Part shown: in pieces, positions 1 through 64,000 of the stretch
Numbering within the stretch: position 1 is the stretch's first letter
Layout: each line of letters begins with the position of its first letter
Assembly (NCBI GenBank): GCA_016930695.1
Contig: JAFGGD010000013.1
Coordinates: forward strand, 1 to 64,000
DNA length: 64,000 nucleotides
Origin: Candidatus Eisenbacteria bacterium
GTDB taxonomy: Bacteria > Orphanbacterota > Orphanbacteria > Orphanbacterales > Orphanbacteraceae
Direction: 5' to 3'
Translations under genes and position numbers: made by a program
The notes under the pieces: model-generated
The model's database searches: none
What the model saw: only the letters and a program-made list of their open reading frames with translations
Told to the model about the DNA's origin: nothing

Positions 1-303
1 CCTTCCGCGAATCCCGCCCCGGGAGTGCATGGGAAAGGGGGAGAGGGAAGAGGGGGAATAAGGATAGAGAAAAGAGAAAAGAGAGAAGAGGACCTTCCGC
101 GAATCCCGCCCCGGGAGTGCATGGGAAAGGGGAAGAGGGAAGAGGGAAGAGGGAAGAGAGAAGAGAGAAGAGAGGGGAGAACCTTCCGCGAATCTCGCCC
201 CGGGAGTGCATGGGAAAGGGGGAGAGGGGGAAAAAGAAGAGAAAAGAGAAAAGAGAAAAGAGAAAAGAGAGAAGAGGACCTTCCGCGAATCCCGCCCCGG
301 GAG
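1..303. repeat. Four-copy direct repeat with polypurine (GA) spacers
   Basis: A unit starting CCTTCCGCGAATCCCGCCCC begins at 1, 93, 182 and 279, so the periods are 92, 89 and 97 bp. The first three copies run about 40 bp (through GGGAGTGCATGGGAAAGGGG); the fourth stops near 303, just before the polymerase gene. Copy three has one base change (TCTCG). Each copy contains the small inverted repeat TCCCG-CCC-CGGGA. Spacers are almost pure purine (GAGAAAAGAG-type runs) of differing length. The periods are not multiples of three, so although the frame is open into the downstream gene I treat this as non-coding. The array may extend beyond the left edge. Confidence 0.85.
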
Positions 304-321
304 CGGGCTGTGAAGGGATAT

Positions 322-1548
322 ATGGAAGAAGAAGGGATAAGGCGAATGAGCTGGGTTCTGCACGTGGACTTCGACGCCTTCTTCGCCTCCGTGGAGCAGG
401 CGCGGAATCCCGCGCTCCGGGGGCGGCCGGTGGTGGTGGGGAACGGGGTGATCGCCAGCTGTTCCTACGAGGCGAGGAGGCGGGGCCTTTTCAATGGAAT
501 GCCCCTCTCCCGGGCGCGGCGCTTCTGCCCGGAGGCGGTCTTTCTGGACGGCTCGCACAACACCTACCGGCCGATCGCGGAGACGATCTTTCGCTTCTGC
601 CGGGACGTCTCGCCGAACGTGGAGACCTTCTTGGACGAAGCGTACGTGGAGCTGACCGGCACACGACGTCTGCACGGGCCGCCGCTTCGCGTGGGGCGAC
701 TGCTCCGGGAGAGGATCCGCCGTGAAACCGGCCTTCCGGCCACGGTCGGGATCGGCGGGAACCGGATGATCGCCAAGATCGCCGGCAAGCGGGTCAAACC
801 GGACGGGCTCGGCGTGATTCGGCCGGGCGAGGAAGCGCGGGCCATCGAGAATCTCCCGGTCCGGGATCTCCCCGGCGTGGGCTACCGGTACGGCGCGGTG
901 CTGGAGAGGCTCCGGATCCGCACGGTCGCCGATCTCCGCCGCCTTCCGCCCGGAGCGCTCTCGAGCCTCTTCGGGAGTAGCGGCGCACTCATCCACCGGC
1001 GCGCCCTGGGGGAGGACACGGCGGTCGTGGAGGAGAGGGAGATCCCCCGTTCCGTCTCCCGGGAGACCAGCTTCCATCGGGACACGGAGGACCGGCGGGA
1101 GATCGAAGGGATGCTCTTCTATTTGAGCGAGCGGGCGGCCCGGGCGGTTCGCTCGCTCGGCCTGGAGGCGCGGACGGTGCACGTCCGGGTTCGCTACTCC
1201 GGCGGGGGATCGGCGGCGGTGTCGCGCGCCCTCTCCCGCCCGACCGGGCTCCACGGCCCGATCTTCCGGACGGCGCGTCTTCTGCTCGACCGGGTTCACC
1301 GGCGCCGGGAGGGGCTCCATCTCGTCGGCGTGGCCCTCTCCCGGATCGGACGGCCCGAGCCGCGGCAAACCGATCTCTACGAGGAAAGCGCCACCCTCCG
1401 CGAGGAGGGACTTTCGCGCGCCCTGGACCGGGTGCGGGACCGTTTCGGTTTCGGGGCGGTGGTGGTGGGGAGGAGCCTCGACCTGACGGAGCGTCTCGAA
1501 CGGGACAGCCATGGATTCGTGCTACGTACCCCTTCACTTACAAAGTAA
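322..1548 (+). CDS. dinB: Y-family DNA polymerase (DinB/Pol IV-like)
   Basis: This is a translesion DNA polymerase of 408 residues. The palm motif HVDFDAFFASVEQ gives catalytic D16, and FLDEAY gives D105/E106, so both metal-binding acidic positions are kept, unlike the catalytically dead ImuB proteins that usually pair with dnaE2. Little-finger and C-terminal segments follow. An internal QTDLY near residue 348 resembles a sliding-clamp-binding motif. I chose ATG 322 because GAAGGG lies about 4 bases upstream; ATG 346, preceded by AAGG, is the alternative and fits the usual DinB N-terminus equally well. It overlaps the next gene by 38 bases, which implies co-expression. The upstream repeat array occupies the likely promoter region, and I see no clear LexA box. 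Confidence 0.9.
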   Translation: MEEEGIRRMSWVLHVDFDAFFASVEQARNPALRGRPVVVGNGVIASCSYEARRRGLFNGMPLSRARRFCPEAVFLDGSHNTYRPIAETIFRFCRDVSPNVETFLDEAYVELTGTRRLHGPPLRVGRLLRERIRRETGLPATVGIGGNRMIAKIAGKRVKPDGLGVIRPGEEARAIENLPVRDLPGVGYRYGAVLERLRIRTVADLRRLPPGALSSLFGSSGALIHRRALGEDTAVVEEREIPRSVSRETSFHRDTEDRREIEGMLFYLSERAARAVRSLGLEARTVHVRVRYSGGGSAAVSRALSRPTGLHGPIFRTARLLLDRVHRRREGLHLVGVALSRIGRPEPRQTDLYEESATLREEGLSRALDRVRDRFGFGAVVVGRSLDLTERLERDSHGFVLRTPSLTK

Positions 1549-4500
1549 CTACTCCCTTCTCCGCGGGACCGCGACGATCGACGGACTGGCGGAGTTTCTT
1601 CGGACGGGCGGGTTCGCCGCCGCCGCTCTGGCGGACCGGAACAACCTGTACGGCGCGTTCCTCTTTCACGAGCGGGCGCGGGAGGCGGGGGTCCGCCCGA
1701 TCGTCGCGGTGGAGTTGGACGGCCCGGAGGGAGAGGTAGTGGTGTTGCTCGCCCGGAACCGAACCGGTTACGGCAACCTATGCCGTCTGATCACGCTCCG
1801 GATGACGGAGGAGCGTTTCGACCCGATTGAGCGGATCCCGGAGCACGCGGAGGGGCTTTTCGTCCTCGCCGCCCGCCCCGCGGACGCGGAGCGGCTCCGC
1901 CCGGGGCTCTCCCCGGGCGTTCTCTGGATGGAGATCCCCCTCTGGGCCGGACCACGGAAGGTACGGGAACTCCGGCGGGCGGCGCGCCGCCTCGGCGCGG
2001 GGGTCGTCGCCGGAGGGGCGGCGACGCTCGCCGAAGGGACAGACGCGCCGCTCCAGAGGATGCTCGCCGCGATCCGCCTCGGCGCTCTCGCCGCCGACAC
2101 GCCGCCGGAGGAGCGGGCCGATCCGGCGGGTCGTCCGCATGATCCCGGCGAGGCGTCCGCTCTCTTCCGGGAGTTTCCGGAGGCGCTCGCCAACACCCGG
2201 GTTCTCGCGGAAGCTTGTGATCTAAATCTATTGGAGGGGGGAACCATCTTCCCGCGCTATCCGCTGCCGGAGGGAGAGACCGCCTATTCGCTCCTCCACC
2301 GGCTCGCCCAAGAGGGGCTTCGCCGCCGTTACGGCTCGTCGGTCACGCCGGAGGTGACCCGCCGCCTGCAGACGGAGATGGAGGCGATCCACCGGCTCGG
2401 TTTCCCCGACTACTTCCTCGTCGTGGGGGATCTGGTCCGCTTCGCCCGTTCCCGGGGAATTCCGACTGTGGGGCGCGGCTCCGGCGCCGGTTCGCTGGTC
2501 GCCTACGCCCTCGACGTCACCAACGTGGACCCGATCCGCTACCGGCTCTATTTCGAACGCTTCCTCAACGAACTGCGCGGCGACGACTGGCCCGATCTGG
2601 ACGTGGACTTCTGCTGGCGCGGGCGGGACGAGGTGATCGATTACGTCTACGATCGGTTCGGCCGGGACCGCGTGGCGATGATCTCCACCCACAATCACTA
2701 TCACCCCCGGTCCGCCTTCCGCGACGCGGCGCGCGCCTTCGGCGTGCCGAGCGAGACCGTGAATCGGGTGAGTCGCCGGATCCCGCGGCGCGACGACCGA
2801 TCGCTCCCGGAGATCTTCCGGACCGGCGGCCTGCTCCGGGACTACCCGGCGGACCGCGAGCCCCATCGGACCGCGCTTCTACTCGCGGAACGGATCCGCG
2901 GATTCCCGCGCCATCTGGGCGTGCACCCCGGCGGGATCGTGCTGACCGACGGACCGATGGACCGCCACGCCCCGTTGGAGGAAGCGGTCAAGGGGATCAT
3001 GGTCACCCAATTCGAGATGGAGGCGGCGGAGAAGGCGGGGCTCGTGAAGATCGACCTGCTCGGCAACCGGGCGATCTCCACGATCCGGGAGACGCTCGAT
3101 CTGGTTCGCGAGGGGGGAGGCGGGACGATCGACTTGGATGAGATTCCTCACGACGATCCGGCGACGGCGGAGTTGATCCGGGAGGGACGGACCCTCGGCT
3201 GTTTCCAGATCGAGTCGCCGGGAATGCGGAACCTGCTTCGCATGATCGGGTCCTCGTCGATGGGGGAGACCATCGCCGCCCATTCCCTCATCCGCCCCGG
3301 CCCCGCCTCTTCGGGCATGAAGGAAAAGTTCATCCGTCGCGCCCACGGCCTGGAGCCGGTCGACTATCCCCATCCGGAGCTGAAGGATCTCCTCTCGGAG
3401 ACGCTCGGCGTTCCTCTTTATCAGGAGGACGTGATGGCCGTGGCGAGCCGGATCGCCGGAATCTCCCTCGCCGAAGGGGATTTGCTGCGACGGCGTATCG
3501 GCGCGGCCCGGGACGAGGAATCGATGCGCGCGCTCGCCGGCCCTTTTCTGGCGCGGGCGGTCGCGCGCGGCGTCCATCCAAGGGCGGCCAAGGAGGTGTG
3601 GGGGATGATCGCCCGTTTCTCCGCCTACGCCTTCTGCAAGGCTCACGCCGCCGGCTACGGCGTCCTCGCCTATCAGACCGCCTACCTGAAGGCGAACCGG
3701 CCGGCGGAACACGCGGTGGCGCTTCTGAACAACCACCAGGGGATGTATCCCTCCCGGGTTCACCTGGAGGAGGCGCGCCGGCGCGACATCCCGATCCGGC
3801 TCCCCTGCGCGAACCGCTCGGCGGAGGGATTCACCCTCGACGAGGGCGCGATCCGGATCGGTCTGGGCCGCGTGCGAAACCTCTCCGAGCCGGTGCGGGA
3901 GCGAATTCTCCGGGAGCGCCCCTTTCTCTCCCTCGCCGATTTCCTCCGCCGGACCCGGCCGCCGCGCCGGGAGGCGGAGAACCTGATCCTCGTCGGCGCG
4001 TTTGATTGGACCGGTGAAACGAGGACCCGCCTTCTCTGGGAACTCTACGGAACCTACGAGGAGCGCCGGAAGGGGTGGGGCGCGCCGGAGGGAATGTTCG
4101 ACGAAGAACCTTCTCGATCGATCCATACGGACCTGGACGATTTTACCCTGGAGGAACGGATGCGGCACGAAATGGAGATCCTCGGCCTCGCCGTCTCCGC
4201 CCATCCGATCGCCCTTCTCCGGGCGAAGAATGGCGACGGCGGTCGGGACGACACCCGTACGCTCCGCGAACGCCGGGGAGGGACGGTCCGGCTCGTCGGT
4301 CTCGCCGCCGCGTCCCGCCGGGTGCGGACGGCTCGGGGCGCGGAGATGCTTTTCCTCACTCTCGAGGACGAGTTCGATCTGGTCGAATGCACCCTCTTCC
4401 CCGCCCTCTTTCGCCGAAGCCGGCCGGCCCTGCGCGGCGCCGGTCCCTTCCGTCTGGAGGGGCGTATCGAGGAGCAGTACGGCGTCCGCACGGTGAACGT

Positions 4501-4588
4501 GTCGCGCATCGAATCCCTCGCCGCCGAGGAACCCCTTCTCGGCGTTCTCGATCCGCCGGAGGAGGACCGTTTCTTCTTCGCTGTTTGA
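1511..4588 (+). CDS. dnaE2: Error-prone DNA polymerase III alpha-like subunit (DnaE2)
   Basis: This 1025-residue C-family polymerase replicates past damaged bases and typically works with a Y-family partner in a mutasome. The N-terminal PHP domain starts PLHLQSNYSLLRG, with Q where the canonical LHxHS has the second His, so PHP metal chemistry is probably reduced. The palm carries GRGSGAGSLVAY near residue 320 and PDLDVDF at about 361-367 with the catalytic aspartates. A C-terminal OB-like domain (RLVGLAAASRRVRTARG onwards) is present. Length fits DnaE2 (about 1050) rather than DnaE1. The start ATG 1511 lies inside the upstream dinB-like gene. No ImuA is visible; it could lie left of the window or be absent. 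A Pol III alpha assignment is less likely on length and context. Confidence 0.88.
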   Translation: MDSCYVPLHLQSNYSLLRGTATIDGLAEFLRTGGFAAAALADRNNLYGAFLFHERAREAGVRPIVAVELDGPEGEVVVLLARNRTGYGNLCRLITLRMTEERFDPIERIPEHAEGLFVLAARPADAERLRPGLSPGVLWMEIPLWAGPRKVRELRRAARRLGAGVVAGGAATLAEGTDAPLQRMLAAIRLGALAADTPPEERADPAGRPHDPGEASALFREFPEALANTRVLAEACDLNLLEGGTIFPRYPLPEGETAYSLLHRLAQEGLRRRYGSSVTPEVTRRLQTEMEAIHRLGFPDYFLVVGDLVRFARSRGIPTVGRGSGAGSLVAYALDVTNVDPIRYRLYFERFLNELRGDDWPDLDVDFCWRGRDEVIDYVYDRFGRDRVAMISTHNHYHPRSAFRDAARAFGVPSETVNRVSRRIPRRDDRSLPEIFRTGGLLRDYPADREPHRTALLLAERIRGFPRHLGVHPGGIVLTDGPMDRHAPLEEAVKGIMVTQFEMEAAEKAGLVKIDLLGNRAISTIRETLDLVREGGGGTIDLDEIPHDDPATAELIREGRTLGCFQIESPGMRNLLRMIGSSSMGETIAAHSLIRPGPASSGMKEKFIRRAHGLEPVDYPHPELKDLLSETLGVPLYQEDVMAVASRIAGISLAEGDLLRRRIGAARDEESMRALAGPFLARAVARGVHPRAAKEVWGMIARFSAYAFCKAHAAGYGVLAYQTAYLKANRPAEHAVALLNNHQGMYPSRVHLEEARRRDIPIRLPCANRSAEGFTLDEGAIRIGLGRVRNLSEPVRERILRERPFLSLADFLRRTRPPRREAENLILVGAFDWTGETRTRLLWELYGTYEERRKGWGAPEGMFDEEPSRSIHTDLDDFTLEERMRHEMEILGLAVSAHPIALLRAKNGDGGRDDTRTLRERRGGTVRLVGLAAASRRVRTARGAEMLFLTLEDEFDLVECTLFPALFRRSRPALRGAGPFRLEGRIEEQYGVRTVNVSRIESLAAEEPLLGVLDPPEEDRFFFAV

Positions 4589-4614
4589 CCCGCCTTCCGC
4601 CCGCCCCGTACAAT
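4585..4614 (+). promoter_or_regulatory. Sigma-70-type promoter for the membrane/TPR pair
   Basis: TTGACC (4585-4590), an 18-bp spacer and TACAAT (4609-4614) lie at the end of dnaE2, with transcription expected near 4621, about 17 bases ahead of the TTG start at 4638. Confidence 0.6.
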
Positions 4615-4637
4615 CGACGGCGGGAGGATCCGGAAAC

Positions 4638-6683
4638 TTGCCCGACAGGGAGAACAACCAAAACGAGCGGGGCCGTTCGGGATTTCCCGGCGCGCCGTTG
4701 GCCGGGGCGGTGGTCGTGTTCGTGCTCTTCCATGTCGCCGCGTCTCTCTTTTTTCCGGAGCGCGTCTGGAGCGCGCACCATCTGCGATTTCTCCCTCCCC
4801 CCTGGATCGCGGTTTGGGCCGCCGTCCTCGCGATCGTTCTCGCGCCCCCGCTCCGACGGCGCGCGGCGGATGCAGCGGACGCCCTCTTGGACCGTGCCGG
4901 CCGACTCGGCCGCCCGGGTTCGTTCCTTCTCTTCACGGCGACCGTTCTCTTCCTCTATCTCTTCCGAACGCAAAATCTCTTCCTGGGCGACGGCTGGCTC
5001 CTGACGTCGGTGGTCCGGAACCCGGAGGAGACCGGCCTGGGGAGCGCGGGCTACCTCTCTCTCGCCATTCATCGGGGCGTTCTCGCCGCCCTCCGCGTGG
5101 TCCGGCCCGGCGCGGGCGGCGCCGCTCCCTTCCGCGTCACCGCTTGTCTCGCGGGCGGCGCGGCGGTTTGGATCGCCCGGGCGCTCGCCGCCGAGTTGGG
5201 CCGCACCCCCCGCGCGCGGCGCCTGCTCTTCGCGACGCTCCTCCTCTCCGGCGGATCGCTTCTCTTCTTCGGTTATGTGGAGTACTACCCGCCGATGCAG
5301 GCGGCGCTCCTCCTTTATCTGTGGCTCGGCGTCCGTCGGCTCCGGGGGAGGGGAGGACTCATTCTCCCCACGGCGGCGCTCGGTCTCGCCGCGGTGTTTC
5401 ATGTCTCCGCCGTCGTCTTCGCACCGACCTGGATCGTACTCGCTCTTCGCGGGAAGGCGCCGGGACGGCGCGCGCGCCCGCTCCTCGCCGTCGCCGCGGC
5501 GGCCGCCGCCGCGGGGGGATGGGCGCTGCTGCACTTCACGGAGAGAGCCTATCGCGGGTGGGAGGCGTTCCTCCCGCTCGGCGGCGCGGGAGACCAAAGC
5601 TACGGGTTCTTCTCCGTGGCCCACGCCGTCGACGCGGCGAACCTGCTTTTCCTCATACTCGGAGGCGCGCTCCTTCTCCCCCTGCTCCGGTGGGGCGCGG
5701 AGGCGCGCTCCGGCGTCCCGGACGATCAGGCGGTCGAGGGGAACGACGGTGAGGAGGGCGATCGGACGGATGGCGGCGGCGACCGGGCGGCGGCCCTTTT
5801 TCTCGCCGTCGCGGCGGCGTTCGGTCTCGCGGCGTTTCTCTTTTTCGATCCCAAACTGGGCAGCCGCGACTGGGATCTGATGGCGCTCCCGCTCTTTCCC
5901 TTCCTTCTCTTTCTCGCGCGTCCGCTTTTCTTCGGGCGCGTCGAGCCGAGGAAGGACGCGGCGGCCCTCCTCGTCGGGGCGATGATCCTTCACACCTTTC
6001 CTTGGGTCGCCGCGCAGCTCGATCGGGACCGGGCGGTGCGGATGACCCTCGCCATGGTCGCCGAAGACCCGCATTACGACAACCCGGCGGCGCGCGCGCC
6101 CAAATCGTTCGGGGTTCTCTTGGCGAGGCGCGGGTACGACCGCGAGGCGGGTTTGCTCTTCGAGCGGGCGGCGGAGAAGAAGGAGGACCCGCAGAACCTG
6201 TTCAACCTGGGAACCAATCGGGCGCGGCGGGGGGATCTCCTCGGCGCCGTCGGTCCTCTGGAGGAGGCGATCCGTCTCGATCCCGGTTATCGCGAGGCTT
6301 ACGTGAACCTCGCTACCGTCCGTGTCCGTCTGAATGAACCGGCCCGCGCCGAGTCGACTCTCCGCGCGCTGATCGCGGCGTCGCCGGACTATGGGAAGGG
6401 ATACCGCCTTCTCGGCACGCTCCTCGTCGACGAGGGACGCGTCCCGGATGGGCTTGACGCGCTACGGGAAGCGGTCCGCCTCGATCCGCGGGACGGCGAC
6501 GGATGGACCCGCATCGGGATCGTGCTCGCGGGGCTCGGCGGGCGCGAAGAGGCGAAGAGCGCTCTCGGGCGCGCGCTCGAGATCGACCCGGCGAACGAGA
6601 GGGCGCGGAACGTGCTGAACGCCCTGGAGAAAAGGGACGACCCGGAGAGGGGCGCGGCGTCGTCCGGAGGAGATGGTCGATGA
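4638..6683 (+). CDS. Polytopic membrane protein with C-terminal TPRs (GT-C-like), paralogue 1
   Basis: This 681-residue protein has many hydrophobic segments over roughly its first 450 residues, then about 200 residues of tetratricopeptide repeats (pattern NLGTNRARRGDLLGAVGPLEEAIRLDP). Conserved membrane-part motifs shared with the next gene are FLGDGWLL, FFGYVEYYPPMQAA and SRDWDLMALPLFPF. The topology and the acidic GDGW after the first helices suggest a GT-C-type lipid-linked-sugar transferase or related envelope protein, but I cannot name a substrate. The start is TTG 4638 with GGGAGG about 10 bases upstream; no ATG in frame fits. Its stop overlaps the next start (ATGA at 6680-6683), so the two are translationally coupled. 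Confidence 0.75.
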   Translation: MPDRENNQNERGRSGFPGAPLAGAVVVFVLFHVAASLFFPERVWSAHHLRFLPPPWIAVWAAVLAIVLAPPLRRRAADAADALLDRAGRLGRPGSFLLFTATVLFLYLFRTQNLFLGDGWLLTSVVRNPEETGLGSAGYLSLAIHRGVLAALRVVRPGAGGAAPFRVTACLAGGAAVWIARALAAELGRTPRARRLLFATLLLSGGSLLFFGYVEYYPPMQAALLLYLWLGVRRLRGRGGLILPTAALGLAAVFHVSAVVFAPTWIVLALRGKAPGRRARPLLAVAAAAAAAGGWALLHFTERAYRGWEAFLPLGGAGDQSYGFFSVAHAVDAANLLFLILGGALLLPLLRWGAEARSGVPDDQAVEGNDGEEGDRTDGGGDRAAALFLAVAAAFGLAAFLFFDPKLGSRDWDLMALPLFPFLLFLARPLFFGRVEPRKDAAALLVGAMILHTFPWVAAQLDRDRAVRMTLAMVAEDPHYDNPAARAPKSFGVLLARRGYDREAGLLFERAAEKKEDPQNLFNLGTNRARRGDLLGAVGPLEEAIRLDPGYREAYVNLATVRVRLNEPARAESTLRALIAASPDYGKGYRLLGTLLVDEGRVPDGLDALREAVRLDPRDGDGWTRIGIVLAGLGGREEAKSALGRALEIDPANERARNVLNALEKRDDPERGAASSGGDGR

Positions 6684-8653
6684 GCGCTAAGCGCGCGAAA
6701 AAAACGGCGCGCGGCGGTGAGCGGGACACCGGCGGTTTTTTCTCGGCGATGTGGTGCGTTTTCCTTCTCCTCCACGTCGCGGCTTCCTATCTGTGGCCGG
6801 ATCGGATCTGGGGGGCGCACCACCTCGGTTTTCTCCCCGCCTGGTTCGCGGCGGCCTGGGTCGCCGTCGCCGCGGCGTTCCTCGCGCCGGCTACGGGAGA
6901 GAAGGCCGGCCGCCTGCTGGAGCGAGGCGCGGAAAAGCTCGGCGGGCGCGCCGTCGCCACCGTCGCCGCCTCCGTCTTCGCTTTTCTTCTCTTTCTTCTT
7001 TTCCGCTCCCGAAATCTATTCCTCGGCGACGGCTGGCTTCTCTCCGGGATCATCGACAGGGGGGACGCCTACGATTTCGGACACGCCGGATTTTTTACGG
7101 TTCAATTGTACGAGGGGGCTCTCGCGCTGTTTCGGGCGGTTCGTCCCGCAGTCGGCGCCGCCGCCGCGATGGCGTTGGTGAACGCTCTCTTCGGCGTGCC
7201 GGTTCTTCTGCTCGCGCCGCGGATCGCGGCCGAATTGGTCGAGGAGCGGCGCGCCCGCGTCGTCGTCGCCGCGTCGATCCTCCTCTCCGGCGGGATCTTC
7301 TTCTTCTTCGGCCACGTCGAGAACTACACGCCCATGCAGGCGGCGGCGCTCCTCTTCCTTTGGGCGTCGATTCGTTTTCTGCGCGGCCGATCGGGAGTCG
7401 CCGCGCCGACCGCCGCGCTGGTCCTGGCCGTTCTGCTCCACCATACCGCCGCCGTTTTCGCGCCGGCATGGTTCGTCCTTCTGCTGACCGGTCCGCGGCT
7501 CAGCCGGAACGTACGAGTCCTTCTCGGCGCGGCGGCCGCCGCGGCGGCGACGGCGGGCGCGCTTCTCCTCCGCCGGGCGGCGGGCGTTTATTCAGACGGT
7601 TCCCCCTTCCTCCCCCTCCTCGAGAAGGGGAGCCACTCCTGGACCTTCCTGTCGCCGGACCATCTCTCATTCCTCGGTAACCTGCTCCTCCTCCTTCTCG
7701 GCGGCGCGCTCCTGTTCCCCTTTCTCCGCTTGCCGCGGCGGTCCGCCGCCGGAAAGGGAGGAGCCGAAAGGAGGATCGTTCTTTTCCTCGCCGTTTCCTC
7801 CGGGGGAGGGCTCCTCTTTCCGCTCCTCACCGATCCGCTTCTCGGCGCGCGGGACTGGGATCTGATGGCGCTTTCCCTCTTCCCTCTCCTTCTCTTCCTC
7901 GCGGCGTTCTGCCTCTCCGGAAGGAGGCCGCTTTCGACGCGGGCCACGTCGCTTCTCGTAGGCGCGATGCTCCTCCACACCGTTCCCTGGATCGCCGTCA
8001 ACACGGGCCGGGATCGGGCGGTGCGGATGACCCTCGCCATGGTCGCCCGGGATCCGCACTACGCGAACCCGGAACTCCGTGCGCCCACCGCGCTCGCCGT
8101 CCTTCTGAACCAGGCCGGTTACGCTGAAGAAGCGGAGGTTTACCTGCAAAGATCCTTGAAACTGAAGTCGCGCGCCGTGGACTACGTGAATCTGGGAAAG
8201 AGCCGCGGGGGGAGCGGGGACATGGAGGGGGCGATCGCCTTCTTCCTGCGCGCGCTGGAGTCGGACTCGACCTACGCCGACGCCTGGTTGAACCTGGCCG
8301 TGGCGCGCGTGCGCTCCGGCGACTCGGCCGGAGCGGAGAGAGATCTCCGGCGTTTGCTCCGGATCGAGCCGGACCACCTTCCCGGCTGGATGATGCTCGG
8401 CAATCTTCTCGGTGAGCAGGGACGGATCGATGAAACGGAGGCGGTCTTCGAGCGGTGCGTCGAGTTGGACGACGGAGACGCCTCGTCCTGGGAGAAGCTC
8501 GGCATTCTGCGCGCCCGGGCCGGGAAGAGGGGGCCGGCGATGGAGGCTTTCCGCCGCGCGATCCGGCTCGATCCGAAACGCGAGCAGGCCCGGTCGCTTC
8601 TCGCCGAACTGGAGAGGATGGGGGAAGGGGACGGTTCCGCGCCGAAGGATTGA
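6680..8653 (+). CDS. Polytopic membrane protein with C-terminal TPRs (GT-C-like), paralogue 2
   Basis: A tandem paralogue (657 residues) of the preceding protein. It keeps the same landmarks in order: HVAASYLWPDRIWGAHHLGF near the N-terminus, FLGDGWLLSG, FFGHVENYTPMQAA, ARDWDLMALSLFPLLLFL and the junction NTGRDRAVRMTLAMVARDPH leading into TPRs (LESDSTYADAWLNLAVARVR). ATG 6680 follows GGAGGAGA and overlaps the upstream stop. A gene duplication with both copies retained suggests non-identical partners or substrates. GT-C function is an inference from topology; a TPR-bearing assembly scaffold is the alternative. It converges on the LarA-family gene with only 4 bases between stops. Confidence 0.75.
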   Translation: MSAKRAKKTARGGERDTGGFFSAMWCVFLLLHVAASYLWPDRIWGAHHLGFLPAWFAAAWVAVAAAFLAPATGEKAGRLLERGAEKLGGRAVATVAASVFAFLLFLLFRSRNLFLGDGWLLSGIIDRGDAYDFGHAGFFTVQLYEGALALFRAVRPAVGAAAAMALVNALFGVPVLLLAPRIAAELVEERRARVVVAASILLSGGIFFFFGHVENYTPMQAAALLFLWASIRFLRGRSGVAAPTAALVLAVLLHHTAAVFAPAWFVLLLTGPRLSRNVRVLLGAAAAAAATAGALLLRRAAGVYSDGSPFLPLLEKGSHSWTFLSPDHLSFLGNLLLLLLGGALLFPFLRLPRRSAAGKGGAERRIVLFLAVSSGGGLLFPLLTDPLLGARDWDLMALSLFPLLLFLAAFCLSGRRPLSTRATSLLVGAMLLHTVPWIAVNTGRDRAVRMTLAMVARDPHYANPELRAPTALAVLLNQAGYAEEAEVYLQRSLKLKSRAVDYVNLGKSRGGSGDMEGAIAFFLRALESDSTYADAWLNLAVARVRSGDSAGAERDLRRLLRIEPDHLPGWMMLGNLLGEQGRIDETEAVFERCVELDDGDASSWEKLGILRARAGKRGPAMEAFRRAIRLDPKREQARSLLAELERMGEGDGSAPKD

Positions 8654-8657
8654 TTCG

Positions 8658-9917
8658 TTAATCTTCCGGAACGACCCAAGTGTAGGGCCCCTCGGGTAGG
8701 ACGACCACCCGGGGGCGCCCGATCCCTTCGAGCGCCCTCTCCACGCCTTCGGCGACGCCGGCCGCCGGCGTGATCCCGAAGGAGCGCGTCCTTTCCGGGT
8801 CGAGGCCCTCCGAGAAGAGGAAGATTCTCCGTTCCGCCATCGCCTCCCGGAGGTGTTGCACCATCCACTGGTCCTTGCGGAAGGAGCCGGGGCGGCGGGC
8901 CCAACGCAAAAAGGCTTCCAGGTCCGGCGTCTCGCCGAGAAGCTCGACGAAGGGCGCGCTCCCCCACCCCTCGTCGCAGGAGGCGGCGAGAAGCACCGCG
9001 CCGCCGGGACGGACGATCCCTTCCGCGCCGACGATTCCCTTGACGCTTTGATAAAACGTGGCGTCCAGCGGAGCGCCGCCGCCGCACGTGACGGCCAGGT
9101 CGGCGCCGCCGGGTACGGCGCGGCGCGCGGAACGGATCAGGGCGCGGCATGCTTCCAGATGAGAGTGCTCCAGTTCGCCGGCGAAGACTCCCGCCGGGAC
9201 GCGCCCGCCGCCCAGAATCACGTTCACCGTGAAGTCCGCGCCGGCGGCGCGGGCGATCTCCAGCGCCTCCTCATGGAACGGGTTTCCCTCCAGGATGCCG
9301 GTCCGGGCCCGGCGGTGGCCGATCATCTCCGGCCCGTGGAGGATCGGCATCGCGTCCAGGCCGATGACGCCGGGGGCGACCATCTTCCGTCCCCCCGAGA
9401 AACCGGCCAGGAGGTGCGGTTCCACGAGTCCCACCAAGACGCGCAAGGAGTGCTCCAGGTAGACGCGGTCGATCCACATCGGGGTGCCGCGCGAAGCGAC
9501 GCCGATCCGTTCCACCCGCGCGGGGTCGTGGGAGAGGAAGCGGAAGCGCGCCGCGACCTCTCCGCCGAGGAGCCGCCGCGCTTCTTCGTCGCCGACGGGG
9601 CGGTGCATGCCGGTGGCGAAGAGAATGGTGATCCTCTCCTGCGGGATCGCCGCGGCGAGAGTGTCCAGAATCGGCGGGAGGACGATCGGGAGCGGGAGGG
9701 GGCGGGTGGCGTCGGGGACCACGACCACCGCGGACCCTTTCCCTTCGGCGACGCGCGCCAGGGGCGGTGAATCGATCGGTTTTTCCAGGGCGAGGAGGAC
9801 CGCGCCGCCCGGATCCGGGAGGGGTTCCGGCTCGGCGGGGGTCACCACGCGCACCTCGGCCCGCGCGGGTAGAGGAACATCGATCCATCCTCGGCCGTAT
9901 CGGATTCCGGGAACCAA
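8658..9917 (-). CDS. larA: LarA-family nickel-pincer racemase/epimerase-like protein
   Basis: The 419-residue product has LarA-family (DUF2088) landmarks: PDATRPLP near residue 90, ATGMHRP (family GTHRP-like), GGRKMVAPG with the lysine that in lactate racemase anchors the nickel-pincer cofactor, and TCGGGAPLDATFYQSVKG in the C-terminal lobe. LarA of lactobacilli interconverts D- and L-lactate; homologues act on other 2-hydroxy acids, so the substrate is open. Start TTG 9917 is preceded by a strong Shine-Dalgarno (AAGGAGG, about 6 bases away). No larB, larC or larE cofactor genes are in the window. An FAD/Fe-S D-2-hydroxyacid dehydrogenase lies 2 kb away on the same strand, which would make lactate a sensible substrate. 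Confidence 0.85.
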   Translation of the reverse strand: MVPGIRYGRGWIDVPLPARAEVRVVTPAEPEPLPDPGGAVLLALEKPIDSPPLARVAEGKGSAVVVVPDATRPLPLPIVLPPILDTLAAAIPQERITILFATGMHRPVGDEEARRLLGGEVAARFRFLSHDPARVERIGVASRGTPMWIDRVYLEHSLRVLVGLVEPHLLAGFSGGRKMVAPGVIGLDAMPILHGPEMIGHRRARTGILEGNPFHEEALEIARAAGADFTVNVILGGGRVPAGVFAGELEHSHLEACRALIRSARRAVPGGADLAVTCGGGAPLDATFYQSVKGIVGAEGIVRPGGAVLLAASCDEGWGSAPFVELLGETPDLEAFLRWARRPGSFRKDQWMVQHLREAMAERRIFLFSEGLDPERTRSFGITPAAGVAEGVERALEGIGRPRVVVLPEGPYTWVVPED

Positions 9918-9975
9918 AACGCCTCCTTCGGAGCGGTTTTTTGTCGCCCAACGAGAATAGGGTGGACGGGCGCTC

Positions 9976-10004
9976 TTGGCAACCGCCGCCGCGGTCCTTA
10001 CAAT
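9976..10004 (+). promoter_or_regulatory. Sigma-70-type promoter
   Basis: TTGGCA (9976-9981), a 17-bp spacer and TACAAT (9999-10004) predict a start near 10011, 14 bases before the ATG at 10025. It sits in the divergent gap with the LarA-family gene. Confidence 0.6.
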
Positions 10005-10024
10005 CGGCGGCGAAGGGGGGAGGC

Positions 10025-12103
10025 ATGCGAAACAAAGCCGCCGCGGCCGCTATCGGATCGGTTCTTCTGCTCGCACTCGTTCTTCGCGGCGCCTATTTTT
10101 TTTCCTTGGCGGACCACCCCGAATTCCGCACCCCCATGCTGGACGCGCGCTGGTTCCATCAGCAGGCTCTGTCGATCCTGGACGGGCGGTGGGAAGGGGC
10201 GGAAGCGGTCTTCCGCGCTCCCCTCTATCCTCTCTTTCTCGCCGGCGTCTATCGCGTCCTCGGAGCCGATCCGGCGGCCGCGCGCGCCCTTCAGCTTTTC
10301 CTCGGCTGCATCGCCGTGCTGCTGTCGATCCGTCTCGGCGGGCGGATCTTCGGGCGGACCGCAGGTCTGATCACGGGGGTCCTCGCCGCGGCCGACTGGA
10401 TCGTGATCCACTTCGAGGGGGAACTGCTGATCGCGTCGATTCTCCCCCTTCTCGCGACGGTTCTTCTTCTCGCCCTTCTGCGCGCGGAGCGCTCCTCCCG
10501 CGCCCGGACGAGTCTTCTCGCCGGCGCCCTCCTCGGCCTCTTCGCCGCCGCCCGTCCGAACGTGCTCCTTTTCCTTCCGGCGGCGGCCTTCCTGCTCGGC
10601 CGAGTCGAGAGGAGAAGGGGGCTATTCCTGATCGCGGGCGCTCTCCTCCTGATCGCGCCGATCACCGTGAGGAACCGGATCGTCTCCGGCGAATGGATCC
10701 TCCTTTCCTCCCAAGGGGGATTGAACTTTTATATCGGAAACAATAGGGAGGCGGACGGTATGCACGCCGCGTTTCCCGGACTCCCCTCCTGGGTGAACGA
10801 GGACGTGGAGAGAGTGACCGCCGTCAGGATCGGACACCGACCCTCGCCGAACGAGACGTCCCGGTACTGGCTCGGCGAGGCGCTCCGGGAGATCGGCGGC
10901 GATCCGGTCCGTTTCGCCGGGCGGTTCGCGCGCAAGGCGTACTTCCTTCTCTCCTCGTATGAAGTGGGGAACAACCGCGACCTCACCCTTTTCCGTCAAA
11001 GCGATCCGGTCCTCCGGCTGCCTCTCCTCTCCTTCGGCGTCCTACTCCCCCTCGCGCTGACGGGGATGTTTTTTCGGCGGCGCTCCGGCCCGGGGCGGTA
11101 CCTGCTCGAATCGTACCTTCTCTTCTACGGCGCGTCGGTGGCTCTGTTTTTCGTCTGCGCCCGATTCCGGGTCCCCCTTCTCCCGGCGCTTTTCCCCCTC
11201 GCCGCGCGGGGACTCCTGGTGCTGTCCGCGCCGATCCGGGAACGCCGTTTCCGCGCCGCCGCCGCGCCGCTCCTCTTCTTCTTCGCCCTGCAGGCCGGAA
11301 TCTCCGTCGATCCTTTTCACGCGAAGCGTTCCGCCGTCGGCCAAGACGCCTTTCATCGCGGGAATGTTCATGCACGAAGAGATGAGCCGGAGAAAGCCGT
11401 CGCCGCCTACCGGGAGGCGATCGAGAGAATCCCCGATTTCCCCGGCGCCCACTATCACCTCGGCGTGGTGCTTCTCGGCATGGGTCGGGAGGAGGAGGGG
11501 ATTCGCGAGCTCGAGGAGGCGATGCGGCTCGATCCGTCGAACCCGCGGGTGCCGGTCGGCCTCGCGGAGCACCTCGCTTCCCAAGGGGAGCGGCGGGAGG
11601 CGGAACGCCTCTACCGAAGCGCCATCCGCGCCGATCCCTATTTCCCCGGCGCGGTGATGGGGCTCGGCGGCCTTCTCGCCGAGGAGGGGAGGGCCGAGGA
11701 GGCGGAACCCCTTCTCCGGCGCGGGCTCGATTTGGCGCCGGGGGAGCCGGCCGCCCTCCTCAACCTGGGGAAGTTTCTCGCCTCCACCGGGAGGGAGGAG
11801 GAGGCCCGGCCTCTCCTGGAGCGGCTGACGCGTGTCGCGCCGGACCGGAAGGAGGGGTGGTTCGAGTTGGGCCTGCTTCTCCATCGCGGCGGAGACCCGG
11901 CGGCCGCCGCGAAGGCGTACCGGAACGCCGCCCGCCTCGACCCGGCGGACCGGCGTTCCCGGATGAACCTCGCCCTCGCGCTTCGACAGATCGGCGACGG
12001 CGAGGGGGCGGCGCGGGTGCTTCGGGAGGTGATCGCCGCGCACCCGGAGGACGGGGAGGCGCGCCGCCGCTTGGAGGACCTGCGGGGGGAGGCGGGCGAC
12101 TAG
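10025..12103 (+). CDS. GT-C glycosyltransferase (PMT/ArnT-like) fused to TPRs
   Basis: The 692-residue protein begins with a transmembrane helix followed by a periplasmic loop with LDARWFHQQA and then FRAPLYPLFLAGVYRVLG, the D-x-x-F/Y and APLYP signatures of the PMT_2/glycosyltransferase-39 group that use polyprenyl-phosphate sugars. About ten hydrophobic segments follow, then a TPR domain from about residue 440 (YREAIERIPDFPGAHYHLGV, repeated with variation about seven times). The frame is open upstream, but ATG 10025 is correct: it follows AAGGGGGGAGG and a promoter at 9976. Related layout, with the same APLYP motif, occurs at 49212-51041. The sugar and acceptor are unknown. Its stop overlaps the convergent dehydrogenase gene by 4 bases. 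Confidence 0.8.
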   Translation: MRNKAAAAAIGSVLLLALVLRGAYFFSLADHPEFRTPMLDARWFHQQALSILDGRWEGAEAVFRAPLYPLFLAGVYRVLGADPAAARALQLFLGCIAVLLSIRLGGRIFGRTAGLITGVLAAADWIVIHFEGELLIASILPLLATVLLLALLRAERSSRARTSLLAGALLGLFAAARPNVLLFLPAAAFLLGRVERRRGLFLIAGALLLIAPITVRNRIVSGEWILLSSQGGLNFYIGNNREADGMHAAFPGLPSWVNEDVERVTAVRIGHRPSPNETSRYWLGEALREIGGDPVRFAGRFARKAYFLLSSYEVGNNRDLTLFRQSDPVLRLPLLSFGVLLPLALTGMFFRRRSGPGRYLLESYLLFYGASVALFFVCARFRVPLLPALFPLAARGLLVLSAPIRERRFRAAAAPLLFFFALQAGISVDPFHAKRSAVGQDAFHRGNVHARRDEPEKAVAAYREAIERIPDFPGAHYHLGVVLLGMGREEEGIRELEEAMRLDPSNPRVPVGLAEHLASQGERREAERLYRSAIRADPYFPGAVMGLGGLLAEEGRAEEAEPLLRRGLDLAPGEPAALLNLGKFLASTGREEEARPLLERLTRVAPDRKEGWFELGLLLHRGGDPAAAAKAYRNAARLDPADRRSRMNLALALRQIGDGEGAARVLREVIAAHPEDGEARRRLEDLRGEAGD

Positions 12104-14964
12104 AGGGCGGGACCGCGCACCGTCTCCACCCAGTGAACGGCGCGGCGGCCGGAAGCGTCGGCGATCTGATGGCGGCAGCTGAACCCGCAGGCGACGATGA
12201 CGGCGTCCTCGGGCAGTCCGCGGAGCGCCGGGAAGAGCCGGTCCTCGCCCACGCGCATGGACAGCTCGTAGTGTTCCTTTTCATAGCCGAAGGATCCGGC
12301 CATCCCGCAGCAGCCCGAGTCGATCTCCCGCGTCCGGGCGCCGGGCGCGAGGGCCAGGATCCTTTTCATCGACTCGGTGCCGAAGAGCGCCTTCTGGTGG
12401 CAGTGGCCGTGGATCCAGATCTTCTCCGCCCTAGCGGTCCAGGCGCCTTCGATTCGTCCCTCCCGAACCTCATTGTCCAGGAAGACGTCGATGGGGTGGA
12501 CGCCGGCGACGATCCGTTCCGCGAGGGCCGCGTCGTCCATCAGGTCGGGGAGATCGTCCAGGAGCGCCGAGGCGCAGCCCGGTTCGCAGACCACGACGGG
12601 GATCCCGTCCCGGACGAGACGATCCAGATTGCGGAGCGTGCGTTCCCCCTCTCGTTTGGCGTCCCGGAGGAAGCCGTGGGAGATGCGGGGGCGCTGGCAA
12701 CAGCCCGCGCGGGCGAGAACCACTTCATACCCGCATGATTCGAGCAACTCCACCGCGGCGACGCCGACCCTCGGTTCGTGATAATTCATGTAGGTGTCGT
12801 CGAAGAGGGCGACCACGCGGCCGCCGGATCGCCCGCGCCGCCGCCGAAACCACTCCGGGAAGGGGCGGCGCGCGTAGGCGGGGGCGACGCGGCGGCGGTC
12901 CAGGCCGGCGAACCGTTCCAGAAGGAGACGGAAAAGGGGATTTCTCTGCGCGGCGTTCACGATCGGGGCGAGCGGGCCGGAGGCGAGCGCCGCCGCGCGC
13001 GGCGAGAAGGCGACGATCCGGTCCCGGAGCGCCGTTCCGTGCCGGTCCCGGTAACGTTGCAGGAACTCTCCCTTCAGCTTCGCCATGTCCACGCCGCTGG
13101 GGCACTCGGTCTTGCAGGACTTGCAGGAGAGGCAGAGATCGAGCACGCCCTCCAGATCGTCTCCGTCGAGGGCTTCCGGCCCGAGTTCGCCGGCGAGGGC
13201 GAGCTGCAGCGCGTTGGCCCGCCCCCGGGTGGAGTGGTCTTCATCCCGGGTGGCGATGTAGCTCGGGCACATCGTCCCCACGCCGGTCTTGCGGCAGGCG
13301 CCGACGCCGACGCACAGCTCCACCGCTTCCAGGAAACCGCCGGCGCTCCGGTAATGGTAGACCGTGACCGGGGCTTCCGGCCGCGGCCGCCCGCCGGCGC
13401 GGAGGTTCCGATCCATCGGAGGCGCATCCACGATCTTCCCGGGGTTCATCCGGTTCTCCGGATCGAAAAGGCGCTTCACCTCCCGGAAAGCGCCGTACAC
13501 TTCGGGTCCGAAGAATTCCTCCAGATAGGCGCTCCGCACGAGCCCGTCGCCGTGCTCACCGCTCCACGAACCGCCGTACCCGCGGATCAGGTCGAAGGCG
13601 GCCCGGGAGATCGTTTTCATCGTCTCCACGTCCTCCGGCCGGTGGAGGTCGAGGAGAGGGCGCACGTGGAGAACGCCCACGCTGGCGTGTCCGTAAAGGA
13701 CGGACCGCGTTCCTCTCTCGCGGCAAACCCGGTCGATCCTCTCGATGTACTCGGCGAGATGCTCCACGGGAACGCAGGCGTCCTCGATGAAGGGGATCGG
13801 TTTCCTGTTTCCGCGGATCGACGTGACCAGGCCGAGGCCGGCGCGGCGCACCTCCCACACCCGCGCCTGCTCCTCGCGGGTCTCCCGAACCGGGCATGCT
13901 TCGGCGGGGCCGGCGCGGAGCGTCTCCGCGGCGAAGTCACGGGCCCGCCTGCAGGCGGATTCCCCGTTTTCGTCCAGGAACTCCACGATCAGAATCGCCC
14001 GGGGGGTTCCTTCGAGGAAGTCGCAGAGAGAGGCCGTGCTCGGGCTGGTGCGGGCGCGATCGATCACCGTTCCGTCCAGCACCTCCACCGCCGAGGGATG
14101 GTGTCGGAGGACGGCCGGCACGGCCCGGAGCGCGGCGTCGAGGGAGCCGTAGTGGGCGACGGCGAGGGCGGTGTGCCGCGGAAGAGGCTCCAGCCGGATC
14201 TTCGCGTCTAAAAGAACTCCGAGCGTCCCCTCGCTTCCGGCCATCAGTTTCGCCGGATTCCAATCCGTCGGATCGAGCAACTCGTCCAGGCAGTACCCGG
14301 CGACGCGTCGCATGACCTTGGGGAAGCGGGCGCGGATCGCGTCGCCGTTCTCCCGCACGATCCGCCGGAGTCCGCCGACGAGTTCCCCTTCCCGGCCGCC
14401 GGCGACCGCGGCGCGGGCCGCCTCCTCGGGCGCGAGCTTCCGGAGCGTCACGATCTCTCCGTCCGCCAGGAGGACCCGCGCCTCGAGGACGTGGTCCACC
14501 GTTTTCCCGAAGACGAGGCTCCGCATGCCGGAGGAGTTGTTGCCGATCATGCCGCCGATGGAAGCCCGGTTGGAGGTGGCGGGGTCGGGCGCGAAATGGA
14601 GCCGTCTCGCCGCGAGGAGAACGGTCAGCTCGTCCCGGACGAGACCGGGCTGCACGCGCGCCCAGTGTCCCTCCGGGTCCGTCTCGACGAGCCGGTTCAG
14701 GTGCTTCGAGAGGTCCAGCACGAGCGCCTCGCCGGTGACCTGTCCGCCGAGGCTCGTGCCCGCCCCACGGGGAATCACCGGGATCCCCTCCTCGGCGGCG
14801 GTCCGCACCGCGGCGACCACGTCCTCCTCGTCCAGGGGGATCGCAACGGCGACCGGCGTGATCCGGTAGACGCTCGCGTCGGTGGCGTAGAGACCGCGGC
14901 CGAGCCGGTCGGTTCGGACCTCCCCCCGGAGGCGCGCGCGCAGATGCCCGGCGAATTCGCTCAT
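12100..14964 (-). CDS. FAD-linked oxidase / Fe-S fusion, D-lactate (2-hydroxyacid) dehydrogenase-like
   Basis: This 954-residue fusion joins a GlcD/Dld-type FAD domain to a GlcF-type iron-sulfur half. The FAD-binding PCMH part shows PRGAGTSLGGQVTGEALVLD and SNRASIGGMIGNNSSGMRS in the first 170 residues. After residue 550 come GTMCPSYIATRDEDHSTRGR and CLSCKSCKTECPSGVD, a 4Fe-4S cluster pair, then two CCG domains (RAGCCQRPR and DSGCCGMAGSFGYE). Such proteins oxidise D-lactate or related 2-hydroxy acids and pass electrons to the membrane. ATG 14964 is preceded by no obvious strong Shine-Dalgarno. The nearby LarA-family gene on the same strand supports lactate metabolism. Glycolate or 2-hydroxyglutarate are alternative substrates. 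Confidence 0.88.
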   Translation of the reverse strand: MSEFAGHLRARLRGEVRTDRLGRGLYATDASVYRITPVAVAIPLDEEDVVAAVRTAAEEGIPVIPRGAGTSLGGQVTGEALVLDLSKHLNRLVETDPEGHWARVQPGLVRDELTVLLAARRLHFAPDPATSNRASIGGMIGNNSSGMRSLVFGKTVDHVLEARVLLADGEIVTLRKLAPEEAARAAVAGGREGELVGGLRRIVRENGDAIRARFPKVMRRVAGYCLDELLDPTDWNPAKLMAGSEGTLGVLLDAKIRLEPLPRHTALAVAHYGSLDAALRAVPAVLRHHPSAVEVLDGTVIDRARTSPSTASLCDFLEGTPRAILIVEFLDENGESACRRARDFAAETLRAGPAEACPVRETREEQARVWEVRRAGLGLVTSIRGNRKPIPFIEDACVPVEHLAEYIERIDRVCRERGTRSVLYGHASVGVLHVRPLLDLHRPEDVETMKTISRAAFDLIRGYGGSWSGEHGDGLVRSAYLEEFFGPEVYGAFREVKRLFDPENRMNPGKIVDAPPMDRNLRAGGRPRPEAPVTVYHYRSAGGFLEAVELCVGVGACRKTGVGTMCPSYIATRDEDHSTRGRANALQLALAGELGPEALDGDDLEGVLDLCLSCKSCKTECPSGVDMAKLKGEFLQRYRDRHGTALRDRIVAFSPRAAALASGPLAPIVNAAQRNPLFRLLLERFAGLDRRRVAPAYARRPFPEWFRRRRGRSGGRVVALFDDTYMNYHEPRVGVAAVELLESCGYEVVLARAGCCQRPRISHGFLRDAKREGERTLRNLDRLVRDGIPVVVCEPGCASALLDDLPDLMDDAALAERIVAGVHPIDVFLDNEVREGRIEGAWTARAEKIWIHGHCHQKALFGTESMKRILALAPGARTREIDSGCCGMAGSFGYEKEHYELSMRVGEDRLFPALRGLPEDAVIVACGFSCRHQIADASGRRAVHWVETVRGPAL

Positions 14965-15015
14965 GCCGGCCAGTATACTCCCTGCGCCCGGTCCCCTCCA
15001 GGGGCGCCTCTCTCT

Positions 15016-15044
15016 TTGACAGCCCGAGGGCGCTTTGCTACCAT
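15016..15044 (+). promoter_or_regulatory. Strong sigma-70 promoter for the EIIA-tryptophanase unit
   Basis: TTGACA (15016-15021), 17-bp spacer, TGC then TACCAT (15039-15044): a consensus -35 with an extended -10. Predicted start near 15051, giving a leader of about 30 bases. Confidence 0.75.
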
Positions 15045-15081
15045 TCGCCCGCGAGAATCACAAACCCGGTCGTGAGCGACG

Positions 15082-15555
15082 ATGACACCGCTTCTTTCCG
15101 AACTCATCGGTCCGGATCACGTCCTCCTTCCGCTCGAAGCGGAATCCAAGGAGGAGGTGCTGGACGAGCTTATCCGTTTCCTGATTCGCCTGATCGGGCG
15201 GGAGGACCTGGAGGAAGCGGTGCGGAAGGGCGTCTGGGCGCGGGAACGGGAGATCTCCACCGGTATCGGGAGGGGGGTGGCGATTCCCCACGCCGAGCTG
15301 GACGCGGACATCGAGCCCGCCGCGGTGCTGGCCGTCTCCCCGGCGGGAGTTCCCTTCGACGCCCTCGATTCCGAGCCGGTTCACATTCTCTTTCTCCTGA
15401 TCTGCTCCGGCCGACAGCCGGAATTCCGGCTCGGCGTGCTCTCCCGCCTTTCCGGACTCCTCGGGGACCGTTCGATCCGGCAACGGCTCCGCGAGTCGGC
15501 GACGGCGGAGGCGGTGGTGGACGTCATTCGGGATTATGAAGGGAAGGAAGCTTAG
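15082..15555 (+). CDS. ptsN: PTS EIIA-type protein (PtsN/fructose-like)
   Basis: The 157-residue protein matches the EIIA-Fru/PtsN domain along its whole length. The phospho-acceptor is H70 in GVAIPHAELDA, and the typical helix before it (AREREISTGIG) is present. With no EIIB or EIIC domain or gene nearby, a regulatory EIIA of the nitrogen-PTS kind is more likely than sugar transport. Its stop TAG (15553-15555) directly abuts the ATG of the tryptophanase gene, so the two are one transcript and very likely translationally coupled. A strong promoter lies 38 bases upstream of the start. Whether phosphorylation state influences the partner enzyme is unknown. Confidence 0.85.
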   Translation: MTPLLSELIGPDHVLLPLEAESKEEVLDELIRFLIRLIGREDLEEAVRKGVWAREREISTGIGRGVAIPHAELDADIEPAAVLAVSPAGVPFDALDSEPVHILFLLICSGRQPEFRLGVLSRLSGLLGDRSIRQRLRESATAEAVVDVIRDYEGKEA

Positions 15556-16929
15556 ATGGACTACCCGATGGAACCATACAAGATCAAGGTGGTCGAACCG
15601 ATCGCCGTCACCAGCCGGGAGGAACGGACGGCGATCATGCGGAAGGCGGGATACAACGTGTTCAACGTGCCCGCCGAGAAAGTGACCATCGATCTGCTCA
15701 CCGACTCCGGAACGTCGGCGATGAGCGATTACCAGTGGGCCGGCCTCATGCTCGGCGACGAGTCCTACGCCGGGAGCCGGAACTACTTTCATTTCGAAAA
15801 AACGATCCGGGATCTCTACGGTTTTCGGAACGTCATCCCCGCTCACCAGGGACGGGTGGCGGAGAACCTGCTCTTCAGCACGGTGGTGAAGCCGGGAGAC
15901 ACGGTCCCGAACAACATCCACTTCGACACCACCCAGGCGAACGTGGAACACAACCGGGGGATCGCCGCCAACTGCGTGATCGACGAGGGGCTGGATCCGC
16001 GCGTCGAGCATCCCTTCAAGGGGAACATGGACCTCGGCAAGCTGGAGCGCCTCATCCAAAAAGTGGGAGTGGAGCGTGTCCCGATCTGCATGCTCACCAT
16101 CACCAACAACTCCGGGGGCGGCCAGCCGGTCTCGCTGGAAAACATCGCCGCCACCCGAGAGCTGTTGAACCGCTACGGGATTCCGCTCTACTTCGACGCC
16201 TGTCGTTTTGCCGAAAACTGTTATTTCATCAAGAAACGGGAGCCCGGTTACGCGGACGCGGATCTCCGGGAGATCGCGCGGAAGATCTTCTCCTACGGCG
16301 ACGGTTGCACCATGAGCGCCAAGAAGGACGGCCTGGTGAACATCGGCGGTTTCCTCTGCACCAACGACGGGGAACTGGCCGAGAAGATCACCAACATGTT
16401 GATCCTGATCGAGGGTTTCCCCACCTACGGGGGCATGGCGGGGCGCGACCTGGAGGCGATCGCCCGGGGTCTCGAAGAGGTGATGGTCGAGACGTACCTC
16501 GAGTTCCGGATCAACCAGGTCCGCCAGCTCGGTGAAATGCTGGAGGCCGAGGGCGTGCCGATCCTGAAGCCGGTGGGGGGGCACGCCGTCTTCCTCGACG
16601 CCAAGGCATTCCTTCCCCATATCCCGCCGGAGAAGTTCCCCGCCCAGGCGCTCACCTGCGAGCTCTACACCGAGGGGGGAATCCGGGGTGTGGAGATCGG
16701 CGGCTTGATGTTCGGCCACAAGGACCCGGAGACGGGCAATCCGATCTGGCCCGAGCTGGAGATGGTTCGCCTCGCCGTGCCGCGGCGGGTCTACACCACG
16801 GCGCACATGCAGTATGTGGCGGAGATGATCGGCGCGATCTACCGGCGGCGGGACTCGATCCGCGGGCTCCGGCTCGTCCACGAGGCGCCCCAGCTCCGGC
16901 ATTTCACCGCCCGTCTGGAACCGCTTTAG
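15556..16929 (+). CDS. tnaA: Tryptophanase-like PLP beta-eliminating lyase
   Basis: This 457-residue enzyme belongs to the tryptophanase/tyrosine phenol-lyase family. The PLP lysine is K257 in SAKKDGLVNIGG. Overall length and many segments (YPMEPYKIKVVEP, VNIGGFLC) recall tyrosine phenol-lyase, but three specificity positions are of tryptophanase type: D124 in FDTTQ (Thr in the phenol-lyase), I381 in GVEIGG (Arg in the phenol-lyase) and H449 in LRHFTAR (Phe in the phenol-lyase). These assignments rest on remembered family alignments. Predicted activity is L-tryptophan to indole, pyruvate and ammonia. No leader peptide like tnaC is present; the gene instead follows an EIIA gene with zero spacing. 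A terminator follows 35 bases downstream. Confidence 0.85.
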   Translation: MDYPMEPYKIKVVEPIAVTSREERTAIMRKAGYNVFNVPAEKVTIDLLTDSGTSAMSDYQWAGLMLGDESYAGSRNYFHFEKTIRDLYGFRNVIPAHQGRVAENLLFSTVVKPGDTVPNNIHFDTTQANVEHNRGIAANCVIDEGLDPRVEHPFKGNMDLGKLERLIQKVGVERVPICMLTITNNSGGGQPVSLENIAATRELLNRYGIPLYFDACRFAENCYFIKKREPGYADADLREIARKIFSYGDGCTMSAKKDGLVNIGGFLCTNDGELAEKITNMLILIEGFPTYGGMAGRDLEAIARGLEEVMVETYLEFRINQVRQLGEMLEAEGVPILKPVGGHAVFLDAKAFLPHIPPEKFPAQALTCELYTEGGIRGVEIGGLMFGHKDPETGNPIWPELEMVRLAVPRRVYTTAHMQYVAEMIGAIYRRRDSIRGLRLVHEAPQLRHFTARLEPL

Positions 16930-16964
16930 GGGGGAATCGACCTCCCCTCCCCATGGAAGAAGAA

Positions 16965-16992
16965 AACGCCCGGGCGGGCGCGTCCGGGCGTT
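16965..16992 (+). terminator. Rho-independent terminator after tryptophanase
   Basis: AACGCCCGG (16965-16973) pairs with CCGGGCGTT (16984-16992), a perfect 9-bp stem with a 10-base loop, followed by a short T-containing tail (GCCTTGTT). Confidence 0.65.
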
Positions 16993-17019
16993 GCCTTGTT
17001 CCACCCGCCGAGGAAACCT

Positions 17020-17049
17020 TTCGGAAGGGGCGGTGCGCGATGGTATCAT
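17020..17049 (+). promoter_or_regulatory. Possible promoter for the M48 gene
   Basis: TTCGGA (17020-17025), 18-bp spacer, TGG then TATCAT (17044-17049). The -35 is weak but the extended -10 is good. The roughly 100-base leader contains a perfect 7-bp GC hairpin (17103-17109 with 17115-17121). Confidence 0.4.
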
Positions 17050-17153
17050 GTGCCCGATAGGGTCGGCGGCGGGCTCCCCCTCGCTTCCGGCCGCCGTGAA
17101 TCGCCGCGCCCCCCGCGCGGCTCCGGGGGCACGTTTTCCATGAGAGGTGCGCG

Positions 17154-17966
17154 ATGACCGAATCGACCCTTCGTAGACGAATGGGAGCGGTGGTCCTGCC
17201 CCTGCTTCTGCTTCTCGGCTGCGCCGCCGTCTCCCAGATCAACCTGATCCCCACCGAGGACGAGGTTCGGATGGGGGCGCAGTTCGCCCAGCAGATCGAA
17301 ACGGAGCTGAAGATACTCGATGATCCGGTGGTGACCGCCTACGCCGACAGCCTCGGTCAATTGTTGGCCGCCCACTCGGCGAGGACGGAGATCGCCTACC
17401 GTTTCCGGGTCGTCGACAGCGACGAGGTGAACGCCTTCGCCCTGCCCGGCGGTTTTGTTTATATCAACAGAGGGTTGATCGCCGCGGCGGACGACGAGGC
17501 GGAGCTGGCGGCGGTGATCGCGCACGAGATCGGCCACGTGGTGGCCAAGCACGGCGCCAAGCAGCTGACCCGGCAGTACGGTCTCGCCGCGATCGCCACC
17601 GCCGCCCTCGGTGAGGATCCGGGGATGATCCAGTCGACGGCGGCGAACATCCTGGTCACGGGCGCGCTGATGAAATATTCCCGGGACGCGGAGAACGAGG
17701 CGGACCATCTCGGCGTGGACGAGCTGGTTCGGTCCGGAATCGAGCCGGACGGCATGGTCCGTTTCTTCGAGAAGATCCGGGAGATGCAGGGCCGGGAGAT
17801 GTCATCTGTGGAGCGCTTCTTCTCCACCCATCCTCCGACGGAGGAGCGGATCGACTACACCCGCGCGTACATCGCCTCGATCCCCGGGAGGGAGAGGCTC
17901 ACCCGCGACTCGGATCGGTTCCGCCGCATCCGGGAGCGGACCGGCGGGATCGGGGAGAGCGATTAG
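17154..17966 (+). CDS. M48-family zinc metalloprotease lipoprotein (BepA/YfgC-like)
   Basis: The 270-residue protein has a lipoprotein signal with lipobox LLLGC (C23), so it is probably anchored in the periplasm or at the outer membrane. The catalytic motif is HEIGH at 124-128, with E181 in NEADHLG as the expected third zinc ligand. The central region (NAFALPGGFVYINRG) is typical of M48 Ste24/HtpX relatives that act in outer-membrane protein quality control. No C-terminal TPR region is present, so it is shorter than BepA and closer to single-domain LoiP/YcaL types. DsbD follows 67 bases downstream on the same strand; together they suggest an envelope-maintenance unit. Confidence 0.88.
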   Translation: MTESTLRRRMGAVVLPLLLLLGCAAVSQINLIPTEDEVRMGAQFAQQIETELKILDDPVVTAYADSLGQLLAAHSARTEIAYRFRVVDSDEVNAFALPGGFVYINRGLIAAADDEAELAAVIAHEIGHVVAKHGAKQLTRQYGLAAIATAALGEDPGMIQSTAANILVTGALMKYSRDAENEADHLGVDELVRSGIEPDGMVRFFEKIREMQGREMSSVERFFSTHPPTEERIDYTRAYIASIPGRERLTRDSDRFRRIRERTGGIGESD

Positions 17967-18033
17967 ACTCGGAGCGACGCCGCTCCGGCGCGGCGCAACT
18001 TTCTGAAGAAAGCCTCACGAGGAGCATCGAGCG

Positions 18034-19845
18034 ATGTGGAGAGATACGGTACGGCACGCCGCGGCGATCGTGTTGGGGACGGCGATCGCCCTCCTGATTC
18101 CGGCGTCGGGCGTTCTCGCTCAGGAGAGTCCCTTTTCGACGACCGCCGAGGCGGTCCGGCCCGCCGGCGACGCGAACCGCGGCGAGGTGATCTTCCGGGT
18201 CGCCGTCCCCGCCGGCCACTATCTCTACCGGGACGAGGTGTCCGTGGAGTTGGAGGACGGGGAGCCCTTCCTTCTCGGTGAGACGGCCTACCCCGCGGGC
18301 AAGGTGAAGTACGACGCTTTCCTGGAGGAGGAGGTCGAGATCTACAACCGATCCTTCTCGGTGCGGGCGCCCCTCTCCCTTCGAGAGGGGGAGGCTTTTC
18401 CGGAGAGCGTGAGCGTGGTGATCGGGTATCGCGGTTGCACGAGCGAGGCTTGTTTTTTCCCCGAGCGGATTCCCTTCACCCTCGCTTGGCGCGAAGGCGC
18501 GGCGGCCTCTTCCGGCGCGTCGGCTACGGTCGCCATCGGCTCGCCGGAGAAGGGCGCCGCCGAAGAGGCCCCTCGCGGAGCGGCCGGCGGCCTCAACTTG
18601 GCCGATCGAATCGCCTCCCGCGGGCTCTTCTGGGCCTACCTCTTCGTCTTTGTTTCGGGGATTCTCCTTTCCTTCACACCTTGCGTGTTCCCGATGATCC
18701 CGATCACGCTCAGCGTGATCGGCGCCCGGGGCGAGAAGAACCCGGCCAAGGGCTTCCTCCTCTCGCTGATCTACGTGCTCGGCATGGCGCTGACCTACAG
18801 CGTCCTCGGGCTGCTCGCCGCGAGCGGCGGCATGATGATCGGGTCGTTCATGCAGAGCCCGATCTTCATCGGCGCGATCGTCGCGATCTTCGTCGCCTTG
18901 GCGCTCGGCATGTTCGGGCTCTACGAGCTGCAGGTCCCCTCGGGTTTCGCCGCCCGGCTGAACCGGGTCGGCGGCGGCGGCGGGTGGATCGGCATCTTCC
19001 TGATGGGGATCGTGGCCGGCCTGGTCGCCTCTCCCTGCGTCGGACCGGTGTTGGTGGGCCTCCTCGTCTACATCGCCCAGACCGGCAACGCGTTCCTCGG
19101 CTTCACGCTCCTCTTCACCCTCGCCATGGGGATCGGCGTCCTCTTCCTCGTCATCGGCACGTTTTCGGGCCTTCTGGCCACGCTACCCGGCGCGGGAGGC
19201 TGGATGGACGGCGTGAAGCGCGTCTTCGGTTTCCTTCTCCTCGGCGTGGCGCTCTATTTCGCGGCGCCCCTCCTGCCGGATCGGCTGGTGCATCTCGCCA
19301 TGGGGGCGCTGCTGACGATCGCCGCGTCCTTCTTCGGTCTCTTCGAGACAATGCCGGAGGGGGCGGGCGCCCGGCGCCGAGTCGTGCGGGCTGTGGTGCT
19401 TCTTATCGGCGCCGCCGGAGTGGCGTTCTTCCTCGGCGCGGCGGTGCTCCCCCTCCTGCCGATCGGCACCGCGGCGGGACCGGCGGGGGACGGCGCGGAG
19501 ATTTCCTGGATCCGCGATCACGACGCGGGGCTCGCCGCGGCGCGCGAGGCGGGCCGCCCGGTGATGATCGATTTCACCGCCCAGTGGTGCGCCGCCTGCA
19601 AGGAGCTGGAGCACGTGACCTACAGGGACCCGGCGGTGATCGCGGAGAGCCGGCGTTTCACCATGGTGCTCGTCGACTGCACCAGGAAAGACGCCGTGAT
19701 CGAGGCGCTCCTGGATCGATACCACGTGAAGGGGCTGCCGACGATCGTCTGGATCGATTCGTCCGGTGAGAGAGTGGACGAATGGACCGTCACCGGTTTC
19801 GTCGAGCCGGACGATTTCGCGGCGATCATGCGGCGGGTTCGCTAG
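18034..19845 (+). CDS. dsbD: Thiol:disulfide interchange protein DsbD
   Basis: The 603-residue inner-membrane protein moves electrons from cytoplasmic thioredoxin to periplasmic reductases. All three DsbD parts are visible. After a signal peptide (to about residue 29) the alpha domain has C135 and C140 in GCTSEAC. The eight-helix membrane domain has C217 in SFTPCVFP and C335 in ASPCVGP. The gamma thioredoxin-like domain carries CAAC at 519-522 in AQWCAACKE. A full cysteine relay is therefore intact. ATG 18034 sits downstream of GAGGAG. Such a reductase fits a species secreting several cysteine-containing proteins, such as the CPIP-repeat protein at 41539-45342. Confidence 0.93.
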   Translation: MWRDTVRHAAAIVLGTAIALLIPASGVLAQESPFSTTAEAVRPAGDANRGEVIFRVAVPAGHYLYRDEVSVELEDGEPFLLGETAYPAGKVKYDAFLEEEVEIYNRSFSVRAPLSLREGEAFPESVSVVIGYRGCTSEACFFPERIPFTLAWREGAAASSGASATVAIGSPEKGAAEEAPRGAAGGLNLADRIASRGLFWAYLFVFVSGILLSFTPCVFPMIPITLSVIGARGEKNPAKGFLLSLIYVLGMALTYSVLGLLAASGGMMIGSFMQSPIFIGAIVAIFVALALGMFGLYELQVPSGFAARLNRVGGGGGWIGIFLMGIVAGLVASPCVGPVLVGLLVYIAQTGNAFLGFTLLFTLAMGIGVLFLVIGTFSGLLATLPGAGGWMDGVKRVFGFLLLGVALYFAAPLLPDRLVHLAMGALLTIAASFFGLFETMPEGAGARRRVVRAVVLLIGAAGVAFFLGAAVLPLLPIGTAAGPAGDGAEISWIRDHDAGLAAAREAGRPVMIDFTAQWCAACKELEHVTYRDPAVIAESRRFTMVLVDCTRKDAVIEALLDRYHVKGLPTIVWIDSSGERVDEWTVTGFVEPDDFAAIMRRVR

Positions 19846-19912
19846 GGGAGTCCGCGGGGCGGCCGGTCCCGGATCTCCATCCGGATGAGGAGCCGAGGTC
19901 GATTCTTTCGAG

Positions 19913-19941
19913 TCTTGCGTCCCCCGACGGCGTGCTATAGA
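19913..19941 (+). promoter_or_regulatory. Possible promoter for the MBOAT pseudogene
   Basis: TCTTGC (19913-19918), 17-bp spacer, then TGC TATAGA (19936-19941), an extended -10. The -35 register is ambiguous (TTGCGT at 19915 would leave only 15 bp). Confidence 0.4.
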
Positions 19942-19958
19942 ATCGATCGCCAAGCACC

Positions 19959-21315
19959 ATGTTATTCAACTCGTTCCATTTTTTAATCTTCTTTCCCGTG
20001 GTGGTAATGCTTTATTTCGCAATGCCTTCCCGGTTCCGTTAGTTTCTCCTTCTGGTCGCCAGCTACCATTATTATGCCTGCTGGAAGCTGGAATACCTTC
20101 TTCTGATCATTACGTCCACGCTGATCGACTATGTCGCCGGAATCCAGATCGGGAAGGCGGACACTCGGCAGCGAAAACGGCTCTTTCCCGTTCTCAGTCT
20201 CGTGATCAATCTGGGGCTCCTCTTCGCGTTCAAGTACTTCGGCTTCTTTGCGCGGTCCCTAAGCGAACTGCTCGGCTTGTTCGATGTCGCGTACACGCCG
20301 CCCATCCTCAAGGTATTGCTCCCGGTGGGGATCTCGTTCTATACGTTCCAGACCTTGAGTTACACCATCGATGTCTACCTGGGCAGGCGGCAGCCGGAGA
20401 GGCATTTGGGCATCTTCGCGGTTTACGTCTCCTTCTTCCCCCAGCTCGTCGCCGGACCGATCGAGCGATCGACCCGACTTTTGCCCCGGTTTTTCGAGGA
20501 GAAAGGGTGGGATTGGGATCGGGTTCAATCCGGATTGCGCCTACAACGGCGCGGCGCTCTTCCTCGCCACCTTCTTTTTCGCATTCCAGGTTTACTGTGA
20601 TTTCTCCGGTTATTCGGATATCGCGATCGGCGCCGCCCGGGTGATGGGATATGAACTCACCATCAACTTCCGCCAGCCCTTCTTCGCCCGCTCCATCCGT
20701 GAGTTGTGGGAGCGCCGGCACGTGACCCTCACGACGTGGTTCCGCGATTACATCTACATCCCCATGGGGGGGAGCCGTGTACGGACCTTTTTTCAATACC
20801 GTAATCTTTTCGTGACTTTTCTGATCAGCGGGCTCTGGCACGGAGCGAACTGGACGTTCGTGGGATGGGGGGCGCTGAACGGCGTTTATCTCGTCATCGC
20901 GCGCCTGACGAGCAAGCCGCGCAGGCGGCTCATCGAGACCTTCCACCTCGATCGGGTGAATATCCTGCTGAACCCGCTCCGAACCGTTTATATCTTTATC
21001 CTCTTCCTGACCGGCCTGGTCTTCTTCCGGTCGCCGAGCGTGAGCGATGCGTTCCGGATTTTTCCGCGCATCGCGACCGATCTCTTTCGGATCCCCTCGC
21101 TCGGTTCCCTGCCGGCGCCTTACGACGTCACCCGGGATATGTACTTCCTTTTCGGGTTGATCGTTCTCTTGAATCTTTATGACTGGTACATCAACCGGGA
21201 GTGGACGTTTTTAGAAGGCCCGATCGCCAGGACTCTCGTGACGTCGTTTCAGTTCTGGGCGATCATGGTGTTCGGAGTGTTTCATAATCAAGAGTTCGTT
21301 TACTTCCAGTTTTAA
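19959..21315 (+). pseudogene. MBOAT O-acyltransferase (AlgI/DltB-like), disrupted
   Basis: Reading from ATG 19959 gives an AlgI-type N-terminus (LFNSFHFLIFFPVVVMLYF), but codon 28 is TAG at 20040-20042, where the family usually has a Trp-containing RxxW stretch. The same frame continues with good homology to about 20540 (GPIERSTRLLPRFF). Homology then jumps into another frame at AYNGAALFLATFFFAFQVYC, with roughly 30 family residues missing, so a deletion and frameshift are present. The C-terminal half is otherwise normal and retains the invariant His in SGLWHGANWTF. Base composition is visibly less GC-rich than the surroundings. TAG is an ordinary stop in neighbouring genes (15553, 17964), so read-through is unlikely. 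Assembly error is the main alternative. Confidence 0.8.
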
Positions 21316-21326
21316 CGAAGCGCGGA

Positions 21327-22344
21327 ATGAAAAAAAGAATCCTGTTCCTTCAGTTGGCGATCGTGATCCTGATGGGCGAGGCGTTTTTCCGCTTTGACGA
21401 AGCGACGCTTTTCTTTCAGGGCGCGCGGTTCGAGTTCCTCGAGAGCGAGCCGCGGGTGAGCGCCTTGCGGACGGATCTCGATGAAGGAACCTTCGATCCC
21501 GATTCGGCGGCGCTCCGCGTGATGATGGTGGGCGATTCGTTTCTTTTCGGGGGGAAGGCGAACGAGGACTATATCTTTTCGAACCAGCTGAGGGAAAAGC
21601 TCCGTGCGGAGAATTGCCGCGGAAAGGACGGCGTGTACGTTCTCGACCTCAGCAGTCCCGGCGCGAACACAGCAGTTAACTTCCGAAATTTCGAGAGTTA
21701 TGTGGAGCGTTTCCGGCCCCAGATCCTCCTGTGGGTGTACAGCCGAAACGATGTGTACGAGGGAGGGGAGGAGGATCCGGGAGGAGTCGGCGGCGGGCGG
21801 GAAAAGGTCCGGTCCGAGGACGGATCGCGCGCCGTGGATCGCCTGAACCGGATCGTGAAGGACACGCAGGGGTTTTTCTTCCGGCACCTGAAGACGATGC
21901 GCTGGGCTCTCAAAACGATCAACACCGAGCTGAAGCTTCGGGGTGTTCTCGTGCCGGGGACTCAGCACTACCACCTGATCAAACGCTCTCACGCGCCGGA
22001 CTTCGGTCCTTGGAAAGAGTCGCAGCGGCAGTTGGAGGCGATGGTCCGCAAGTGCGAGGAAGAGGGGATCTTCGTTCTGGTCTTCAATTCACCCTATCTT
22101 CTATATGTTGAAGAATTATGGCATCTACGACGAGCAGGACCGGGTGATCGCCGATTACTTTCATGGACTCGGAGTGAACTTCGTCAACGGCGTGGACTTT
22201 TTCCTCGATGATCGGGATGGAGAATACGCCATATCACGGTTCGACCTGCATCCCAACGAAGCGGCTCACACGAGAATCGCCGACGGGATTCATCGGTATC
22301 TTGTCGAAAACTACCCGCCGGAAAACGATGCCACCACGAAATAG
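21327..22344 (+). pseudogene. SGNH-hydrolase-like acyltransferase partner (AlgJ/AlgX type), frameshifted
   Basis: The first frame from ATG 21327 (to about 22100) encodes an N-terminal signal anchor and the block-I motif MMVGDSFLFGG, plus a middle typical of periplasmic SGNH partners of MBOAT proteins (WVYSRNDVYEG). Near 22100, after FNSPYLLY, homology moves by one base into the next frame, which runs to 22344 and holds the block-V motif FDLHPNEAAH with the catalytic Asp/His. Read as one gene of about 338 codons it is a complete SGNH protein apart from this single-base shift. The acyltransferase immediately upstream is also broken, so the whole polysaccharide O-acylation module looks inactive. 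Confidence 0.75.
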
Positions 22345-22418
22345 GCCGGGGTCGTGGAATTCGCGCCCTCGGACACGGGAGGCCGGCGGAGGCCCGGCGA
22401 GAAGCGCAGGCCGGGCGA

Positions 22419-24533
22419 TCAGCCGCCCGAGCCCGGACCGGGACCGCCCGGTTCGTCGCCGCGCACCCGCACGGGCACGACCACCGATCCGGTGATCGGC
22501 CATCCGGGAACGCCGGCTCGAATAACGATCGTGCCCACCCCTTCCCGTTCCGCGAGGAAAACGCCCGTCCCGGCCTGATACTCCCCCAGATGAGAGGGAT
22601 GGACCTTGCCCGTAACCTCGAGACGGCCGAGATCGACCGGCTCTCCTCCGCTCGTGGATGCTTCGACGACGATCCGCGCCTCCGATCCCACCGGGAGATC
22701 GAGGTTGGCGGGCGTCGCCTTGACGTTGAGCCGCAGGTTCTCCCAGGCGATCCGGATCGGGGCGACCGCGCCGATCCGCCGGCCGTTCGGCTGCACCAGC
22801 TCGGCGACCAGGTTCCCCTGGTAGAGGAGGGCGGCGTTCGCCGACGCGTCGTTCCCCGCCCAGACGACGGAAGTCCGGTCGCCCACCGGCGGTTCGGCGC
22901 GGACCCGGCCGGAGGGTTCGAGCCGCCACTGGACCACGGCCGGCGCTTCCGCCGCGGACGTGGCGATCCGTGCGCGGAAGGGGATCCCCTTGCCGGAGAG
23001 GGCGGCCTCGATGGTGACCGCGCCGGTCCAGGAGGGTGGATCGATAAACAGCCGCGCCGTGCTTTCTTCACCGCCGACCAGAACACGCGCCCTTCCCATA
23101 CGCGCCCGCCCCGCCCCCTCCGTTCGCACCAGCACGCTCCCCTCGCGGCGGTTCGACTCGCGCCCCGCCAAATCGGCGAAGACGCGGTTCGCCGTGAAGA
23201 GACCGTCGGGCGTGATGGTGCCCAGATTCGGCGGGTCCAGGTCCCAACGGAGAAGCTCGTCGGACGGCCCGTTCTCCACCGTGAAGCGGACCTGCTCTCC
23301 CGCGTCGACGGTCACCACCGCCGGGCGCACCCGGAGCGCTTCCCCGGAAGGATCGCCTAGTATGCGCACCCGCGCCGAAGCCTCGGCCGCGGCGCCCGTT
23401 CCGAGATCCATGAAGCGACCGGTCACGCGCGCCTCCAGGACGGAGTGGTCTTCTCGATCCGCCGCGAGGAAGAGACCATCCGGGGTGATCCGGCCCGCCT
23501 CGGGCGGGTCTACGGTCCAGTCGACCGGTTCCGGAACGGCCGAGCCGGGGGCGCCGATCGAGACGAGACGGAACCGGACCTCTCCGCCGATGCGAACCGT
23601 TGCGTTCTCGGGACGCACCGCCACCGTCGGGAGTCCCGCGCCGGAGACCCGCACCCGCGCCTCGTCCCGGGCGAAACCGTCGTCGGTCAGGAGGGAAGCG
23701 ATGATCCGCCCTTCACCCGGAAAGGGACCGGCGCGGAAGAGACCGTCCGCGATCGCGCCGATTCTCTCCGGGACGGCCATCCACTGCACGGCGCCCGCCG
23801 CGCCGGGTGGGTTTATCTCGGCGCGAAAGAGGATCTCGCCGCCCGGCGCCGTCTCCGCTTCCGCCGGCGCGACGCGGATCACCGCCGGTTCCGGCGCTTC
23901 CATCCCGCCGATTCGCACCCGGGCGTAGCCGACTCCGCGCATCTCTCCGGCGACGACGATCGCCGCGATCCTCGCGTGCCCCGCTTTCCCGCCCGCGCGA
24001 AAGACGCCCTCGCCGTCGATGTCGCCGGCACCGGACGGCACGATTCTCCACTCCGTCGTTCCCGTAGCCTCCGTTCCCGTGGAGGGATCGAATGCGCGGG
24101 CGCGGAAGGCGATCTCTCCCCCCGGCGTCGTTGCCGCCTCGGACGGTTCCACGCGAACCGTGAGCGACCGCATCCCCCCCTCGACGATACGGATCAGCGC
24201 GTGGCCGACCGCCCGCCGCGCGCCGGAGCGGACCTCGACGCGCAGGATCCCCCTTCCCGGCTCGCCGCCGGCGACGAAGGAGCCGTCCGGGCCGACGACG
24301 CCGAGCCGGCGGGGTATCACTTCCCATGTAAACAGAGGATTCGCGCCCTCCCAATCCGCCGGCAACTCGGCGCGGAAACGCGCCCCATCCCCGGCGAGGA
24401 GGACCGCACGGTCCGGAGAAACGCGCAGCGCCGTCTCCGTCCGCGCCGCCGGGGCCGCCGCCAGAAGGGCGATAAACGCCGCCGCCGGCGCGAGCAGCCG
24501 GAGCGTTCGGGTCAGAGCGTGACGATCAGCCAT
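22419..24533 (-). CDS. Secreted protein of tandem bacterial Ig-like repeats
   Basis: The product is 704 residues from ATG 24533 (an open frame extends further upstream but would run deep into the preceding gene). A signal peptide ends near AAPAARTE. The rest is about six or seven Ig-like units of roughly 95 residues, recognisable by V.PE.A...GGEI.FRA, a central tryptophan (VDWTVDPPEAGRI) and a DGLF.A turn, as in IGDGLFRAGPF, TPDGLFLAAD and TPDGLFTANR. No membrane anchor, sorting motif or catalytic domain is visible. It is the last gene of the run trpS-barrel-ECF-membrane protein, overlapping the gene before it by 22 bases. Its likely role is structural, at the surface or in the periplasm. The C-terminus is Gly/Pro rich. 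Confidence 0.75.
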   Translation of the reverse strand: MADRHALTRTLRLLAPAAAFIALLAAAPAARTETALRVSPDRAVLLAGDGARFRAELPADWEGANPLFTWEVIPRRLGVVGPDGSFVAGGEPGRGILRVEVRSGARRAVGHALIRIVEGGMRSLTVRVEPSEAATTPGGEIAFRARAFDPSTGTEATGTTEWRIVPSGAGDIDGEGVFRAGGKAGHARIAAIVVAGEMRGVGYARVRIGGMEAPEPAVIRVAPAEAETAPGGEILFRAEINPPGAAGAVQWMAVPERIGAIADGLFRAGPFPGEGRIIASLLTDDGFARDEARVRVSGAGLPTVAVRPENATVRIGGEVRFRLVSIGAPGSAVPEPVDWTVDPPEAGRITPDGLFLAADREDHSVLEARVTGRFMDLGTGAAAEASARVRILGDPSGEALRVRPAVVTVDAGEQVRFTVENGPSDELLRWDLDPPNLGTITPDGLFTANRVFADLAGRESNRREGSVLVRTEGAGRARMGRARVLVGGEESTARLFIDPPSWTGAVTIEAALSGKGIPFRARIATSAAEAPAVVQWRLEPSGRVRAEPPVGDRTSVVWAGNDASANAALLYQGNLVAELVQPNGRRIGAVAPIRIAWENLRLNVKATPANLDLPVGSEARIVVEASTSGGEPVDLGRLEVTGKVHPSHLGEYQAGTGVFLAEREGVGTIVIRAGVPGWPITGSVVVPVRVRGDEPGGPGPGSGG

Positions 24534-24994
24534 GACGGTTCCCCCACGATCCGGCCGCGCCGGTCGGTCAGTTCGAGCCGGAAAAAATGCGACCCGGGCC
24601 GGACCGGTCCGGGAGGATCGAGGATGACGAAGTGGTCGTTCCATTCGGCGAGGGCGGTCACGTCCCTCTCGTCGAAGAAGACCCGGACCCGCCCTCCCGC
24701 GAGGGAAGGCTCGAGCGCCGCGCAGAGAGGATCCCCGGCGGCCTGAATCGGTTCCTTCTCCGGTGGGGCGACCAGCGCCGCGCGGACCGGCGAGACCCCG
24801 GAGCGGCGGAAGGACTCGTCGGCGAGCGCCGCCGCCAGGATCGCCGCCGCGGCGAGCGCCCCGGCGATCCTACCGAACCGAGCGCGCCTCCCCGGCGCCG
24901 CGCGGAACCCGCCCGTCCGGCAGCTCGGATAGCGCTCTTCTCGAAGCCGCTTCCCGTCGCCGGCGAGCCGCTTCTCGATCTCTTGGTCTAGCAA
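24512..24994 (-). CDS. Small single-pass membrane protein, candidate partner of the ECF sigma factor
   Basis: The 160-residue protein has about 40 mostly basic N-terminal residues, one hydrophobic helix (IAGALAAAAILAAALA) and a periplasmic part of about 95 residues. Its last 60 residues form an Ig/Fn3-like pattern (VFFDERDVTALAEW, PPGPVRPGSHFFRLEL, PSWLIVTL). The same pattern occurs in the N-terminal half of the outer-membrane barrel two genes upstream (LYLDGAEIAEG, PAEGGHEATVVL, RSWRFSI). Its start overlaps the sigma-factor gene by 7 bases. Position and topology suggest an anti-sigma or signalling role, but the cytoplasmic tail is short and no standard anti-sigma domain is seen, so this is inference. 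Confidence 0.6.
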   Translation of the reverse strand: MLDQEIEKRLAGDGKRLREERYPSCRTGGFRAAPGRRARFGRIAGALAAAAILAAALADESFRRSGVSPVRAALVAPPEKEPIQAAGDPLCAALEPSLAGGRVRVFFDERDVTALAEWNDHFVILDPPGPVRPGSHFFRLELTDRRGRIVGEPSWLIVTL

Positions 24995-25470
24995 CGTTCC
25001 ACTCTCCTCTTCAGGATCTCCCGCCCCCGCGCGAGCCGGGACTTGATCGTCCCCTCGGCGACCCCCAAGTCCCGCGCCATCTCCCGGACGCTCCGGTCCG
25101 CGTAGTAGTGGAGCAGAAGCGCCTCCCGGTACGGTTGCGGGACCCTCTCCAGCTCCCGGCGCAGGGCGCGGTCCTCCTCTTCATGGGCGGCGGGCGCGCC
25201 GATCCGGCGCCTTCCCATGAGAAACGCCGCCCCCCTCCGGAGTCGCTCCTTCCGCCAATGCCGCCGAAGCACGTTCCGGGCTATGGCGTAGAACCAGGTG
25301 AAGGGATCGCTCTCTCCGCGGAAACGTTCCCAGCCGCGAAAGGCGCGCAGGAAAGTTTCCTGCGTCAGATCCCGAGCCGTCTCCTCATCGCCGGCGGCGC
25401 CGGCGAGGTAGGCCCAAACCGGGCGGCCGCACCGCTCCAACGCCTCCTCGAAGGTCGGCTTGTCCGACAC
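24988..25470 (-). CDS. ECF-type RNA polymerase sigma factor
   Basis: The 160-residue protein has the two DNA- and polymerase-binding regions of ECF (group 4) sigma factors. Region 2 spans DLTQETFLRAFRGWERFRGE and FTWFYAIARNVLRRHWRK; region 4 spans PYREALLLHYYADRSVREMA and GVAEGTIKSRLARGREIL, a helix-turn-helix. The linker holds many charged residues but no extra C-terminal domain. It lies between an outer-membrane barrel gene (55 bases upstream) and a membrane protein gene (7-base overlap), so it probably responds to an envelope signal and may control this operon. I did not find an obvious self-recognised promoter upstream. Confidence 0.92.
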   Translation of the reverse strand: MSDKPTFEEALERCGRPVWAYLAGAAGDEETARDLTQETFLRAFRGWERFRGESDPFTWFYAIARNVLRRHWRKERLRRGAAFLMGRRRIGAPAAHEEEDRALRRELERVPQPYREALLLHYYADRSVREMARDLGVAEGTIKSRLARGREILKRRVERC

Positions 25471-25525
25471 GTTCGATCCTCCGGAGCCGGAAAAGGTTCC
25501 TGAAAAACGGGCCCGCCGCCGCCAC

Positions 25526-27580
25526 CTAGAAGCGCCTCCCCACGGTGAGGGCGAAGAGGTGTTCGGTCAGCCGTTCTTCCTCGGCCCGATCCTCCTGATC
25601 GATTCGCTCGTACTCGGCGCGCCACTCGAGACCGCCGGCACGCAAAGTCGTTTCGGATGTAAAGGTCCAGCGGTCCTCATCGGAGAGGATTTCCTCCGTC
25701 CCGGCGCCGCTGGTGTCCTGCGTCGTTTCCGACGCGCCCCACCGCTCTCCCACCCTCCAGGAGAGAATCCCCGCCGCGCCGCTCCAGTAGACGCTTCCGT
25801 TCCAGCCGTCCGTTTCGGCGCTGGATCTCGACAGGCTCCGCGAAAAGTTGAGGGAGAGCGTGTGGGCGTCGCGACGCAGGTAGATCCCCGCCGTGCCGTA
25901 GCGGCTCCGATAGGGGTTCTCTTCGTAGGGGATCTCGTAGCTGCGAAGAAGGGCGTAGAAGTTCCAGGCGATTCCCGCGCCCTTCACGTCGACGTCGGTT
26001 CGCCCGTACAACTCGAGGATCTCGCCGCCGGCGCGGATCGGCTGCGAGGATTCGCGGTCCCGCACGATCTCCACGCGGGCGGTTTGGCGGAGGAAGCCCC
26101 AAGCGCGGATCGATCCGTCCAGCAAGAAGCCGTACTCGCCGCCGTCCACGGTCGGGTTGCCGAGGGTGGAGAAACCGGAACGGTAGTCCCTCGCTTCGAG
26201 GGAGAGGGTCCGTTCCGAGCGGTCCGCGTAGGCGAGCACCGCCCGCCAGGCCGGGGCGCCCGTCGTGTCGTCCCCTTCGGATTCGCTCCAGCCGGCCTCC
26301 ATGTCGAGCCGGATCCGTTCGGTGAAACGGAACCGAATGTCGGCGGTGTACACCAGATTCCGGATCGGCAGAAGAAAACGGATGGTGTCGGGAACCGACG
26401 ATTCCCGCTCCCAACCGTAGGCGGCGTTCAGGCCCGCTTCCCATCGGTCGGCGCGCCGGGCGATCCGTCCGCCGGTGATGTACTGCGAGTAGATGCCGAA
26501 GCCGCCGGTGGTGTCCGCCTCGACGGTGCGGAGGAGAAACGCCGCCGATCGCCACCGCTCCCCTTCCCAGGAGAGAAGCCCCCCCTCGCCGGAGAGCCAG
26601 GAAACGGAGAGTTCCGTCAGCGTGGGGAAGATGTCCCCCGCCTCGAGGGTCAGCCGCTCGCCGGAGAGACGCGCCGACGCTCGGATCTCGTCGTCATAGA
26701 TCGGATCGCGGGAGGCGGCGAGATAGAAGGACCGCTCCCGCCAGTTTCCATAGGCGTACATGTCGAAGGCGAGCGAGGACGTCTCGTCATAGGGGAGATA
26801 GGGATCGCCCCGCACGTCGCAGGCGTTCACCACAGCGTACCCCGCCTCCGCCTTCCCCGTGAAAACGAAGCGAGAAGCGGCGGCGCGCTTCTCGGCGCCG
26901 ATGGAGAAACGCCAGCTCCGTTCGGCGCTTCCCCCTCCCTCGTTCAGCAACACGACCGTCGCTTCGTGCCCTCCCTCGGCGGGGGGGAGTTCCGGCGCGT
27001 AGAGAAGGTAGTCCTCGGTTCGTTCCACCCCCTCGGCGATCTCCGCGCCGTCCAGGTAGAGCACCGCCTCGGCCGGGGGCAGGAGTGGAGGGTCGAAGAG
27101 GACGGAGAGGAGAAATTCCCCGCCGTCCGGGAGGCGCTCCTCCGGTTCGGGCGAGAGGACCACCACCCGGTCCGCGCCTTCTTCTCCCGCGCCGGTGTCC
27201 CGTACCACGATCTCGTGCGGCGCCTCGGCGGGGAAACGGTCCGGGCTCGTCGCCTCCGATCCGTCCTCCGTCCGGACGACGAAAGCGTACTCGAATCCGG
27301 GAGGGGCGGCGTAGCGCGCGGGGACCTCGACGCGCCAAGCGCCGGGTCGTTCCTCCAGCGGGAGGCGCGTGAAGAGGGTGTCGCCGATCGCGCGGATGCG
27401 CAGCTCCGCCGTGATCGCCCGACCGTCACCGTTCCAGGTGAAGAGCAGGACGGTGGATTCGCCCGGCCGCGGCGGCGCGGGTGGGGTGTGGCGGATCCGC
27501 GGGGTTTCGGCGCCGGATCGCGACGCCGTGCAAAAGATCGCGAAGAAAAATACGAGGAGGATCGGGAACCGTCGGTCCAC
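25526..27580 (-). CDS. Outer-membrane beta-barrel protein with N-terminal Ig-like domains
   Basis: The start is GTG 27580 with GAGGAGA 8 bases upstream, giving 684 residues; a longer open frame would run into trpS. A signal peptide (FPILLVFFFAIFCTASRSGA) is followed by about 200 residues of Ig-like domains and then alternating amphipathic strands ending in LTVGRRF, with the terminal Phe that BAM substrates usually have. Around residues 312-350 a block with GDIFPTLTELSVSWLSGEGG and GERWRSAAFLLRT closely parallels GDVNAPFPNVAYRVLSGRGI and GDRWTSRALLSRD in the usher-like protein at 58736-61696. It is co-directional with trpS, 41 bases downstream, and precedes the ECF sigma gene. A surface receptor or secretion channel is possible; the substrate is unknown. 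Confidence 0.75.
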   Translation of the reverse strand: MDRRFPILLVFFFAIFCTASRSGAETPRIRHTPPAPPRPGESTVLLFTWNGDGRAITAELRIRAIGDTLFTRLPLEERPGAWRVEVPARYAAPPGFEYAFVVRTEDGSEATSPDRFPAEAPHEIVVRDTGAGEEGADRVVVLSPEPEERLPDGGEFLLSVLFDPPLLPPAEAVLYLDGAEIAEGVERTEDYLLYAPELPPAEGGHEATVVLLNEGGGSAERSWRFSIGAEKRAAASRFVFTGKAEAGYAVVNACDVRGDPYLPYDETSSLAFDMYAYGNWRERSFYLAASRDPIYDDEIRASARLSGERLTLEAGDIFPTLTELSVSWLSGEGGLLSWEGERWRSAAFLLRTVEADTTGGFGIYSQYITGGRIARRADRWEAGLNAAYGWERESSVPDTIRFLLPIRNLVYTADIRFRFTERIRLDMEAGWSESEGDDTTGAPAWRAVLAYADRSERTLSLEARDYRSGFSTLGNPTVDGGEYGFLLDGSIRAWGFLRQTARVEIVRDRESSQPIRAGGEILELYGRTDVDVKGAGIAWNFYALLRSYEIPYEENPYRSRYGTAGIYLRRDAHTLSLNFSRSLSRSSAETDGWNGSVYWSGAAGILSWRVGERWGASETTQDTSGAGTEEILSDEDRWTFTSETTLRAGGLEWRAEYERIDQEDRAEEERLTEHLFALTVGRRF

Positions 27581-27621
27581 CGGTCGGTCTCTCCTCGGCG
27601 CGAAGAAGGGGAGGGAGTTCC

Positions 27622-28596
27622 TCAGCGGAGGCCCATCACCCGGCGGACCTCGTCCATGGTCTCTCGGGCGATCGCCCGGCACCGCTCCGCGCCCGTCCGG
27701 AGCGCGTCCCGGACATCGTCCGGGTGCTCGCGCAGGTAGTGGTACCGCTCCCGGATCGGGTCCAGCTCCTTCAGCATGTTGTCCGCCAATAGCTTTTTGC
27801 AGTCCACGCACCCGATTCCGGCACGGCGGCACTCTTCGTTCACCGTCTCCACGTTCTCCCGAGGAGAGAAGACCTTGTGGAGGGTGAAGATGTTGCAGAT
27901 GTCCGGATTCCCCGGGTCGCTCCGGCGCTTCCGGTTCTCGTCGGTCATCGCCTTGGCGAGCTTGGCGCGGATCGACTCCGGCTCCTCCACCAGGCCGATG
28001 TAATTATCCATCGATTTGGACATCTTCGTCTTGCCGTCCAGACCCATGATGCGCGGCGTCGGCGAAAGCTTCGCCTGCGGTTCCGGAAAGACGTCGCCAT
28101 AGCGGGCGTTGAACTTGCGGGCCACGTCCCGCGAGAGTTCGATGTGCTGCACCTGGTCCTCGCCCACCGGTATCAAGTCCGCCTTGTAGAGGAGGATGTC
28201 CGCCGCCTGCAGCACCGGATAGCCGAAGAGGCCGACGTTCACGTTCTCCCGGTGCCTTCTCGACTTCTCCTTGAACTGGGTCATCCGCGCCAGGTCGCCC
28301 ATGGGGGTCACGGTCATGAAGTACCAGGAGAGCTCGGTGTGTTCCGGCACCTCGCTCTGCACGAACAGGGTGCACTTTTCCGGATCGAGGCCGGCGGCGA
28401 TGTTGACCGACGCCGCCGCGAGGATCTTCTCCCGCATCTCCGAAGGTTCGTAGATCACGGTGATGGCGTGCAGGTCGACGACGCAGAAGATGGAGTCGTG
28501 CTCCTCTAAAAGGGCCACCCAGTTCCGGATGGCGCCGCAGTAGTTTCCAATGGTGATCTCGCCGCTCGGCTGAATTCCGCTGAAGATGCGTCCCAC
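27622..28596 (-). CDS. trpS: Tryptophanyl-tRNA synthetase
   Basis: The 324-residue class I enzyme charges tRNA-Trp. The HIGH-type signature is TIGN at 15-18 (GEITIGNYCGA) and the KMSKS loop is at 191-195 (KTKMSKSMDN). A C-terminal cysteine pair (GCVDCKKLL) is typical of one bacterial TrpRS subgroup. I set the start at GTG 28596, six bases after GAGGAGG; further upstream in frame the sequence is not family-like. A consensus promoter (28672-28644) lies 48 bases upstream. It is the first gene of the run that includes the barrel, ECF sigma factor, membrane protein and Ig-repeat genes, so those may share its transcript. Confidence 0.96.
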   Translation of the reverse strand: MGRIFSGIQPSGEITIGNYCGAIRNWVALLEEHDSIFCVVDLHAITVIYEPSEMREKILAAASVNIAAGLDPEKCTLFVQSEVPEHTELSWYFMTVTPMGDLARMTQFKEKSRRHRENVNVGLFGYPVLQAADILLYKADLIPVGEDQVQHIELSRDVARKFNARYGDVFPEPQAKLSPTPRIMGLDGKTKMSKSMDNYIGLVEEPESIRAKLAKAMTDENRKRRSDPGNPDICNIFTLHKVFSPRENVETVNEECRRAGIGCVDCKKLLADNMLKELDPIRERYHYLREHPDDVRDALRTGAERCRAIARETMDEVRRVMGLR

Positions 28597-28643
28597 GTTC
28601 CGCCTCCTCGGTCCCCACAGCCTTCGGGGGACACGTCGGGCGC

Positions 28644-28672
28644 AGCGTAGCAACAGCAGAGAAGGGTGTCAA
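28644..28672 (-). promoter_or_regulatory. Consensus sigma-70 promoter for trpS
   Basis: On the minus strand TTGACA (28672-28667), 17-bp spacer, TGC then TACGCT (28649-28644). Predicted start near 28637, a leader of about 40 bases. Confidence 0.75.
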
Positions 28673-28719
28673 GGGAGGGCCCCGAACACCCGATGATCGG
28701 TACGGAGAGGGAGAAACCG

Positions 28720-29985
28720 ATGTTGCGACGATTCTGCGCCGCCGTGCTCGTTCTCGGTCTGATCGCGCCCGACGCCTGCGCTTCCGCGGCGGAGGAGCCG
28801 GTACGCGATTCGGGCGGGCTCGGGGGGCGGCTCTTCTGGAGCGCCCTCACGCTGGTGAACGGCGTGATCCTCGCCTCCAGCGTGAGCGACATGCGCCTCT
28901 ATCAAAGCCGCGCTCGAGACGCGGAGACTTCCGGCGGGGACGCCGGCGAGTACTGGGACGCCTCCTCACGCGAGAAGGTGATGGTCGGCCTTTCGTCGGC
29001 TTCCCTTCTGGTCAGCCTCGCCGGGCTCAGGAAGGCGTTCGGCGGCGGCGGGACCGCCGCCGCGGTTCCCCCCGAGGGGGATTTCGCGACGATGCCCGCC
29101 CGCGCAAGAGATGGGGGCGCTTTCCAGGTTTTCTCTCTCGAACAGCGGATCCGTTACGACACTCTCGCCTGCGCCGGCGCGCCGCCGGCCGGCGTCGGTC
29201 GGGATCGGGAAGAGGAGTGGTCCGTCCAAACGGGGGCCGGTGCGGATCCGCTCGACATCGCCTTTCGGCGCGCACTGGAGGGGGCTCCGGATGGATGTAC
29301 GGGCGGCGGAGAGGCGGAGAATGCCGGCGCGGGCTTGCCGTCCTCACGCGAAGGCGGCGTTTTCCCCGCGCCGGTCCTGTCCGCCGGCGGCGAGAAGGAG
29401 GATTGGACCGTGGACTCCGGGTCGGAATGGGAGGCGATCCTCGCCGCGCGCCGGGAGGCGGGGATGACGGCGGCTTTTCCGCCGGAGGAGGAGACCACCC
29501 CTTCGCTCCCCTCGGAAAACGACGAACCGGAGACCTCGGGCGCGCCGGCGAGCCCGGCCGAGGACTCCGCCGCTCCCGACGACCCGGTCGCCGATCTTCT
29601 GCGCGCCCTGGATGAGAGCGCCGCCGCGCTCTCCTCACCGCGCGGCGGTGTCCGCCCGATCCCCGGAGCGGTCGCTCGCCCCGCCCCCCTCGTCGCCGCT
29701 CCTCCCGCCGAGGAGGAGGGGATCGCCGATTTCGCGTTTCTCCCCTGGGCGGTTCACGTCAGTTCCTTCCAAACCTTCGCGAGGGCGGAGAAGGACGAGG
29801 CGATCTGGACCGGTCGCGGGGAGCGGGTCATGATCGAGGAGGCGGAGATCCCCGGCAAAGGGACCTGGTACCGCGTGTTGGTGGGGAACTTCGCCGATCG
29901 CGTCGAGGCGGAGGCGCACGCCGCTTCGGTTCGGAGTCGTTTCGGTCTGGAGTACGTGCAGGTGCGGCGTCGATCCGGTCTCTAA
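28720..29985 (+). CDS. SPOR-domain envelope protein
   Basis: From ATG 28720 (GGAGAGGGAG just upstream) the product is 421 residues. A signal peptide ends at about ASAAEE. Residues 30-110 contain another hydrophobic stretch (LFWSALTLVNGVILASSV and KVMVGLSSASLLVSLAGL), so it may be membrane-attached. The middle is low-complexity, rich in Ala/Pro/Glu/Asp. The last 80 residues form a SPOR domain (WAVHVSSFQTFARAEKDEAI, GTWYRVLVGNFADRVEAEAH) that in other proteins binds denuded peptidoglycan at division sites. The overall arrangement resembles DamX- or RlpA-type peptidoglycan-associated proteins but cannot be assigned to one. It diverges from trpS and converges on the glycosyltransferase fusion gene. 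Confidence 0.8.
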   Translation: MLRRFCAAVLVLGLIAPDACASAAEEPVRDSGGLGGRLFWSALTLVNGVILASSVSDMRLYQSRARDAETSGGDAGEYWDASSREKVMVGLSSASLLVSLAGLRKAFGGGGTAAAVPPEGDFATMPARARDGGAFQVFSLEQRIRYDTLACAGAPPAGVGRDREEEWSVQTGAGADPLDIAFRRALEGAPDGCTGGGEAENAGAGLPSSREGGVFPAPVLSAGGEKEDWTVDSGSEWEAILAARREAGMTAAFPPEEETTPSLPSENDEPETSGAPASPAEDSAAPDDPVADLLRALDESAAALSSPRGGVRPIPGAVARPAPLVAAPPAEEEGIADFAFLPWAVHVSSFQTFARAEKDEAIWTGRGERVMIEEAEIPGKGTWYRVLVGNFADRVEAEAHAASVRSRFGLEYVQVRRRSGL

Positions 29986-30000
29986 TCCGCCCTTCCCTTC

Positions 30001-32037
30001 CTACTTGTTCGCGATCTCCAGGTAGAGTTCGGAGGTCTCGCGGGCGATCCGGTCCCAATCGTAGCGCCGCCGGATCCAGTCTCGCGCCTTCCCGCGCATC
30101 GTCTCCACTTCCGCCGGGTTCTCCAGAAGGTGGGTCAACCGCCGGGAGAGATCCTCCACGTCCCCCCGCCGGAAGCGGAAACCGTGGGGCGGACCCTCCG
30201 GGGAGGGGGATGCGTCCCAGACGGCGGCGGGGAGTTCCTCTTCTTGAAGGGCTTCCAGGTTTTCCTCGATGTCCGAGACGAGCACCGCCGAACCGAAGCT
30301 GAGCGCCTCGAGGAGCGCGATGCTGAGCCCCTCGAGGTCGGAGGGCTGGATGTAGAGATAATTATGGGCGTAAAGCTCCTCGAGCGTTTCTCCATAGACG
30401 TATCCGAGGAAACGGATCCGGTCGTCGCCGGATGCCATTCTCTTCAGATAATCCAAGTAGTCGTCGGAGTGACTCGAGCCGCCGGCGATGACGAGTTCCA
30501 TCTCCGTGTCCAGCTTCCGGAACGCCTCGATCAGATAATGGCAGCCCTTCTCCGGCACCAGCCGCCCCACCAGAAGGAGGAAACGCCTGGGCTTCAGGCC
30601 GAACTGCCGCTCCATCTCTTTCGCCGGCGGGATTTTCTTCATCGGGATCCCGTTCGGTATGTACCGAATCTCCCGCCCGTAGTGGTGCCTGTAGTAATTC
30701 TGCAGCGACCGGGAGACCGCGATGGTCCTGTTGGGGAGGCGGGCCGAGGCGAGTTCGCCGAGTCGGATGCAGCGGGTCGCGAAGCGCCCCCATTTTTCCC
30801 GCTTCCAGTCGAGTCCGTGCACGGTCACCACGGTTCGGATACCGAAGAGGCGCGGGATCCAGCTGAGCACCGATGGGCCCTGCGCGTGGTAGTGCGCCAC
30901 GTCCACCGGCTGGATCAGGGTGTGCAGAGTGGCGAACAGGCTGTGGGAAATCGCGTCGAGGTGCTTGGTGTGGACCGAGGGGAGGCGGGTGACCTGCACG
31001 CCTTGGAAACGCCCCTCCATGTTGGTGTAGTAGTGCCTCGCGTAAACCTGGATCAGGAACCCCTCCCGCGCGAGCCGATTGGTCAGCTCCGCCACGTGTC
31101 TCTCGATCCCTCCGAAAGTGGCGGGAATCCCCTTGGAACCGATGACCGAGACGCTGGCGAGTTCCAACGGAGGGCCGAGGGAGAGGCGCTGGTACAGCTC
31201 GTACACCAGGTCTTCCTTGGTCCGATCCTGAACGGGCGGCGTCTCCGCCATGAGGAGGTGGCTCACCAAAAGCTGAAAATGGTCGGGAGTGACGCTGGCT
31301 TTCGCGCCGGTGGAGCGCACCGCTTCCACCGTTTCGAAGAGCTGGGCCAAGTCACCCGGCGGCGCGGCGACGAACAACTCCCGGCAATGACTCTTGCGGA
31401 TGAGCGCGGCGAGGGCCGCCCCGTCGGGGAGGATCTCCAGTTCCGGATCTTCCTCCGGCGGCGGACCGCTTCGGACGGCGATCCTGCCGATCACCCGCGC
31501 GCCGAACCAGATGTTGTGCCTGAGTCGCCGCTCCAGATCGGCGAGAGGCGCCCCTTCACCGACGAGTAGGATGGGCCTCTGTAGAAACCCCTTGCGGAAG
31601 AAGGCGATCTGCAGGAAGCCGAAAAGAAAGCGGCCGAGGCAGATCAGTCCCGTCGCGAGCACCCAGAAGGCGACCAGCGTGGGTCGGGAAAAATGGAACA
31701 CGTAGCTCGTTCGGGAGAGCCCCTGGGAGAGGAAGATGAGCATCACCGAGGCGAGCATGGTGAAGAACATCATCTTGATCACCCGGGGGACGACGAAGGG
31801 GGGCTTGAATCGGCGCGGGAACCTCCACTCCTTGTAATAAAAGAGCAACACGAGGTAGATCAGATTCGTCGCCAAGAGCAGATTGAAATAATAAGTGCCG
31901 TACTTGCCGATCCAGTCCGACCAGTTGTGGTAATAGAAACGGAGGTAGAGCGCCGTGAAGAACGCGAGATTCAGGCCGACCAGATCGGACAGAAGCAGAA
32001 AGAAAGGGAGAAAGATCTGAGGTCGGGATATTCGCAA
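30001..32037 (-). CDS. Fusion of WbaP/WcaJ-type membrane N-terminus with GT4 glycosyltransferase
   Basis: The 678-residue protein starts like polyisoprenyl-phosphate hexose-1-phosphate transferases: four or five transmembrane helices (LPFFLLLSDLVGLNLAFFTA onwards) and a Rossmann-like soluble domain (RPILLVGEGAPLADLERRL, residues about 150-260). Where those enzymes continue with the phosphoglycosyl transferase domain, this one instead has a complete GT4-type glycosyltransferase (about 285-678): a DUF1972-like N-lobe (IGSKGIPATFGGIERHVAEL), RTIAVSRSLQNYY, LVGRLVPEKGCHYLIEAF and the donor-binding SDLEGLSIALLEALSFGSAV. Start TTG 32037 is weakly supported by AAGG. Predicted role: a membrane-tethered glycosyltransferase in surface polysaccharide synthesis. 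A shorter start would lose the first helix. Confidence 0.82.
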   Translation of the reverse strand: MRISRPQIFLPFFLLLSDLVGLNLAFFTALYLRFYYHNWSDWIGKYGTYYFNLLLATNLIYLVLLFYYKEWRFPRRFKPPFVVPRVIKMMFFTMLASVMLIFLSQGLSRTSYVFHFSRPTLVAFWVLATGLICLGRFLFGFLQIAFFRKGFLQRPILLVGEGAPLADLERRLRHNIWFGARVIGRIAVRSGPPPEEDPELEILPDGAALAALIRKSHCRELFVAAPPGDLAQLFETVEAVRSTGAKASVTPDHFQLLVSHLLMAETPPVQDRTKEDLVYELYQRLSLGPPLELASVSVIGSKGIPATFGGIERHVAELTNRLAREGFLIQVYARHYYTNMEGRFQGVQVTRLPSVHTKHLDAISHSLFATLHTLIQPVDVAHYHAQGPSVLSWIPRLFGIRTVVTVHGLDWKREKWGRFATRCIRLGELASARLPNRTIAVSRSLQNYYRHHYGREIRYIPNGIPMKKIPPAKEMERQFGLKPRRFLLLVGRLVPEKGCHYLIEAFRKLDTEMELVIAGGSSHSDDYLDYLKRMASGDDRIRFLGYVYGETLEELYAHNYLYIQPSDLEGLSIALLEALSFGSAVLVSDIEENLEALQEEELPAAVWDASPSPEGPPHGFRFRRGDVEDLSRRLTHLLENPAEVETMRGKARDWIRRRYDWDRIARETSELYLEIANK

Positions 32038-32171
32038 TGCCTTGTCTCGGAATAGATTGCCCTGGTTTTGCCGCGCGGGGGAAACACGTTTTCCACCGCT
32101 CCGGTATTCTAACAGGATTATCGGGAGGAACGCCGAGGAAATTGACCCCCTCGGGCGCGCTCCTTTTGCGG

Positions 32172-32200
32172 TTGCGTTCCGCCCCCGGGCCGCCTAATCT
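32172..32200 (+). promoter_or_regulatory. Sigma-70-type promoter for galT
   Basis: TTGCGT (32172-32177), 17-bp spacer, TAATCT (32195-32200); predicted start near 32207, about 50 bases before the galT ATG. Confidence 0.5.
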
Positions 32201-32257
32201 GAAACGCTCATACGCCTCGTCCCGGGCCGCGTGGCCGGGATCGCGGGGAGAGAAAGC

Positions 32258-33337
32258 ATGTCGGAACTCAGACACGATCCGATTCAGGGGCGCTGGGTGA
32301 TCATCGCCACCGATCGGGGACAGCGTCCGGATAGTTTCGCCGTTGAGCCGGAGAGGATCAAGGCGGGCGCCTTCTGTCCCTTCTGCTCGGGCAATGAATC
32401 GTCCACGCCTCCCGAAATCGTGGCGATCCGAGAGAGGGGCTCGTCGCCGAACTCGCAGGGCTGGAAGATCCGCGTCGTGGCGAACAAGTTCCCCGCCCTG
32501 CGGATCGAGGGGGAATTGGAACGGCGGGGGATGGGGGTCTACGATCGGATCAACGGGATCGGCGCCCACGAGGTGGTGATCGAGAGTCCCGACCATTACA
32601 AATCCATCGTCGGCCTCGAGCAGGGACACGTGACCAGCGTCTACCGCGTGCTCCAGGAACGGCTCATCGATCTGATGCGGGACGGACGCTTCAAGTATGT
32701 GCTTCTTTTCAAGAATCACGGCCGGATCGCCGGCGCCTCCCTTCCGCACCCGCATCACCAGGTGATCGCCGTTCCGGTTACGCCGAAGACGGTGGCCACC
32801 GAACTCCAGGCGTCGCGCCAGCACTTTCTCCGCAAGGAACGTTGCGTCTTCTGCGATATTCTCCACCAGGAAATCGAGTCGGGCGAGCGGATCGTCTCCC
32901 TCACCGATCGGTTCGTGGCGTTCTGTCCCTACGCGAGCCGTTTCCCCTTCGAGATCTTCGTCGCCCCGCGCTACCACGAGCACGCCTTCGCCGAGACGTC
33001 GCCGAACGATCTCTCCGGTCTCGCCTGGATCATGCAGGACGTGCTGAAGCGGCTCCGCTTCGGACTTCGGAATCCTCCATATAACTATATATTTCACACC
33101 ACACCGAACACGCAGACCTCGCCCAAGCGCCCCGCTTACTGGTCGACGGTCCGCTACGATTATCATTGGCACATCGAGATCCTCCCACGCCTCACGCGGG
33201 TGGCCGGTTTCGAATGGGGCACCGGGTTCTACATCAATCCCACCCCGCCGGAACAGGCCGCCGAGTATCTGCGCAGCGTCGACACCTCCCAAGAGATCGA
33301 AGAGCCCGCTCTTGACGAATCGGCGCAGCAACAATAA
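32258..33337 (+). CDS. galT: Galactose-1-phosphate uridylyltransferase
   Basis: The 359-residue enzyme swaps UMP between UDP-glucose and galactose-1-phosphate in the Leloir pathway. The active site is SLPHPHHQV at 161-169 with nucleophile H166 (His-Pro-His core plus Q168). Zinc-site cysteines are C40 and C43 (CPFC), with a second CVFC pair in the middle of the protein, and the C-terminal YHWHIEILPRL matches the family. ATG 32258 follows GGGGAGAGA; an earlier in-frame ATG (32231) is less likely. No other galactose genes are nearby. Next to polysaccharide genes it may supply UDP-galactose for glycan synthesis rather than sugar breakdown. Confidence 0.93.
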   Translation: MSELRHDPIQGRWVIIATDRGQRPDSFAVEPERIKAGAFCPFCSGNESSTPPEIVAIRERGSSPNSQGWKIRVVANKFPALRIEGELERRGMGVYDRINGIGAHEVVIESPDHYKSIVGLEQGHVTSVYRVLQERLIDLMRDGRFKYVLLFKNHGRIAGASLPHPHHQVIAVPVTPKTVATELQASRQHFLRKERCVFCDILHQEIESGERIVSLTDRFVAFCPYASRFPFEIFVAPRYHEHAFAETSPNDLSGLAWIMQDVLKRLRFGLRNPPYNYIFHTTPNTQTSPKRPAYWSTVRYDYHWHIEILPRLTRVAGFEWGTGFYINPTPPEQAAEYLRSVDTSQEIEEPALDESAQQQ

Positions 33338-33362
33338 GTTACGGACATAGGAGGAACTGATC

Positions 33363-36300
33363 GTGCGAAGCGCCTTCCCGACGCCCGCCGTCCGCCCGCG
33401 GATACTTCGGCTCATCCGCGTTTTGCCCGCCCTGCTGATTCTCCTCTCCGGCGAGGGGGAGGCGAAGAAGCCCGTGCCGACGGCGGTGAAGACCGCCGGT
33501 GATCGAGGGGCGCGGGTCCCGGAGTACCGCCTGGAGCAGAGCGGCGATTGGCGCGTCTGGCGCTCGGCTGAAACCGGTCTCGTCCGCCGGGCCTCCCCCG
33601 CGGGGCCGGAGGCAGCCGGTCCGTCTCCCGCGAAAGGAACGTTCGCCGTCGACGCCGCCCGGGCGTTTCTCGATCGGGGGGCGGAAGCGCTCGGGCTCTC
33701 GCCGGTGCTGCGCGAGCTGGAGCCGTGCCTCGTGAAGAGGGGGCTCGCCTCGACGCACGTGACGTACCGCCGCGTCGTGGACGGAGTGCCCGTCGAACCG
33801 GGGCGGGTGGGCGTGCACGTCGACCGGGAGGGGCGGCTTCTCTACGTCGACGGCACCGTGGATCCGCGGATCCCCTCGACGGGGGCCGCCGGAAAGAGCG
33901 CCGCCGCCGTCGATCGGGAGGGAGCGATCCGAATCGCGGTCTCCGGGTCGGACGACCGGGAAGGGCCGGCGCGGGCGGAACTGCTCTATCGAGAAACGGA
34001 CGGGGAACTGCGGCTCTTCTGGCGCGTGCGCTATCTCTCCCGGGATCCGATCGCGGAATGGGAGGTCTGGATCGACGCGGTCCGCGGCGTCGAGATGGAG
34101 CGGATCGACAAGACGGCGCGGGTGACCGGCACCGGCACCGTCTGGAGTCCCAATCCGGTGAACGCGCTTCAGAGGACCGATCTCTACGACATGGACGACG
34201 CGGATCAGGCGGTTTTCGACGACGCCTACCTGACCGTGGATCTTCTCGACCTCGACCCGCCCGTCGGCGGACTCTACCGTCTCTCCGGTCCCTACGTGGT
34301 CATCGGCGACTTCGAGCCGGACTTTTACGGGGACACGATCATTTGGATTCCCGAGGTCGCTCATCCGGACGACTTTCAGACGACCCGTTCCGACAGCCTC
34401 TTCGAGGCGGTGATGGCCTATTACCACATCGACAAGGTGCAGCGTTATCTGCGGCGCATCGGCTATGACGGACAGACGGCGGACAGCCTCGTCGTTTCGC
34501 CGATCTCCGTCGACCCGCACGGCGCCGACGGAGACGACAACTCCCATTACCTGAACATGACGAACCAGCTCGCCTACGGGGACGGGTGCGTGGACGACGC
34601 CGAGGAGGCGGACGTGATCGTCCATGAATACGGCCACGCCATCGAATACAGCCAAGTGCCGAACTGGGGCTATCCGGGCGGCTACATGGGGCCGATGGCG
34701 GAGGGATTCAGTGATTACTGGGCGGAATCCCACGCCGCCCGCTCCGGCGTGACGGTCAATCTCGGCCAGGTCTTCGACTGGGACAAGGGGCCGATGGACG
34801 ACTGCTGGCCCGGAAGGCGGGTGGACAACGATAAAACAGTCGCCGATCTCTATATGCTCGGCGACGTTCCCAATCCGCATCGCTATTACGACAACAGCCT
34901 CATCTGGAGCGGTTCCCTCTGGGACATCCATCAGGCGATCGGCGGCGCCGCGTCGGATTCGATCGTACTCGAGAGCCACTTCTTCCTGAACGGGACTTCC
35001 CCGCTCTCCACATTCGAGGACGGCGCCTTCGGCATGCTCCAGGCGGATCGGGAACTCACCGGTTGGCGCAGCGGCCTCGCCGTTTATGACGCCTTCCGCG
35101 ATCGCGGGATCTTCACGCCGGCGAACACGCCGCAGCCGGCGCTCGTCTCGGCGGCGACGACGGACACCCTCTTCGGCGGCGGAACCCTTTCCTGCACGCT
35201 CACGGTGGACACGGACGTTCCCCTGCGGGCGGCCCGGGTGATTTACGGCGCCGTCGAGGCGGCGGGGGACACGGCCCTTCTCGCCGAGGCGGTCGGCGCT
35301 TCCGGCGTGTGGACCGCCGCCGTCGATCTGGAGGGGGCCGAGTCGTTTCTTTACTTCTATCAGACCGAGGACGCCGCCGGCCGTCTGAAGACTCTACCCG
35401 CCGGCGCGCCGGCCGCATCCTACAAAGTGGTGGTAGGCGTCGACACGTCGCCTCCCGTGATCGAGCACACGCCTCTTACGGACCTTTTCGACAGCGAGTT
35501 GCCTGCGGTCCTCACGGCGAAAATCACCGACAACTTCGGCGTCGACCCGGACTCGGTTTTCGTGAGCTTCTTGTTCGAAAGCGATGCGAATCCCGTCGTC
35601 GTCGCCGATTCCTTCCCGTTGGTCTACCGGGAATCGGATTCCCTCTGGATCGGCGAGTTTCCCTTCCCCGAGGGCGATCAGGGGGAGTTCGAGTATTCGA
35701 TTTACGCAACGGACCTCTCGGCGGCGGCGAACCGGGCCGTCGAACCTCCGACGGGACGGCACGAATTCCATGTGACGTCGGATCGGGAGGCGCCCGTGGT
35801 GATCCACACGCCTCTCGGCGACCGGATGGAGAACGGCGATCCGCCGGCGGTGCAGGCGACCATCACCGACAACGGTTCCCTCGACCCGGACTCTCTCCTT
35901 CTGGAGTACATCTTCACCGGTCTCCGGAAGAACGCCTCCGGTTCGATCGTCATGGAAGCGCGGGGCGGCGGCGTCTACGCCGCGTCATTCCCCGCCTTCC
36001 CCGAATCGGTGGGGACGGTGGAGTACCGGATCCGAGCGGTGGACAGGGCGAACGACAAGAACGGCGTCTACGATCCGGCGACGGGCTATCATCGTTTCGA
36101 GGTCTATCCCGCCTCGGTGCGCGTCGCCGTGCTCGGGCCGATCCCCTTCCGGGACCGCGTCGACTTCTCCCTCTTCCAGACGCAAGAAGGACCGGTCCGT
36201 TTCGAGGTGTACGACGTCGCCGGGCGGCGGGTGCGGACGATTCACGACGGCGTTCTCGACCGCGGCGCCCATTTGCTTTTCTGGGACGGCCGGACGAACG

Positions 36301-36389
36301 ACGGGCGCCGGGCGGCGCAGGGGATCTATCTCTACCGGCTGGAGACGGCCGGAATCGAGGAGAGCGGCCGTATCGTTCACATCCGTTAG
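33363..36389 (+). CDS. Secreted M36/M4-like zinc metalloprotease with FlgD-like C-terminus
   Basis: GTG 33363 follows AGGAGGA by about 7 bases and gives 1008 residues. After the signal peptide comes an FTP-like propeptide region (VTYRRVVDGVPVEPGRVGVH), then the catalytic part with HEYGH near residue 421 and downstream MAEGFSDYWAE supplying the third zinc ligand Glu, the fungalysin/M36 arrangement. Two cadherin- or Ig-like repeats follow (TSPPVIEHTPLTDLFDSELP and REAPVVIHTPLGDRMENGDP). The last 90 residues are a FlgD-type Ig domain (RFEVYDVAGRRVRTIHDG, AAQGIYLYRLE) as found on many secreted FCB proteins, though without the usual NPFNP entry. Likely an extracellular protease. It follows galT by 25 bases. 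Confidence 0.85.
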   Translation: MRSAFPTPAVRPRILRLIRVLPALLILLSGEGEAKKPVPTAVKTAGDRGARVPEYRLEQSGDWRVWRSAETGLVRRASPAGPEAAGPSPAKGTFAVDAARAFLDRGAEALGLSPVLRELEPCLVKRGLASTHVTYRRVVDGVPVEPGRVGVHVDREGRLLYVDGTVDPRIPSTGAAGKSAAAVDREGAIRIAVSGSDDREGPARAELLYRETDGELRLFWRVRYLSRDPIAEWEVWIDAVRGVEMERIDKTARVTGTGTVWSPNPVNALQRTDLYDMDDADQAVFDDAYLTVDLLDLDPPVGGLYRLSGPYVVIGDFEPDFYGDTIIWIPEVAHPDDFQTTRSDSLFEAVMAYYHIDKVQRYLRRIGYDGQTADSLVVSPISVDPHGADGDDNSHYLNMTNQLAYGDGCVDDAEEADVIVHEYGHAIEYSQVPNWGYPGGYMGPMAEGFSDYWAESHAARSGVTVNLGQVFDWDKGPMDDCWPGRRVDNDKTVADLYMLGDVPNPHRYYDNSLIWSGSLWDIHQAIGGAASDSIVLESHFFLNGTSPLSTFEDGAFGMLQADRELTGWRSGLAVYDAFRDRGIFTPANTPQPALVSAATTDTLFGGGTLSCTLTVDTDVPLRAARVIYGAVEAAGDTALLAEAVGASGVWTAAVDLEGAESFLYFYQTEDAAGRLKTLPAGAPAASYKVVVGVDTSPPVIEHTPLTDLFDSELPAVLTAKITDNFGVDPDSVFVSFLFESDANPVVVADSFPLVYRESDSLWIGEFPFPEGDQGEFEYSIYATDLSAAANRAVEPPTGRHEFHVTSDREAPVVIHTPLGDRMENGDPPAVQATITDNGSLDPDSLLLEYIFTGLRKNASGSIVMEARGGGVYAASFPAFPESVGTVEYRIRAVDRANDKNGVYDPATGYHRFEVYPASVRVAVLGPIPFRDRVDFSLFQTQEGPVRFEVYDVAGRRVRTIHDGVLDRGAHLLFWDGRTNDGRRAAQGIYLYRLETAGIEESGRIVHIR

Positions 36390-36429
36390 GCGGCGACCGG
36401 GCGCCGCCCCGCGGCCGTTTATTTCGACC

Positions 36430-37767
36430 ATGAAAGACTCCGCCGACCTACTCGATCGGATCGCCCGTTTCCTCGAACGGCGGCCTTCCGGCGCGGCCTC
36501 CACCGAGATCGCCCTCCGGGTTCTCCGCGTCGCCGACCCGAGCCCCCGGACCGCCGGCCGGGTGGTCGATTCCCTGCTCGAAAAAGATCCCCGCTTCCGG
36601 CGCCTCGGCGTCCAGTTCTGGGCCTTCGCCCCCCCGGAACCCTTCGTCGAAAAGGCTCTCCTCTACGGGGCCTGCCGCGCGTCTCTTTCCGACCCCCGCC
36701 TTCACCGAATCGCGCTTCTCCGCGTCGAGGCGGGGGAGGAGAAGGGGTCGGCGACCTTCGACCGCCGGGCGGGGAGCGCCGCGCCTCTTCCGGAGAGCGC
36801 CCGTCCCCTCGCCGCGAACGCCCGCCTGGTCCTCTTCTCCCGCGCCGCTCCCTTCGCCGTCCGCCGAGACGACGGCCACCCCCTCCTGACCGAACCGGAG
36901 CCGCTCCGTATCCGGCGCCGTCTCGCGCCGCATCTCCCCGCGACGGATCTCCGTTCGCCCGAGCGTCTCGCCGCCCGTCTCGGCCTGGACTGGCGCGAAT
37001 CGGAGGATCCTCTGGACGAGGCGCGGCTCCTCCATCGGATCGTCGAGGAAACGGCGGCATGGCTCGCCGGTGGGGGGGAACGCGGTCCGGCGGGAGGGGA
37101 GATCCCTTTTCTCCGTGAAGGGGGATGGGAGGAGCTGGAGCGGATTCCCGATTCGCCCGGTGTGTACCGGTTGAGCGATGGGGGCGGCCACCTTCTCTAC
37201 GTCGGCAAGTCCCGGTCGCTTCGCGCCCGCGTGGAGAGCTACTTCTCCGGATATGGAAACCTCTCGGAGAGGAAAAGGGCGATGGTGCGCCGCGTGACCC
37301 GCGTCGACGCGATCCCGCTCGGCTCCGAGGCGGAAGCGCTCGTGGAGGAGTGGCGCGCCATCCGTCGTCGTCGCCCGCCTTACAACGAGAAGATCGAGGT
37401 ACGAAGTGAACCCAGCGCCGACCTGGACGGCCGAAACCGCGTTCTCTTTCTTCCCGCCGCCGATCCGAAACGGGTGACGCTTTTCCTCTTTCGGAACGAC
37501 GGCGCAGTCCGCCGCCTCTCGGCGCGGCGAAACCCGATCCGGACCGCCCGGCTGGGAGACGCGCTCCTGAGTTTCTTCGGCGGCCGGGGGGGCGGGCGCG
37601 ACGAGGGCGCCCGCGCTCTCCTCGGCCGGTGGATTCGGGAGAATCGGGAGAGAATCACGCTGCTCGACGCCGACCGCTACGCCGGCGCCGAGGATCTTCT
37701 CCGCGTGGTCGTCGAATGCCTCCGCGACCCCGAACTCACATCCGGGACCGGTTCGGAGAGGATCTGA
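36430..37767 (+). CDS. GIY-YIG nuclease with winged helix and degenerate DnaQ-like exonuclease domain
   Basis: The 445-residue protein has three parts. Residues 1-70 look like a winged helix (LLDRIARFLERRPSGAASTE). Residues about 75-215 follow the outline of a DnaQ/DEDDh exonuclease (RLHRIALLRVEAGE for RIIEIGAVRV; NARLVLFSRAAPFAVR for the VAHNAxFD segment; DEARLLHRIVEETAAWL for the last helix), but the acidic catalytic residues are gone. Residues about 235-320 are a GIY-YIG nuclease as in UvrC/Cho: SPGVYRLSD, HLLYVGKSRSLRARV, Glu in SEAEALVEEW and Asn in PPYNEK. Mycobacterial and other proteins fuse active DnaQ-like and UvrC-N domains; here only the nuclease appears active. Role probably in DNA repair. 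It overlaps the convergent ligase gene by 32 bases. Confidence 0.75.
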   Translation: MKDSADLLDRIARFLERRPSGAASTEIALRVLRVADPSPRTAGRVVDSLLEKDPRFRRLGVQFWAFAPPEPFVEKALLYGACRASLSDPRLHRIALLRVEAGEEKGSATFDRRAGSAAPLPESARPLAANARLVLFSRAAPFAVRRDDGHPLLTEPEPLRIRRRLAPHLPATDLRSPERLAARLGLDWRESEDPLDEARLLHRIVEETAAWLAGGGERGPAGGEIPFLREGGWEELERIPDSPGVYRLSDGGGHLLYVGKSRSLRARVESYFSGYGNLSERKRAMVRRVTRVDAIPLGSEAEALVEEWRAIRRRRPPYNEKIEVRSEPSADLDGRNRVLFLPAADPKRVTLFLFRNDGAVRRLSARRNPIRTARLGDALLSFFGGRGGGRDEGARALLGRWIRENRERITLLDADRYAGAEDLLRVVVECLRDPELTSGTGSERI

Positions 37768-38932
37768 CCGCCGCCGCGCCCGCACCTCCCGCGGCGAGCC
37801 CGAGCCCGATCACCGTGTAGAGCGCCGTCGCCACCTCCGAGTCCCCCCAATTCCATTCAAAGAGTCCGTGCACCAGGAAGGCGATGAGCGCCGCCGCGGC
37901 CCCGTCGGCGAGGGCGGCGCCGAAGCGGTCCTCCGCGCGCGTCGCGGCCCGGCGGAGCGCCGCGAAGAGGCCTGTGGCGAAGAGAGCGAGCGCCGCGAGC
38001 CCCACCGCGCCGGCGGAAACGGCGGTCTGCAGATAGAGGCTGTGAAAATGGGTGATCCTCTCCCGCGCCGCGCCGTCGCGCGAGGCGTCGATCAAGGGGG
38101 TCAGATCGTGAAGGCCCCGGCCGAAGAGCGGCCGTTCCCGGAAGGCGCGCCAACCCGCCTCCCAGAGATAAATCCTTTCACGGTTGAAGTGAAAATCGGG
38201 ATCGAAAGAGGAGAGGAGCCTCTCCCTCGCCGCCGGGTGGAGCAGCATCGTCGCCGCGACCGCCGCCACCGCCGCCGGGAGGAGTCTCGGTCGCCTTCGC
38301 GCCGTGAGCCACGCCGCCCCCGCCGCCCATCCGAACCAAGCGCCCCGCGTGTAGGTGAAGAGGAGAGCCGCCGCGAGAAGGAGGAAAGCCGCGGGGGCGA
38401 GCCCGTGGAGTCGTTCCCGCTCCAGGAGTAGGGCGAGGGGGGGAAGACCGAGAAGGAGAAATACGCCGGAGGTGGTCATGTAGAAGCCGAGCGGGCCATC
38501 CAGACGTGTCGGGTGGTTCCCCGCTCCCCGAGCCTGCTCAATCAGGCCGAGGAGCGCCGCGACGAACGCCGCGAGCAGAAGAAGCTCCGCCGCCGCCCGG
38601 AGATCGCGCCGGTCCCGCACCGCCGCGGCGGGAAGAAAGAGGGCGGAGAGGAGTAGGAGCTTGCGCAGCTCCCGCGCCCCCTCGGCCGCCCTTCCCGAGA
38701 AAAGGAGCGCCAGGAGGAGCGCGCCGATCCACGCGGCGCAGCCCGCCGGGAGGAGCGGCCCGGTCCGATCCGGGGCGAGACGCGCCCGGGCGCGTCGCCG
38801 CGCGTCGCCGGCGAGAAGGGCCGCCGCCGCGCCTAGGGCGAGTCCGATCTGCTGGCCGGCGATACCGAAGGGGAGAAAGGCGAGAAGAACGCCGAGGCCG
38901 GCGAGGGCGAGGGCGCCGCCGATTCGGTTCAT
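37736..38932 (-). CDS. O-antigen ligase/polymerase-like membrane protein (Wzy_C family)
   Basis: The 398-residue product has 10-12 transmembrane helices and a large periplasmic loop. Landmarks include FTYTRGAWFGWAAGAAWL, typical of WaaL/Wzy_C proteins, and HFHSLYLQTAVSAGAVGLAA, which matches the conserved H-x-x-x-L...G..G segment, after the loop. Such proteins join lipid-linked glycans to lipid A core or protein, or polymerise repeat units. ATG 38932 overlaps the upstream glycosyltransferase stop (ATGA). It ends a four-gene operon whose other members are a small TM protein, an HDAC-family deacetylase and a GT4 glycosyltransferase, so an envelope glycan is the probable substrate. Confidence 0.8.
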   Translation of the reverse strand: MNRIGGALALAGLGVLLAFLPFGIAGQQIGLALGAAAALLAGDARRRARARLAPDRTGPLLPAGCAAWIGALLLALLFSGRAAEGARELRKLLLLSALFLPAAAVRDRRDLRAAAELLLLAAFVAALLGLIEQARGAGNHPTRLDGPLGFYMTTSGVFLLLGLPPLALLLERERLHGLAPAAFLLLAAALLFTYTRGAWFGWAAGAAWLTARRRPRLLPAAVAAVAATMLLHPAARERLLSSFDPDFHFNRERIYLWEAGWRAFRERPLFGRGLHDLTPLIDASRDGAARERITHFHSLYLQTAVSAGAVGLAALALFATGLFAALRRAATRAEDRFGAALADGAAAALIAFLVHGLFEWNWGDSEVATALYTVIGLGLAAGGAGAAAVRSSPNRSRM

Positions 38933-40026
38933 CGCTCCGTCAGCGAGAGGTAAACCGCCTCCGCCTTCTCCACCGTGCGGTCCACCCCGAAGCGGGCGAA
39001 CACCTTCTCCCGCCCCCGCTCTCCCATGGCGCGCCGGAGGGCTTCGTCGCCGAGGAGGCCGCGGACGGCGGCGCCGAAAGCGCCGGTGTCGCCGGGCCGG
39101 AAGAGATGGCCGTTCACCCCCTCCTCCACCGCCTCGGCGTTCCCCCCCGCGTCGGTGCAAACCACCGGCAGTCCGAAGGCCATCGCCTCCAGGATGGAGA
39201 GGCTGAATCCCTCGATGGTCGAGGGAAGAACGAAAACGGAGAGAATCGGATAATAGGGGAGGACGTCGTGCCGGAACCCGCCGTAGATCACCCGGTGGGG
39301 GAGGCGGAGGGAGCGCCGGATTTCCTCGAGCCCCTCGTCCCGGTCGATCCCGAGTAGGAGGATCGTCGCCGGCTCCTCCACGAAGGCCATCGCCCGGAGA
39401 AGTTCGTCCTGCCCCTTCCGGCGGGCCATCATGCCGACCACGCGCTCTCCTTCGGCGATTCCCAGATCCTCCCGCGCGGCGCGGACCCGCTCCTGCGGAA
39501 AGTCGCGGTAGCGATCGAGGGGGATCCCGTTGTGGACCACCGCGATCCTTTCCCGGGGGACGCCGCCCCGGACCATTCCCTCGGCGACGCCGCCGCTCAC
39601 GGCGATGATTCTGTCCGTGCAGGCACCGTAGTACCATCCCTGCAGGCGGCCGCCGGAGGAGAGCGGCGCGTTTCTTCTTGTGTGAACCAAACGGAAGCGA
39701 CCCCGAAAGAGGCGCCGAGCCTGGATCGTCAGGTGCCGGTCCAGGGAGGCGTGGGCGTTCACCACGTCGACGCCGAGATCCGTGCAGAGGCGGGCGAGGC
39801 GACGGCTCCGGCCGAGGTGAATCAGGGAACGGCCGAAATCGAATGGAACGACGCGGACCCGCGGGTGTTCGGCGAAGCGTTCCGCCAGGAGCGATTCGGG
39901 CCGCACGCAGAGGAAGAGTGCGTGCCCGCGACCGGAGAGGCCTTCGGTCAGCCAGGTGATGGAGTTGGTGGAGCCGCCGAAGTCCCCCTGATGGGTGATC
40001 TGCAGGATCCGGAGCCGTCCCGTCAT
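38929..40026 (-). CDS. GT4-family glycosyltransferase
   Basis: The 365-residue cytoplasmic enzyme has the GT-B fold of GT4 retaining transferases. The N-lobe starts LRILQITHQGDFGGSTNSIT (glycine-rich acceptor loop), the hinge region contains IIAVSGGVAEGMVRGGVPRE and VVHNGIPLDRYRDFP, and the donor site is STIEGFSLSILEAMAFGLPV with the E-x7-E motif. It overlaps the deacetylase gene upstream and the ligase gene downstream by 4 bases each, so the three are translated as a coupled set. The donor sugar is not determinable. It lacks the membrane module seen in the fusion enzyme at 30001-32037. Confidence 0.9.
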   Translation of the reverse strand: MTGRLRILQITHQGDFGGSTNSITWLTEGLSGRGHALFLCVRPESLLAERFAEHPRVRVVPFDFGRSLIHLGRSRRLARLCTDLGVDVVNAHASLDRHLTIQARRLFRGRFRLVHTRRNAPLSSGGRLQGWYYGACTDRIIAVSGGVAEGMVRGGVPRERIAVVHNGIPLDRYRDFPQERVRAAREDLGIAEGERVVGMMARRKGQDELLRAMAFVEEPATILLLGIDRDEGLEEIRRSLRLPHRVIYGGFRHDVLPYYPILSVFVLPSTIEGFSLSILEAMAFGLPVVCTDAGGNAEAVEEGVNGHLFRPGDTGAFGAAVRGLLGDEALRRAMGERGREKVFARFGVDRTVEKAEAVYLSLTER

Positions 40027-40946
40027 CGTTCTTCATCCCTTTTCGCCCCCCGCCGGGAGGCTCGGATCGCCTCGAGACAGGTGCGCGCGTGGATCGCCAC
40101 CGTGTCCGCCGGGTTCCGGGCGTAGCCGCCGGCGAGGCAGGCCGCCGTCGGGATCCCCGCCGCGGCGAATTCATCGAACACCATCCGGTCCCGCTCGGCG
40201 AGCCCCTTCCGCGTGAGACCGAGGCCGCCGAGACGGTCCTCCGCGAAGGGGTCCGCGCCCGCCACGTAGATCACCAGATCGGGGCGGACCGTCTCCCGGA
40301 GGTCGGGCAGATGGAACCGAAGGAAGGAGAGATACTCCTCGTCATCCGTGCCGTCGTGGAGGCCCACGTCCCGATCGGAACGCTTCTTGGGCGGATAATT
40401 ATCCTCCTGATGGATCGAGAAGGTGTACACCGCCGGGTCGTCCCGGAAGATCGACGCGGTTCCGTTTCCCTGATGGACGTCCGCGTCCACCACGAGCACC
40501 TTTTCCGCCCAACCTTCCCGGAGCGCGATCCTCGCGGCGATCGCCACGTCGTTGAAATAGCAGAACCCCTCGGCGTGGTCCGGAAAGGCGTGGTGGAAAC
40601 CCCCGCCGATGTGGACCGCGGTGCCGCTTTGTCGAGCGAGTCCGGCCGCCAGCGCCGTTCCGGCGGCGGAGAGACGGAACGCGCCGATCACCTCGCCGGT
40701 GACGGGGAGTTCGGAGCGGGCGGTTCGGGGGGTCAGGCGGGCATGCTCCAGATCGTCCAGATAGGCGGGGGTGTGGACGAGGAGGAGGTCCTCCCGGTTC
40801 GGCTCGGCGGGTTCGATGAAATCCTCCGGCCCGCAGGAGCCGTTTTCCAGAAGGGCGAGTCGGACGAGGCGGTACTTCTCCGTCGGGAAAGGGTGGCCGG
40901 CCAGATCCACCTCGTACCGATCGGAATAGACGAATCGAGGGCTCAA
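40023..40946 (-). CDS. Histone-deacetylase-family (AcuC/acetylpolyamine amidohydrolase-like) hydrolase
   Basis: The 307-residue protein carries the zinc-dependent HDAC fold. H118 and H119 in GGGFHHAFPDH form the charge-relay pair, D156 and H158 in VVDADVHQGNGT and D232 in VAGADPF are the zinc ligands, and the glycine-rich LAGGYARN near the C-terminus is present. Bacterial members deacetylate polyamines, acetyl-CoA synthetase or unknown amides. Start TTG 40946 overlaps the upstream stop (TTGA), and the stop overlaps the next start (ATGA), so it is firmly embedded in a glycan operon. That context raises the possibility of an N-acetylated sugar or lipid-linked intermediate as substrate, which is inference. 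Confidence 0.87.
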   Translation of the reverse strand: MSPRFVYSDRYEVDLAGHPFPTEKYRLVRLALLENGSCGPEDFIEPAEPNREDLLLVHTPAYLDDLEHARLTPRTARSELPVTGEVIGAFRLSAAGTALAAGLARQSGTAVHIGGGFHHAFPDHAEGFCYFNDVAIAARIALREGWAEKVLVVDADVHQGNGTASIFRDDPAVYTFSIHQEDNYPPKKRSDRDVGLHDGTDDEEYLSFLRFHLPDLRETVRPDLVIYVAGADPFAEDRLGGLGLTRKGLAERDRMVFDEFAAAGIPTAACLAGGYARNPADTVAIHARTCLEAIRASRRGAKRDEER

Positions 40947-41353
40947 CGCTCCGTCCCGGGTCGTATGTGAAATGTTTCGTCCGGAGCCGCCTGGGAAACG
41001 CCGTCGGGGAAATGCGCGGTCACCCGCCAGCGGTAAACAGAGCCCTCTTCGAGCGGGATTCCCTCCGGTAGAAGGATCGTCGTGTCCCGTGAGACGCCGG
41101 ACCAGATCCGCCCGCCGCCGGACCCGAAGAGGTCGACGGTGAAGCGGGACGCCCCCGCCTGCCGCCGCCAAACCAGTTCCCGAACCGGCCCGTCGACCGG
41201 ACCGACCGGCGAAATGGGGATCCGCACCGTGTCCGTCCGCCCCGCTCCCCCCGTCCGGAGAAAGAAGAGCAAGAGCAGGAGAATCCCCCCTCCCGCCAAT
41301 ATGGGCGGCAGCGTGGTCCTCGCCCGGGAACGGCCTTTCTTCTCTCGGCTCAT
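40943..41353 (-). CDS. Small single-pass membrane protein with Fn3-like periplasmic domain
   Basis: From ATG 41353 the product is 136 residues: a basic N-terminus, one transmembrane helix (LPPILAGGGILLLLLFFL) and a periplasmic Fn3-like domain with SPVGPVDGPVRELVWRR, SRDTTILLPEGIPLEEGSVY and RWRVTA. This Trp-rich pattern is common in membrane-anchored regulators of related phyla. A longer in-frame start at 41392 lies inside the predicted promoter -35 and is rejected. The promoter (41392-41364) would start transcription only about 4 bases before the ATG, so the mRNA may be leaderless. First gene of the deacetylase-GT4-ligase operon. No enzymatic motif is visible. Confidence 0.65.
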   Translation of the reverse strand: MSREKKGRSRARTTLPPILAGGGILLLLLFFLRTGGAGRTDTVRIPISPVGPVDGPVRELVWRRQAGASRFTVDLFGSGGGRIWSGVSRDTTILLPEGIPLEEGSVYRWRVTAHFPDGVSQAAPDETFHIRPGTER

Positions 41354-41363
41354 CGCGGAGCCG

Positions 41364-41392
41364 AGGGTACGACGGGGAAAAGGGCTCGTCAA
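41364..41392 (-). promoter_or_regulatory. Sigma-70 promoter of the deacetylase/glycan operon
   Basis: Minus strand TTGACG (41392-41387), 17-bp spacer, TACCCT (41369-41364). Predicted start near 41357, almost at the ATG of the first gene. Confidence 0.65.
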
Positions 41393-41449
41393 GCCGCCCG
41401 GGCGCGCGAAAGGGGAATCCGGGGCCGCGGAAAAGGGAGCACAATCCTC

Positions 41450-41455
41450 TATAAT
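41450..41455 (+). promoter_or_regulatory. Isolated -10-like TATAAT upstream of the large secreted protein
   Basis: TATAAT lies in an AT-rich patch about 85 bases ahead of the ATG at 41539. No good -35 is seen 17 bp upstream. A second motif TAGATTTG (41462-41469) resembles the Bacteroidetes -7 element but also lacks a partner. Confidence 0.35.
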
Positions 41456-41538
41456 TTAATGTAGATTTGTGATATCCTATACGGACTTACAGACTTGGGC
41501 CATTCCAGACTTTTCAATTCAACTCGCAGGAGGTCGTC

Positions 41539-44500
41539 ATGAACGGTATGCGGCTGTCCCTCATCGCGATGGTCTGTTTCGCGGTGCTCGCCTTCGTCCC
41601 CCCCGCGGCGGCGGATTTCGTCGGTCTCGACGCGGACGGGGATCTGTCCTGTGATTCGACGGACATGCAGGTGATCCTGGAAGCCGGCGACATCGGAACC
41701 CTCCGAACGCTGGATTTGTATTTCGACGATGTTCCCGATCTCCAGTCCTGGGGATGCACCTTCTGCGTCAAGAACGGGGCGTTGGTGACCAATGAGTCCT
41801 TCGCATACTCCGTCCCGGCCGCCTGGGCGAGCGTGTCCATGAAGGACTCCGACGGCGATAACCTCACCATCTCGGAGTTCATCACAACGATGTATCCGGA
41901 TTACCGCTGCTACCTCGTCCAAGCCACGGACTGGACCGGCGCGTCGCCGATGTCCTTCCCGGCCAAAGTGGGCACCTTCTCTTATGAAGTGGCCGACGAG
42001 GGATGTCTCGGCTTCGTCATCGACGGCCCGACCTCCGGCTGGTTCAGCATGATCGTGGGCCAGGGCGATTTCGGCGATCCCGGCGAAGCCTGCGATACCG
42101 TCTCCTGTCCGAGCCAGGTGGAGCCGGTGGTGATCGGAACCGAGACGCCCGCCTGCCCGATTCCGGACGCGATGCTCTACGAGAACTACGACCTGGGGAT
42201 CCAGTTCACCGCCGCCGGCGGCGTTCCTCCCTACGGCTGGGACGTGGATGTCCTGCCGGCGGGCATGCGGATCGTCCCCGAGACCGGGGTCGTCGAGGGG
42301 ATGCCGACCGAGTTCGGCGGCTTCGCGTTCCAGGTCCGCGTGACCGACGACATCGGCCAGTTCGACGTGCGCCCCTGCTCGATCTACGTGGACAAGCCCA
42401 GGATCGACCAGACCACGCCTTCCTGCCCGGTTCCGGCCGCCACCTACGGCGTTTCCTACCCGGCGGGAACGGTCTTCCAGCTCGCCAACAGCCCGACCCA
42501 GAGCCTCTCCTGGACCGCCACCGGTCTTCCCCTCGGCATGGGGATCAACCTGACCACCGGCGAGTTGTTCGGCACGCCGACCGAGTGGGGTTGGGACATT
42601 CCCTTCACGGTCTTTTTGAACGGAATCGGTCCGACCAAGGTAGTCCTCGACCAGAGGGAGTGCAGCATCACCGCGCTGCCCATCGCGATCGACGACGCCG
42701 ATCCGGCCTGCCCGATTCCGAACGCGAACCAGGGGGTCGAATACGCGGCTCTCGTCCAGTTCCGGCCGGACGCGCCGGCGGGCTACAACAACGAGCACCG
42801 CTGGGATGTCTCCGGCCTGCCGAACGGCATGTCGATCGACGAGAAGACCGGTTCCATCAGCGGAACGCCCACCGAAGCGGGGGACTTCACCTTCACCGTC
42901 GCCCTCTTCGCGGATCCGTCCAACAAGGCGGTCGAAGATCCGATGGACACGCGGGAATGCTCCATCACGGTCGGCGAGGCGGCGAGCATTACCGTCGCTA
43001 CACTGCCGCCGGGCCAACTGTCCGCCGCCCCGGGAGCGGCCGCGACCCACTCCTTCGAGGTGGAGAACGTCGCCGGAACCCGGATCGAGCTCTCCGCGCA
43101 GGCGCGCTCCGAGAACGGCTGGGACGCGCTGGTCACCTCCTCGATGTTCTTCTCTCTCGCCCCGGGAGAGATCGAGACGGTCTACGTGGACCATGTCGTT
43201 CCCGCCGGCGCGGAATGCCCCGGCCAGAGCGATCCGGTGCCGGGCGACACGCTCTGGCTCGACGTTTTCGAGTCGCAAATCAGGCCGCAGGAACCGCTCG
43301 CCTCGGATTGGGCGTTCACCACCGCCGAGTTCTCCGCGGGGGTCGTGGTTTCGCCGCCCCAGTATCCCGCCGAGTGCGCCGATCCGGGGGATTCCATCTA
43401 CGTACAGATCGATGTGCATAACACCGGCGCCTGCCCGGAGTGGTTCGACATCGATCTGACCTTCGACAAGCCCGGTTGGTCGGCGGAGGTCGCCATTCTC
43501 ACTCCTCCGATCTGGCTCTCCGCCGGAGCCCTCGGGAGCGTGCCCGTCTGGGTGCACGTGCCGGAGGACGCGGAATGCGGCGAGCAGGTGACCATGCAGT
43601 TCAAAGCCACGGGGACGGTCTTCGGCGCCGCCGATTCCACGGAGACCGACCACTGCGCCAACAACATCTATGAAGTGAGCATCCGCGACATCTCCGGGTT
43701 GGGCGGCGAACCGGGCGATTCGGTGACCTACTGTTTCGAGGTGAAGAACGAGGGGAACTGCGACGTCATCGCCTATCCGGAGGCTTTTTCCGGCTGGCCG
43801 GTGAACTTCAACTCGGCCGAGCGCCTCATCCCGGTGGATCAGTCGGACACGATCTGCGTCCGCCATCTGATCCCGGCGGGGACCGCCGTCGGCGCGATGA
43901 TGAACCTCACCTTCATCGTCTCACCGGGCTTGATTCCCGAGAAGGATCGCGAAGCCGTCTTCCGGCCCGACACGCTCGTCGTGACCACAACCGCCCTCGA
44001 GGGCTGCGACGCGGGCGTGGAGATCACCCCTCCGGCAGGCGGCTCCTCCCATTTTCCGAATGAGTTGTTCCAGATCGCATTCAACGTTTCCAACACGGGC
44101 GGCGATCCGGACCGTTACCTCCTCTACGCGGATTGCCCGCAGGGGTGGATGGTGGATACCGAGGAGGACACCACGCCGGTGATCGATCCGGGTAACGACT
44201 ACGACGCCGTGGTGAACGTGCAGGTGCCGTCCAACGCGCTCTGCACCGACCAGGGTTGGGTCCGCCTCTACGCGCTCTCCCTCTGCGACCCGCAGACCAT
44301 GGATATCGACTCCGCCGCCTACGGCGTCATGCCTGTCGTCAATTACGAAGTGGTCGGTTACCCCGAGGATTCCACCGGCGTGCCCGGACAGAGGATGGAG
44401 TACTTCTTCCGGATCACCAACAACGGGAACTGCGCCTTCCCGACGGGGCTCATGCTCCTCAGCACGCCGGCTTGGGAGATCGACCACGGCGGCATGGACG

Positions 44501-45342
44501 AATTCGAACTCGGGCCGGGCGAATTCAGCGACTTTCATCTCGGCGTGCGGATTCCCGACGACGCCGTGCAGGGGGACGAGCACAAGTTCCTTCTCTGCGC
44601 CGACGCGGCCATCAACAAGGACAGGCAGGGAGGGGCGTGCGACTCCATCATCACCCGCGTGCTGAGCGGCTGCGAGCACGTGCAGCCGATCCTCTCCCTC
44701 GGCGACTATCGAACGGTGAATTACACCGGACCGGGAGGACTCTGGACGGTGCAGGTGCAGCTCCGGAACAACGGTCCCGGCGAGGCGCGGAACATCTCCA
44801 TGGAGATGCACGAGAACCTCAGCTGGCTTCTGATCCCGGACGCGGTCGCTTCCTACGGGAACCTGCCGCAGGGGTCGGCGAGCTACGGCGACGGGGACGG
44901 GGAAACCTTCACCTTCGATCTCTCCGGCTATCCGGGGGGGAGCTTCAACGTTTGGTTCGACGTCTCCTACGAGGACGCCTGCGGCGCGCCGCCCACCTAC
45001 CAGGTGCGGCTCGACCCGACCTTCCTCGACCCGGAGGCGTCCGCCGGCGCGCTTCCCTCGCCGACCGCCTATGTGCTGCACGGCAATATGCCGAACCCGT
45101 TCAACCCGTCGACGACCATCGGATTCGAGCTGCCGGTGGCGTCGCGCGCGGAGCTGACGATCTACAACACCGCCGGGCAGAAGGTGAAACGGATCTGGAG
45201 CGGCGATCTCCCCTCCGGCGTCCACACTTTCCAGTGGACCGGCGAGGATGATCGCGGAAACCCCGTTCCCTCGGGCACTTACTTCTACAGCCTGAAGAGC
45301 GGCGATTTCCGGGCCACCAAAAGAATGGTGCTCGTCCGATAG
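41539..45342 (+). CDS. Large secreted multi-Ig protein with FlgD-type C-terminal sorting domain
   Basis: The 1267-residue protein starts at ATG 41539 after CAGGAGG. After the signal peptide, about 170 residues of Cys-containing beta structure are followed by three putative-Ig (He_PIG) repeats each introduced by CP[IV]P: near residues 212, 297 and 391, with PTEFGGFAFQVRVTDD-type endings. From about 490 to 1150 come several NEW3/CARDB-like domains (CFEVKNEGNCDVIAYPE, FFRITNNGNCAF) with regularly placed cysteines, suggesting disulfides. The C-terminus carries NMPNPFNPSTTIGFELPV and GTYFYSLKSGDFRATKRMVL, the FlgD-like Ig tail seen on secreted proteins of FCB relatives. A surface adhesin or scaffold is likely; no catalytic motif was seen. 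Confidence 0.8.
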   Translation: MNGMRLSLIAMVCFAVLAFVPPAAADFVGLDADGDLSCDSTDMQVILEAGDIGTLRTLDLYFDDVPDLQSWGCTFCVKNGALVTNESFAYSVPAAWASVSMKDSDGDNLTISEFITTMYPDYRCYLVQATDWTGASPMSFPAKVGTFSYEVADEGCLGFVIDGPTSGWFSMIVGQGDFGDPGEACDTVSCPSQVEPVVIGTETPACPIPDAMLYENYDLGIQFTAAGGVPPYGWDVDVLPAGMRIVPETGVVEGMPTEFGGFAFQVRVTDDIGQFDVRPCSIYVDKPRIDQTTPSCPVPAATYGVSYPAGTVFQLANSPTQSLSWTATGLPLGMGINLTTGELFGTPTEWGWDIPFTVFLNGIGPTKVVLDQRECSITALPIAIDDADPACPIPNANQGVEYAALVQFRPDAPAGYNNEHRWDVSGLPNGMSIDEKTGSISGTPTEAGDFTFTVALFADPSNKAVEDPMDTRECSITVGEAASITVATLPPGQLSAAPGAAATHSFEVENVAGTRIELSAQARSENGWDALVTSSMFFSLAPGEIETVYVDHVVPAGAECPGQSDPVPGDTLWLDVFESQIRPQEPLASDWAFTTAEFSAGVVVSPPQYPAECADPGDSIYVQIDVHNTGACPEWFDIDLTFDKPGWSAEVAILTPPIWLSAGALGSVPVWVHVPEDAECGEQVTMQFKATGTVFGAADSTETDHCANNIYEVSIRDISGLGGEPGDSVTYCFEVKNEGNCDVIAYPEAFSGWPVNFNSAERLIPVDQSDTICVRHLIPAGTAVGAMMNLTFIVSPGLIPEKDREAVFRPDTLVVTTTALEGCDAGVEITPPAGGSSHFPNELFQIAFNVSNTGGDPDRYLLYADCPQGWMVDTEEDTTPVIDPGNDYDAVVNVQVPSNALCTDQGWVRLYALSLCDPQTMDIDSAAYGVMPVVNYEVVGYPEDSTGVPGQRMEYFFRITNNGNCAFPTGLMLLSTPAWEIDHGGMDEFELGPGEFSDFHLGVRIPDDAVQGDEHKFLLCADAAINKDRQGGACDSIITRVLSGCEHVQPILSLGDYRTVNYTGPGGLWTVQVQLRNNGPGEARNISMEMHENLSWLLIPDAVASYGNLPQGSASYGDGDGETFTFDLSGYPGGSFNVWFDVSYEDACGAPPTYQVRLDPTFLDPEASAGALPSPTAYVLHGNMPNPFNPSTTIGFELPVASRAELTIYNTAGQKVKRIWSGDLPSGVHTFQWTGEDDRGNPVPSGTYFYSLKSGDFRATKRMVLVR

Positions 45343-45350
45343 AGGATGAG

Positions 45351-45379
45351 TTGACGAGCCCTCGGGGTTGTGATACACT
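45351..45379 (+). promoter_or_regulatory. Strong extended -10 promoter of the RiPP-leader peptide gene
   Basis: TTGACG (45351-45356), 17-bp spacer, TGA then TACACT (45374-45379). It starts 9 bases after the stop of the large secreted protein, so the peptide gene has its own transcription start near 45386. Confidence 0.75.
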
Positions 45380-45411
45380 TCTCCTGTTCGAGAAGTGGAG
45401 GGTACATCTCG

Positions 45412-45534
45412 ATGGAACAGCAGAAAGCGAAACTACCGTACGAGAAGCCTGAGGTGGTTCGGCACGGCAACCTGAAGGAGATCACCATGACTTCCTTCAC
45501 GCCGCCGGACAACCAGATGAAGCACAGCGGATAA
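45412..45534 (+). CDS. 40-residue peptide with lasso-type RiPP leader motif
   Basis: ATG 45412 is preceded by GGAGGG about 9 bases upstream; the stop is TAA 45532-45534. Residues 10-25 read YEKPEVVRHGNLKEIT and match the lasso-peptide leader pattern Y-x2-P-x-[LV]-x3-G-x5-T, the segment bound by PqqD-like recognition proteins, with Val in place of the usual Leu. The remaining core after M26 would be TSFTPPDNQMKHSG, which places an Asp at core position 7, a permitted lasso ring position, but core residue 1 would be Thr rather than the usual Gly. No lasso cyclase, protease or PqqD gene is in the window. The gene has a dedicated promoter and terminator. The maturation product is unknown and may not be a lasso. 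Confidence 0.65.
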   Translation: MEQQKAKLPYEKPEVVRHGNLKEITMTSFTPPDNQMKHSG

Positions 45535-45567
45535 ATCGGCTCGCTCTGTCTTTGGAGGGCAGACCGG

Positions 45568-45605
45568 AGGAGGGGTCCAACCGGATCCCTCCTTCTTCTT
45601 TTCTC
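45568..45605 (+). terminator. Rho-independent terminator after the peptide gene
   Basis: AGGAGGGGTCC (45568-45578) pairs with GGATCCCTCCT (45583-45593), 11 bp with one G-T pair and an AACC loop, followed by TCTTCTTTTCT. Confidence 0.85.
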
Positions 45606-45626
45606 CCCCGGATCGCCATGCCTGTC

Positions 45627-45655
45627 TTCCGAATCGTCTATTTTTCCTGTATAAT
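45627..45655 (+). promoter_or_regulatory. Promoter for the Asp-box propeller gene
   Basis: A perfect TATAAT at 45650-45655 with a weak TTCCGA -35 at 45627-45632 (17-bp spacer), in an AT-rich patch about 40 bases upstream of the ATG at 45695. Confidence 0.45.
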
Positions 45656-45694
45656 ATAACGCACGATATTTCCCCCATCCGACGAGAGAAAGCC

Positions 45695-47893
45695 ATGATC
45701 GGACGCCGTTTGCTGCTCGCCGTCCTCGCGGGGACGGCACTTCTAGCGCCCCCGTCCGCACGGGGCGGGTACGAACGGTGGACCGTGGAGGATGGTCCCT
45801 TCGGGGGTCGTGTCGAGGCGCTTCTCGCGACGGACGCGGGCGTTCTCCTGGCGGGAACCGAGGAGGGGGGCGTCTTTCGCTCCTTCCGGAACGGCGCCGG
45901 ATGGTCGGCGGGGAACGACGGCCTCTTCTTCACCGACGTGCTCTCTCTTGTAGCGAGCCCCACCGCGCCGGAGAGCCTCTTCGCCGGCACCAGCGGAGGC
46001 GGCGTCTACCGGAGCTCCAACGGGGGGAGGAGCTGGTTCCCGGTGGTGAACGGCTTGGGAGGCATGACGGTTCGGGATCTGCGTTTCCGCGCGGACCGGG
46101 ACCGGCTTCTCGCGGCGACCACGAGCGGGATCTACCGCACCGACGACCGGGGAGCGGCCTGGCATCTCTCCGGCACGGGTCTCACGGAATCCTCGATCCA
46201 CGCCCTCGCGTCCGCCCCTTCCGCCGACTCCGTCTGGTACGCCGGCACCGGAGGCGGCGTCTTCCGCTCCGCCGACGGCGGTTCCACCTGGACCGCCCGC
46301 TCCTCGGGACTCGACTACGCGATCGTCTCCGCTCTGGCGGTGCACCCCGGCGACCCGGAACGCGTCTGGGCCGCCACCCAAGGCGGCGGCGTCTACAAGA
46401 CCATAAACGGCGGCCTCGCCTGGAGCCCCGCCCGAGTCGGGATGGGGGAGGTCTATGCCGAGGCGCTCGCCATCGATCCGGACGGGCCGGACACCCTTTG
46501 GGCGGCGACCCGGGCGGGACTCTTCGAGACCTTCGACGGCGGCGGTCTCTGGACCGTCCGGAACGCCGGGCTTCCGGACACGGTGACCCAGGAAGTACTC
46601 CTCGCGGGAGACACCCTCTTCGTCGGCATGTACCACGGCGGCGTCGCCGCCTCCGCCGATCCCGCATCGGGATGGACCGCGCGGAACGAGGGGCTCGCCA
46701 ATCGCTTTGTCCATGAAGTGACTCTCTCCCCCCACGACGGCGGCGTTCTTTGGCTCGCTTCGTACGGGGGGCTTTTCACGAGCGCCGATACCGGTTGGAC
46801 CTGGACCGCCGCCGGCCCCGGCGTCGATGCGCGGGATCTCATGAGCGTGGCGGTGAGCCCCGACGACGGCGAAGACCTCCTTGCCGGCGCCTTTTACGGC
46901 GGGATCTGGCGGAGCGAAGACGGCGGCGCCTCCTGGACCGCTTCCTCCGCGGGCATCGGATCGATGGCGACGGTCACGTCGATCCTCTACCGCCCGGGCG
47001 ACGGGACGACCGCGCTCGCGGGTACCTACGGCGGTCCCTGGCGGAGCGCCGACGGCGGCCTCTCCTGGACGCTCTCCGACTCCGGGATCGGTTCCCGGAA
47101 CGTCTGGGGGATGGCGACGTCGGCCGCCGCGCCGGATCTCGTCTACGCCGGCACCTACGGCGACGGCCTCTTCCGGAGCCGCGACTTCGGCTCCACCTGG
47201 ACGGGTGTTTCCTCGATGAGCGATAACTATGTACGAGCCGTGGCGGTCGATCCCTCCGACACGTCCGTCGTCTACGCCGGCGGCTACTACAACGGCGGCG
47301 TCTACAAGAGCGTGAACGGCGGCGCCTCCTGGACGCGGAAGAACACCGGGCTTACCGACCGCAACGTCTGGTGCATCGCCGTCGATCCCTTCGATTCGAG
47401 CCATCTCGCCGCCGCCACCGGGAGCGGCGTCTTCGAGTCGTGGGACGGCGCGGACAACTGGGAACTCTTGGACGACGGGCCGGCGCCGCGGGATACGCAC
47501 TGGGTCCTCTTCGCGGGCGGGCGCCTCGTCGCCGGCGTGTCCGGCGGTTCCGCCCCCTGGTTCGAACACGCGGAGATCGGCGTCGCCGCCGGCGGACCGC
47601 CGCCGCCTTCCTCGGCTCGTCTCGCGGCGGTTCCCAATCCCTTCAACCCCAAAACGTCTCTTCGACTCGTCTCCGCGCCCGCCGGCCGGTGGGACCTTCG
47701 CGTCTACGACCTGCGGGGCCGGCTCGTCCGCGTCCTCGGCGCCCCGTCCCTCCCGAGCGGAGGGGAGGGGATCATCGCCGACTGGGACGGCGCCGACGGG
47801 GACGGCCGTCCGCTCCCCTCGGGCGTCTACTTCGGCGTCGCCCGCCATTCATCCGGAGCCCGCGCCTCCGCCCGTCTCGTTCTCGTCCGCTAG
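45695..47893 (+). CDS. Secreted Asp-box (BNR/sortilin-like) beta-propeller with FlgD-type C-terminus
   Basis: The 732-residue protein has a signal peptide (LLLAVLAGTALLAPPSARGG) and about twelve Asp-box units of roughly 50 residues, each with the pattern [FYW][RK]S.[DN]GG..W, for example YRSSNGGRSW, FRSADGGSTW, WRSEDGGASW and YKSVNGGASW. This folds as one or two beta-propellers, as in Vps10/sortilin and YCF48 relatives. No sialidase catalytic residues were noticed. The last 90 residues begin AAVPNPFNPKTSLRLVS and end SGVYFGVARH, the FlgD-like tail. Likely exported and surface-located, with a binding rather than enzymatic role. Preceded by an independent promoter. Confidence 0.85.
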   Translation: MIGRRLLLAVLAGTALLAPPSARGGYERWTVEDGPFGGRVEALLATDAGVLLAGTEEGGVFRSFRNGAGWSAGNDGLFFTDVLSLVASPTAPESLFAGTSGGGVYRSSNGGRSWFPVVNGLGGMTVRDLRFRADRDRLLAATTSGIYRTDDRGAAWHLSGTGLTESSIHALASAPSADSVWYAGTGGGVFRSADGGSTWTARSSGLDYAIVSALAVHPGDPERVWAATQGGGVYKTINGGLAWSPARVGMGEVYAEALAIDPDGPDTLWAATRAGLFETFDGGGLWTVRNAGLPDTVTQEVLLAGDTLFVGMYHGGVAASADPASGWTARNEGLANRFVHEVTLSPHDGGVLWLASYGGLFTSADTGWTWTAAGPGVDARDLMSVAVSPDDGEDLLAGAFYGGIWRSEDGGASWTASSAGIGSMATVTSILYRPGDGTTALAGTYGGPWRSADGGLSWTLSDSGIGSRNVWGMATSAAAPDLVYAGTYGDGLFRSRDFGSTWTGVSSMSDNYVRAVAVDPSDTSVVYAGGYYNGGVYKSVNGGASWTRKNTGLTDRNVWCIAVDPFDSSHLAAATGSGVFESWDGADNWELLDDGPAPRDTHWVLFAGGRLVAGVSGGSAPWFEHAEIGVAAGGPPPPSSARLAAVPNPFNPKTSLRLVSAPAGRWDLRVYDLRGRLVRVLGAPSLPSGGEGIIADWDGADGDGRPLPSGVYFGVARHSSGARASARLVLVR

Positions 47894-47949
47894 CCGGGAT
47901 CCTTTTGCCGTTCCGCGCCGCGCGCTTCGGGCGGCGGGAGGGCCGGTTC

Positions 47950-47978
47950 TTGACAGGTTCCGGCGCGGGGACTATGTT
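47950..47978 (+). promoter_or_regulatory. Consensus sigma-70 promoter
   Basis: TTGACA (47950-47955), 17-bp spacer, TATGTT (47973-47978); predicted start near 47985, giving a leader of only about 12 bases before ATG 47997. Confidence 0.7.
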
Positions 47979-47996
47979 GGTCGCCGAGGCGATAGG

Positions 47997-48203
47997 ATGG
48001 ACGAACTGCAGGAGTGCCCGCATTGCGGGAAGAAAACCCCGGAAGAAAACCTCCGATGCATTTTCTGCGGAGAGAGGCTCCCCGTCCGGGGTGGGACCGT
48101 GGGTGGGCTCCGGTTTGGTGGGGGAAGGCGGATCTTCCTCCTTCTCATCGCCGTCCTTGTGGGAATCTACGCCGCGCGAATTTTATGGAATCTGCTTCGT
48201 TGA
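47997..48203 (+). CDS. Small zinc-ribbon protein with a transmembrane helix
   Basis: The 68-residue protein has a rubredoxin-like zinc ribbon (CPHCGKKTPEENLRCIFCGE, residues 7-26, four cysteines as CxxC pairs) and a single C-terminal transmembrane helix (IFLLLIAVLVGIYAARIL). Its C-terminus overlaps the TPR gene start by 19 bases, so the two are coupled. Small zinc-ribbon/TM proteins of this kind are common and poorly characterised; an adaptor or membrane-tethering role is only a guess. Confidence 0.75.
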   Translation: MDELQECPHCGKKTPEENLRCIFCGERLPVRGGTVGGLRFGGGRRIFLLLIAVLVGIYAARILWNLLR

Positions 48204-49252
48204 TTCAGGACCGCCGCTCTTCACGCCGCCCGCGTTGCGCCGCGGTTTTCACGCTTCTCGTCCTGATACCGATCGTTTTCTCCTGGACGCTTTCCTGTTC
48301 CGCGCTCGGCCGCGGCGCTTCCTCGCCCGGTCCGGCGGAGAATACGGCTCGGGGTTTCCGTTATCTCGAGGAGGAACGCTGGTATCGGGCCATGGGAGCG
48401 TTTCGGGAGGCGTTGGATCGGGACCCGGACTACGCCCCGGCGCGCTACGGTTTGGGCCGGGTTTTCACGGAAACCGGTTTCACCGACGGAGCGGAGGAGG
48501 AATTCCTCCGGGCGATCGCCATCGACTCCACTTACGGTGAGGCTTATCTGGGACTCGGCAATCTCTATTTACGCCTCGACCGGCCCGAGGAGTCGGAGGA
48601 GCGGATCCGCCAAGCGGTCCGCCACGGCGCGGGCCGTTCACCGGAGACTCTCTATCTGCTCGGCCTGTTCGCCGAGCGGCGCGGGGATGCCGAGGAGGCG
48701 GAGATCCGCTACCGGGAAGCGCTCGAGAGCGACCCGAGCGGGGCGCGGACCCGCTTCGCCCTGGTGGATCTGCTCCGTTCCCTCGGACGTTATGACGACG
48801 CTCTGGCCGAGTTGGAGAGGGAGCGTTTCCCCCAAGGGCGGGAGAACGAGGTGCGCCGCCGGTTGGGCGACTGCCGGCTGAACTTGGGACAGGACCTGGA
48901 GGCGGAGAGGATCTTCCGCCAACTGATGAACACGGACCGGAGCGATCCGGAGCCGCGTTGGGGTCTGGTGCGCTTGGCGCTCCGGCGAGGGGATCGTACC
49001 GAAGCGGCGACGCGGCTCGCCGAAATCGCGGAGATGCTTCCCGAGCAGGAGGGGAATCTGGTCGCCTCGCTCGTGGACGCCCTCGACTATCCCGACCCTT
49101 TCTTCATCTTCCTCTGCCGTTGCCGGAAGATTCTCCCGCTGGCCCCGCGTCCTCTTGCGGTCCGGATCGAGGAGATGATCGCGGAACTCTCCGCAGGCGA
49201 ACGCCGGGACGGTGAGGAACCTTGCGCCGAGGGCTCTGCCGTTGAGGAGTAA
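48185..49252 (+). CDS. TPR-repeat lipoprotein
   Basis: The 355-residue product begins at ATG 48185 within the zinc-ribbon gene. A hydrophobic leader (CAAVFTLLVLIPIVFSWTLS) ends in a plausible lipobox TLSCS (C about residue 36). About eight TPR units follow (YLEEERWYRAMGAFREALDR, FLRAIAIDSTYGEAYLGLGN, RYREALESDPSGARTRFALV), with a less regular C-terminus. Likely an envelope-located protein-protein interaction scaffold. It overlaps the GT-C/TPR gene downstream by 41 bases, so the zinc-ribbon, TPR lipoprotein and glycosyltransferase form one operon. Confidence 0.75.
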   Translation: MESASLIQDRRSSRRPRCAAVFTLLVLIPIVFSWTLSCSALGRGASSPGPAENTARGFRYLEEERWYRAMGAFREALDRDPDYAPARYGLGRVFTETGFTDGAEEEFLRAIAIDSTYGEAYLGLGNLYLRLDRPEESEERIRQAVRHGAGRSPETLYLLGLFAERRGDAEEAEIRYREALESDPSGARTRFALVDLLRSLGRYDDALAELERERFPQGRENEVRRRLGDCRLNLGQDLEAERIFRQLMNTDRSDPEPRWGLVRLALRRGDRTEAATRLAEIAEMLPEQEGNLVASLVDALDYPDPFFIFLCRCRKILPLAPRPLAVRIEEMIAELSAGERRDGEEPCAEGSAVEE

Positions 49253-51041
49253 TCTGCTTCTCTTTCTCCCCCCCCTCGCCGCCGGTGCGATTTTACGGGC
49301 TTTTTCCCTCGTCCGTTTTCTGAAGGGGAGTCCTTTCGCCCACCATCTCTTCTCGGACGGGCACGCCTACTGGGAACGGGCGGCGGCGATTCTCGCGGGC
49401 GACGCGCCGCGGGAAGCGTTCTATCAAGCGCCGCTCTACCCCTATGCGCTCGCCCTCTTCCGTGCCGTGGCGGGGGCGAATCTCCCGCTCCTCTACGCGG
49501 CGCAACATCTCTGCGGTCTCTTGTCGGTTTTTCTCGTCACAGCGATCGCGCTTCGCGCCCTTCCCCGGCGGGCGGCGGCCGCCGCCGGAGTGATCTACGC
49601 CCTTCTTCCCTACCCGGTCTATTTCGAGCAGAAGCTCGCCCCCATCTCCGTCGCCCTCCCCATCGCCCTCACCGCCCTTCTGCTTCTCGACAGGGCCCGG
49701 ACCGGCCGAGGGTGGGTCGCTGCGGGCGCGGCGACCGGGCTCGTGACCCTCGCCCGAGCCAACCTGCTTCTCTTCGCGGCGATCACCGCGATCTGGATCG
49801 CGCGGCGGGCCGGCGCGCGCGCGGTGCTTCTCTTCGCAGCATCCGCGGCTGTTGTCGTTCTTCCCGTGACGGTCCGGAACGCCGTCGTGGGGGGCGGGTT
49901 CGTTCCCGTCGCCGCGAACGGCGGAGAGGTCTTCTACCACGGAAACAACGGAAACGCGGCGGGCGCGATGGGGAAGGTTCCCGAGTTGGGCGCCGACATC
50001 GTGTCGCTGGCCGCGGAATCGCGGGCCGCGGCGGCGCGCGACCTCGGCCGCTCCGTGAACGCCGCCGAGGCGTCTCGATATTGGTTCGGCCGAGGACTCG
50101 CCTGGATCGCCGGTCACGGCGCGGATTCTTTTCGCCTCGAAATGCGCAAGGCGCGGATCCTCCTTTCCGGACGATTCACGCCGATCAGCAACTTCTTCGA
50201 TTTCGAGACGGAACGCTTCCCCGGCGTGCCGCGGCCCTTCATCTACCTGCACTACCCGCTCCTCTTCCTCGCCCTTCTCGCGCTCTTCGACGGCGCCATG
50301 AGGCGCCGCGTACCCGCGCCGGCGCTCCTTTTCGGAGCCGCGCAGATCGTGACGGTGCTCCTCTTCTTCGGTTGCACCCGCTACGTGATCCCTCTCGCTC
50401 CGATCGCGGCCCTTCTCGCCGGCGCGGCGATTGCGGGGGGGCGTCCCGGCCCGCGCGCCGCGGTGCCGATCGCCGCGGCTGTTCTTCTTCTTCTCGCCGC
50501 CGATCTCGGCTGGAAACGCGAATGGGCGACCCCCTACGCGCAGCTCGGATCGATCCGCCTGGAGGAAGAGAAAGGAGACGAGGCGGTCGCCCTCTTCGAG
50601 GAAGCGGTCCGGATCGCCCCGATGGAGGTGATCCACGCGCAGAACCTGGCGCGGGCCGAGTGGTTCGTCGGGCGCGTGGACCGGGCGGCGGCGACGATCG
50701 TCGCGGCGGTCGAGAGGGGAATCGCCGACGGCCGAACCTTGGGCTATCTCGGGACGCTCTACTTGCAACTGGAGCGGTACGACGAGGCGGAGAAGGTTCT
50801 CGACGAGGCGATACGGCTCGAGCCGAACCGCGCGCTCTCGCATTTCATGCTCGGGCGGGTTCTGGTCAGACAGCGGCGGTGGGAAGAGGCGGAGCGCGCC
50901 TTCCTGCGGGCGGTGGAGTTGGAGCCGGACATGCTCGACGCGCACCGCCATCTCTACAGGATCTATCAGGGGCCTCTGCCCGATCCGGAGAAGATGGATC
51001 GGGAGATGCACAAGGTGTTCGAGCTGCACGGCTGGGAGTGA
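49212..51041 (+). CDS. GT-C glycosyltransferase (PMT-like) with TPR tail
   Basis: The 609-residue protein resembles the one at 10025-12103: an N-terminal helix, a periplasmic loop with FSDGHAYWERA, then FYQAPLYPYALALFRAV and roughly ten transmembrane helices, followed from about residue 435 by TPRs (GSIRLEEEKGDEAVALFEEA, RAVELEPDMLDAHRHLYRIY). It probably uses a polyprenyl-phosphate-linked sugar to glycosylate lipid or protein at the periplasmic face. GTG 49212 is the assumed start, with only a weak Shine-Dalgarno; TTG 49242 is an alternative. Last gene of the zinc-ribbon/TPR operon. Confidence 0.75.
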   Translation: MRNLAPRALPLRSNLLLFLPPLAAGAILRAFSLVRFLKGSPFAHHLFSDGHAYWERAAAILAGDAPREAFYQAPLYPYALALFRAVAGANLPLLYAAQHLCGLLSVFLVTAIALRALPRRAAAAAGVIYALLPYPVYFEQKLAPISVALPIALTALLLLDRARTGRGWVAAGAATGLVTLARANLLLFAAITAIWIARRAGARAVLLFAASAAVVVLPVTVRNAVVGGGFVPVAANGGEVFYHGNNGNAAGAMGKVPELGADIVSLAAESRAAAARDLGRSVNAAEASRYWFGRGLAWIAGHGADSFRLEMRKARILLSGRFTPISNFFDFETERFPGVPRPFIYLHYPLLFLALLALFDGAMRRRVPAPALLFGAAQIVTVLLFFGCTRYVIPLAPIAALLAGAAIAGGRPGPRAAVPIAAAVLLLLAADLGWKREWATPYAQLGSIRLEEEKGDEAVALFEEAVRIAPMEVIHAQNLARAEWFVGRVDRAAATIVAAVERGIADGRTLGYLGTLYLQLERYDEAEKVLDEAIRLEPNRALSHFMLGRVLVRQRRWEEAERAFLRAVELEPDMLDAHRHLYRIYQGPLPDPEKMDREMHKVFELHGWE

Positions 51042-51068
51042 TGGGGGAGGAGGCGGGGGCGCTTTCCA

Positions 51069-51680
51069 TCAGAGAAGGTCGCCGATCCGTCCGAGACGGG
51101 GGCGGTGTTTTCCCGTGTCCCAGGACCAGTGGATCACCTCCGCGCGCCCCCGGAGCAGGCTCTCGTCCAAGAACCCCCAGAACCGGCTGTCGTAGCTCTT
51201 GTTCCGGTTGTCCCCGAGCACGAAGATGTGCCCTTCCGGCACGGTGACCGGCCCGTAGAACGCCTGGGGCGGATTCCCGCATCCGTCGAGGTGTACGTAC
51301 GCTTCGTCGAGCGGTTCCCCGTCGATGAAGACGCGGTTTTCGCGGATTTCCACCGTTTCGCCGGGCAGGCCGATCACCCGCTTGATGTAGTCTTTGTCGT
51401 CCGCCGGCGAGCGGAAGATGGCGATCTCGCCGCGGCGGGGCTCCCGCCCCTTTATTTTATGTTCGGTAAAGGGGATGTGCGGTCCGTAGATGAATTTATT
51501 GGCGATCAGGAAGTCGCCGACCAGAAGGGTCTCCTCCATGGAGCCGGAGGGAATCTGATACGCCTGCACGACGAAGGTGCGGAGGAAGAGCACCGCCGCG
51601 ATCATGAACACGACGTCCTTCAAACGGTTCCAGGCGCGTCTCCGAAGGGATGGGGGGGAAGGCGTCGCGGTCTCGTTCAT
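51069..51680 (-). CDS. lepB: Signal peptidase I
   Basis: The 203-residue membrane enzyme removes signal peptides of exported proteins. A single N-terminal helix (FMIAAVLFLRTFVVQA) precedes the catalytic Ser S47 in IPSGSMEETL; the general base is K100 in DYIKRVIGLPGE, and box E (VLGDNRNKSYDSRFWG) is intact. I start it at ATG 51680, which has AAGGGAG 7 bases upstream, rather than at the earlier in-frame ATG 51701. It is monocistronic, facing the glycosyltransferase operon. Its activity suits the many signal-peptide proteins in this window. Confidence 0.95.
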   Translation of the reverse strand: MNETATPSPPSLRRRAWNRLKDVVFMIAAVLFLRTFVVQAYQIPSGSMEETLLVGDFLIANKFIYGPHIPFTEHKIKGREPRRGEIAIFRSPADDKDYIKRVIGLPGETVEIRENRVFIDGEPLDEAYVHLDGCGNPPQAFYGPVTVPEGHIFVLGDNRNKSYDSRFWGFLDESLLRGRAEVIHWSWDTGKHRPRLGRIGDLL

Positions 51681-51873
51681 CGTAGGCTCCCTTGTTTCCA
51701 TTCCCGGCTCGGCTCCTTGATCTTCTTTACGCTACCGCTTGTCGTTTGGTTCCATCTCCCGCTTGAGATTACAGCGGCCCGCCTCCGAGCGCAAGCCCGG
51801 GCCGGAAGTGGCGGTCGATGAATTAGATGTGATGCAATCCCGCTCCGCGCCGGGCGGGATCACCTCAGCTTCC

Positions 51874-52755
51874 CTAATCCGATTCCAGGATCGAGAGAAA
51901 AGCCCGGGCCGCCGGCGAGAGGTAGCGCCCCCGCGGGCGGATCACGCCGATCCTCCTTTCGAGACGAAGGCCGGTGAGGACCGGGGAGGCGAGGCGACCG
52001 GCATGGATCTCGGCGCGCACGGAACGCTCGGGCAACACGGCGAACCCCAGACCCACCTCGACCAGTTTCTTGATCGCCTCCGGGCTGGAGATCTCCATCG
52101 CCACCCGGGGGCGGACCCCCGCCGCGCCGAAGGCGCGGTCCACCTCGCGGCGCGTCACCGAGTTCTCCTTGAAGGTGATCATCGGCGTTTCGGCGAGTTC
52201 CTCCGGACGGATTCTCTTGCGCCCCGCCAGAGGGTGGCGGCGGGGAAGGATGGGGAGGAGTCGATCCCGCTCGACGACGGTTGACTCCAGATCGTCGCCG
52301 GAGACGGGGAGGGTGGCGACGGCCAGCTCGATCCGTCCCGCCCGGAGGGATTGGAGGAGAGGGAGAGTTCCGTCCACCGTCACCGACAGGTTCACCGATG
52401 GGTGGCGTCCCAGAAAAGTCCTGTACGCCCGGGGGAGGACGTAGATGCTCGCCACGTCGGTGGTCCCGATCTGGAGATCGCCGCCGTGTACCTCACGCAA
52501 ATCCCGGGCGGCGTCGGCGAGGTTCTCCGCCGCCCGCACCACCTCCTCGGCCCGGCCGATCAGGTGAAATCCCGCCGGCGTGGGGCGCGCCCGCTTGCCC
52601 GTTCTCTCGAAGAGGCGCTCGCCCAGCTCCTGCTCGAGGCGCCGGATCTGCATCGAGATGGTCGGTTGGGTCAGATGGAGCGCGCGGGCGGCGGCGGAGA
52701 ACCCGCCTTCCCGGGCAACGGCGAGAAAAGCGCGGAGCGGGGCCAGGTCGTTCAT
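51874..52755 (-). CDS. LysR-type transcriptional regulator
   Basis: The 293-residue protein has an N-terminal winged helix (DLAPLRAFLAVAREGGFSAA and ALHLTQPTISMQIRRLEQEL) and a C-terminal periplasmic-binding-like effector domain (DLQIGTTDVASIYVLP, GLGFAVLPERSV). ATG 52755 has GGAGAG 9 bases upstream; an in-frame TTG at 52764 is less likely. It is divergent from the inositol-phosphate synthase gene, with a candidate operator between them. The ligand is unknown; its sequence resembles CysB/CbbR-like regulators but not closely enough to assign one. Confidence 0.9.
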   Translation of the reverse strand: MNDLAPLRAFLAVAREGGFSAAARALHLTQPTISMQIRRLEQELGERLFERTGKRARPTPAGFHLIGRAEEVVRAAENLADAARDLREVHGGDLQIGTTDVASIYVLPRAYRTFLGRHPSVNLSVTVDGTLPLLQSLRAGRIELAVATLPVSGDDLESTVVERDRLLPILPRRHPLAGRKRIRPEELAETPMITFKENSVTRREVDRAFGAAGVRPRVAMEISSPEAIKKLVEVGLGFAVLPERSVRAEIHAGRLASPVLTGLRLERRIGVIRPRGRYLSPAARAFLSILESD

Positions 52756-52780
52756 TGTTATCAACTCTCCTTATGGATCT

Positions 52781-52800
52781 TATCAAATAGATTCATGATA
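52781..52800. promoter_or_regulatory. Candidate LysR operator
   Basis: TATCA (52781-52785), 10 bases, TGATA (52796-52800): an inverted repeat with the T-N11-A form typical of LysR binding sites, in the divergent gap and about 77 bases upstream of the inositol-phosphate synthase ATG. The surrounding 40 bases are AT-rich and probably hold both promoters. Confidence 0.5.
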
Positions 52801-52876
52801 CTTATAAGCGCGCTTCTGGTATTTTTCCAGGGAATTCGCGAAACCCGAGCCGCCCCCGGGGCGGAAGGAGAATACG

Positions 52877-54187
<1,311 letters not shown>

Positions 54188-54214
54188 GTTCCGCGGTTCG
54201 GCGGAAGGAACACA

Positions 54215-54248
54215 GGGGCGGGCCCGAACGGGTCCGCCCCTTCTTTTT
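54215..54248 (+). terminator. Strong Rho-independent terminator
   Basis: GGGGCGGGCCCG (54215-54226) pairs with CGGGTCCGCCCC (54229-54240), 12 bp with one G-T pair and a two-base gap, followed by TTCTTTTT. Confidence 0.9.
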
Positions 54249-54626
54249 CGCAAAACGCCTTTTCTCGGCTCGCAGAATGAGGGCCCGCCGGATGAGAACG
54301 CGTGGCGCAAGCGAATGGGTGCTCCCACCCGGGGGAAAAGAGAAAACGCGGCGCGGGAAGCAGCGAGCGCCAATCTTCTTCTATTCCAAAGATTTATCAG
54401 ATTCGAGTCTCCGCCGGGCACCCCGGGACAATTGAAGAGAACGGAGGTTCATTCCGATACATGGAATGAAGAAAAAAGCGATTCCCCTGGCAGGTTTTTT
54501 GCAAATTCCCCCCTTGTCTACAACGCCCCGGATGAAGCTTCTCCACCGCGGAAAACCGTGGAGGGAAGAGCGCGGGTCTCTGTAAGCGTGGCGGGTTTAC
54601 TCGCCGGAGAGCAAAGGAGAAGAAAG
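54249..54626. other. Intergenic region ahead of the chaperone-usher-like locus
   Basis: No gene is supported here. The region is less GC-rich near 54440-54520, where a TTGCAA (54500) and TACAAC (54520) pair has too short a spacer to be a confident promoter. The frame of the following gene is open across this region but carries no signal peptide or start consistent with secretion until TTG 54627. I see no riboswitch or attenuator. Confidence 0.5.
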
Positions 54627-55190
54627 TTGAGTTGGAGAAAGACGGGCATAAAGAGCTTGGGTCTCGCGTTGCCGCTCATCCTTCTGTCCGCCCTGGTTTG
54701 GGCGGCCGACGAGTCGGACACGGGAAACAGCATCGTGGGAGGTACGATACCCGAATTGTGCCAGATCGGAATCTCCGGAGACGTCTCCGGATTGTTGACC
54801 CTTACCCAGGACGGCACCGGAGAAACGGCATACGACGCGGGATACGTCGAGTCCGCCGCGGACGCGGTGACGGTTCGAGTGGACGCGAATAAACAGTGGA
54901 AACTGAGCGTTCATTACACCGGCGGTGGCTGGAGCTGTCCCGGTTCCTATGATAAGGACGAAGCGGATCTGGACCTGCGGATCACGAACACGCCGACCGG
55001 CACGATCCAGAACGGCGCCGATTCCTATTTCAGTCCCACGTCGAGCGCCACGGAGATCCTGAGCCACACCGTGGGCGTGCAGGACAACGACGTGGAGGTG
55101 CAGGTTCGGGTCGACCTGGATTGGACCGCCGATATTCCCGGCGCGTACAGCATCACGACCGTGTACACCATGGAGACGACCACGGGTTAA
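54627..55190 (+). CDS. Secreted pilin-like beta-sandwich subunit 1
   Basis: TTG 54627 follows AAGGAGA by about 7 bases and gives 187 residues. The signal peptide is LGLALPLILLSALVWA. Mature features are LTLTQDGTGETAYDAG, ADAVTVRVDANKQWKLSVHY, WSCPGSYDKDEADL and ITNTPTGTIQNGA, ending with VRVDLDWTADIPGAYSITTV. The last segment is the shared C-terminal LDW..PG.Y signature. It is 60-70% alike by eye to the product at 55543-56133. A terminator follows at 55282, so this gene may be expressed apart from, and more strongly than, the rest. Likely a surface fibre or coat subunit; spore-coat-U or archaic-pilin relatives are the nearest idea, not a firm match. Confidence 0.65.
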   Translation: MSWRKTGIKSLGLALPLILLSALVWAADESDTGNSIVGGTIPELCQIGISGDVSGLLTLTQDGTGETAYDAGYVESAADAVTVRVDANKQWKLSVHYTGGGWSCPGSYDKDEADLDLRITNTPTGTIQNGADSYFSPTSSATEILSHTVGVQDNDVEVQVRVDLDWTADIPGAYSITTVYTMETTTG

Positions 55191-55281
55191 ATATTCTCCC
55201 GTCGCTCCGGCGCCGGCCCCTTTCGGCGATGACGCGGAGTGACCGTGAGAGCGGCGCGGCGACTCCACCGCGACGGAAATA

Positions 55282-55334
55282 AGGCGGGCGGGCCGGTGAT
55301 CGGTTCGTCCGCCTCCTCATTTTCTTTTTTTTCC
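55282..55334 (+). terminator. Terminator between the two subunit paralogues
   Basis: A 14-bp stem (55282-55295 with 55301-55314, three G-T pairs) is followed by CCTCATTTTCTTTTTTTT. It should end or attenuate transcription after the first subunit gene. Confidence 0.75.
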
Positions 55335-55542
55335 GATGCCCGTTCCCGTTCGATCGTCCCGAGTCTTAACCTACATAATTGCAATGAGATGGTGTCGCTC
55401 GTCGCCGCCGCCCCCCCCCGCGTTCCCCGTTCCCCGGAGGTCCGTTTTCGAGAGGAACGTCTTTTTTTTAAAGATTTGTTCAGAAATCCCGAAAAACGGA
55501 TGGAAAGGGTCTCGTGGCTCGGAAAAGGAGCGGACCGGAACG

Positions 55543-56133
55543 ATGTGGCGATCTGCGAAACAGGTCGGTCCAGGGCAGGGACCGCTGGGCGGCCCGCGTT
55601 GCCTGCCCTATTTGCTGCTCGCCGCCGCGTTCGCCGCGGGCGCGCTCAGCGCGCGAGGCGAGGAGACGCAGGCGTCGATCGGAAGGATGCTTGTTCCCAT
55701 GCTCAGCCAGCTCACGCTGATGGGGGACATGTCCGACCTTCTCACTCTGACCGCCGACGGCGTCGGCGAAAGCGCGTACGACGCCGGGCAGGTCGAATCG
55801 GCGGCGGATGCCACGGTGCTCACCATCAACGCCAACGCGCCTTGGGATCTCTCGGTGAAGCTCGCCGGTGACTGGACCTGCCCCGGCGCCTACGACAAGG
55901 ACGAGGACGATCTCGCCATACGCATCACGAACACACCGACCGGAACGATCCAGAACGGCGCCGGATCCTACATCGACTTGGACGGCTCAGACACGCAGAT
56001 CCTGAGCCACACGGAAGGCGTGGCGGATAACGCGGTGCACGTGCAGACCCGCGTGCTGTTGGACTGGGCCGGGGACATCCCCGGCACGTACGGAATCACG
56101 ATCACCTATACCCTGGTCGCCCACGTCGAGTGA
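55543..56133 (+). CDS. Secreted pilin-like beta-sandwich subunit 2
   Basis: ATG 55543 follows AAGGAG (about 11 bases). The 196-residue product has a signal peptide (LPYLLLAAAFAAGALSARGE) and the same blocks as subunit 1: LTLTADGVGESAYDAG, INANAPWDLSVKL, WTCPGAYDKDEDDL, ITNTPTGTIQNGAG and VLLDWAGDIPGTYGITITYT. One conserved cysteine (in WTCPG) is shared by both. The 208-base gap upstream contains no confident promoter. It is followed by the chaperone gene 53 bases later. Function as a structural subunit is inferred from tandem paralogy, secretion and neighbours. Confidence 0.65.
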   Translation: MWRSAKQVGPGQGPLGGPRCLPYLLLAAAFAAGALSARGEETQASIGRMLVPMLSQLTLMGDMSDLLTLTADGVGESAYDAGQVESAADATVLTINANAPWDLSVKLAGDWTCPGAYDKDEDDLAIRITNTPTGTIQNGAGSYIDLDGSDTQILSHTEGVADNAVHVQTRVLLDWAGDIPGTYGITITYTLVAHVE

Positions 56134-56186
56134 CCGGAAAGAGCGGGGCGGCGCGCGGCCGGCCCGCGGGACGGGAGAACGAAACG

Positions 56187-57752
56187 ATGACGCGTCGATG
56201 CCTCTCCTACGGGGTCCTCCCGGCGCTTCTGTTCGCGGCGCACCTGATCGCGGTGCCCGACGCGCGGGCGTCCTTCGTGGTGTCGCCGATGGAACTGCAC
56301 CTCCGGGCCGGTCCCGGCGGGCGCGCCGAGGAGCCCATCACGATCAAGAATACCGGTACCCGGCCCCTTTCGGTCCGTCTCTATCCGGGCGACAGCCGCT
56401 TCGGATTGGACGGCCGGGAGGAGAATCTCCCCGTCGGATCGCTGGCGCGGAGCTGTGCCGACTGGCTCACCGTGGACGGACGCGTCATCGATCTGGAGCC
56501 GGGCGAGGTGAGGCAGATCCCGATCCTGCTCGAGGCACCGTCGCCGGCGGTGGGAAGTTATTGGACCAAAGTCTATCTCGAAGAGGTGAGCGCCCCCGAA
56601 CCGTCGGTCGTGAAGGAAGGGGAGCGGACCTACCGGGTTTTCATCAAGCAACGGGTCGGCGTTCGGATTTTTGAGGACGTGGAAGGGACGCTCCGGCCCG
56701 CCGCCCGGGTGACCCATGTCGGCGTGGAGGCGCCGGAGATCCGCGAGGCCGCGGTGACGCCGGAAACCGTTTCTCCGAAAGACGCGGCGCCGGGCTCTTG
56801 GCGCGCCCAGCTCCTCGCCACCCGGGACGCCGGCAAGGCGCGGGGGTTGGCCGAGTCGCTCGCGGGGAGATTCGACGGCCCGGTTCACGTGGTGTTCGAT
56901 GATCCCTTCTATAAGGTGCAGGTCGGCGAGGAACGGACGCGGGAGGAGGCGGAGGTCCTGACCTCCCGGCTCGCCTCCACCGGTTTCGGTTCGAGCTGGA
57001 TCGTCCGCGCGTCCGTCGCTTCGCCGGCGGGCGCGAAGGCCGAGAGTCGCGCCGACGCCCCGGCGCCCGCCGCGCGGACCGAGACGGTCGACGGGTTCCG
57101 CGTGCAGCTCCTCGCCTCCGCCGACGAGAAAAAGGCGCGCGCCCTGGCGGAGCGAGCGGAAGCGGTTCTGGAGACCGCGGCGTACGTGGAACGGAGCGGC
57201 GCCCTCTTCAAGACGAGGGTGGGGAACTGCGAGGAGAAGGAGGACGCCCTCCGTCTCGTGGAGCGGGCGAAGCGATCCGGTTTCGGCGGGGCTTGGTTGG
57301 TGCGCGCGGAGGTGACGCGGGAGGCGCCCCTTCTCGCCTCGGTTCCCGAAACGGGGATTCTACCGCCGACGGCGGAGGAGCCCGCGGCGTCCGCCTCACT
57401 CGACCACGGGAGAAACGCCGCGCCGTGGACCCCGGTGGTTACGGTTCGCGTCGAGAACACGGGCAACAGCATTCTCCGTTGCACCGGCCGCGCCGAGATC
57501 CGCGACGGCGGCGGGGCGGCGTTGGACACCCTCGCCCTCGGTGTGGAGGGTCGGTTCACCCTTTTCCCCGGTGGGACGCGGGAACTGCGCGTCTCCGGGG
57601 ATCGGGACCTCGCGCCGGGAACCTATACCGCGCTGGCGATCGTGGATTTCGGCGGTGATTATCTTGTGGCGGGGGACGCGGTTTTCGAGGTCCCGGACCG
57701 GCGCGTGCTCGCCCGTTCCGGACCCGGAGCGATCCAGGGAGATGGTGAATAA
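56187..57752 (+). CDS. PapD-like periplasmic chaperone carrying two SPOR domains
   Basis: The 521-residue protein has a signal peptide and then an N-terminal Ig-fold typical of fimbrial chaperones (SFVVSPMELHLRAGPGG, EEPITIKNTGTRPLSVRLYP, LEPGEVRQIPILLEAP, about 30-160). Two SPOR domains follow, near 204-278 (WRAQLLATRDAGKARGLAES...SSWIVRAS) and 302-377 (FRVQLLASADEKKARALAER...GAWLVRAE), and then a second Ig-like domain (VVTVRVENTGNSILRCTGRA...LAPGTYTALAIVDFGG, about 414-505). SPOR domains bind septal peptidoglycan; inside a chaperone this would localise subunit handling to a cell site. ATG 56187 follows GGGAGA. The downstream gene overlaps by 11 bases. Confidence 0.7.
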   Translation: MTRRCLSYGVLPALLFAAHLIAVPDARASFVVSPMELHLRAGPGGRAEEPITIKNTGTRPLSVRLYPGDSRFGLDGREENLPVGSLARSCADWLTVDGRVIDLEPGEVRQIPILLEAPSPAVGSYWTKVYLEEVSAPEPSVVKEGERTYRVFIKQRVGVRIFEDVEGTLRPAARVTHVGVEAPEIREAAVTPETVSPKDAAPGSWRAQLLATRDAGKARGLAESLAGRFDGPVHVVFDDPFYKVQVGEERTREEAEVLTSRLASTGFGSSWIVRASVASPAGAKAESRADAPAPAARTETVDGFRVQLLASADEKKARALAERAEAVLETAAYVERSGALFKTRVGNCEEKEDALRLVERAKRSGFGGAWLVRAEVTREAPLLASVPETGILPPTAEEPAASASLDHGRNAAPWTPVVTVRVENTGNSILRCTGRAEIRDGGGAALDTLALGVEGRFTLFPGGTRELRVSGDRDLAPGTYTALAIVDFGGDYLVAGDAVFEVPDRRVLARSGPGAIQGDGE

Positions 57753-58260
57753 CCGAAACCATATACGGATAAACGGCCTCGGGTTCCTCGGATTTTTCTT
57801 CGTCGCTTCCGTCATCTTCACGGCTCCCGAACCGGTCCGTGCGCAAACCGCCGGGCAGGCGCTCGTCGAGATCGATCTCGCCGTTCCGGCCCTGCAGCGT
57901 TTGGACGTGAATCCCGGTCTTCTCGGCATTCCGTCCCCCGCCTCCGGCGATTTCGCGCGGGGCTGTCTCGATCTCTCCGACCCGATCGAGGTGGAGATCT
58001 CGAGTAACATCCCCTGGATCCTTTCGCTTCGCGCGGCGGAGGAGGAAGAGAAGGCTCCTCTCTTTTTTCGCGTCGAAGGTTCCCGCTATCTCCCCCTGGA
58101 TACGGAGTGGCGCGTCGTGGCGCGCGGGGACGGTGCCGCCAATCGGGAACGCATCCGTATCGATCTCCGGATCCTACTCTCTTGGACCGGCGTAGTGCCC
58201 GGCCTCTACGAGCCGAGAATCGAGTACCGTCTCGCGCCGTCGGGGGAGGAGAAGCCGTGA
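57742..58260 (+). CDS. Secreted pilin-like subunit 3
   Basis: ATG 57742 lies within the end of the chaperone gene and gives 172 residues. A signal anchor (GLGFLGFFFVASVIFTAPEP) is followed by a short beta-sandwich. Its central VEISSNIPWILSLRA matches the NAPWDLSV block of the other subunits, a single cysteine sits in RGCLDLSDP, and the end LLSWTGVVPGLYEPRIEY is the LDW..PG.Y signature with L.W. It ends overlapping the next gene (GTGA). A minor or tip subunit is plausible, since it is less like the first two than they are to each other. Confidence 0.6.
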   Translation: MVNNRNHIRINGLGFLGFFFVASVIFTAPEPVRAQTAGQALVEIDLAVPALQRLDVNPGLLGIPSPASGDFARGCLDLSDPIEVEISSNIPWILSLRAAEEEEKAPLFFRVEGSRYLPLDTEWRVVARGDGAANRERIRIDLRILLSWTGVVPGLYEPRIEYRLAPSGEEKP

Positions 58261-58739
58261 GGATGGGCGTGGTCGGACGTTCGGTGGTGTTCGCCGCGGC
58301 GGCGCTTCTCGCGATCGGTCCGGCGGCGGCGGCGGACTTCGCCTCGGTCCGAGTGAGCGCCGGAAAGGTGCTCTTCCCCCTCGTCACCAAGGGCGCTCTG
58401 GCGGCGGGACGGGCGGAGGTCGGCGCGGCGCGCGGGATCTGCGCCCTCTCTGTCGAAGTGGAGCCCGTCGACGATCGCGGATGGAGCCTCTATGTCGTGA
58501 CGGATAGTCCCGCATTCGATCCGGTGGACGTGGGGAAACCCTGCGGCGATCTCTATTGGAAGAAGGATGAAGACGGGCCAGGCGCCTATCGCCCCTTGGA
58601 CGAGGGGGAGTGGCTCGTTTTCGACAATCCCGAGGGGGGACGGGCGGTCGTTCCGCTGGACGTCGCCGTCGCCCTCGATTGGAACACGCCGCCCGGCCGC
58701 TACAGTCTGGGCGTGCGTTTTCTGGTGAAACCGCGATGA
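58257..58739 (+). CDS. Secreted pilin-like subunit 4
   Basis: Start GTG 58257 overlaps the previous stop and has GGGGAGGAG about 6 bases upstream; ATG 58263 is an alternative. The 160-residue product has a signal peptide (VVFAAAALLAIGPAAAA) and a beta-rich body with SVEVEPVDDRGWSLYVVT and KPCGDLYWKKDEDGPGAY, whose YWKKDEDGPG echoes the DKDE block of subunits 1 and 2. It ends VAVALDWNTPPGRYSLGVRF, the shared C-terminal strand. The stop overlaps the ATG of the large barrel protein (ATGA), so chaperone, subunits 3 and 4 and barrel are translated as one coupled set. Confidence 0.6.
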   Translation: MRMGVVGRSVVFAAAALLAIGPAAAADFASVRVSAGKVLFPLVTKGALAAGRAEVGAARGICALSVEVEPVDDRGWSLYVVTDSPAFDPVDVGKPCGDLYWKKDEDGPGAYRPLDEGEWLVFDNPEGGRAVVPLDVAVALDWNTPPGRYSLGVRFLVKPR

Positions 58740-61696
58740 GCCCGCTTCGCCTCCCCCTCCGGTTCGTCCCGCTTCCGTTACTCGCGGCGGCGGTCTTTAC
58801 GTTTTTCGCCTGGGCGCCGCGGGGCGCCGCCGACGCCGGTCGGGCTTCTTCTTCCGTGACCGTTTCTTCTTGGATCTCCGACCGGGCGACGCCGGGGGGC
58901 TTCGCGACCTGGTCCTTCCTGATCGAGAACCGGTCCCCCTCGGCCGAGGATGTGACCGTCGAATTGGAGCTGCCCGAGACTTGGAGCGCGGTGACGCCTC
59001 GGCGCGTCCTCTCCCTCGGTCCGGGAGAATCGGCGGGCGTTCCTTTCACCGTGTGGGTTCCCGCTCGGGCGTCGGCGGATTCTCTCTACGAAGTGAACGC
59101 CGTGGTCCTCTCCGCGGACGGCGTCGGCAAGGTGACCGCGACCAAGACGATCCGGGTGGAGGAGGTGCGCGAGGTGGGTCTCACGCCGGCGGCGCCGCTC
59201 GTCGGCGGGTCGCCGGGGGAGTGGGTCATTCATACGTTTACGATCGAGAACGCGGGGAACGTGACCTCCCGTGTCGCCCTTTCCTTCGAGTCGACCCCGG
59301 ACTGGCGGATCGATCCTCCGGACTCGCCCGTCGAACTCCTTCCCGGCGAGAGGCGGGACCTGCATGTCGGATTGGAGGTGCCCCGCGAGGCGGCGGAGGG
59401 GACCATTCACATCCTGACCATGATCGCCGATCCGGCGGAGTACGACGCCGCGGGCGGAGGCGTCTTCTCGGTGCGCCGCCGGGTGAGTACTCTCGTCGAG
59501 GGCGGGCCGTCCGGAGGGACCTACCGCCGCCTTCCGGTGCGTTCCACTTTCTCCGTCCTGCAGAGTGAAGGGGAGGACCCCGCCTTCGGTTTCCGCGGCG
59601 TCGTAGCCGGCGCCCTCTCGGACGATTCCCGGATCGAAATGGATCTCGATCTCGTCAGCGGGGACCGCGGTTCCGGGGCGCGGGACTGGAGGAGTCAGTA
59701 TCTGCGCGTCGGCTACCTGCGGGATCGATGGGAATTGGTCGCCGGGGACGTGAACGCACCCTTCCCGAACGTGGCTTACCGGGTCCTCTCCGGACGGGGG
59801 ATTCGTTTTCGTTCCGACGGGGACCGGTGGACTTCACGGGCGCTCCTTTCCCGGGACCGCGCGGCGGGCGCACACTCCGCCTGGGCGGCCGGCGTCGGCC
59901 GTCGGGTCGGACGGTCCTGGTGGGTCGGCGCCGACTGGATTCATCGCGATCTTCTCTTCGCGCCGGACGACGAGATCCGCCCGCGCCGGATGGGCGTGCT
60001 CTCCGCCGTCTACGAGCCGCACCCCGGTTTTTCATTGAGGGCGGAAGGGGCGTTGGGCCGAGCCCCGGTCGAGGGAGGGGGTTCGGAAAGCGGGCGTGCG
60101 GCGCTTCTGGAGATCGAAAGGCAAGGAGAGCGTTGGACCGCCGACACGCGCCTCTACGCCGGCACCTCCGGGAATCCGGGTTGGACCCGCGACCGGGACG
60201 GGGCGGTTCTTTACCTGCGCTATCGGCCGGTCGCGTCCCTCGCTCTCTGGACGAGCGCGGACGGATCTCGTGGGCGCTCGGGCGACAACGCCGACTCGGA
60301 CGACCGGGTGACGGCGCGCTATCGCATGGGCGCGCGGCTCACCCCGCGGTCCGGTCCCCGCCTCGAACTCTCCGCGGGGGGGAGGAGGGACAGGGAGGGG
60401 GAAGAGGGGAGCGTGCGCGACGCGGAGCGACGCGACCTGAGCGGCGGAATCTGGTGGCCCCTCGGCCGCCTTCTCTTCGGGCTTTCCGGGAAGAGGGGGG
60501 ACGCCTTCGACCTTCGGAGCGGCCAAAGCGGGGAGTTGTCCGAATACGGCGCCACTTTGGGGGGTTCGATCCGGAGTCTCCGCGCCGCGTTCCGTTGGAA
60601 CCGGGGGCGGGAATGGGTGCCCGAGTCCGCTTCGGAAACGCGGAGCGTGACCTGGGTGACCGATCTCGGGTGGAACACCACCGGGGGAAGGGCGGCGGTC
60701 GGGCTGGCGGCGATGGGGGAGAGTTTCGAGCAGTCCCTCTCCGGCACGGAGCCCTGGACGCGCCACACCTTCCGTCCCCGCGTCGACCTGCGCCTTTTCG
60801 CCGGCCTCCACCTGCGCACCGAATCCAGCATCGTCGGCGGAATGGACGATTGGACCGTGGAACGTTGGCAGGTAAACCTTACCTGGAGCGAGGCGAACGG
60901 GCTTCCGGTGCTCTGGTCGCCGGAACGGGGCGGGCTTCGGGCGCTGGTTTTCCTGGACGCCGACGGCGACGGCCGGCGCGACCCGGGGGAGGAGGCGCTC
61001 GCGGGCGTGGTGCTCGCCGTCGACGGAGAGCAGGCGATCACCGGATCGGACGGCGCCGCTTCCTGGTCCTCCCTCGAAGCGGGTGAGCACGACGTGGACC
61101 TGAACGACGCCACTCTGCCGTCGGGCACGGTGGCGCTCGCCGACTTCCCCTCTCTCGTCTGGATCGAGGCGGGGCGCCGGACCGACCTGGCCGTCCCCGT
61201 CCGCCGGGCGGCCCGCGTTTCCGGGCGCCTCTTCGTCGACGCGAACGGGGACGGCGTCTGGGACCCGGGCGAGGAATCCTTCCGGGATATCCGGATCGAG
61301 CTGTGCGCGGGGGAGACACGGAGGGCGAGCGGATTGACCGGCGCCGGAGGCGCGTACGGTTTTCAGGCCGTATCGCCCGGTCTCTACACGATCCGCGTGG
61401 CCGAGGGGTGGCTTCCGGAGGGCTGGCGTCTCACCGGTTTCCCGCCGGACGCGTTCGCCGTCGGAGCCGGCGAGGATGTGGAACTACCCCCTTTGGGCGC
61501 CGCCCCTCGGCGGCGGCCGATCGTGATGACCTACGGCGGAGGCGCATGCGATGGAGAGACCGCCGCGTCGCCCGCTCTCCGGGAGATCGCGCCCGTGGGA
61601 ATGGACACCGATGCGCCGGACGACCGGCCGATCCTCAAGACCTACGACGGAGCGAGCGGCCGCGCGCTGGAACGGGGCGTGCCCTTGAATCGCTGA
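58736..61696 (+). CDS. Usher-like outer-membrane barrel with NEW3-like and SdrB-like domains
   Basis: ATG 58736 overlaps the previous stop; 986 residues. After the signal peptide (to about 33) come two NEW3-like Ig domains (SFLIENRSPSAEDVTVELEL and TFTIENAGNVTSRVALSF, about 40-250). Residues 265-735 are amphipathic beta strands (DLDLVSGDRGS, SQYLRVGYLRDRWELVAGDV, VLSGRGIRF) consistent with a large barrel. Two SdrB/CnaB-like domains follow near 735-800 and 825-905 (VFLDADGDGRRDPGEE; LFVDANGDGVWDPGEE), then a Pro-rich end. Classic ushers also combine barrel and Ig-like domains, but no clear usher plug or family signature was recognised. As last gene of the coupled set it is the best candidate for the assembly platform. 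Confidence 0.65.
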   Translation: MSPLRLPLRFVPLPLLAAAVFTFFAWAPRGAADAGRASSSVTVSSWISDRATPGGFATWSFLIENRSPSAEDVTVELELPETWSAVTPRRVLSLGPGESAGVPFTVWVPARASADSLYEVNAVVLSADGVGKVTATKTIRVEEVREVGLTPAAPLVGGSPGEWVIHTFTIENAGNVTSRVALSFESTPDWRIDPPDSPVELLPGERRDLHVGLEVPREAAEGTIHILTMIADPAEYDAAGGGVFSVRRRVSTLVEGGPSGGTYRRLPVRSTFSVLQSEGEDPAFGFRGVVAGALSDDSRIEMDLDLVSGDRGSGARDWRSQYLRVGYLRDRWELVAGDVNAPFPNVAYRVLSGRGIRFRSDGDRWTSRALLSRDRAAGAHSAWAAGVGRRVGRSWWVGADWIHRDLLFAPDDEIRPRRMGVLSAVYEPHPGFSLRAEGALGRAPVEGGGSESGRAALLEIERQGERWTADTRLYAGTSGNPGWTRDRDGAVLYLRYRPVASLALWTSADGSRGRSGDNADSDDRVTARYRMGARLTPRSGPRLELSAGGRRDREGEEGSVRDAERRDLSGGIWWPLGRLLFGLSGKRGDAFDLRSGQSGELSEYGATLGGSIRSLRAAFRWNRGREWVPESASETRSVTWVTDLGWNTTGGRAAVGLAAMGESFEQSLSGTEPWTRHTFRPRVDLRLFAGLHLRTESSIVGGMDDWTVERWQVNLTWSEANGLPVLWSPERGGLRALVFLDADGDGRRDPGEEALAGVVLAVDGEQAITGSDGAASWSSLEAGEHDVDLNDATLPSGTVALADFPSLVWIEAGRRTDLAVPVRRAARVSGRLFVDANGDGVWDPGEESFRDIRIELCAGETRRASGLTGAGGAYGFQAVSPGLYTIRVAEGWLPEGWRLTGFPPDAFAVGAGEDVELPPLGAAPRRRPIVMTYGGGACDGETAASPALREIAPVGMDTDAPDDRPILKTYDGASGRALERGVPLNR

Positions 61697-61738
61697 GCCC
61701 GCCCGACCCGTCTCGGCCCCCTCCGGTCCGGAATGGAA

Positions 61739-61774
61739 AAACCGCGGGAAAGATCCCGGACTTCCCCGCGGTTT
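61739..61774. terminator. Bidirectional terminator between convergent genes
   Basis: AAACCGCGGG (61739-61748) pairs with CCCGCGGTTT (61765-61774), perfect over 10 bp with a 16-base loop and A/T ends on both sides. It separates the barrel gene (plus) from the HD-like gene (minus). Confidence 0.75.
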
Positions 61775-61795
61775 CGCATTTCCTACCGAAGGTTC

Positions 61796-62344
61796 CTAAC
61801 CGATTCGGTCCACGAAGGGCTCGAAGGTCATGAAGTCGGCGTGATGGGCGATGAATGACTCCACCGTTCTCTTCCCCAGGTTCCCCTCCTTGGCGTGCGT
61901 GGCGATCATGTGACAGACCGGATCGGGGAGGCCGAAACGCCGGGCGAGGGCGACGCCGGTGAAGGGGTGGCGCAGGTATTTTCCCGTCATGCCGACCACC
62001 GCGTTCCCCTTCCCGTCCAGCACGTATTCGAGGAGCTTTCCCACATCGATCAGAATGGCGCCGGCGATCAGGACGTCCATGTCGATCGGCAACTGGTCGC
62101 CGTAGAACTCCTTCATGATACGCCCCGACTCGCGGGCGATGTGTACGACAGAACGTTTGTGTTCCATGAAGGTGACCGTGCAGCCCGGGGCGAGGAGCGT
62201 GAAGGGGATCCGCCGCAGGTCATCCGGCGTAAGCACGCTCTCCTCGAGGGCGTAGGCCCAAACATCCCGCACCTTGTTCCGCAGTTCTCCGTCCTCGATC
62301 CACTCCAGCTCCGGCCAGAGTTCGTCCACCTGTTTCTTGTCCAT
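61796..62344 (-). CDS. HD-superfamily-like protein with altered HD motif
   Basis: The 182-residue helical protein matches HD-domain phosphohydrolases in layout: EHKRSVVHIARESG (H62, H68), AGAILIDVGKLLEYV, LRHPFTGVALARRFGLP (H126) and VCHMIATHAKEG (H145, H150). The central HD doublet, normally LLHDIGK, is ILIDVGK here, so I99 replaces the metal-ligand His while D100 stays. It may use a different metal set, be inactive, or belong to an HD subfamily I do not recognise. Start ATG 62344. It is monocistronic and separated from neighbours by a terminator and a 190-base gap. Confidence 0.75.
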   Translation of the reverse strand: MDKKQVDELWPELEWIEDGELRNKVRDVWAYALEESVLTPDDLRRIPFTLLAPGCTVTFMEHKRSVVHIARESGRIMKEFYGDQLPIDMDVLIAGAILIDVGKLLEYVLDGKGNAVVGMTGKYLRHPFTGVALARRFGLPDPVCHMIATHAKEGNLGKRTVESFIAHHADFMTFEPFVDRIG

Positions 62345-62499
62345 TCCCGTTCCTCCCCGGGGATCCGGATGATTCGGTCGCGTGCCGCCTCGCGGCTGTT
62401 TCCGTTTCTCGAATCCACATGCTAACCCGGAGAGGCGTTTGACTCCATCCCTTCCGGCGGGATTTTCTCTGATTTAGTGAAACTTGATAAAAGTTAACT

Positions 62500-62513
62500 G
62501 TTGTTTCGACAAC
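62500..62513. other. Perfect stem-loop with TTCG tetraloop
   Basis: GTTGT (62500-62504), TTCG, ACAAC (62509-62513). It lies in the AT-rich gap between the HD-like gene and the promoter at 62534; it could be part of either upstream RNA or a protein site. Confidence 0.4.
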
Positions 62514-62533
62514 GACTTTCCTGGATTCCACTC

Positions 62534-62562
62534 TTGCGGAGCCCTCGGGAAAATGCTATAAT
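62534..62562 (+). promoter_or_regulatory. Sigma-70 promoter with extended -10
   Basis: TTGCGG (62534-62539), 17-bp spacer, TGC then TATAAT (62557-62562). Predicted start near 62569, leaving a leader of about 160 bases before ATG 62731. In the leader I see purine-rich stretches but no recognised riboswitch. Confidence 0.65.
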
Positions 62563-62730
62563 ACAAACAGCTTCCCCCCGTGTGCCGTTCTCCCGGCGGG
62601 TAATCCCGATGGGGGAGCGCTCGTGACGGTTCGAAACGAAAATTCGCGAAAAGAACGGCCGGAACGGAGAGAGACCGCGCGGGGCGGTTACTCTCTTTTC
62701 CCTATCTCCATCCGAGTGAGGGATGAACGA

Positions 62731-64000
62731 ATGAATTGTGCACGAACGATCGCGGCGGCCGCATTGGCCGCTCTCCTCGCCGCCGGCGGGGCTTGGGCCG
62801 GTGCGGAGGACGCGACGATCTACGAGATCCAGCAGGGGACCTATTCGCAGTACACCTGGGTCACCGTGGATAGCGTCATCGTGACCGGCGTGACGGCGGA
62901 CGCTTTCTGGGTCATCGAGCCGGCGGGCGGCGCCTACGGGGGCATCTATGTCGCCCGCGGCGAAAACCCCTATGTCTCTCGAGGGGATCTGGTGACCGTT
63001 TCCGGCTACTACACCGAATCGAGCGGCCTTTCCAACATCACCGCCACCTCCGGGGTCGGCGGCATCGTCAACGTGCTCGACAATGATCAAACGCTGCCGG
63101 CGGCGTCCGCCGTCGCGGTGGACGATGTGAACACCGGAAGCGCCACCGCCGAGCAGTGGGAGGGGTGCCTGGTCACCCTGGACGATCTGGCGTGCACGGC
63201 CGTGAACGCGAGCGACTGGCGGGTGGTCGAAGTGGACGGCGACGCGCCCCTCACGGACACCCTCTTCGTCGACGACCTGATGACCTACAACTGGCCTTCC
63301 CTCGGAGACACGCTTGTCGAGCTCACCGGTCTCATGCACTATCTCTCCGGGAATTTCCGGCTCGAGCCGCGGGATAACTACGATGTGCTCGTGGCGGACA
63401 CCGAGGCGCCCGCGCAGATCACCGATCTGGCCGCCTCCTCGGGCGAGTACAACGGCACCGTCGATCTGGACTGGACCGCCGTGGGCGACGACGGAACCAC
63501 CGGCACCGCCTCCGCCTACGTGGTCCGCTGGCACACGAGCCCGATCACCGGCGCCAACTGGGCCTCCGCGAACGACGTCGACGACGAGCCGGCGCCGCAA
63601 TCCTCCGGCTCCTCCGAATCGTGGACCGTGACCGGCCTTCCGGAGGGGCAGACCCTCTACTTCGCCGTTCGCGCCGAGGACGAGGCGCTTCTCCAGGGAC
63701 CGGTCTCCAACAGCCCTTCCGCCTATGTGACCGACACCCAGCCCACGCTCGTCATCCATTGCATCAACGTGGGGCAGGGGGACTGCACGCTGATCGTCGC
63801 CGGAACCGGCCAGTCTTTCCTCTTCGACGCCGGGAACAACGGCGTGGGGAGCGCCGAGGTGGTTCCCTACCTGGACAGCATCGGGATCAACACGCTCACC
63901 TACATGGGCGCCTCGCATTACGACGCGGACCACATCGGCGGGTTGGATGAAGTGTTCAATTCGGCGCTGATCACTCTGACCGATTCCTGTTACGACCGGG
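62731..64000 (+). CDS. Secreted metallo-beta-lactamase-fold protein (ComEC-C-terminus-like), truncated by window end
   Basis: At least 423 residues; the stop lies beyond the right edge. ATG 62731 follows GAGGG (about 9 bases); a nearer ATG at 62723 hits a stop at once. A signal peptide (IAAAALAALLAAGGAWAGAE) is followed by an OB-like domain (YSQYTWVTVDSVIVTGVTAD, VSRGDLVTVSGYY), then an Fn3 domain (APAQITDLAASSGEYNG, WTVTGLPEGQTLYFAVRAED). The MBL part begins IHCINVGQGDCTLIVAG, with DAGNNGVGS and the zinc motif ASHYDADHIGG. Exported relatives of the ComEC nuclease domain are known but mostly uncharacterised. Extracellular hydrolase or nuclease activity is inferred. Confidence 0.8.
   Translation, partial: MNCARTIAAAALAALLAAGGAWAGAEDATIYEIQQGTYSQYTWVTVDSVIVTGVTADAFWVIEPAGGAYGGIYVARGENPYVSRGDLVTVSGYYTESSGLSNITATSGVGGIVNVLDNDQTLPAASAVAVDDVNTGSATAEQWEGCLVTLDDLACTAVNASDWRVVEVDGDAPLTDTLFVDDLMTYNWPSLGDTLVELTGLMHYLSGNFRLEPRDNYDVLVADTEAPAQITDLAASSGEYNGTVDLDWTAVGDDGTTGTASAYVVRWHTSPITGANWASANDVDDEPAPQSSGSSESWTVTGLPEGQTLYFAVRAEDEALLQGPVSNSPSAYVTDTQPTLVIHCINVGQGDCTLIVAGTGQSFLFDAGNNGVGSAEVVPYLDSIGINTLTYMGASHYDADHIGGLDEVFNSALITLTDSCYDR

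Follow-up and report, generated by a model that had tools for sequence, protein, structure and literature searches.

A gene of 40 codons lying between two large exported-protein genes of an uncultured bacterial lineage is, judging from its conservation, a real and conserved RiPP precursor, and it probably gives rise to a linear peptide tagged with phosphate, not to a knotted lasso peptide. The gene was found in the window, i.e. the whole stretch of DNA analysed, which comprises 64,000 nucleotides of contig JAFGGD010000013.1 from Candidatus Eisenbacteria bacterium. The explanation that we favour with reasonable confidence, by analogy with the two relatives from which its chemistry is transferred (LPP and bsf), is that of an LPP-like linear Ser-phosphorylated RiPP, which would be bound in trans by B1, cleaved by B2 and exported.

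An earlier sequence-only reading of this DNA had described an extended -10 promoter, a Shine-Dalgarno sequence, a 40-codon gene and a terminator as a transcription unit of its own, and direct inspection of the window sequence located promoter, ribosome site, gene and terminator where that reading had placed them (Table 1). The promoter pattern was found once, against 0.1 expected in shuffled sequences; the hairpin, which is followed by a T-rich tail, was not above chance by the shuffle test alone (1 found, 0.9 expected), and a strong hairpin is also present 3' of each of the orthologous genes described below. An Rfam search of the window gave no match and a Pfam search with the precursor peptide gave no family. 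Two large exported proteins are encoded in the surrounding region (41539-47893); both have FlgD_ig at the C-terminus, the match in the 732-aa protein being weak, and this pair is conserved around the peptide.

Table 1. Features of the precursor gene and its surroundings in the window (positions are those of the whole stretch).
Feature	Position	Strand	Basis or remark
Extended -10 promoter: TTGACG, 17 bases, TACACT, with TG preceding the -10	45351..45379	+	Pattern search
Shine-Dalgarno GGAGGG, 9 bases ahead of the ATG	45397..45402	+	Sequence reading
Precursor gene, 40 codons plus stop (ATG at 45412, stop at 45532-45534): MEQQKAKLPYEKPEVVRHGNLKEITMTSFTPPDNQMKHSG	45412..45534	+	ORF, leader-profile match, orthologues
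Conserved leader motif, residues 10-25: YEKPEVVRHGNLKEIT	45439..45486	+	NF033521 above cut-off; Y10, P13, I24, T25 invariant
Codon of Ser28, candidate phosphorylation site (LPP Ser3 register)	45493..45495	+	Sole invariant residue behind Thr25 in 11 precursors; comparison with PMC13381572
Terminator-like hairpin, then TTCTTTTCTC	45566..45595	+	Hairpin search; hairpins also 3' of all 7 orthologous genes
Upstream neighbour (conserved): protein of 1267 aa, domains Ig-like (He_PIG), NEW3-like and, at the C-terminus, FlgD_ig	41539..45342	+	Context only, role in the peptide system not implied
Downstream neighbour (conserved): protein of 732 aa, sortilin/BNR repeats and, at the C-terminus, a weak FlgD_ig match	45695..47893	+	Context only, role in the peptide system not implied

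The assignment of the peptide as a RiPP precursor with a lasso-type leader was sustained by the NCBIfam model lasso_leader_L3 (NF033521), which scores the window peptide at 21.9 bits against a cut-off of 19, and by the conservation of the leader in orthologues; the motif that had been read in residues 10-25, Y-x2-P-x-[LV]-x3-G-x5-T, is present as Y-x2-P-x-V-x3-G-x5-T. The precursors aligned, window-type and operon-adjacent ones of the seven-genome lineage together, number 11, and at E 0.1 the same model matches seven of them. In this alignment Tyr, Pro, Ile and Thr (Y10, P13, I24, T25) are invariant, as is the Ser of Thr-x-x-Ser, and the leader Gly is kept in eight precursors, limited to the window-type ones and to those of the type found on contig C53; the conservation of YxxP...G...T in homologues therefore holds throughout for Tyr, Pro and Thr (and Ile) and in part for Gly. 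Upstream of B1 on another contig of the lineage (G004:C13, L037), tandem precursors keep Thr-x-x-Ser and have the leader Gly replaced by Glu or Asp. The orthologue leader consensus is YEKPxVxxHGxLKEIT, followed by a largely variable core, and the leader DNA pattern TAYGARNNNCCNNNNNTNNNNNNNNAYGGNNNNNTNNRRGARATHACN matches 13 of the compared loci. The motif is numbered with Tyr, Pro and Thr at -16, -13 and -1 in the LPP convention versus -17, -14 and -2 in the lasso convention.

The window's genome (G000; 3.78 Mb, 60 contigs) was compared with six relatives (G001 to G006), so that the comparison set comprises seven genomes of its phylum, all of one family. They are MAGs, with named lineage records labelled Gemmatimonadetes bacterium, bacterium, or Candidatus Eisenbacteria; since the same layout recurs in seven of them, contamination is an unlikely explanation. 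A search of relatives for the same short gene, which the sequence-only reading had proposed, recovered it in the same place in five of the six, with two copies in G002 and one each in G003, G004, G005 and G006. In each of these genomes one window-type gene has a homologue of the 1267-aa neighbour on one side and of the 732-aa neighbour on the other; the flanking proteins are diverged (about 32-41% and 48-55% identical, respectively). The two precursors of G002 flank the 1267-aa homologue, one per side, and have promoters alike (G002:C2, L044 7637-12471). In G001, a genome 82% complete, the enzyme operon is present and the precursor was not found. All seven window-type genes are shortly preceded by the architecture TTGAC-N16-18-TGnTAnnnT, and the strict form of this pattern has six matches when both strands of 12 loci (about 187 kb) are scanned, every one directly upstream of a window-type gene, with two further matches inside the window itself. 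In most of the distant pairs, though not in all, the 19 leader codons differ by more synonymous than non-synonymous changes: G000 and G003 differ by 10 synonymous versus 2 non-synonymous changes, whereas G000 and G004 show the opposite trend (5 versus 8), and the exceptions involve G004 and some G002 pairs.

Searches of the window's contig for B1, B2 and Asn synthase gave no match, in agreement with the claim that no cyclase, protease or PqqD gene is nearby. The peptide had consequently been regarded as an orphan in the window or as modified in trans; the latter is supported by B1 and B2 genes on another contig, and in the genome as a whole it is no orphan. The genome-wide search for lasso B1, B2 and C genes, likewise suggested in that reading, yielded a single B1 (PqqD, C53:51302-51496) and a single B2 (Transglut_core3, C53:49783-50094), with no cyclase in their operon. 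Beside them lies a second leader peptide (A'), 52% identical to the window peptide, and the operon runs A', B1, HPr-kinase-like gene, B2, NTP_transf_5, ABC ATPase and ABC-2 permease. Each of the seven genomes has exactly one PqqD and one Transglut_core3 gene, adjacent to each other, within a single B1-K-B2-N-ABC operon, whose order from B1 to permease, preceded by a NUDIX gene, is common to all. Precursors ahead of B1 are found in G000 (one), G003 (one) and G004 (two), and none in the operons of G001, G002, G005 and G006. In genomes carrying both, the operon and the window-type gene are always on different contigs, and a search for a promoter common to precursor and operon found none. From this gene content we infer that the enzymes act on the detached precursor in trans, the main argument being that genome-wide detection in G002, G005 and G006 yielded no precursors other than the detached ones, which, with a single RRE per genome, are therefore its only detectable substrates.

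The catalytic residues of the operon's enzymes are conserved. B2 scores 57.2 bits against the lasso_biosyn_B2 cut-off of 33, with Cys116 and His150 invariant. B1 belongs to the PqqD family yet lies below the lasso-specific PqqD cut-offs; its N38 and D75 are kept and align with N33 and D70 of LppB (chain alignment, numbering offset 18), the residues through which LppB holds the leader at its Pro and Tyr. By profile scores, B1 is nearer to the actinobacterial lasso B1 TbiB1 (40 bits); LppB, at 22 bits, ranks last among the four lasso/LPP RRE structures recovered. The HPr-kinase-like protein scores 22, below the Pfam gathering cut-off of 33.3, and its H139, G154, G157, G159, K160, S161, D177 and D178 are invariant, all eight sitting nine positions off the BsfK motif H148-G163-G166-G168-K169-S170-D186-D187; its AlphaFold model has a mean pLDDT of 60.8, with values <50 across much of the C-terminal half.

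On this basis, the conserved leader would be bound by the genome's single stand-alone RRE (B1), and B1 would hand the bound precursor to the HPr-kinase-like enzyme encoded in its operon, which may phosphorylate the invariant Ser28, and to the B2 cysteine peptidase, which would remove the leader by a cut near Thr25. The phosphate may receive a further group from the NTP transferase, and the ABC-2 exporter would carry the linear product out. In lasso precursors, B2 peptidases have been characterised as cutting one residue behind Thr, so cleavage could fall at Met26 instead; the conserved Ser, for its part, could alternatively serve peptidase recognition.

The reading of the product as a lasso peptide was not supported. 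In a true lasso peptide B1 and B2 would remove the leader, and an Asn-synthase-like cyclase encoded elsewhere would close a macrolactam between residue 1 and Asp33. Such a product would fit the leader score, the lasso-type B1 and B2 and the Asp at position 7 of the window peptide, a position that had been pointed out before and that holds if the core begins at Thr27; furthermore, Asn_synthase homologues exist somewhere in all seven genomes. However, no Asn_synthase or macrolactam cyclase is present in the operon of any of the seven, and one core from G002, TSFQPPPPK, has no Asp or Glu at all, so a lasso ring on this peptide appears unlikely. Across the 11 precursors, the core starts with Thr, Ile, Leu or Val and never with Gly, and an acidic residue at positions 7-9 is not conserved, several cores being without one there. 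Two Asn-synthase homologues, the larger ones of the window's genome, were typed: they reach 169 and 55 bits against a lasso cyclase cut-off of 525 (NF033535) and resemble XrtA-type or asparagine amidotransferases. As a positive control, the same search in G338 recovered an Asn synthase 5 kb from B2, beside a precursor with Gly1 and Asp at position 7. Taken as a full explanation, with a ring closed by a distant enzyme, the lasso peptide is very improbable.

Another class-defining modification made in trans, for example by a radical SAM enzyme that the kinase and NTP transferase would assist, is suggested by the kinase-B1-B2 sets that a radical SAM gene joins in G048, G193, G325 and, in part, G323. 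We consider it unlikely, given that the operons of the seven genomes, to which this count is limited, hold no radical SAM or other modifying enzyme. The phosphorylated peptide might instead stay in the cell and serve there as a carrier or regulator, for instance for the exported-protein genes on either side: its fixed place between the same genes in five genera, its conserved promoter and the two copies in G002 suggest a tie, but the B2 peptidase and ABC-2 exporter in every operon fit leader removal and export, and make a non-secreted role quite unlikely. As for a spurious or unmodified small protein with a chance likeness to a lasso leader, a lone frame of 40 aa and its match of 21.9 bits would by themselves make a weak case for the gene; given five further genomes whose orthologues show synonymous change and share promoter, terminators and gene order, this reading is scarcely credible.

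Elements of the system occur elsewhere. Kinase homologues at E <1e-8 were found in 31 of 379 further genomes, and several of the 20 genomes inspected carry B1, kinase and B2 in close proximity, with no cyclase nearby and a radical SAM gene common; the B1/kinase/B2 toolkit is therefore modular. In particular, clusters of kinase, radical SAM and B2 in G048, G193, G325 and G323 (L103, L104, L105, L121), with B1 in the first three, show no cyclase on the stretch inspected and a SynChlorMet-like layout, and in G231:C7:31000-49000 (L102) several short YxxP peptides accompany B1, B2, radical SAM, kinase and NTP transferase. Outside the lineage, the precursor profile gave weak matches (E 0.002-0.01), of which those in G208 and G338 look like ordinary lasso precursors, those in G323 and G046 hold YxKP peptides and the remaining ones are doubtful. 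The latter two genomes, of other lineages, encode peptides SYQKPEIKKNKHLVNVTFLS... (G323:C699, L101) and KYSKPTVKKNEPLVNITFAT... (G046:C81, L110) with a B1 gene on the same contig, and G338:C6:118264-124564 (L070/L063 region) is an ordinary lasso cluster with a GLSTDCD-core precursor, B2 and Asn synthase. Alignment of the kinase against public genome contigs returned only the same lineage and one weak Bacteroidetes match, and the peptide patterns were narrow.

LPPs were described in 2026 as Bacillota-restricted and of unknown role, and a differently assembled second version, conserved across the compared genomes of a deep, so far uncultured lineage, points to linear phosphorylated peptides being a more widespread, sometimes core, bacterial product. 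A detached precursor would escape cluster-based genome mining, and its conserved position between exported-protein genes is a concrete lead to function. We regard it as evenly balanced whether a lineage-wide, cyclase-free system of the LPP kind arose here independently of the Bacillota LPPs, with a lasso B2, a dispersed substrate gene under its own conserved promoter in a surface-protein locus and one operon serving detached precursors in trans, as a core trait and not a mobile cluster.

The closest known counterparts are the LPPs, with the consensus YxxPxVLxHQxIxFETxxS, in which the leader is cleaved after Thr(-1) and a kinase polyphosphorylates Ser3, and which are restricted to Bacillota according to their authors (Popov et al., 2026, Nat Commun; PMC13381572). 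The precursors share with them the YxxP leader, the mid-leader His, a Thr-x-x-Ser placed in the same register across the leader/core boundary, a Tyr-to-Ser spacing of 18 residues and a variable C-terminus, and the gene set shares the stand-alone RRE, the HprK-like kinase, the NTP transferase, the ABC exporter and the absence of a cyclase. In contrast to LPPs, the lineage is not Bacillota, the precursor gene is usually detached from the operon, the exporter is ABC-2 (DrrAB-like) rather than MsbA-like, and a lasso-type B2 takes the place of the archaeal-type signal peptidase LppS. No LppS-type enzyme is present in the operon of the seven genomes and, as LppS is a defining feature, the system is by its gene content termed LPP-like and not an LPP member. 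Furthermore, the B1 sequence is nearer to lasso B1 than to LppB, so that the apparent kinship rests on layout and does not imply descent.

The bsf cluster of Bradymonas sediminis (BsfA/B1/B2/C/D/K/N) makes a phosphorylated lasso peptide, BsfK phosphorylating Ser3 of BsfA with the help of B1 (PMC10368454). It resembles the present system in B1, B2, kinase and NTP transferase, in a Ser near the core N-terminus and in the constant offset of the eight kinase motif residues, whereas it has a cyclase, conserved Gly1 and Asp8 and genes clustered with the precursor, its Ser lies one residue further from Tyr, and Ile, not Thr, stands at -2. Paeninodin- and pseudomycoidin-type lasso peptides likewise combine B1/B2 with tailoring by an HPr-kinase homologue and a nucleotidyltransferase; unlike the system described here, they have a cyclase, their phosphorylated Ser is C-terminal and their leaders are mostly of the WxxP type (PMC8498205). 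The clusters of G048, G193 and G325 share B1, HprK-like kinase and B2 without a cyclase nearby, and differ in their radical SAM gene, which the operon of the window's lineage does not have.

Follow-up and report, generated by a model that had tools for sequence, protein, structure and literature searches.

A probable donor-strand assembly system of the chaperone-usher kind in Candidatus Eisenbacteria, with counterparts in distant genomes

Six consecutive genes of Candidatus Eisenbacteria, lying in a 64,000-nucleotide window (the whole stretch of DNA analysed), probably encode a divergent donor-strand system of the chaperone-usher type, one whose usher-like pore would lack a plug. The comparisons presented here support family membership, fold, a donor-strand motif, a conserved gene set and the pairing of chaperone with subunits. 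No account of such a system was found in open-access papers, a search that left out most subscription papers and preprints.

Organization of the locus

The six-gene set occupies positions 54627-61696, and all six products are secreted (Table 1). Genes B to F are closely spaced or overlapping, the overlaps amounting to 11 bases at C/D and 4 bases at both D/E and E/F, and an alternative GTG start for C is possible at position 56130. Since a strong terminator-like hairpin divides A from B-F, A may form a separate transcript, and it is inferred to be, probably, the major subunit, with a putative terminator of its own. The genome also encodes Omp85 proteins, and therefore an outer membrane should exist. 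The first-pass annotation had described six secreted or outer-membrane proteins in this order, with the same overlaps from chaperone to barrel, and the open reading frame calls agree. Its view of A and B as paralogous subunits is borne out by their 55% identity, and Pfam concurs with its description of a chaperone with internal SPOR domains and a 986-residue barrel with NEW3/SdrB-like domains. Elsewhere in the window, positions 20001-22000 have a G+C content of 0.57, against about 0.67 for the window, with two genes (20371-22211) of different composition.

Table 1. Genes and features of the locus, in window coordinates
Feature	Position (strand)	Size or residues	Description
A	54627..55190 (+)	187 aa	Secreted subunit; start TTG, AAAGGAG upstream
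Hairpin	55282..55314 (+)	15 pairs	Terminator-like, between A and B-F; consensus match only
B	55543..56133 (+)	196 aa	Secreted subunit, paralogue of A
C	56187..57752 (+)	521 aa	WxLIP/EcpB-like chaperone, two Ig domains with two SPOR domains between them
C, Ig domain 1	56274..56729 (+)	30-181	AlphaFold, mostly pLDDT >90; low-confidence loop at ~131-150
C, predicted donor strand	56631..56657 (+)	149-157	YRVFIKQRV, conserved Arg156
C, SPOR domain 1	56793..57017 (+)		Pfam and AlphaFold model
C, SPOR domain 2	57093..57317 (+)		Pfam and AlphaFold model
C, Ig domain 2	57432..57695 (+)	416-503	pLDDT 87-98
D	57742..58260 (+)	172 aa	Subunit-like protein
E	58257..58739 (+)	160 aa	Subunit-like protein, shortest segment ahead of first strand
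F	58736..61696 (+)	986 aa	Usher-like outer-membrane barrel
F, two NEW3-like Ig domains	58856..59437 (+)		N-terminal part, inferred to be periplasmic
F, beta-barrel region	59471..60910 (+)		~23 modelled strands and a poorly modelled stretch
F, two SdrB/CarboxypepD_reg-like domains	60926..61507 (+)		C-terminal

Chaperone, subunits and barrel

A Pfam scan of C returned SPOR only, in two copies (PF05036, 4.7e-20), with no match to PapD_N or PapD_C. Members of the chaperone family match WxLIP_PGBD (PF06030) weakly, under the cut-off in diderm members and above it only in locus L069. When compared with the PDB, a 23-member chaperone profile reached the WxLIP of E. faecium at 2.9e-12, and a 21-member profile, which leaves out actinobacterial and similar members, reached it (9i1y, 9i25) at 3.9e-8 over both Ig domains; by these profile matches, the chaperone family is homologous to Gram-positive WxLIP over both Ig domains. 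The family is also remotely related to EcpB, a chaperone of the alternative chaperone-usher class, as hhalign gave 95% for the chaperone profile against EcpB and 84% with a reduced set, compared with 0.2% for a reversed control. For FimC-type chaperones the value was at most 28%, and no sequence relationship to C was detectable by hhalign. In a Foldseek search with the model of C, the bacterial matches were led by WxLIP, followed by CsuC, CfaA, FaeE and FimC, and many ciliary ASH/PapD-like domains were returned too, as expected for such a fold.

A donor-strand motif of alternating hydrophobic residues is present in the G1 strand of the chaperone family, in register with the donor residues of EcpB. 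Around Arg156, positions -7, -5, -3, -1 and +1 are hydrophobic in 75, 95, 60, 70 and 100% of members, respectively, and the positions between them are mostly polar. The Arg156 column itself is Arg in 19 of 21 members, and the adjoining +1 residue is hydrophobic in every one. The subunit-binding donor residues of EcpB, Ala111, Ala113, Ala115 and Ile117, have been examined by mutagenesis (PMC4654587). WxLIP is predicted to place a hairpin strand into the gap of the WxL sandwich, with a loop that is poorly ordered ahead of insertion (PMC10599100), and the model of C likewise has a loop of this kind before its donor strand. Arg89 of EcpB and CsuC, a hallmark of archaic and alternative chaperones that anchors the subunit C-terminus, has no counterpart in the family; the aligned position, 127, is T, S, A, G or C in 21 of 21 members, a reading that rests on a remote alignment to EcpB. 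It may be inferred that Arg156 acts in place of the absent Arg89. In the same sort of remote alignment, the column of the superfamily-invariant proline (EcpB Pro60) holds Pro in about half of the 21 members and Gly in C.

Subunits A, B, D and E are left unnamed by Pfam and NCBIfam scans, in which neither they nor their relatives match a known pilin or WxL (PF13731) profile, and a PDB search with subunit profiles gave no match. Alignment across phyla and loci groups the subunits into one domain family, with a W-x-L motif in mid-protein and a last strand of the form PG.Y...[IV].YTL. All four window proteins end in L(D/S)W...PG.Y (LDWTADIPGAY, LDWAGDIPGTY, LSWTGVVPGLY and LDWNTPPGRY), and the shared strand pointed out in the first-pass annotation is therefore real; it is also enriched near chaperone genes, since its strict form occurs in 20 of 81 chaperone-adjacent genes (22 loci) as opposed to 2 of 214 other genes (Fisher p 1.3e-10). 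One of these two is an orphan paralogue of A, 73% identical and encoded in the same genome (G000:C8:67695-68219; L018:7675-8223), which has no chaperone or barrel nearby and adjoins HD-domain, response-regulator and histidine-kinase genes.

Counted back from the C-terminus, the Gly of this last strand falls at a distance of 14 to 19 residues, and 7 of the 15 sequences displayed have it at -14; by comparison, a Gly stands at -14 in 8 of 8 classical-type subunits of E. coli and at -13 in EcpA. Ahead of the first strand, A, B and D have in common an extra segment, [TLA][IV]P.L..[IL].[ILV], which E lacks. By analogy with pili, this segment could be a donated N-terminal strand and E an end subunit, although this is a guess. 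Homology between the subunits and WxL is not claimed, as hhalign gave 1% with one alignment and 47% with another.

For barrel F, Pfam recognized two SdrD_B domains and NEW3-like/FixG_C domains. No usher family, including PF00577, was matched by F or its relatives in Pfam and NCBIfam scans, and F matches neither the TcfC plug (PF16967) nor CooC_C (PF15976), the latter being absent from matches in its own genome as well. CooC_C was in any case rejected as a marker of alpha ushers, being unspecific, with weak matches in 78 of 290 genomes. The model of F, in which residues 246-725 form about 23 long strands, has low confidence (pLDDT 64, pTM 0.38). Its best nine PDB matches are all FimD, with TM-scores of only ~0.2; PapC is also listed, and FimD ranks above TonB receptors such as BtuB. 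Sequence homology to ushers is not claimed, since hhalign remained below 9% for E. coli FimD-class ushers and EcpC, and “usher-like” is thus meant as a statement about modelled fold and layout, with descent not proven.

No plug family match and no plug-sized insert were recognized in F, where residues 309-376 are poorly modelled. A relative of the barrel (L065:8487-11489) carries, around residues 300-380, an insert similar to the FimD plug and the strand after it, but its pairwise hhalign comparison with FimD has an E of 0.013 and a probability of only 3%. Across loci, the large proteins have a barrel and then two SdrB-like domains in common, and their N-terminal part varies by lineage, comprising a NEW3 pair, a secretin-type/T2SS-T3SS_pil_N domain or a Cu-amine-oxidase N domain. 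Two further large secreted proteins of the window (41539-45342 and 45695-47893) have similar ...R.VLVR tails, and the first has a NEW3-like stretch in common with F (38% over residues 158-252).

Recurrence in other genomes and relation to known systems

A search with C found one close counterpart in the same taxonomic family (genome G002), where two small secreted proteins lie together with a chaperone whose single SPOR domain is C-terminal and a barrel of 1193 aa that has SdrB-like domains at its end. More broadly, when 290 diverse genomes were searched with a two-sequence profile of the chaperone Ig domains, 37 had matches. The classical usher, PF00577, occurs in five of the same 290 and in none of the 37, making the chaperone family about seven times commoner in this sample.

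The full set, consisting of subunit-like genes, a chaperone and a barrel of ~760-1200 aa, was present in 17 of 21 neighbourhoods read. As to the rest, the contig ends just past the chaperone in L059 and L064, secretin-like genes replace the barrel in L066, and L069 is actinobacterial-looking and would therefore have no outer membrane. An 816-aa gene near the L059 chaperone was not counted as a barrel, as it looks like a glycosidase. Almost all of the diderm loci fetched have the barrel, which either follows the chaperone immediately or stands one or two genes from it; L068 has its large gene upstream, not downstream. In L066 (5494-11333), two chaperone-family genes stand beside the secretin-like genes, and the product of one, of 543 aa, looks like two chaperone units. 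In three other loci (L053:9673-13204, L054:7330-10845 and L082:8831-12323), the same TPR-type tail ends both chaperone and barrel, an indication that these proteins act jointly.

A scan of named genomes found the system in Ca. Eisenbacteria, Thiothrix, another Thiotrichaceae and UBP2, with partial loci in Omnitrophota and Cloacimonadota. Deinococcus deserti (DEIDE_RS15110-15120) and Deinococcus sp. NW-56 (C3K08_RS15405-RS18840) carry it too, with products annotated as hypothetical, “FimB/Mfa2 family fimbrial subunit” or “carboxypeptidase regulatory-like”. The second of these names is given to the chaperone on plasmid 2 of D. deserti (L110:5953-6723), probably a misannotation. Although the chaperone family outnumbers classical ushers in the sample, in cultured Deinococcus it is annotated as hypothetical or misnamed.

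Several known systems invite comparison. The alternative (alpha) pathway, EcpB/EcpC/EcpA, has a two-Ig chaperone remotely homologous over both domains, with the same donor-strand register, and its EcpC, a barrel of usher type that carries a CarboxypepD_reg-like domain at its C-terminus, is similar to F in modelled layout. The window system, however, has no TcfC plug, EcpB_C or MatB match and no Arg89 counterpart, and it has two domains C-terminal to the barrel, N-terminal NEW3 Ig domains and SPOR in the chaperone. The WxL/WxLIP cluster of Firmicutes (DUF916-DUF3324 and WxL) is similar in chaperone homology over both domains, in W-x-L partner proteins and in its predicted strand insertion (PMC10599100), but the window system has a diderm host, an outer-membrane barrel, a C protein without a C-terminal transmembrane helix and subunits unmatched by PF13731. 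The classical FimC/FimD/FimA pathway offers a similar chaperone fold, the best fold match of F and a subunit Gly near -14, yet PapD_N, PapD_C and PF00577 matches are lacking and no plug is recognized. Finally, the archaic (sigma) Csu pathway supplies CsuC, one of the bacterial proteins that C matches best in fold, and differs in that the window system has no spore-coat-U-type subunit, PF00577 match or Arg89 counterpart.

Because the defining PF00577, Arg89 and TcfC/CooC_C features are lacking, the locus is regarded as a variant of the chaperone-usher kind and not as a member of a named class, which supports the first-pass annotation on this point. Its term “PapD-like” for C holds for the fold and fails for the PapD_N and PapD_C families, the sequence relatives being WxLIP and EcpB. 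Two findings that it had named as refuting were not encountered: the barrel does not match an unrelated porin or TonB family, and chaperone and subunits do co-occur, together with the barrel, in distant genomes. The checks that it proposed gave no usher, PapD or pilin match for any of the six proteins or their relatives by HMM, and the gene-order survey yielded the 17 loci as well as the named records. The system is wider in scope, and more clearly defined, than that annotation could have known.

Proposed mechanism and competing explanations

In the mechanism proposed, Sec would carry A, B, D and E into the periplasm. Chaperone C, putatively tied to peptidoglycan through its SPOR domains, would lend its G1 strand to each unstable beta-sandwich subunit by donor-strand complementation, and F would receive the chaperone-subunit complexes, the subunits then exchanging strands and passing to the surface to build a fibre or a layer there. 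In this scheme, the periplasmic topology, the exchange of strands, passage through F, polymerization and fibre formation are all inferred, there being no expression, fibre or interaction data.

The most serious competing explanation is a WxL/WxLIP cluster in diderm form, in which C holds WxL-like proteins to peptidoglycan, the barrel serves as a surface anchor of its own and no polymer is made. SPOR domains bind peptidoglycan, and their presence in C, the W-x-L motif of the subunits and a strongest chaperone homology to WxLIP would all suit this explanation, as would the actinobacterial-looking relative, which lacks a barrel, scores above the PF06030 cut-off and has a neighbour weakly matching WxL. 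It is nonetheless considered unlikely: the subunits match no WxL profile (1-47% by hhalign), a barrel whose fold match is an usher is nearly constant in diderm loci, and SPOR occurs in only three fetched loci, so that peptidoglycan binding is not general.

It is also conceivable, but improbable, that the barrel is some other secretion pore or an adhesin and that the chaperone merely escorts small proteins to the outer membrane for one-step display, without strand exchange. The missing plug, the low confidence of the barrel model and the lineage-dependent N-terminal domains leave room for such a pore, against which stand the FimD-like fold matches, the usher-like layout of a barrel and then two sandwiches, and the several related subunits per operon. 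That unrelated secreted proteins merely happen to be neighbours, a reading for which nothing speaks beyond the lack of Pfam names, is already refuted by the recurrence of the gene set across many phyla and by the motif enrichment.

If the donor-strand mechanism is true, a surface fibre built by strand exchange exists in many diderm phyla in which no pili are known, and the WxL/WxLIP and chaperone-usher systems, which have been studied apart, have a common chaperone ancestor. A bolder proposal, judged slightly less likely than not, is that the locus represents a major, phylum-spanning class of donor-strand assembly, undescribed because its barrel lost both recognizable sequence similarity to ushers and the plug, with a chaperone that unites WxL/WxLIP and the alternative pathway in one superfamily. 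Such a superfamily suggests that strand-donating chaperones are older than the split between envelope types or moved between them. Usher function without a plug and the origin of donor-strand assembly thereby become testable. Finally, the gene pair of the actinobacterial-looking locus (L069:7392-9857), a WxLIP-type protein and its neighbour, is a possible bridge between WxL/WxLIP and chaperone-usher-like systems.
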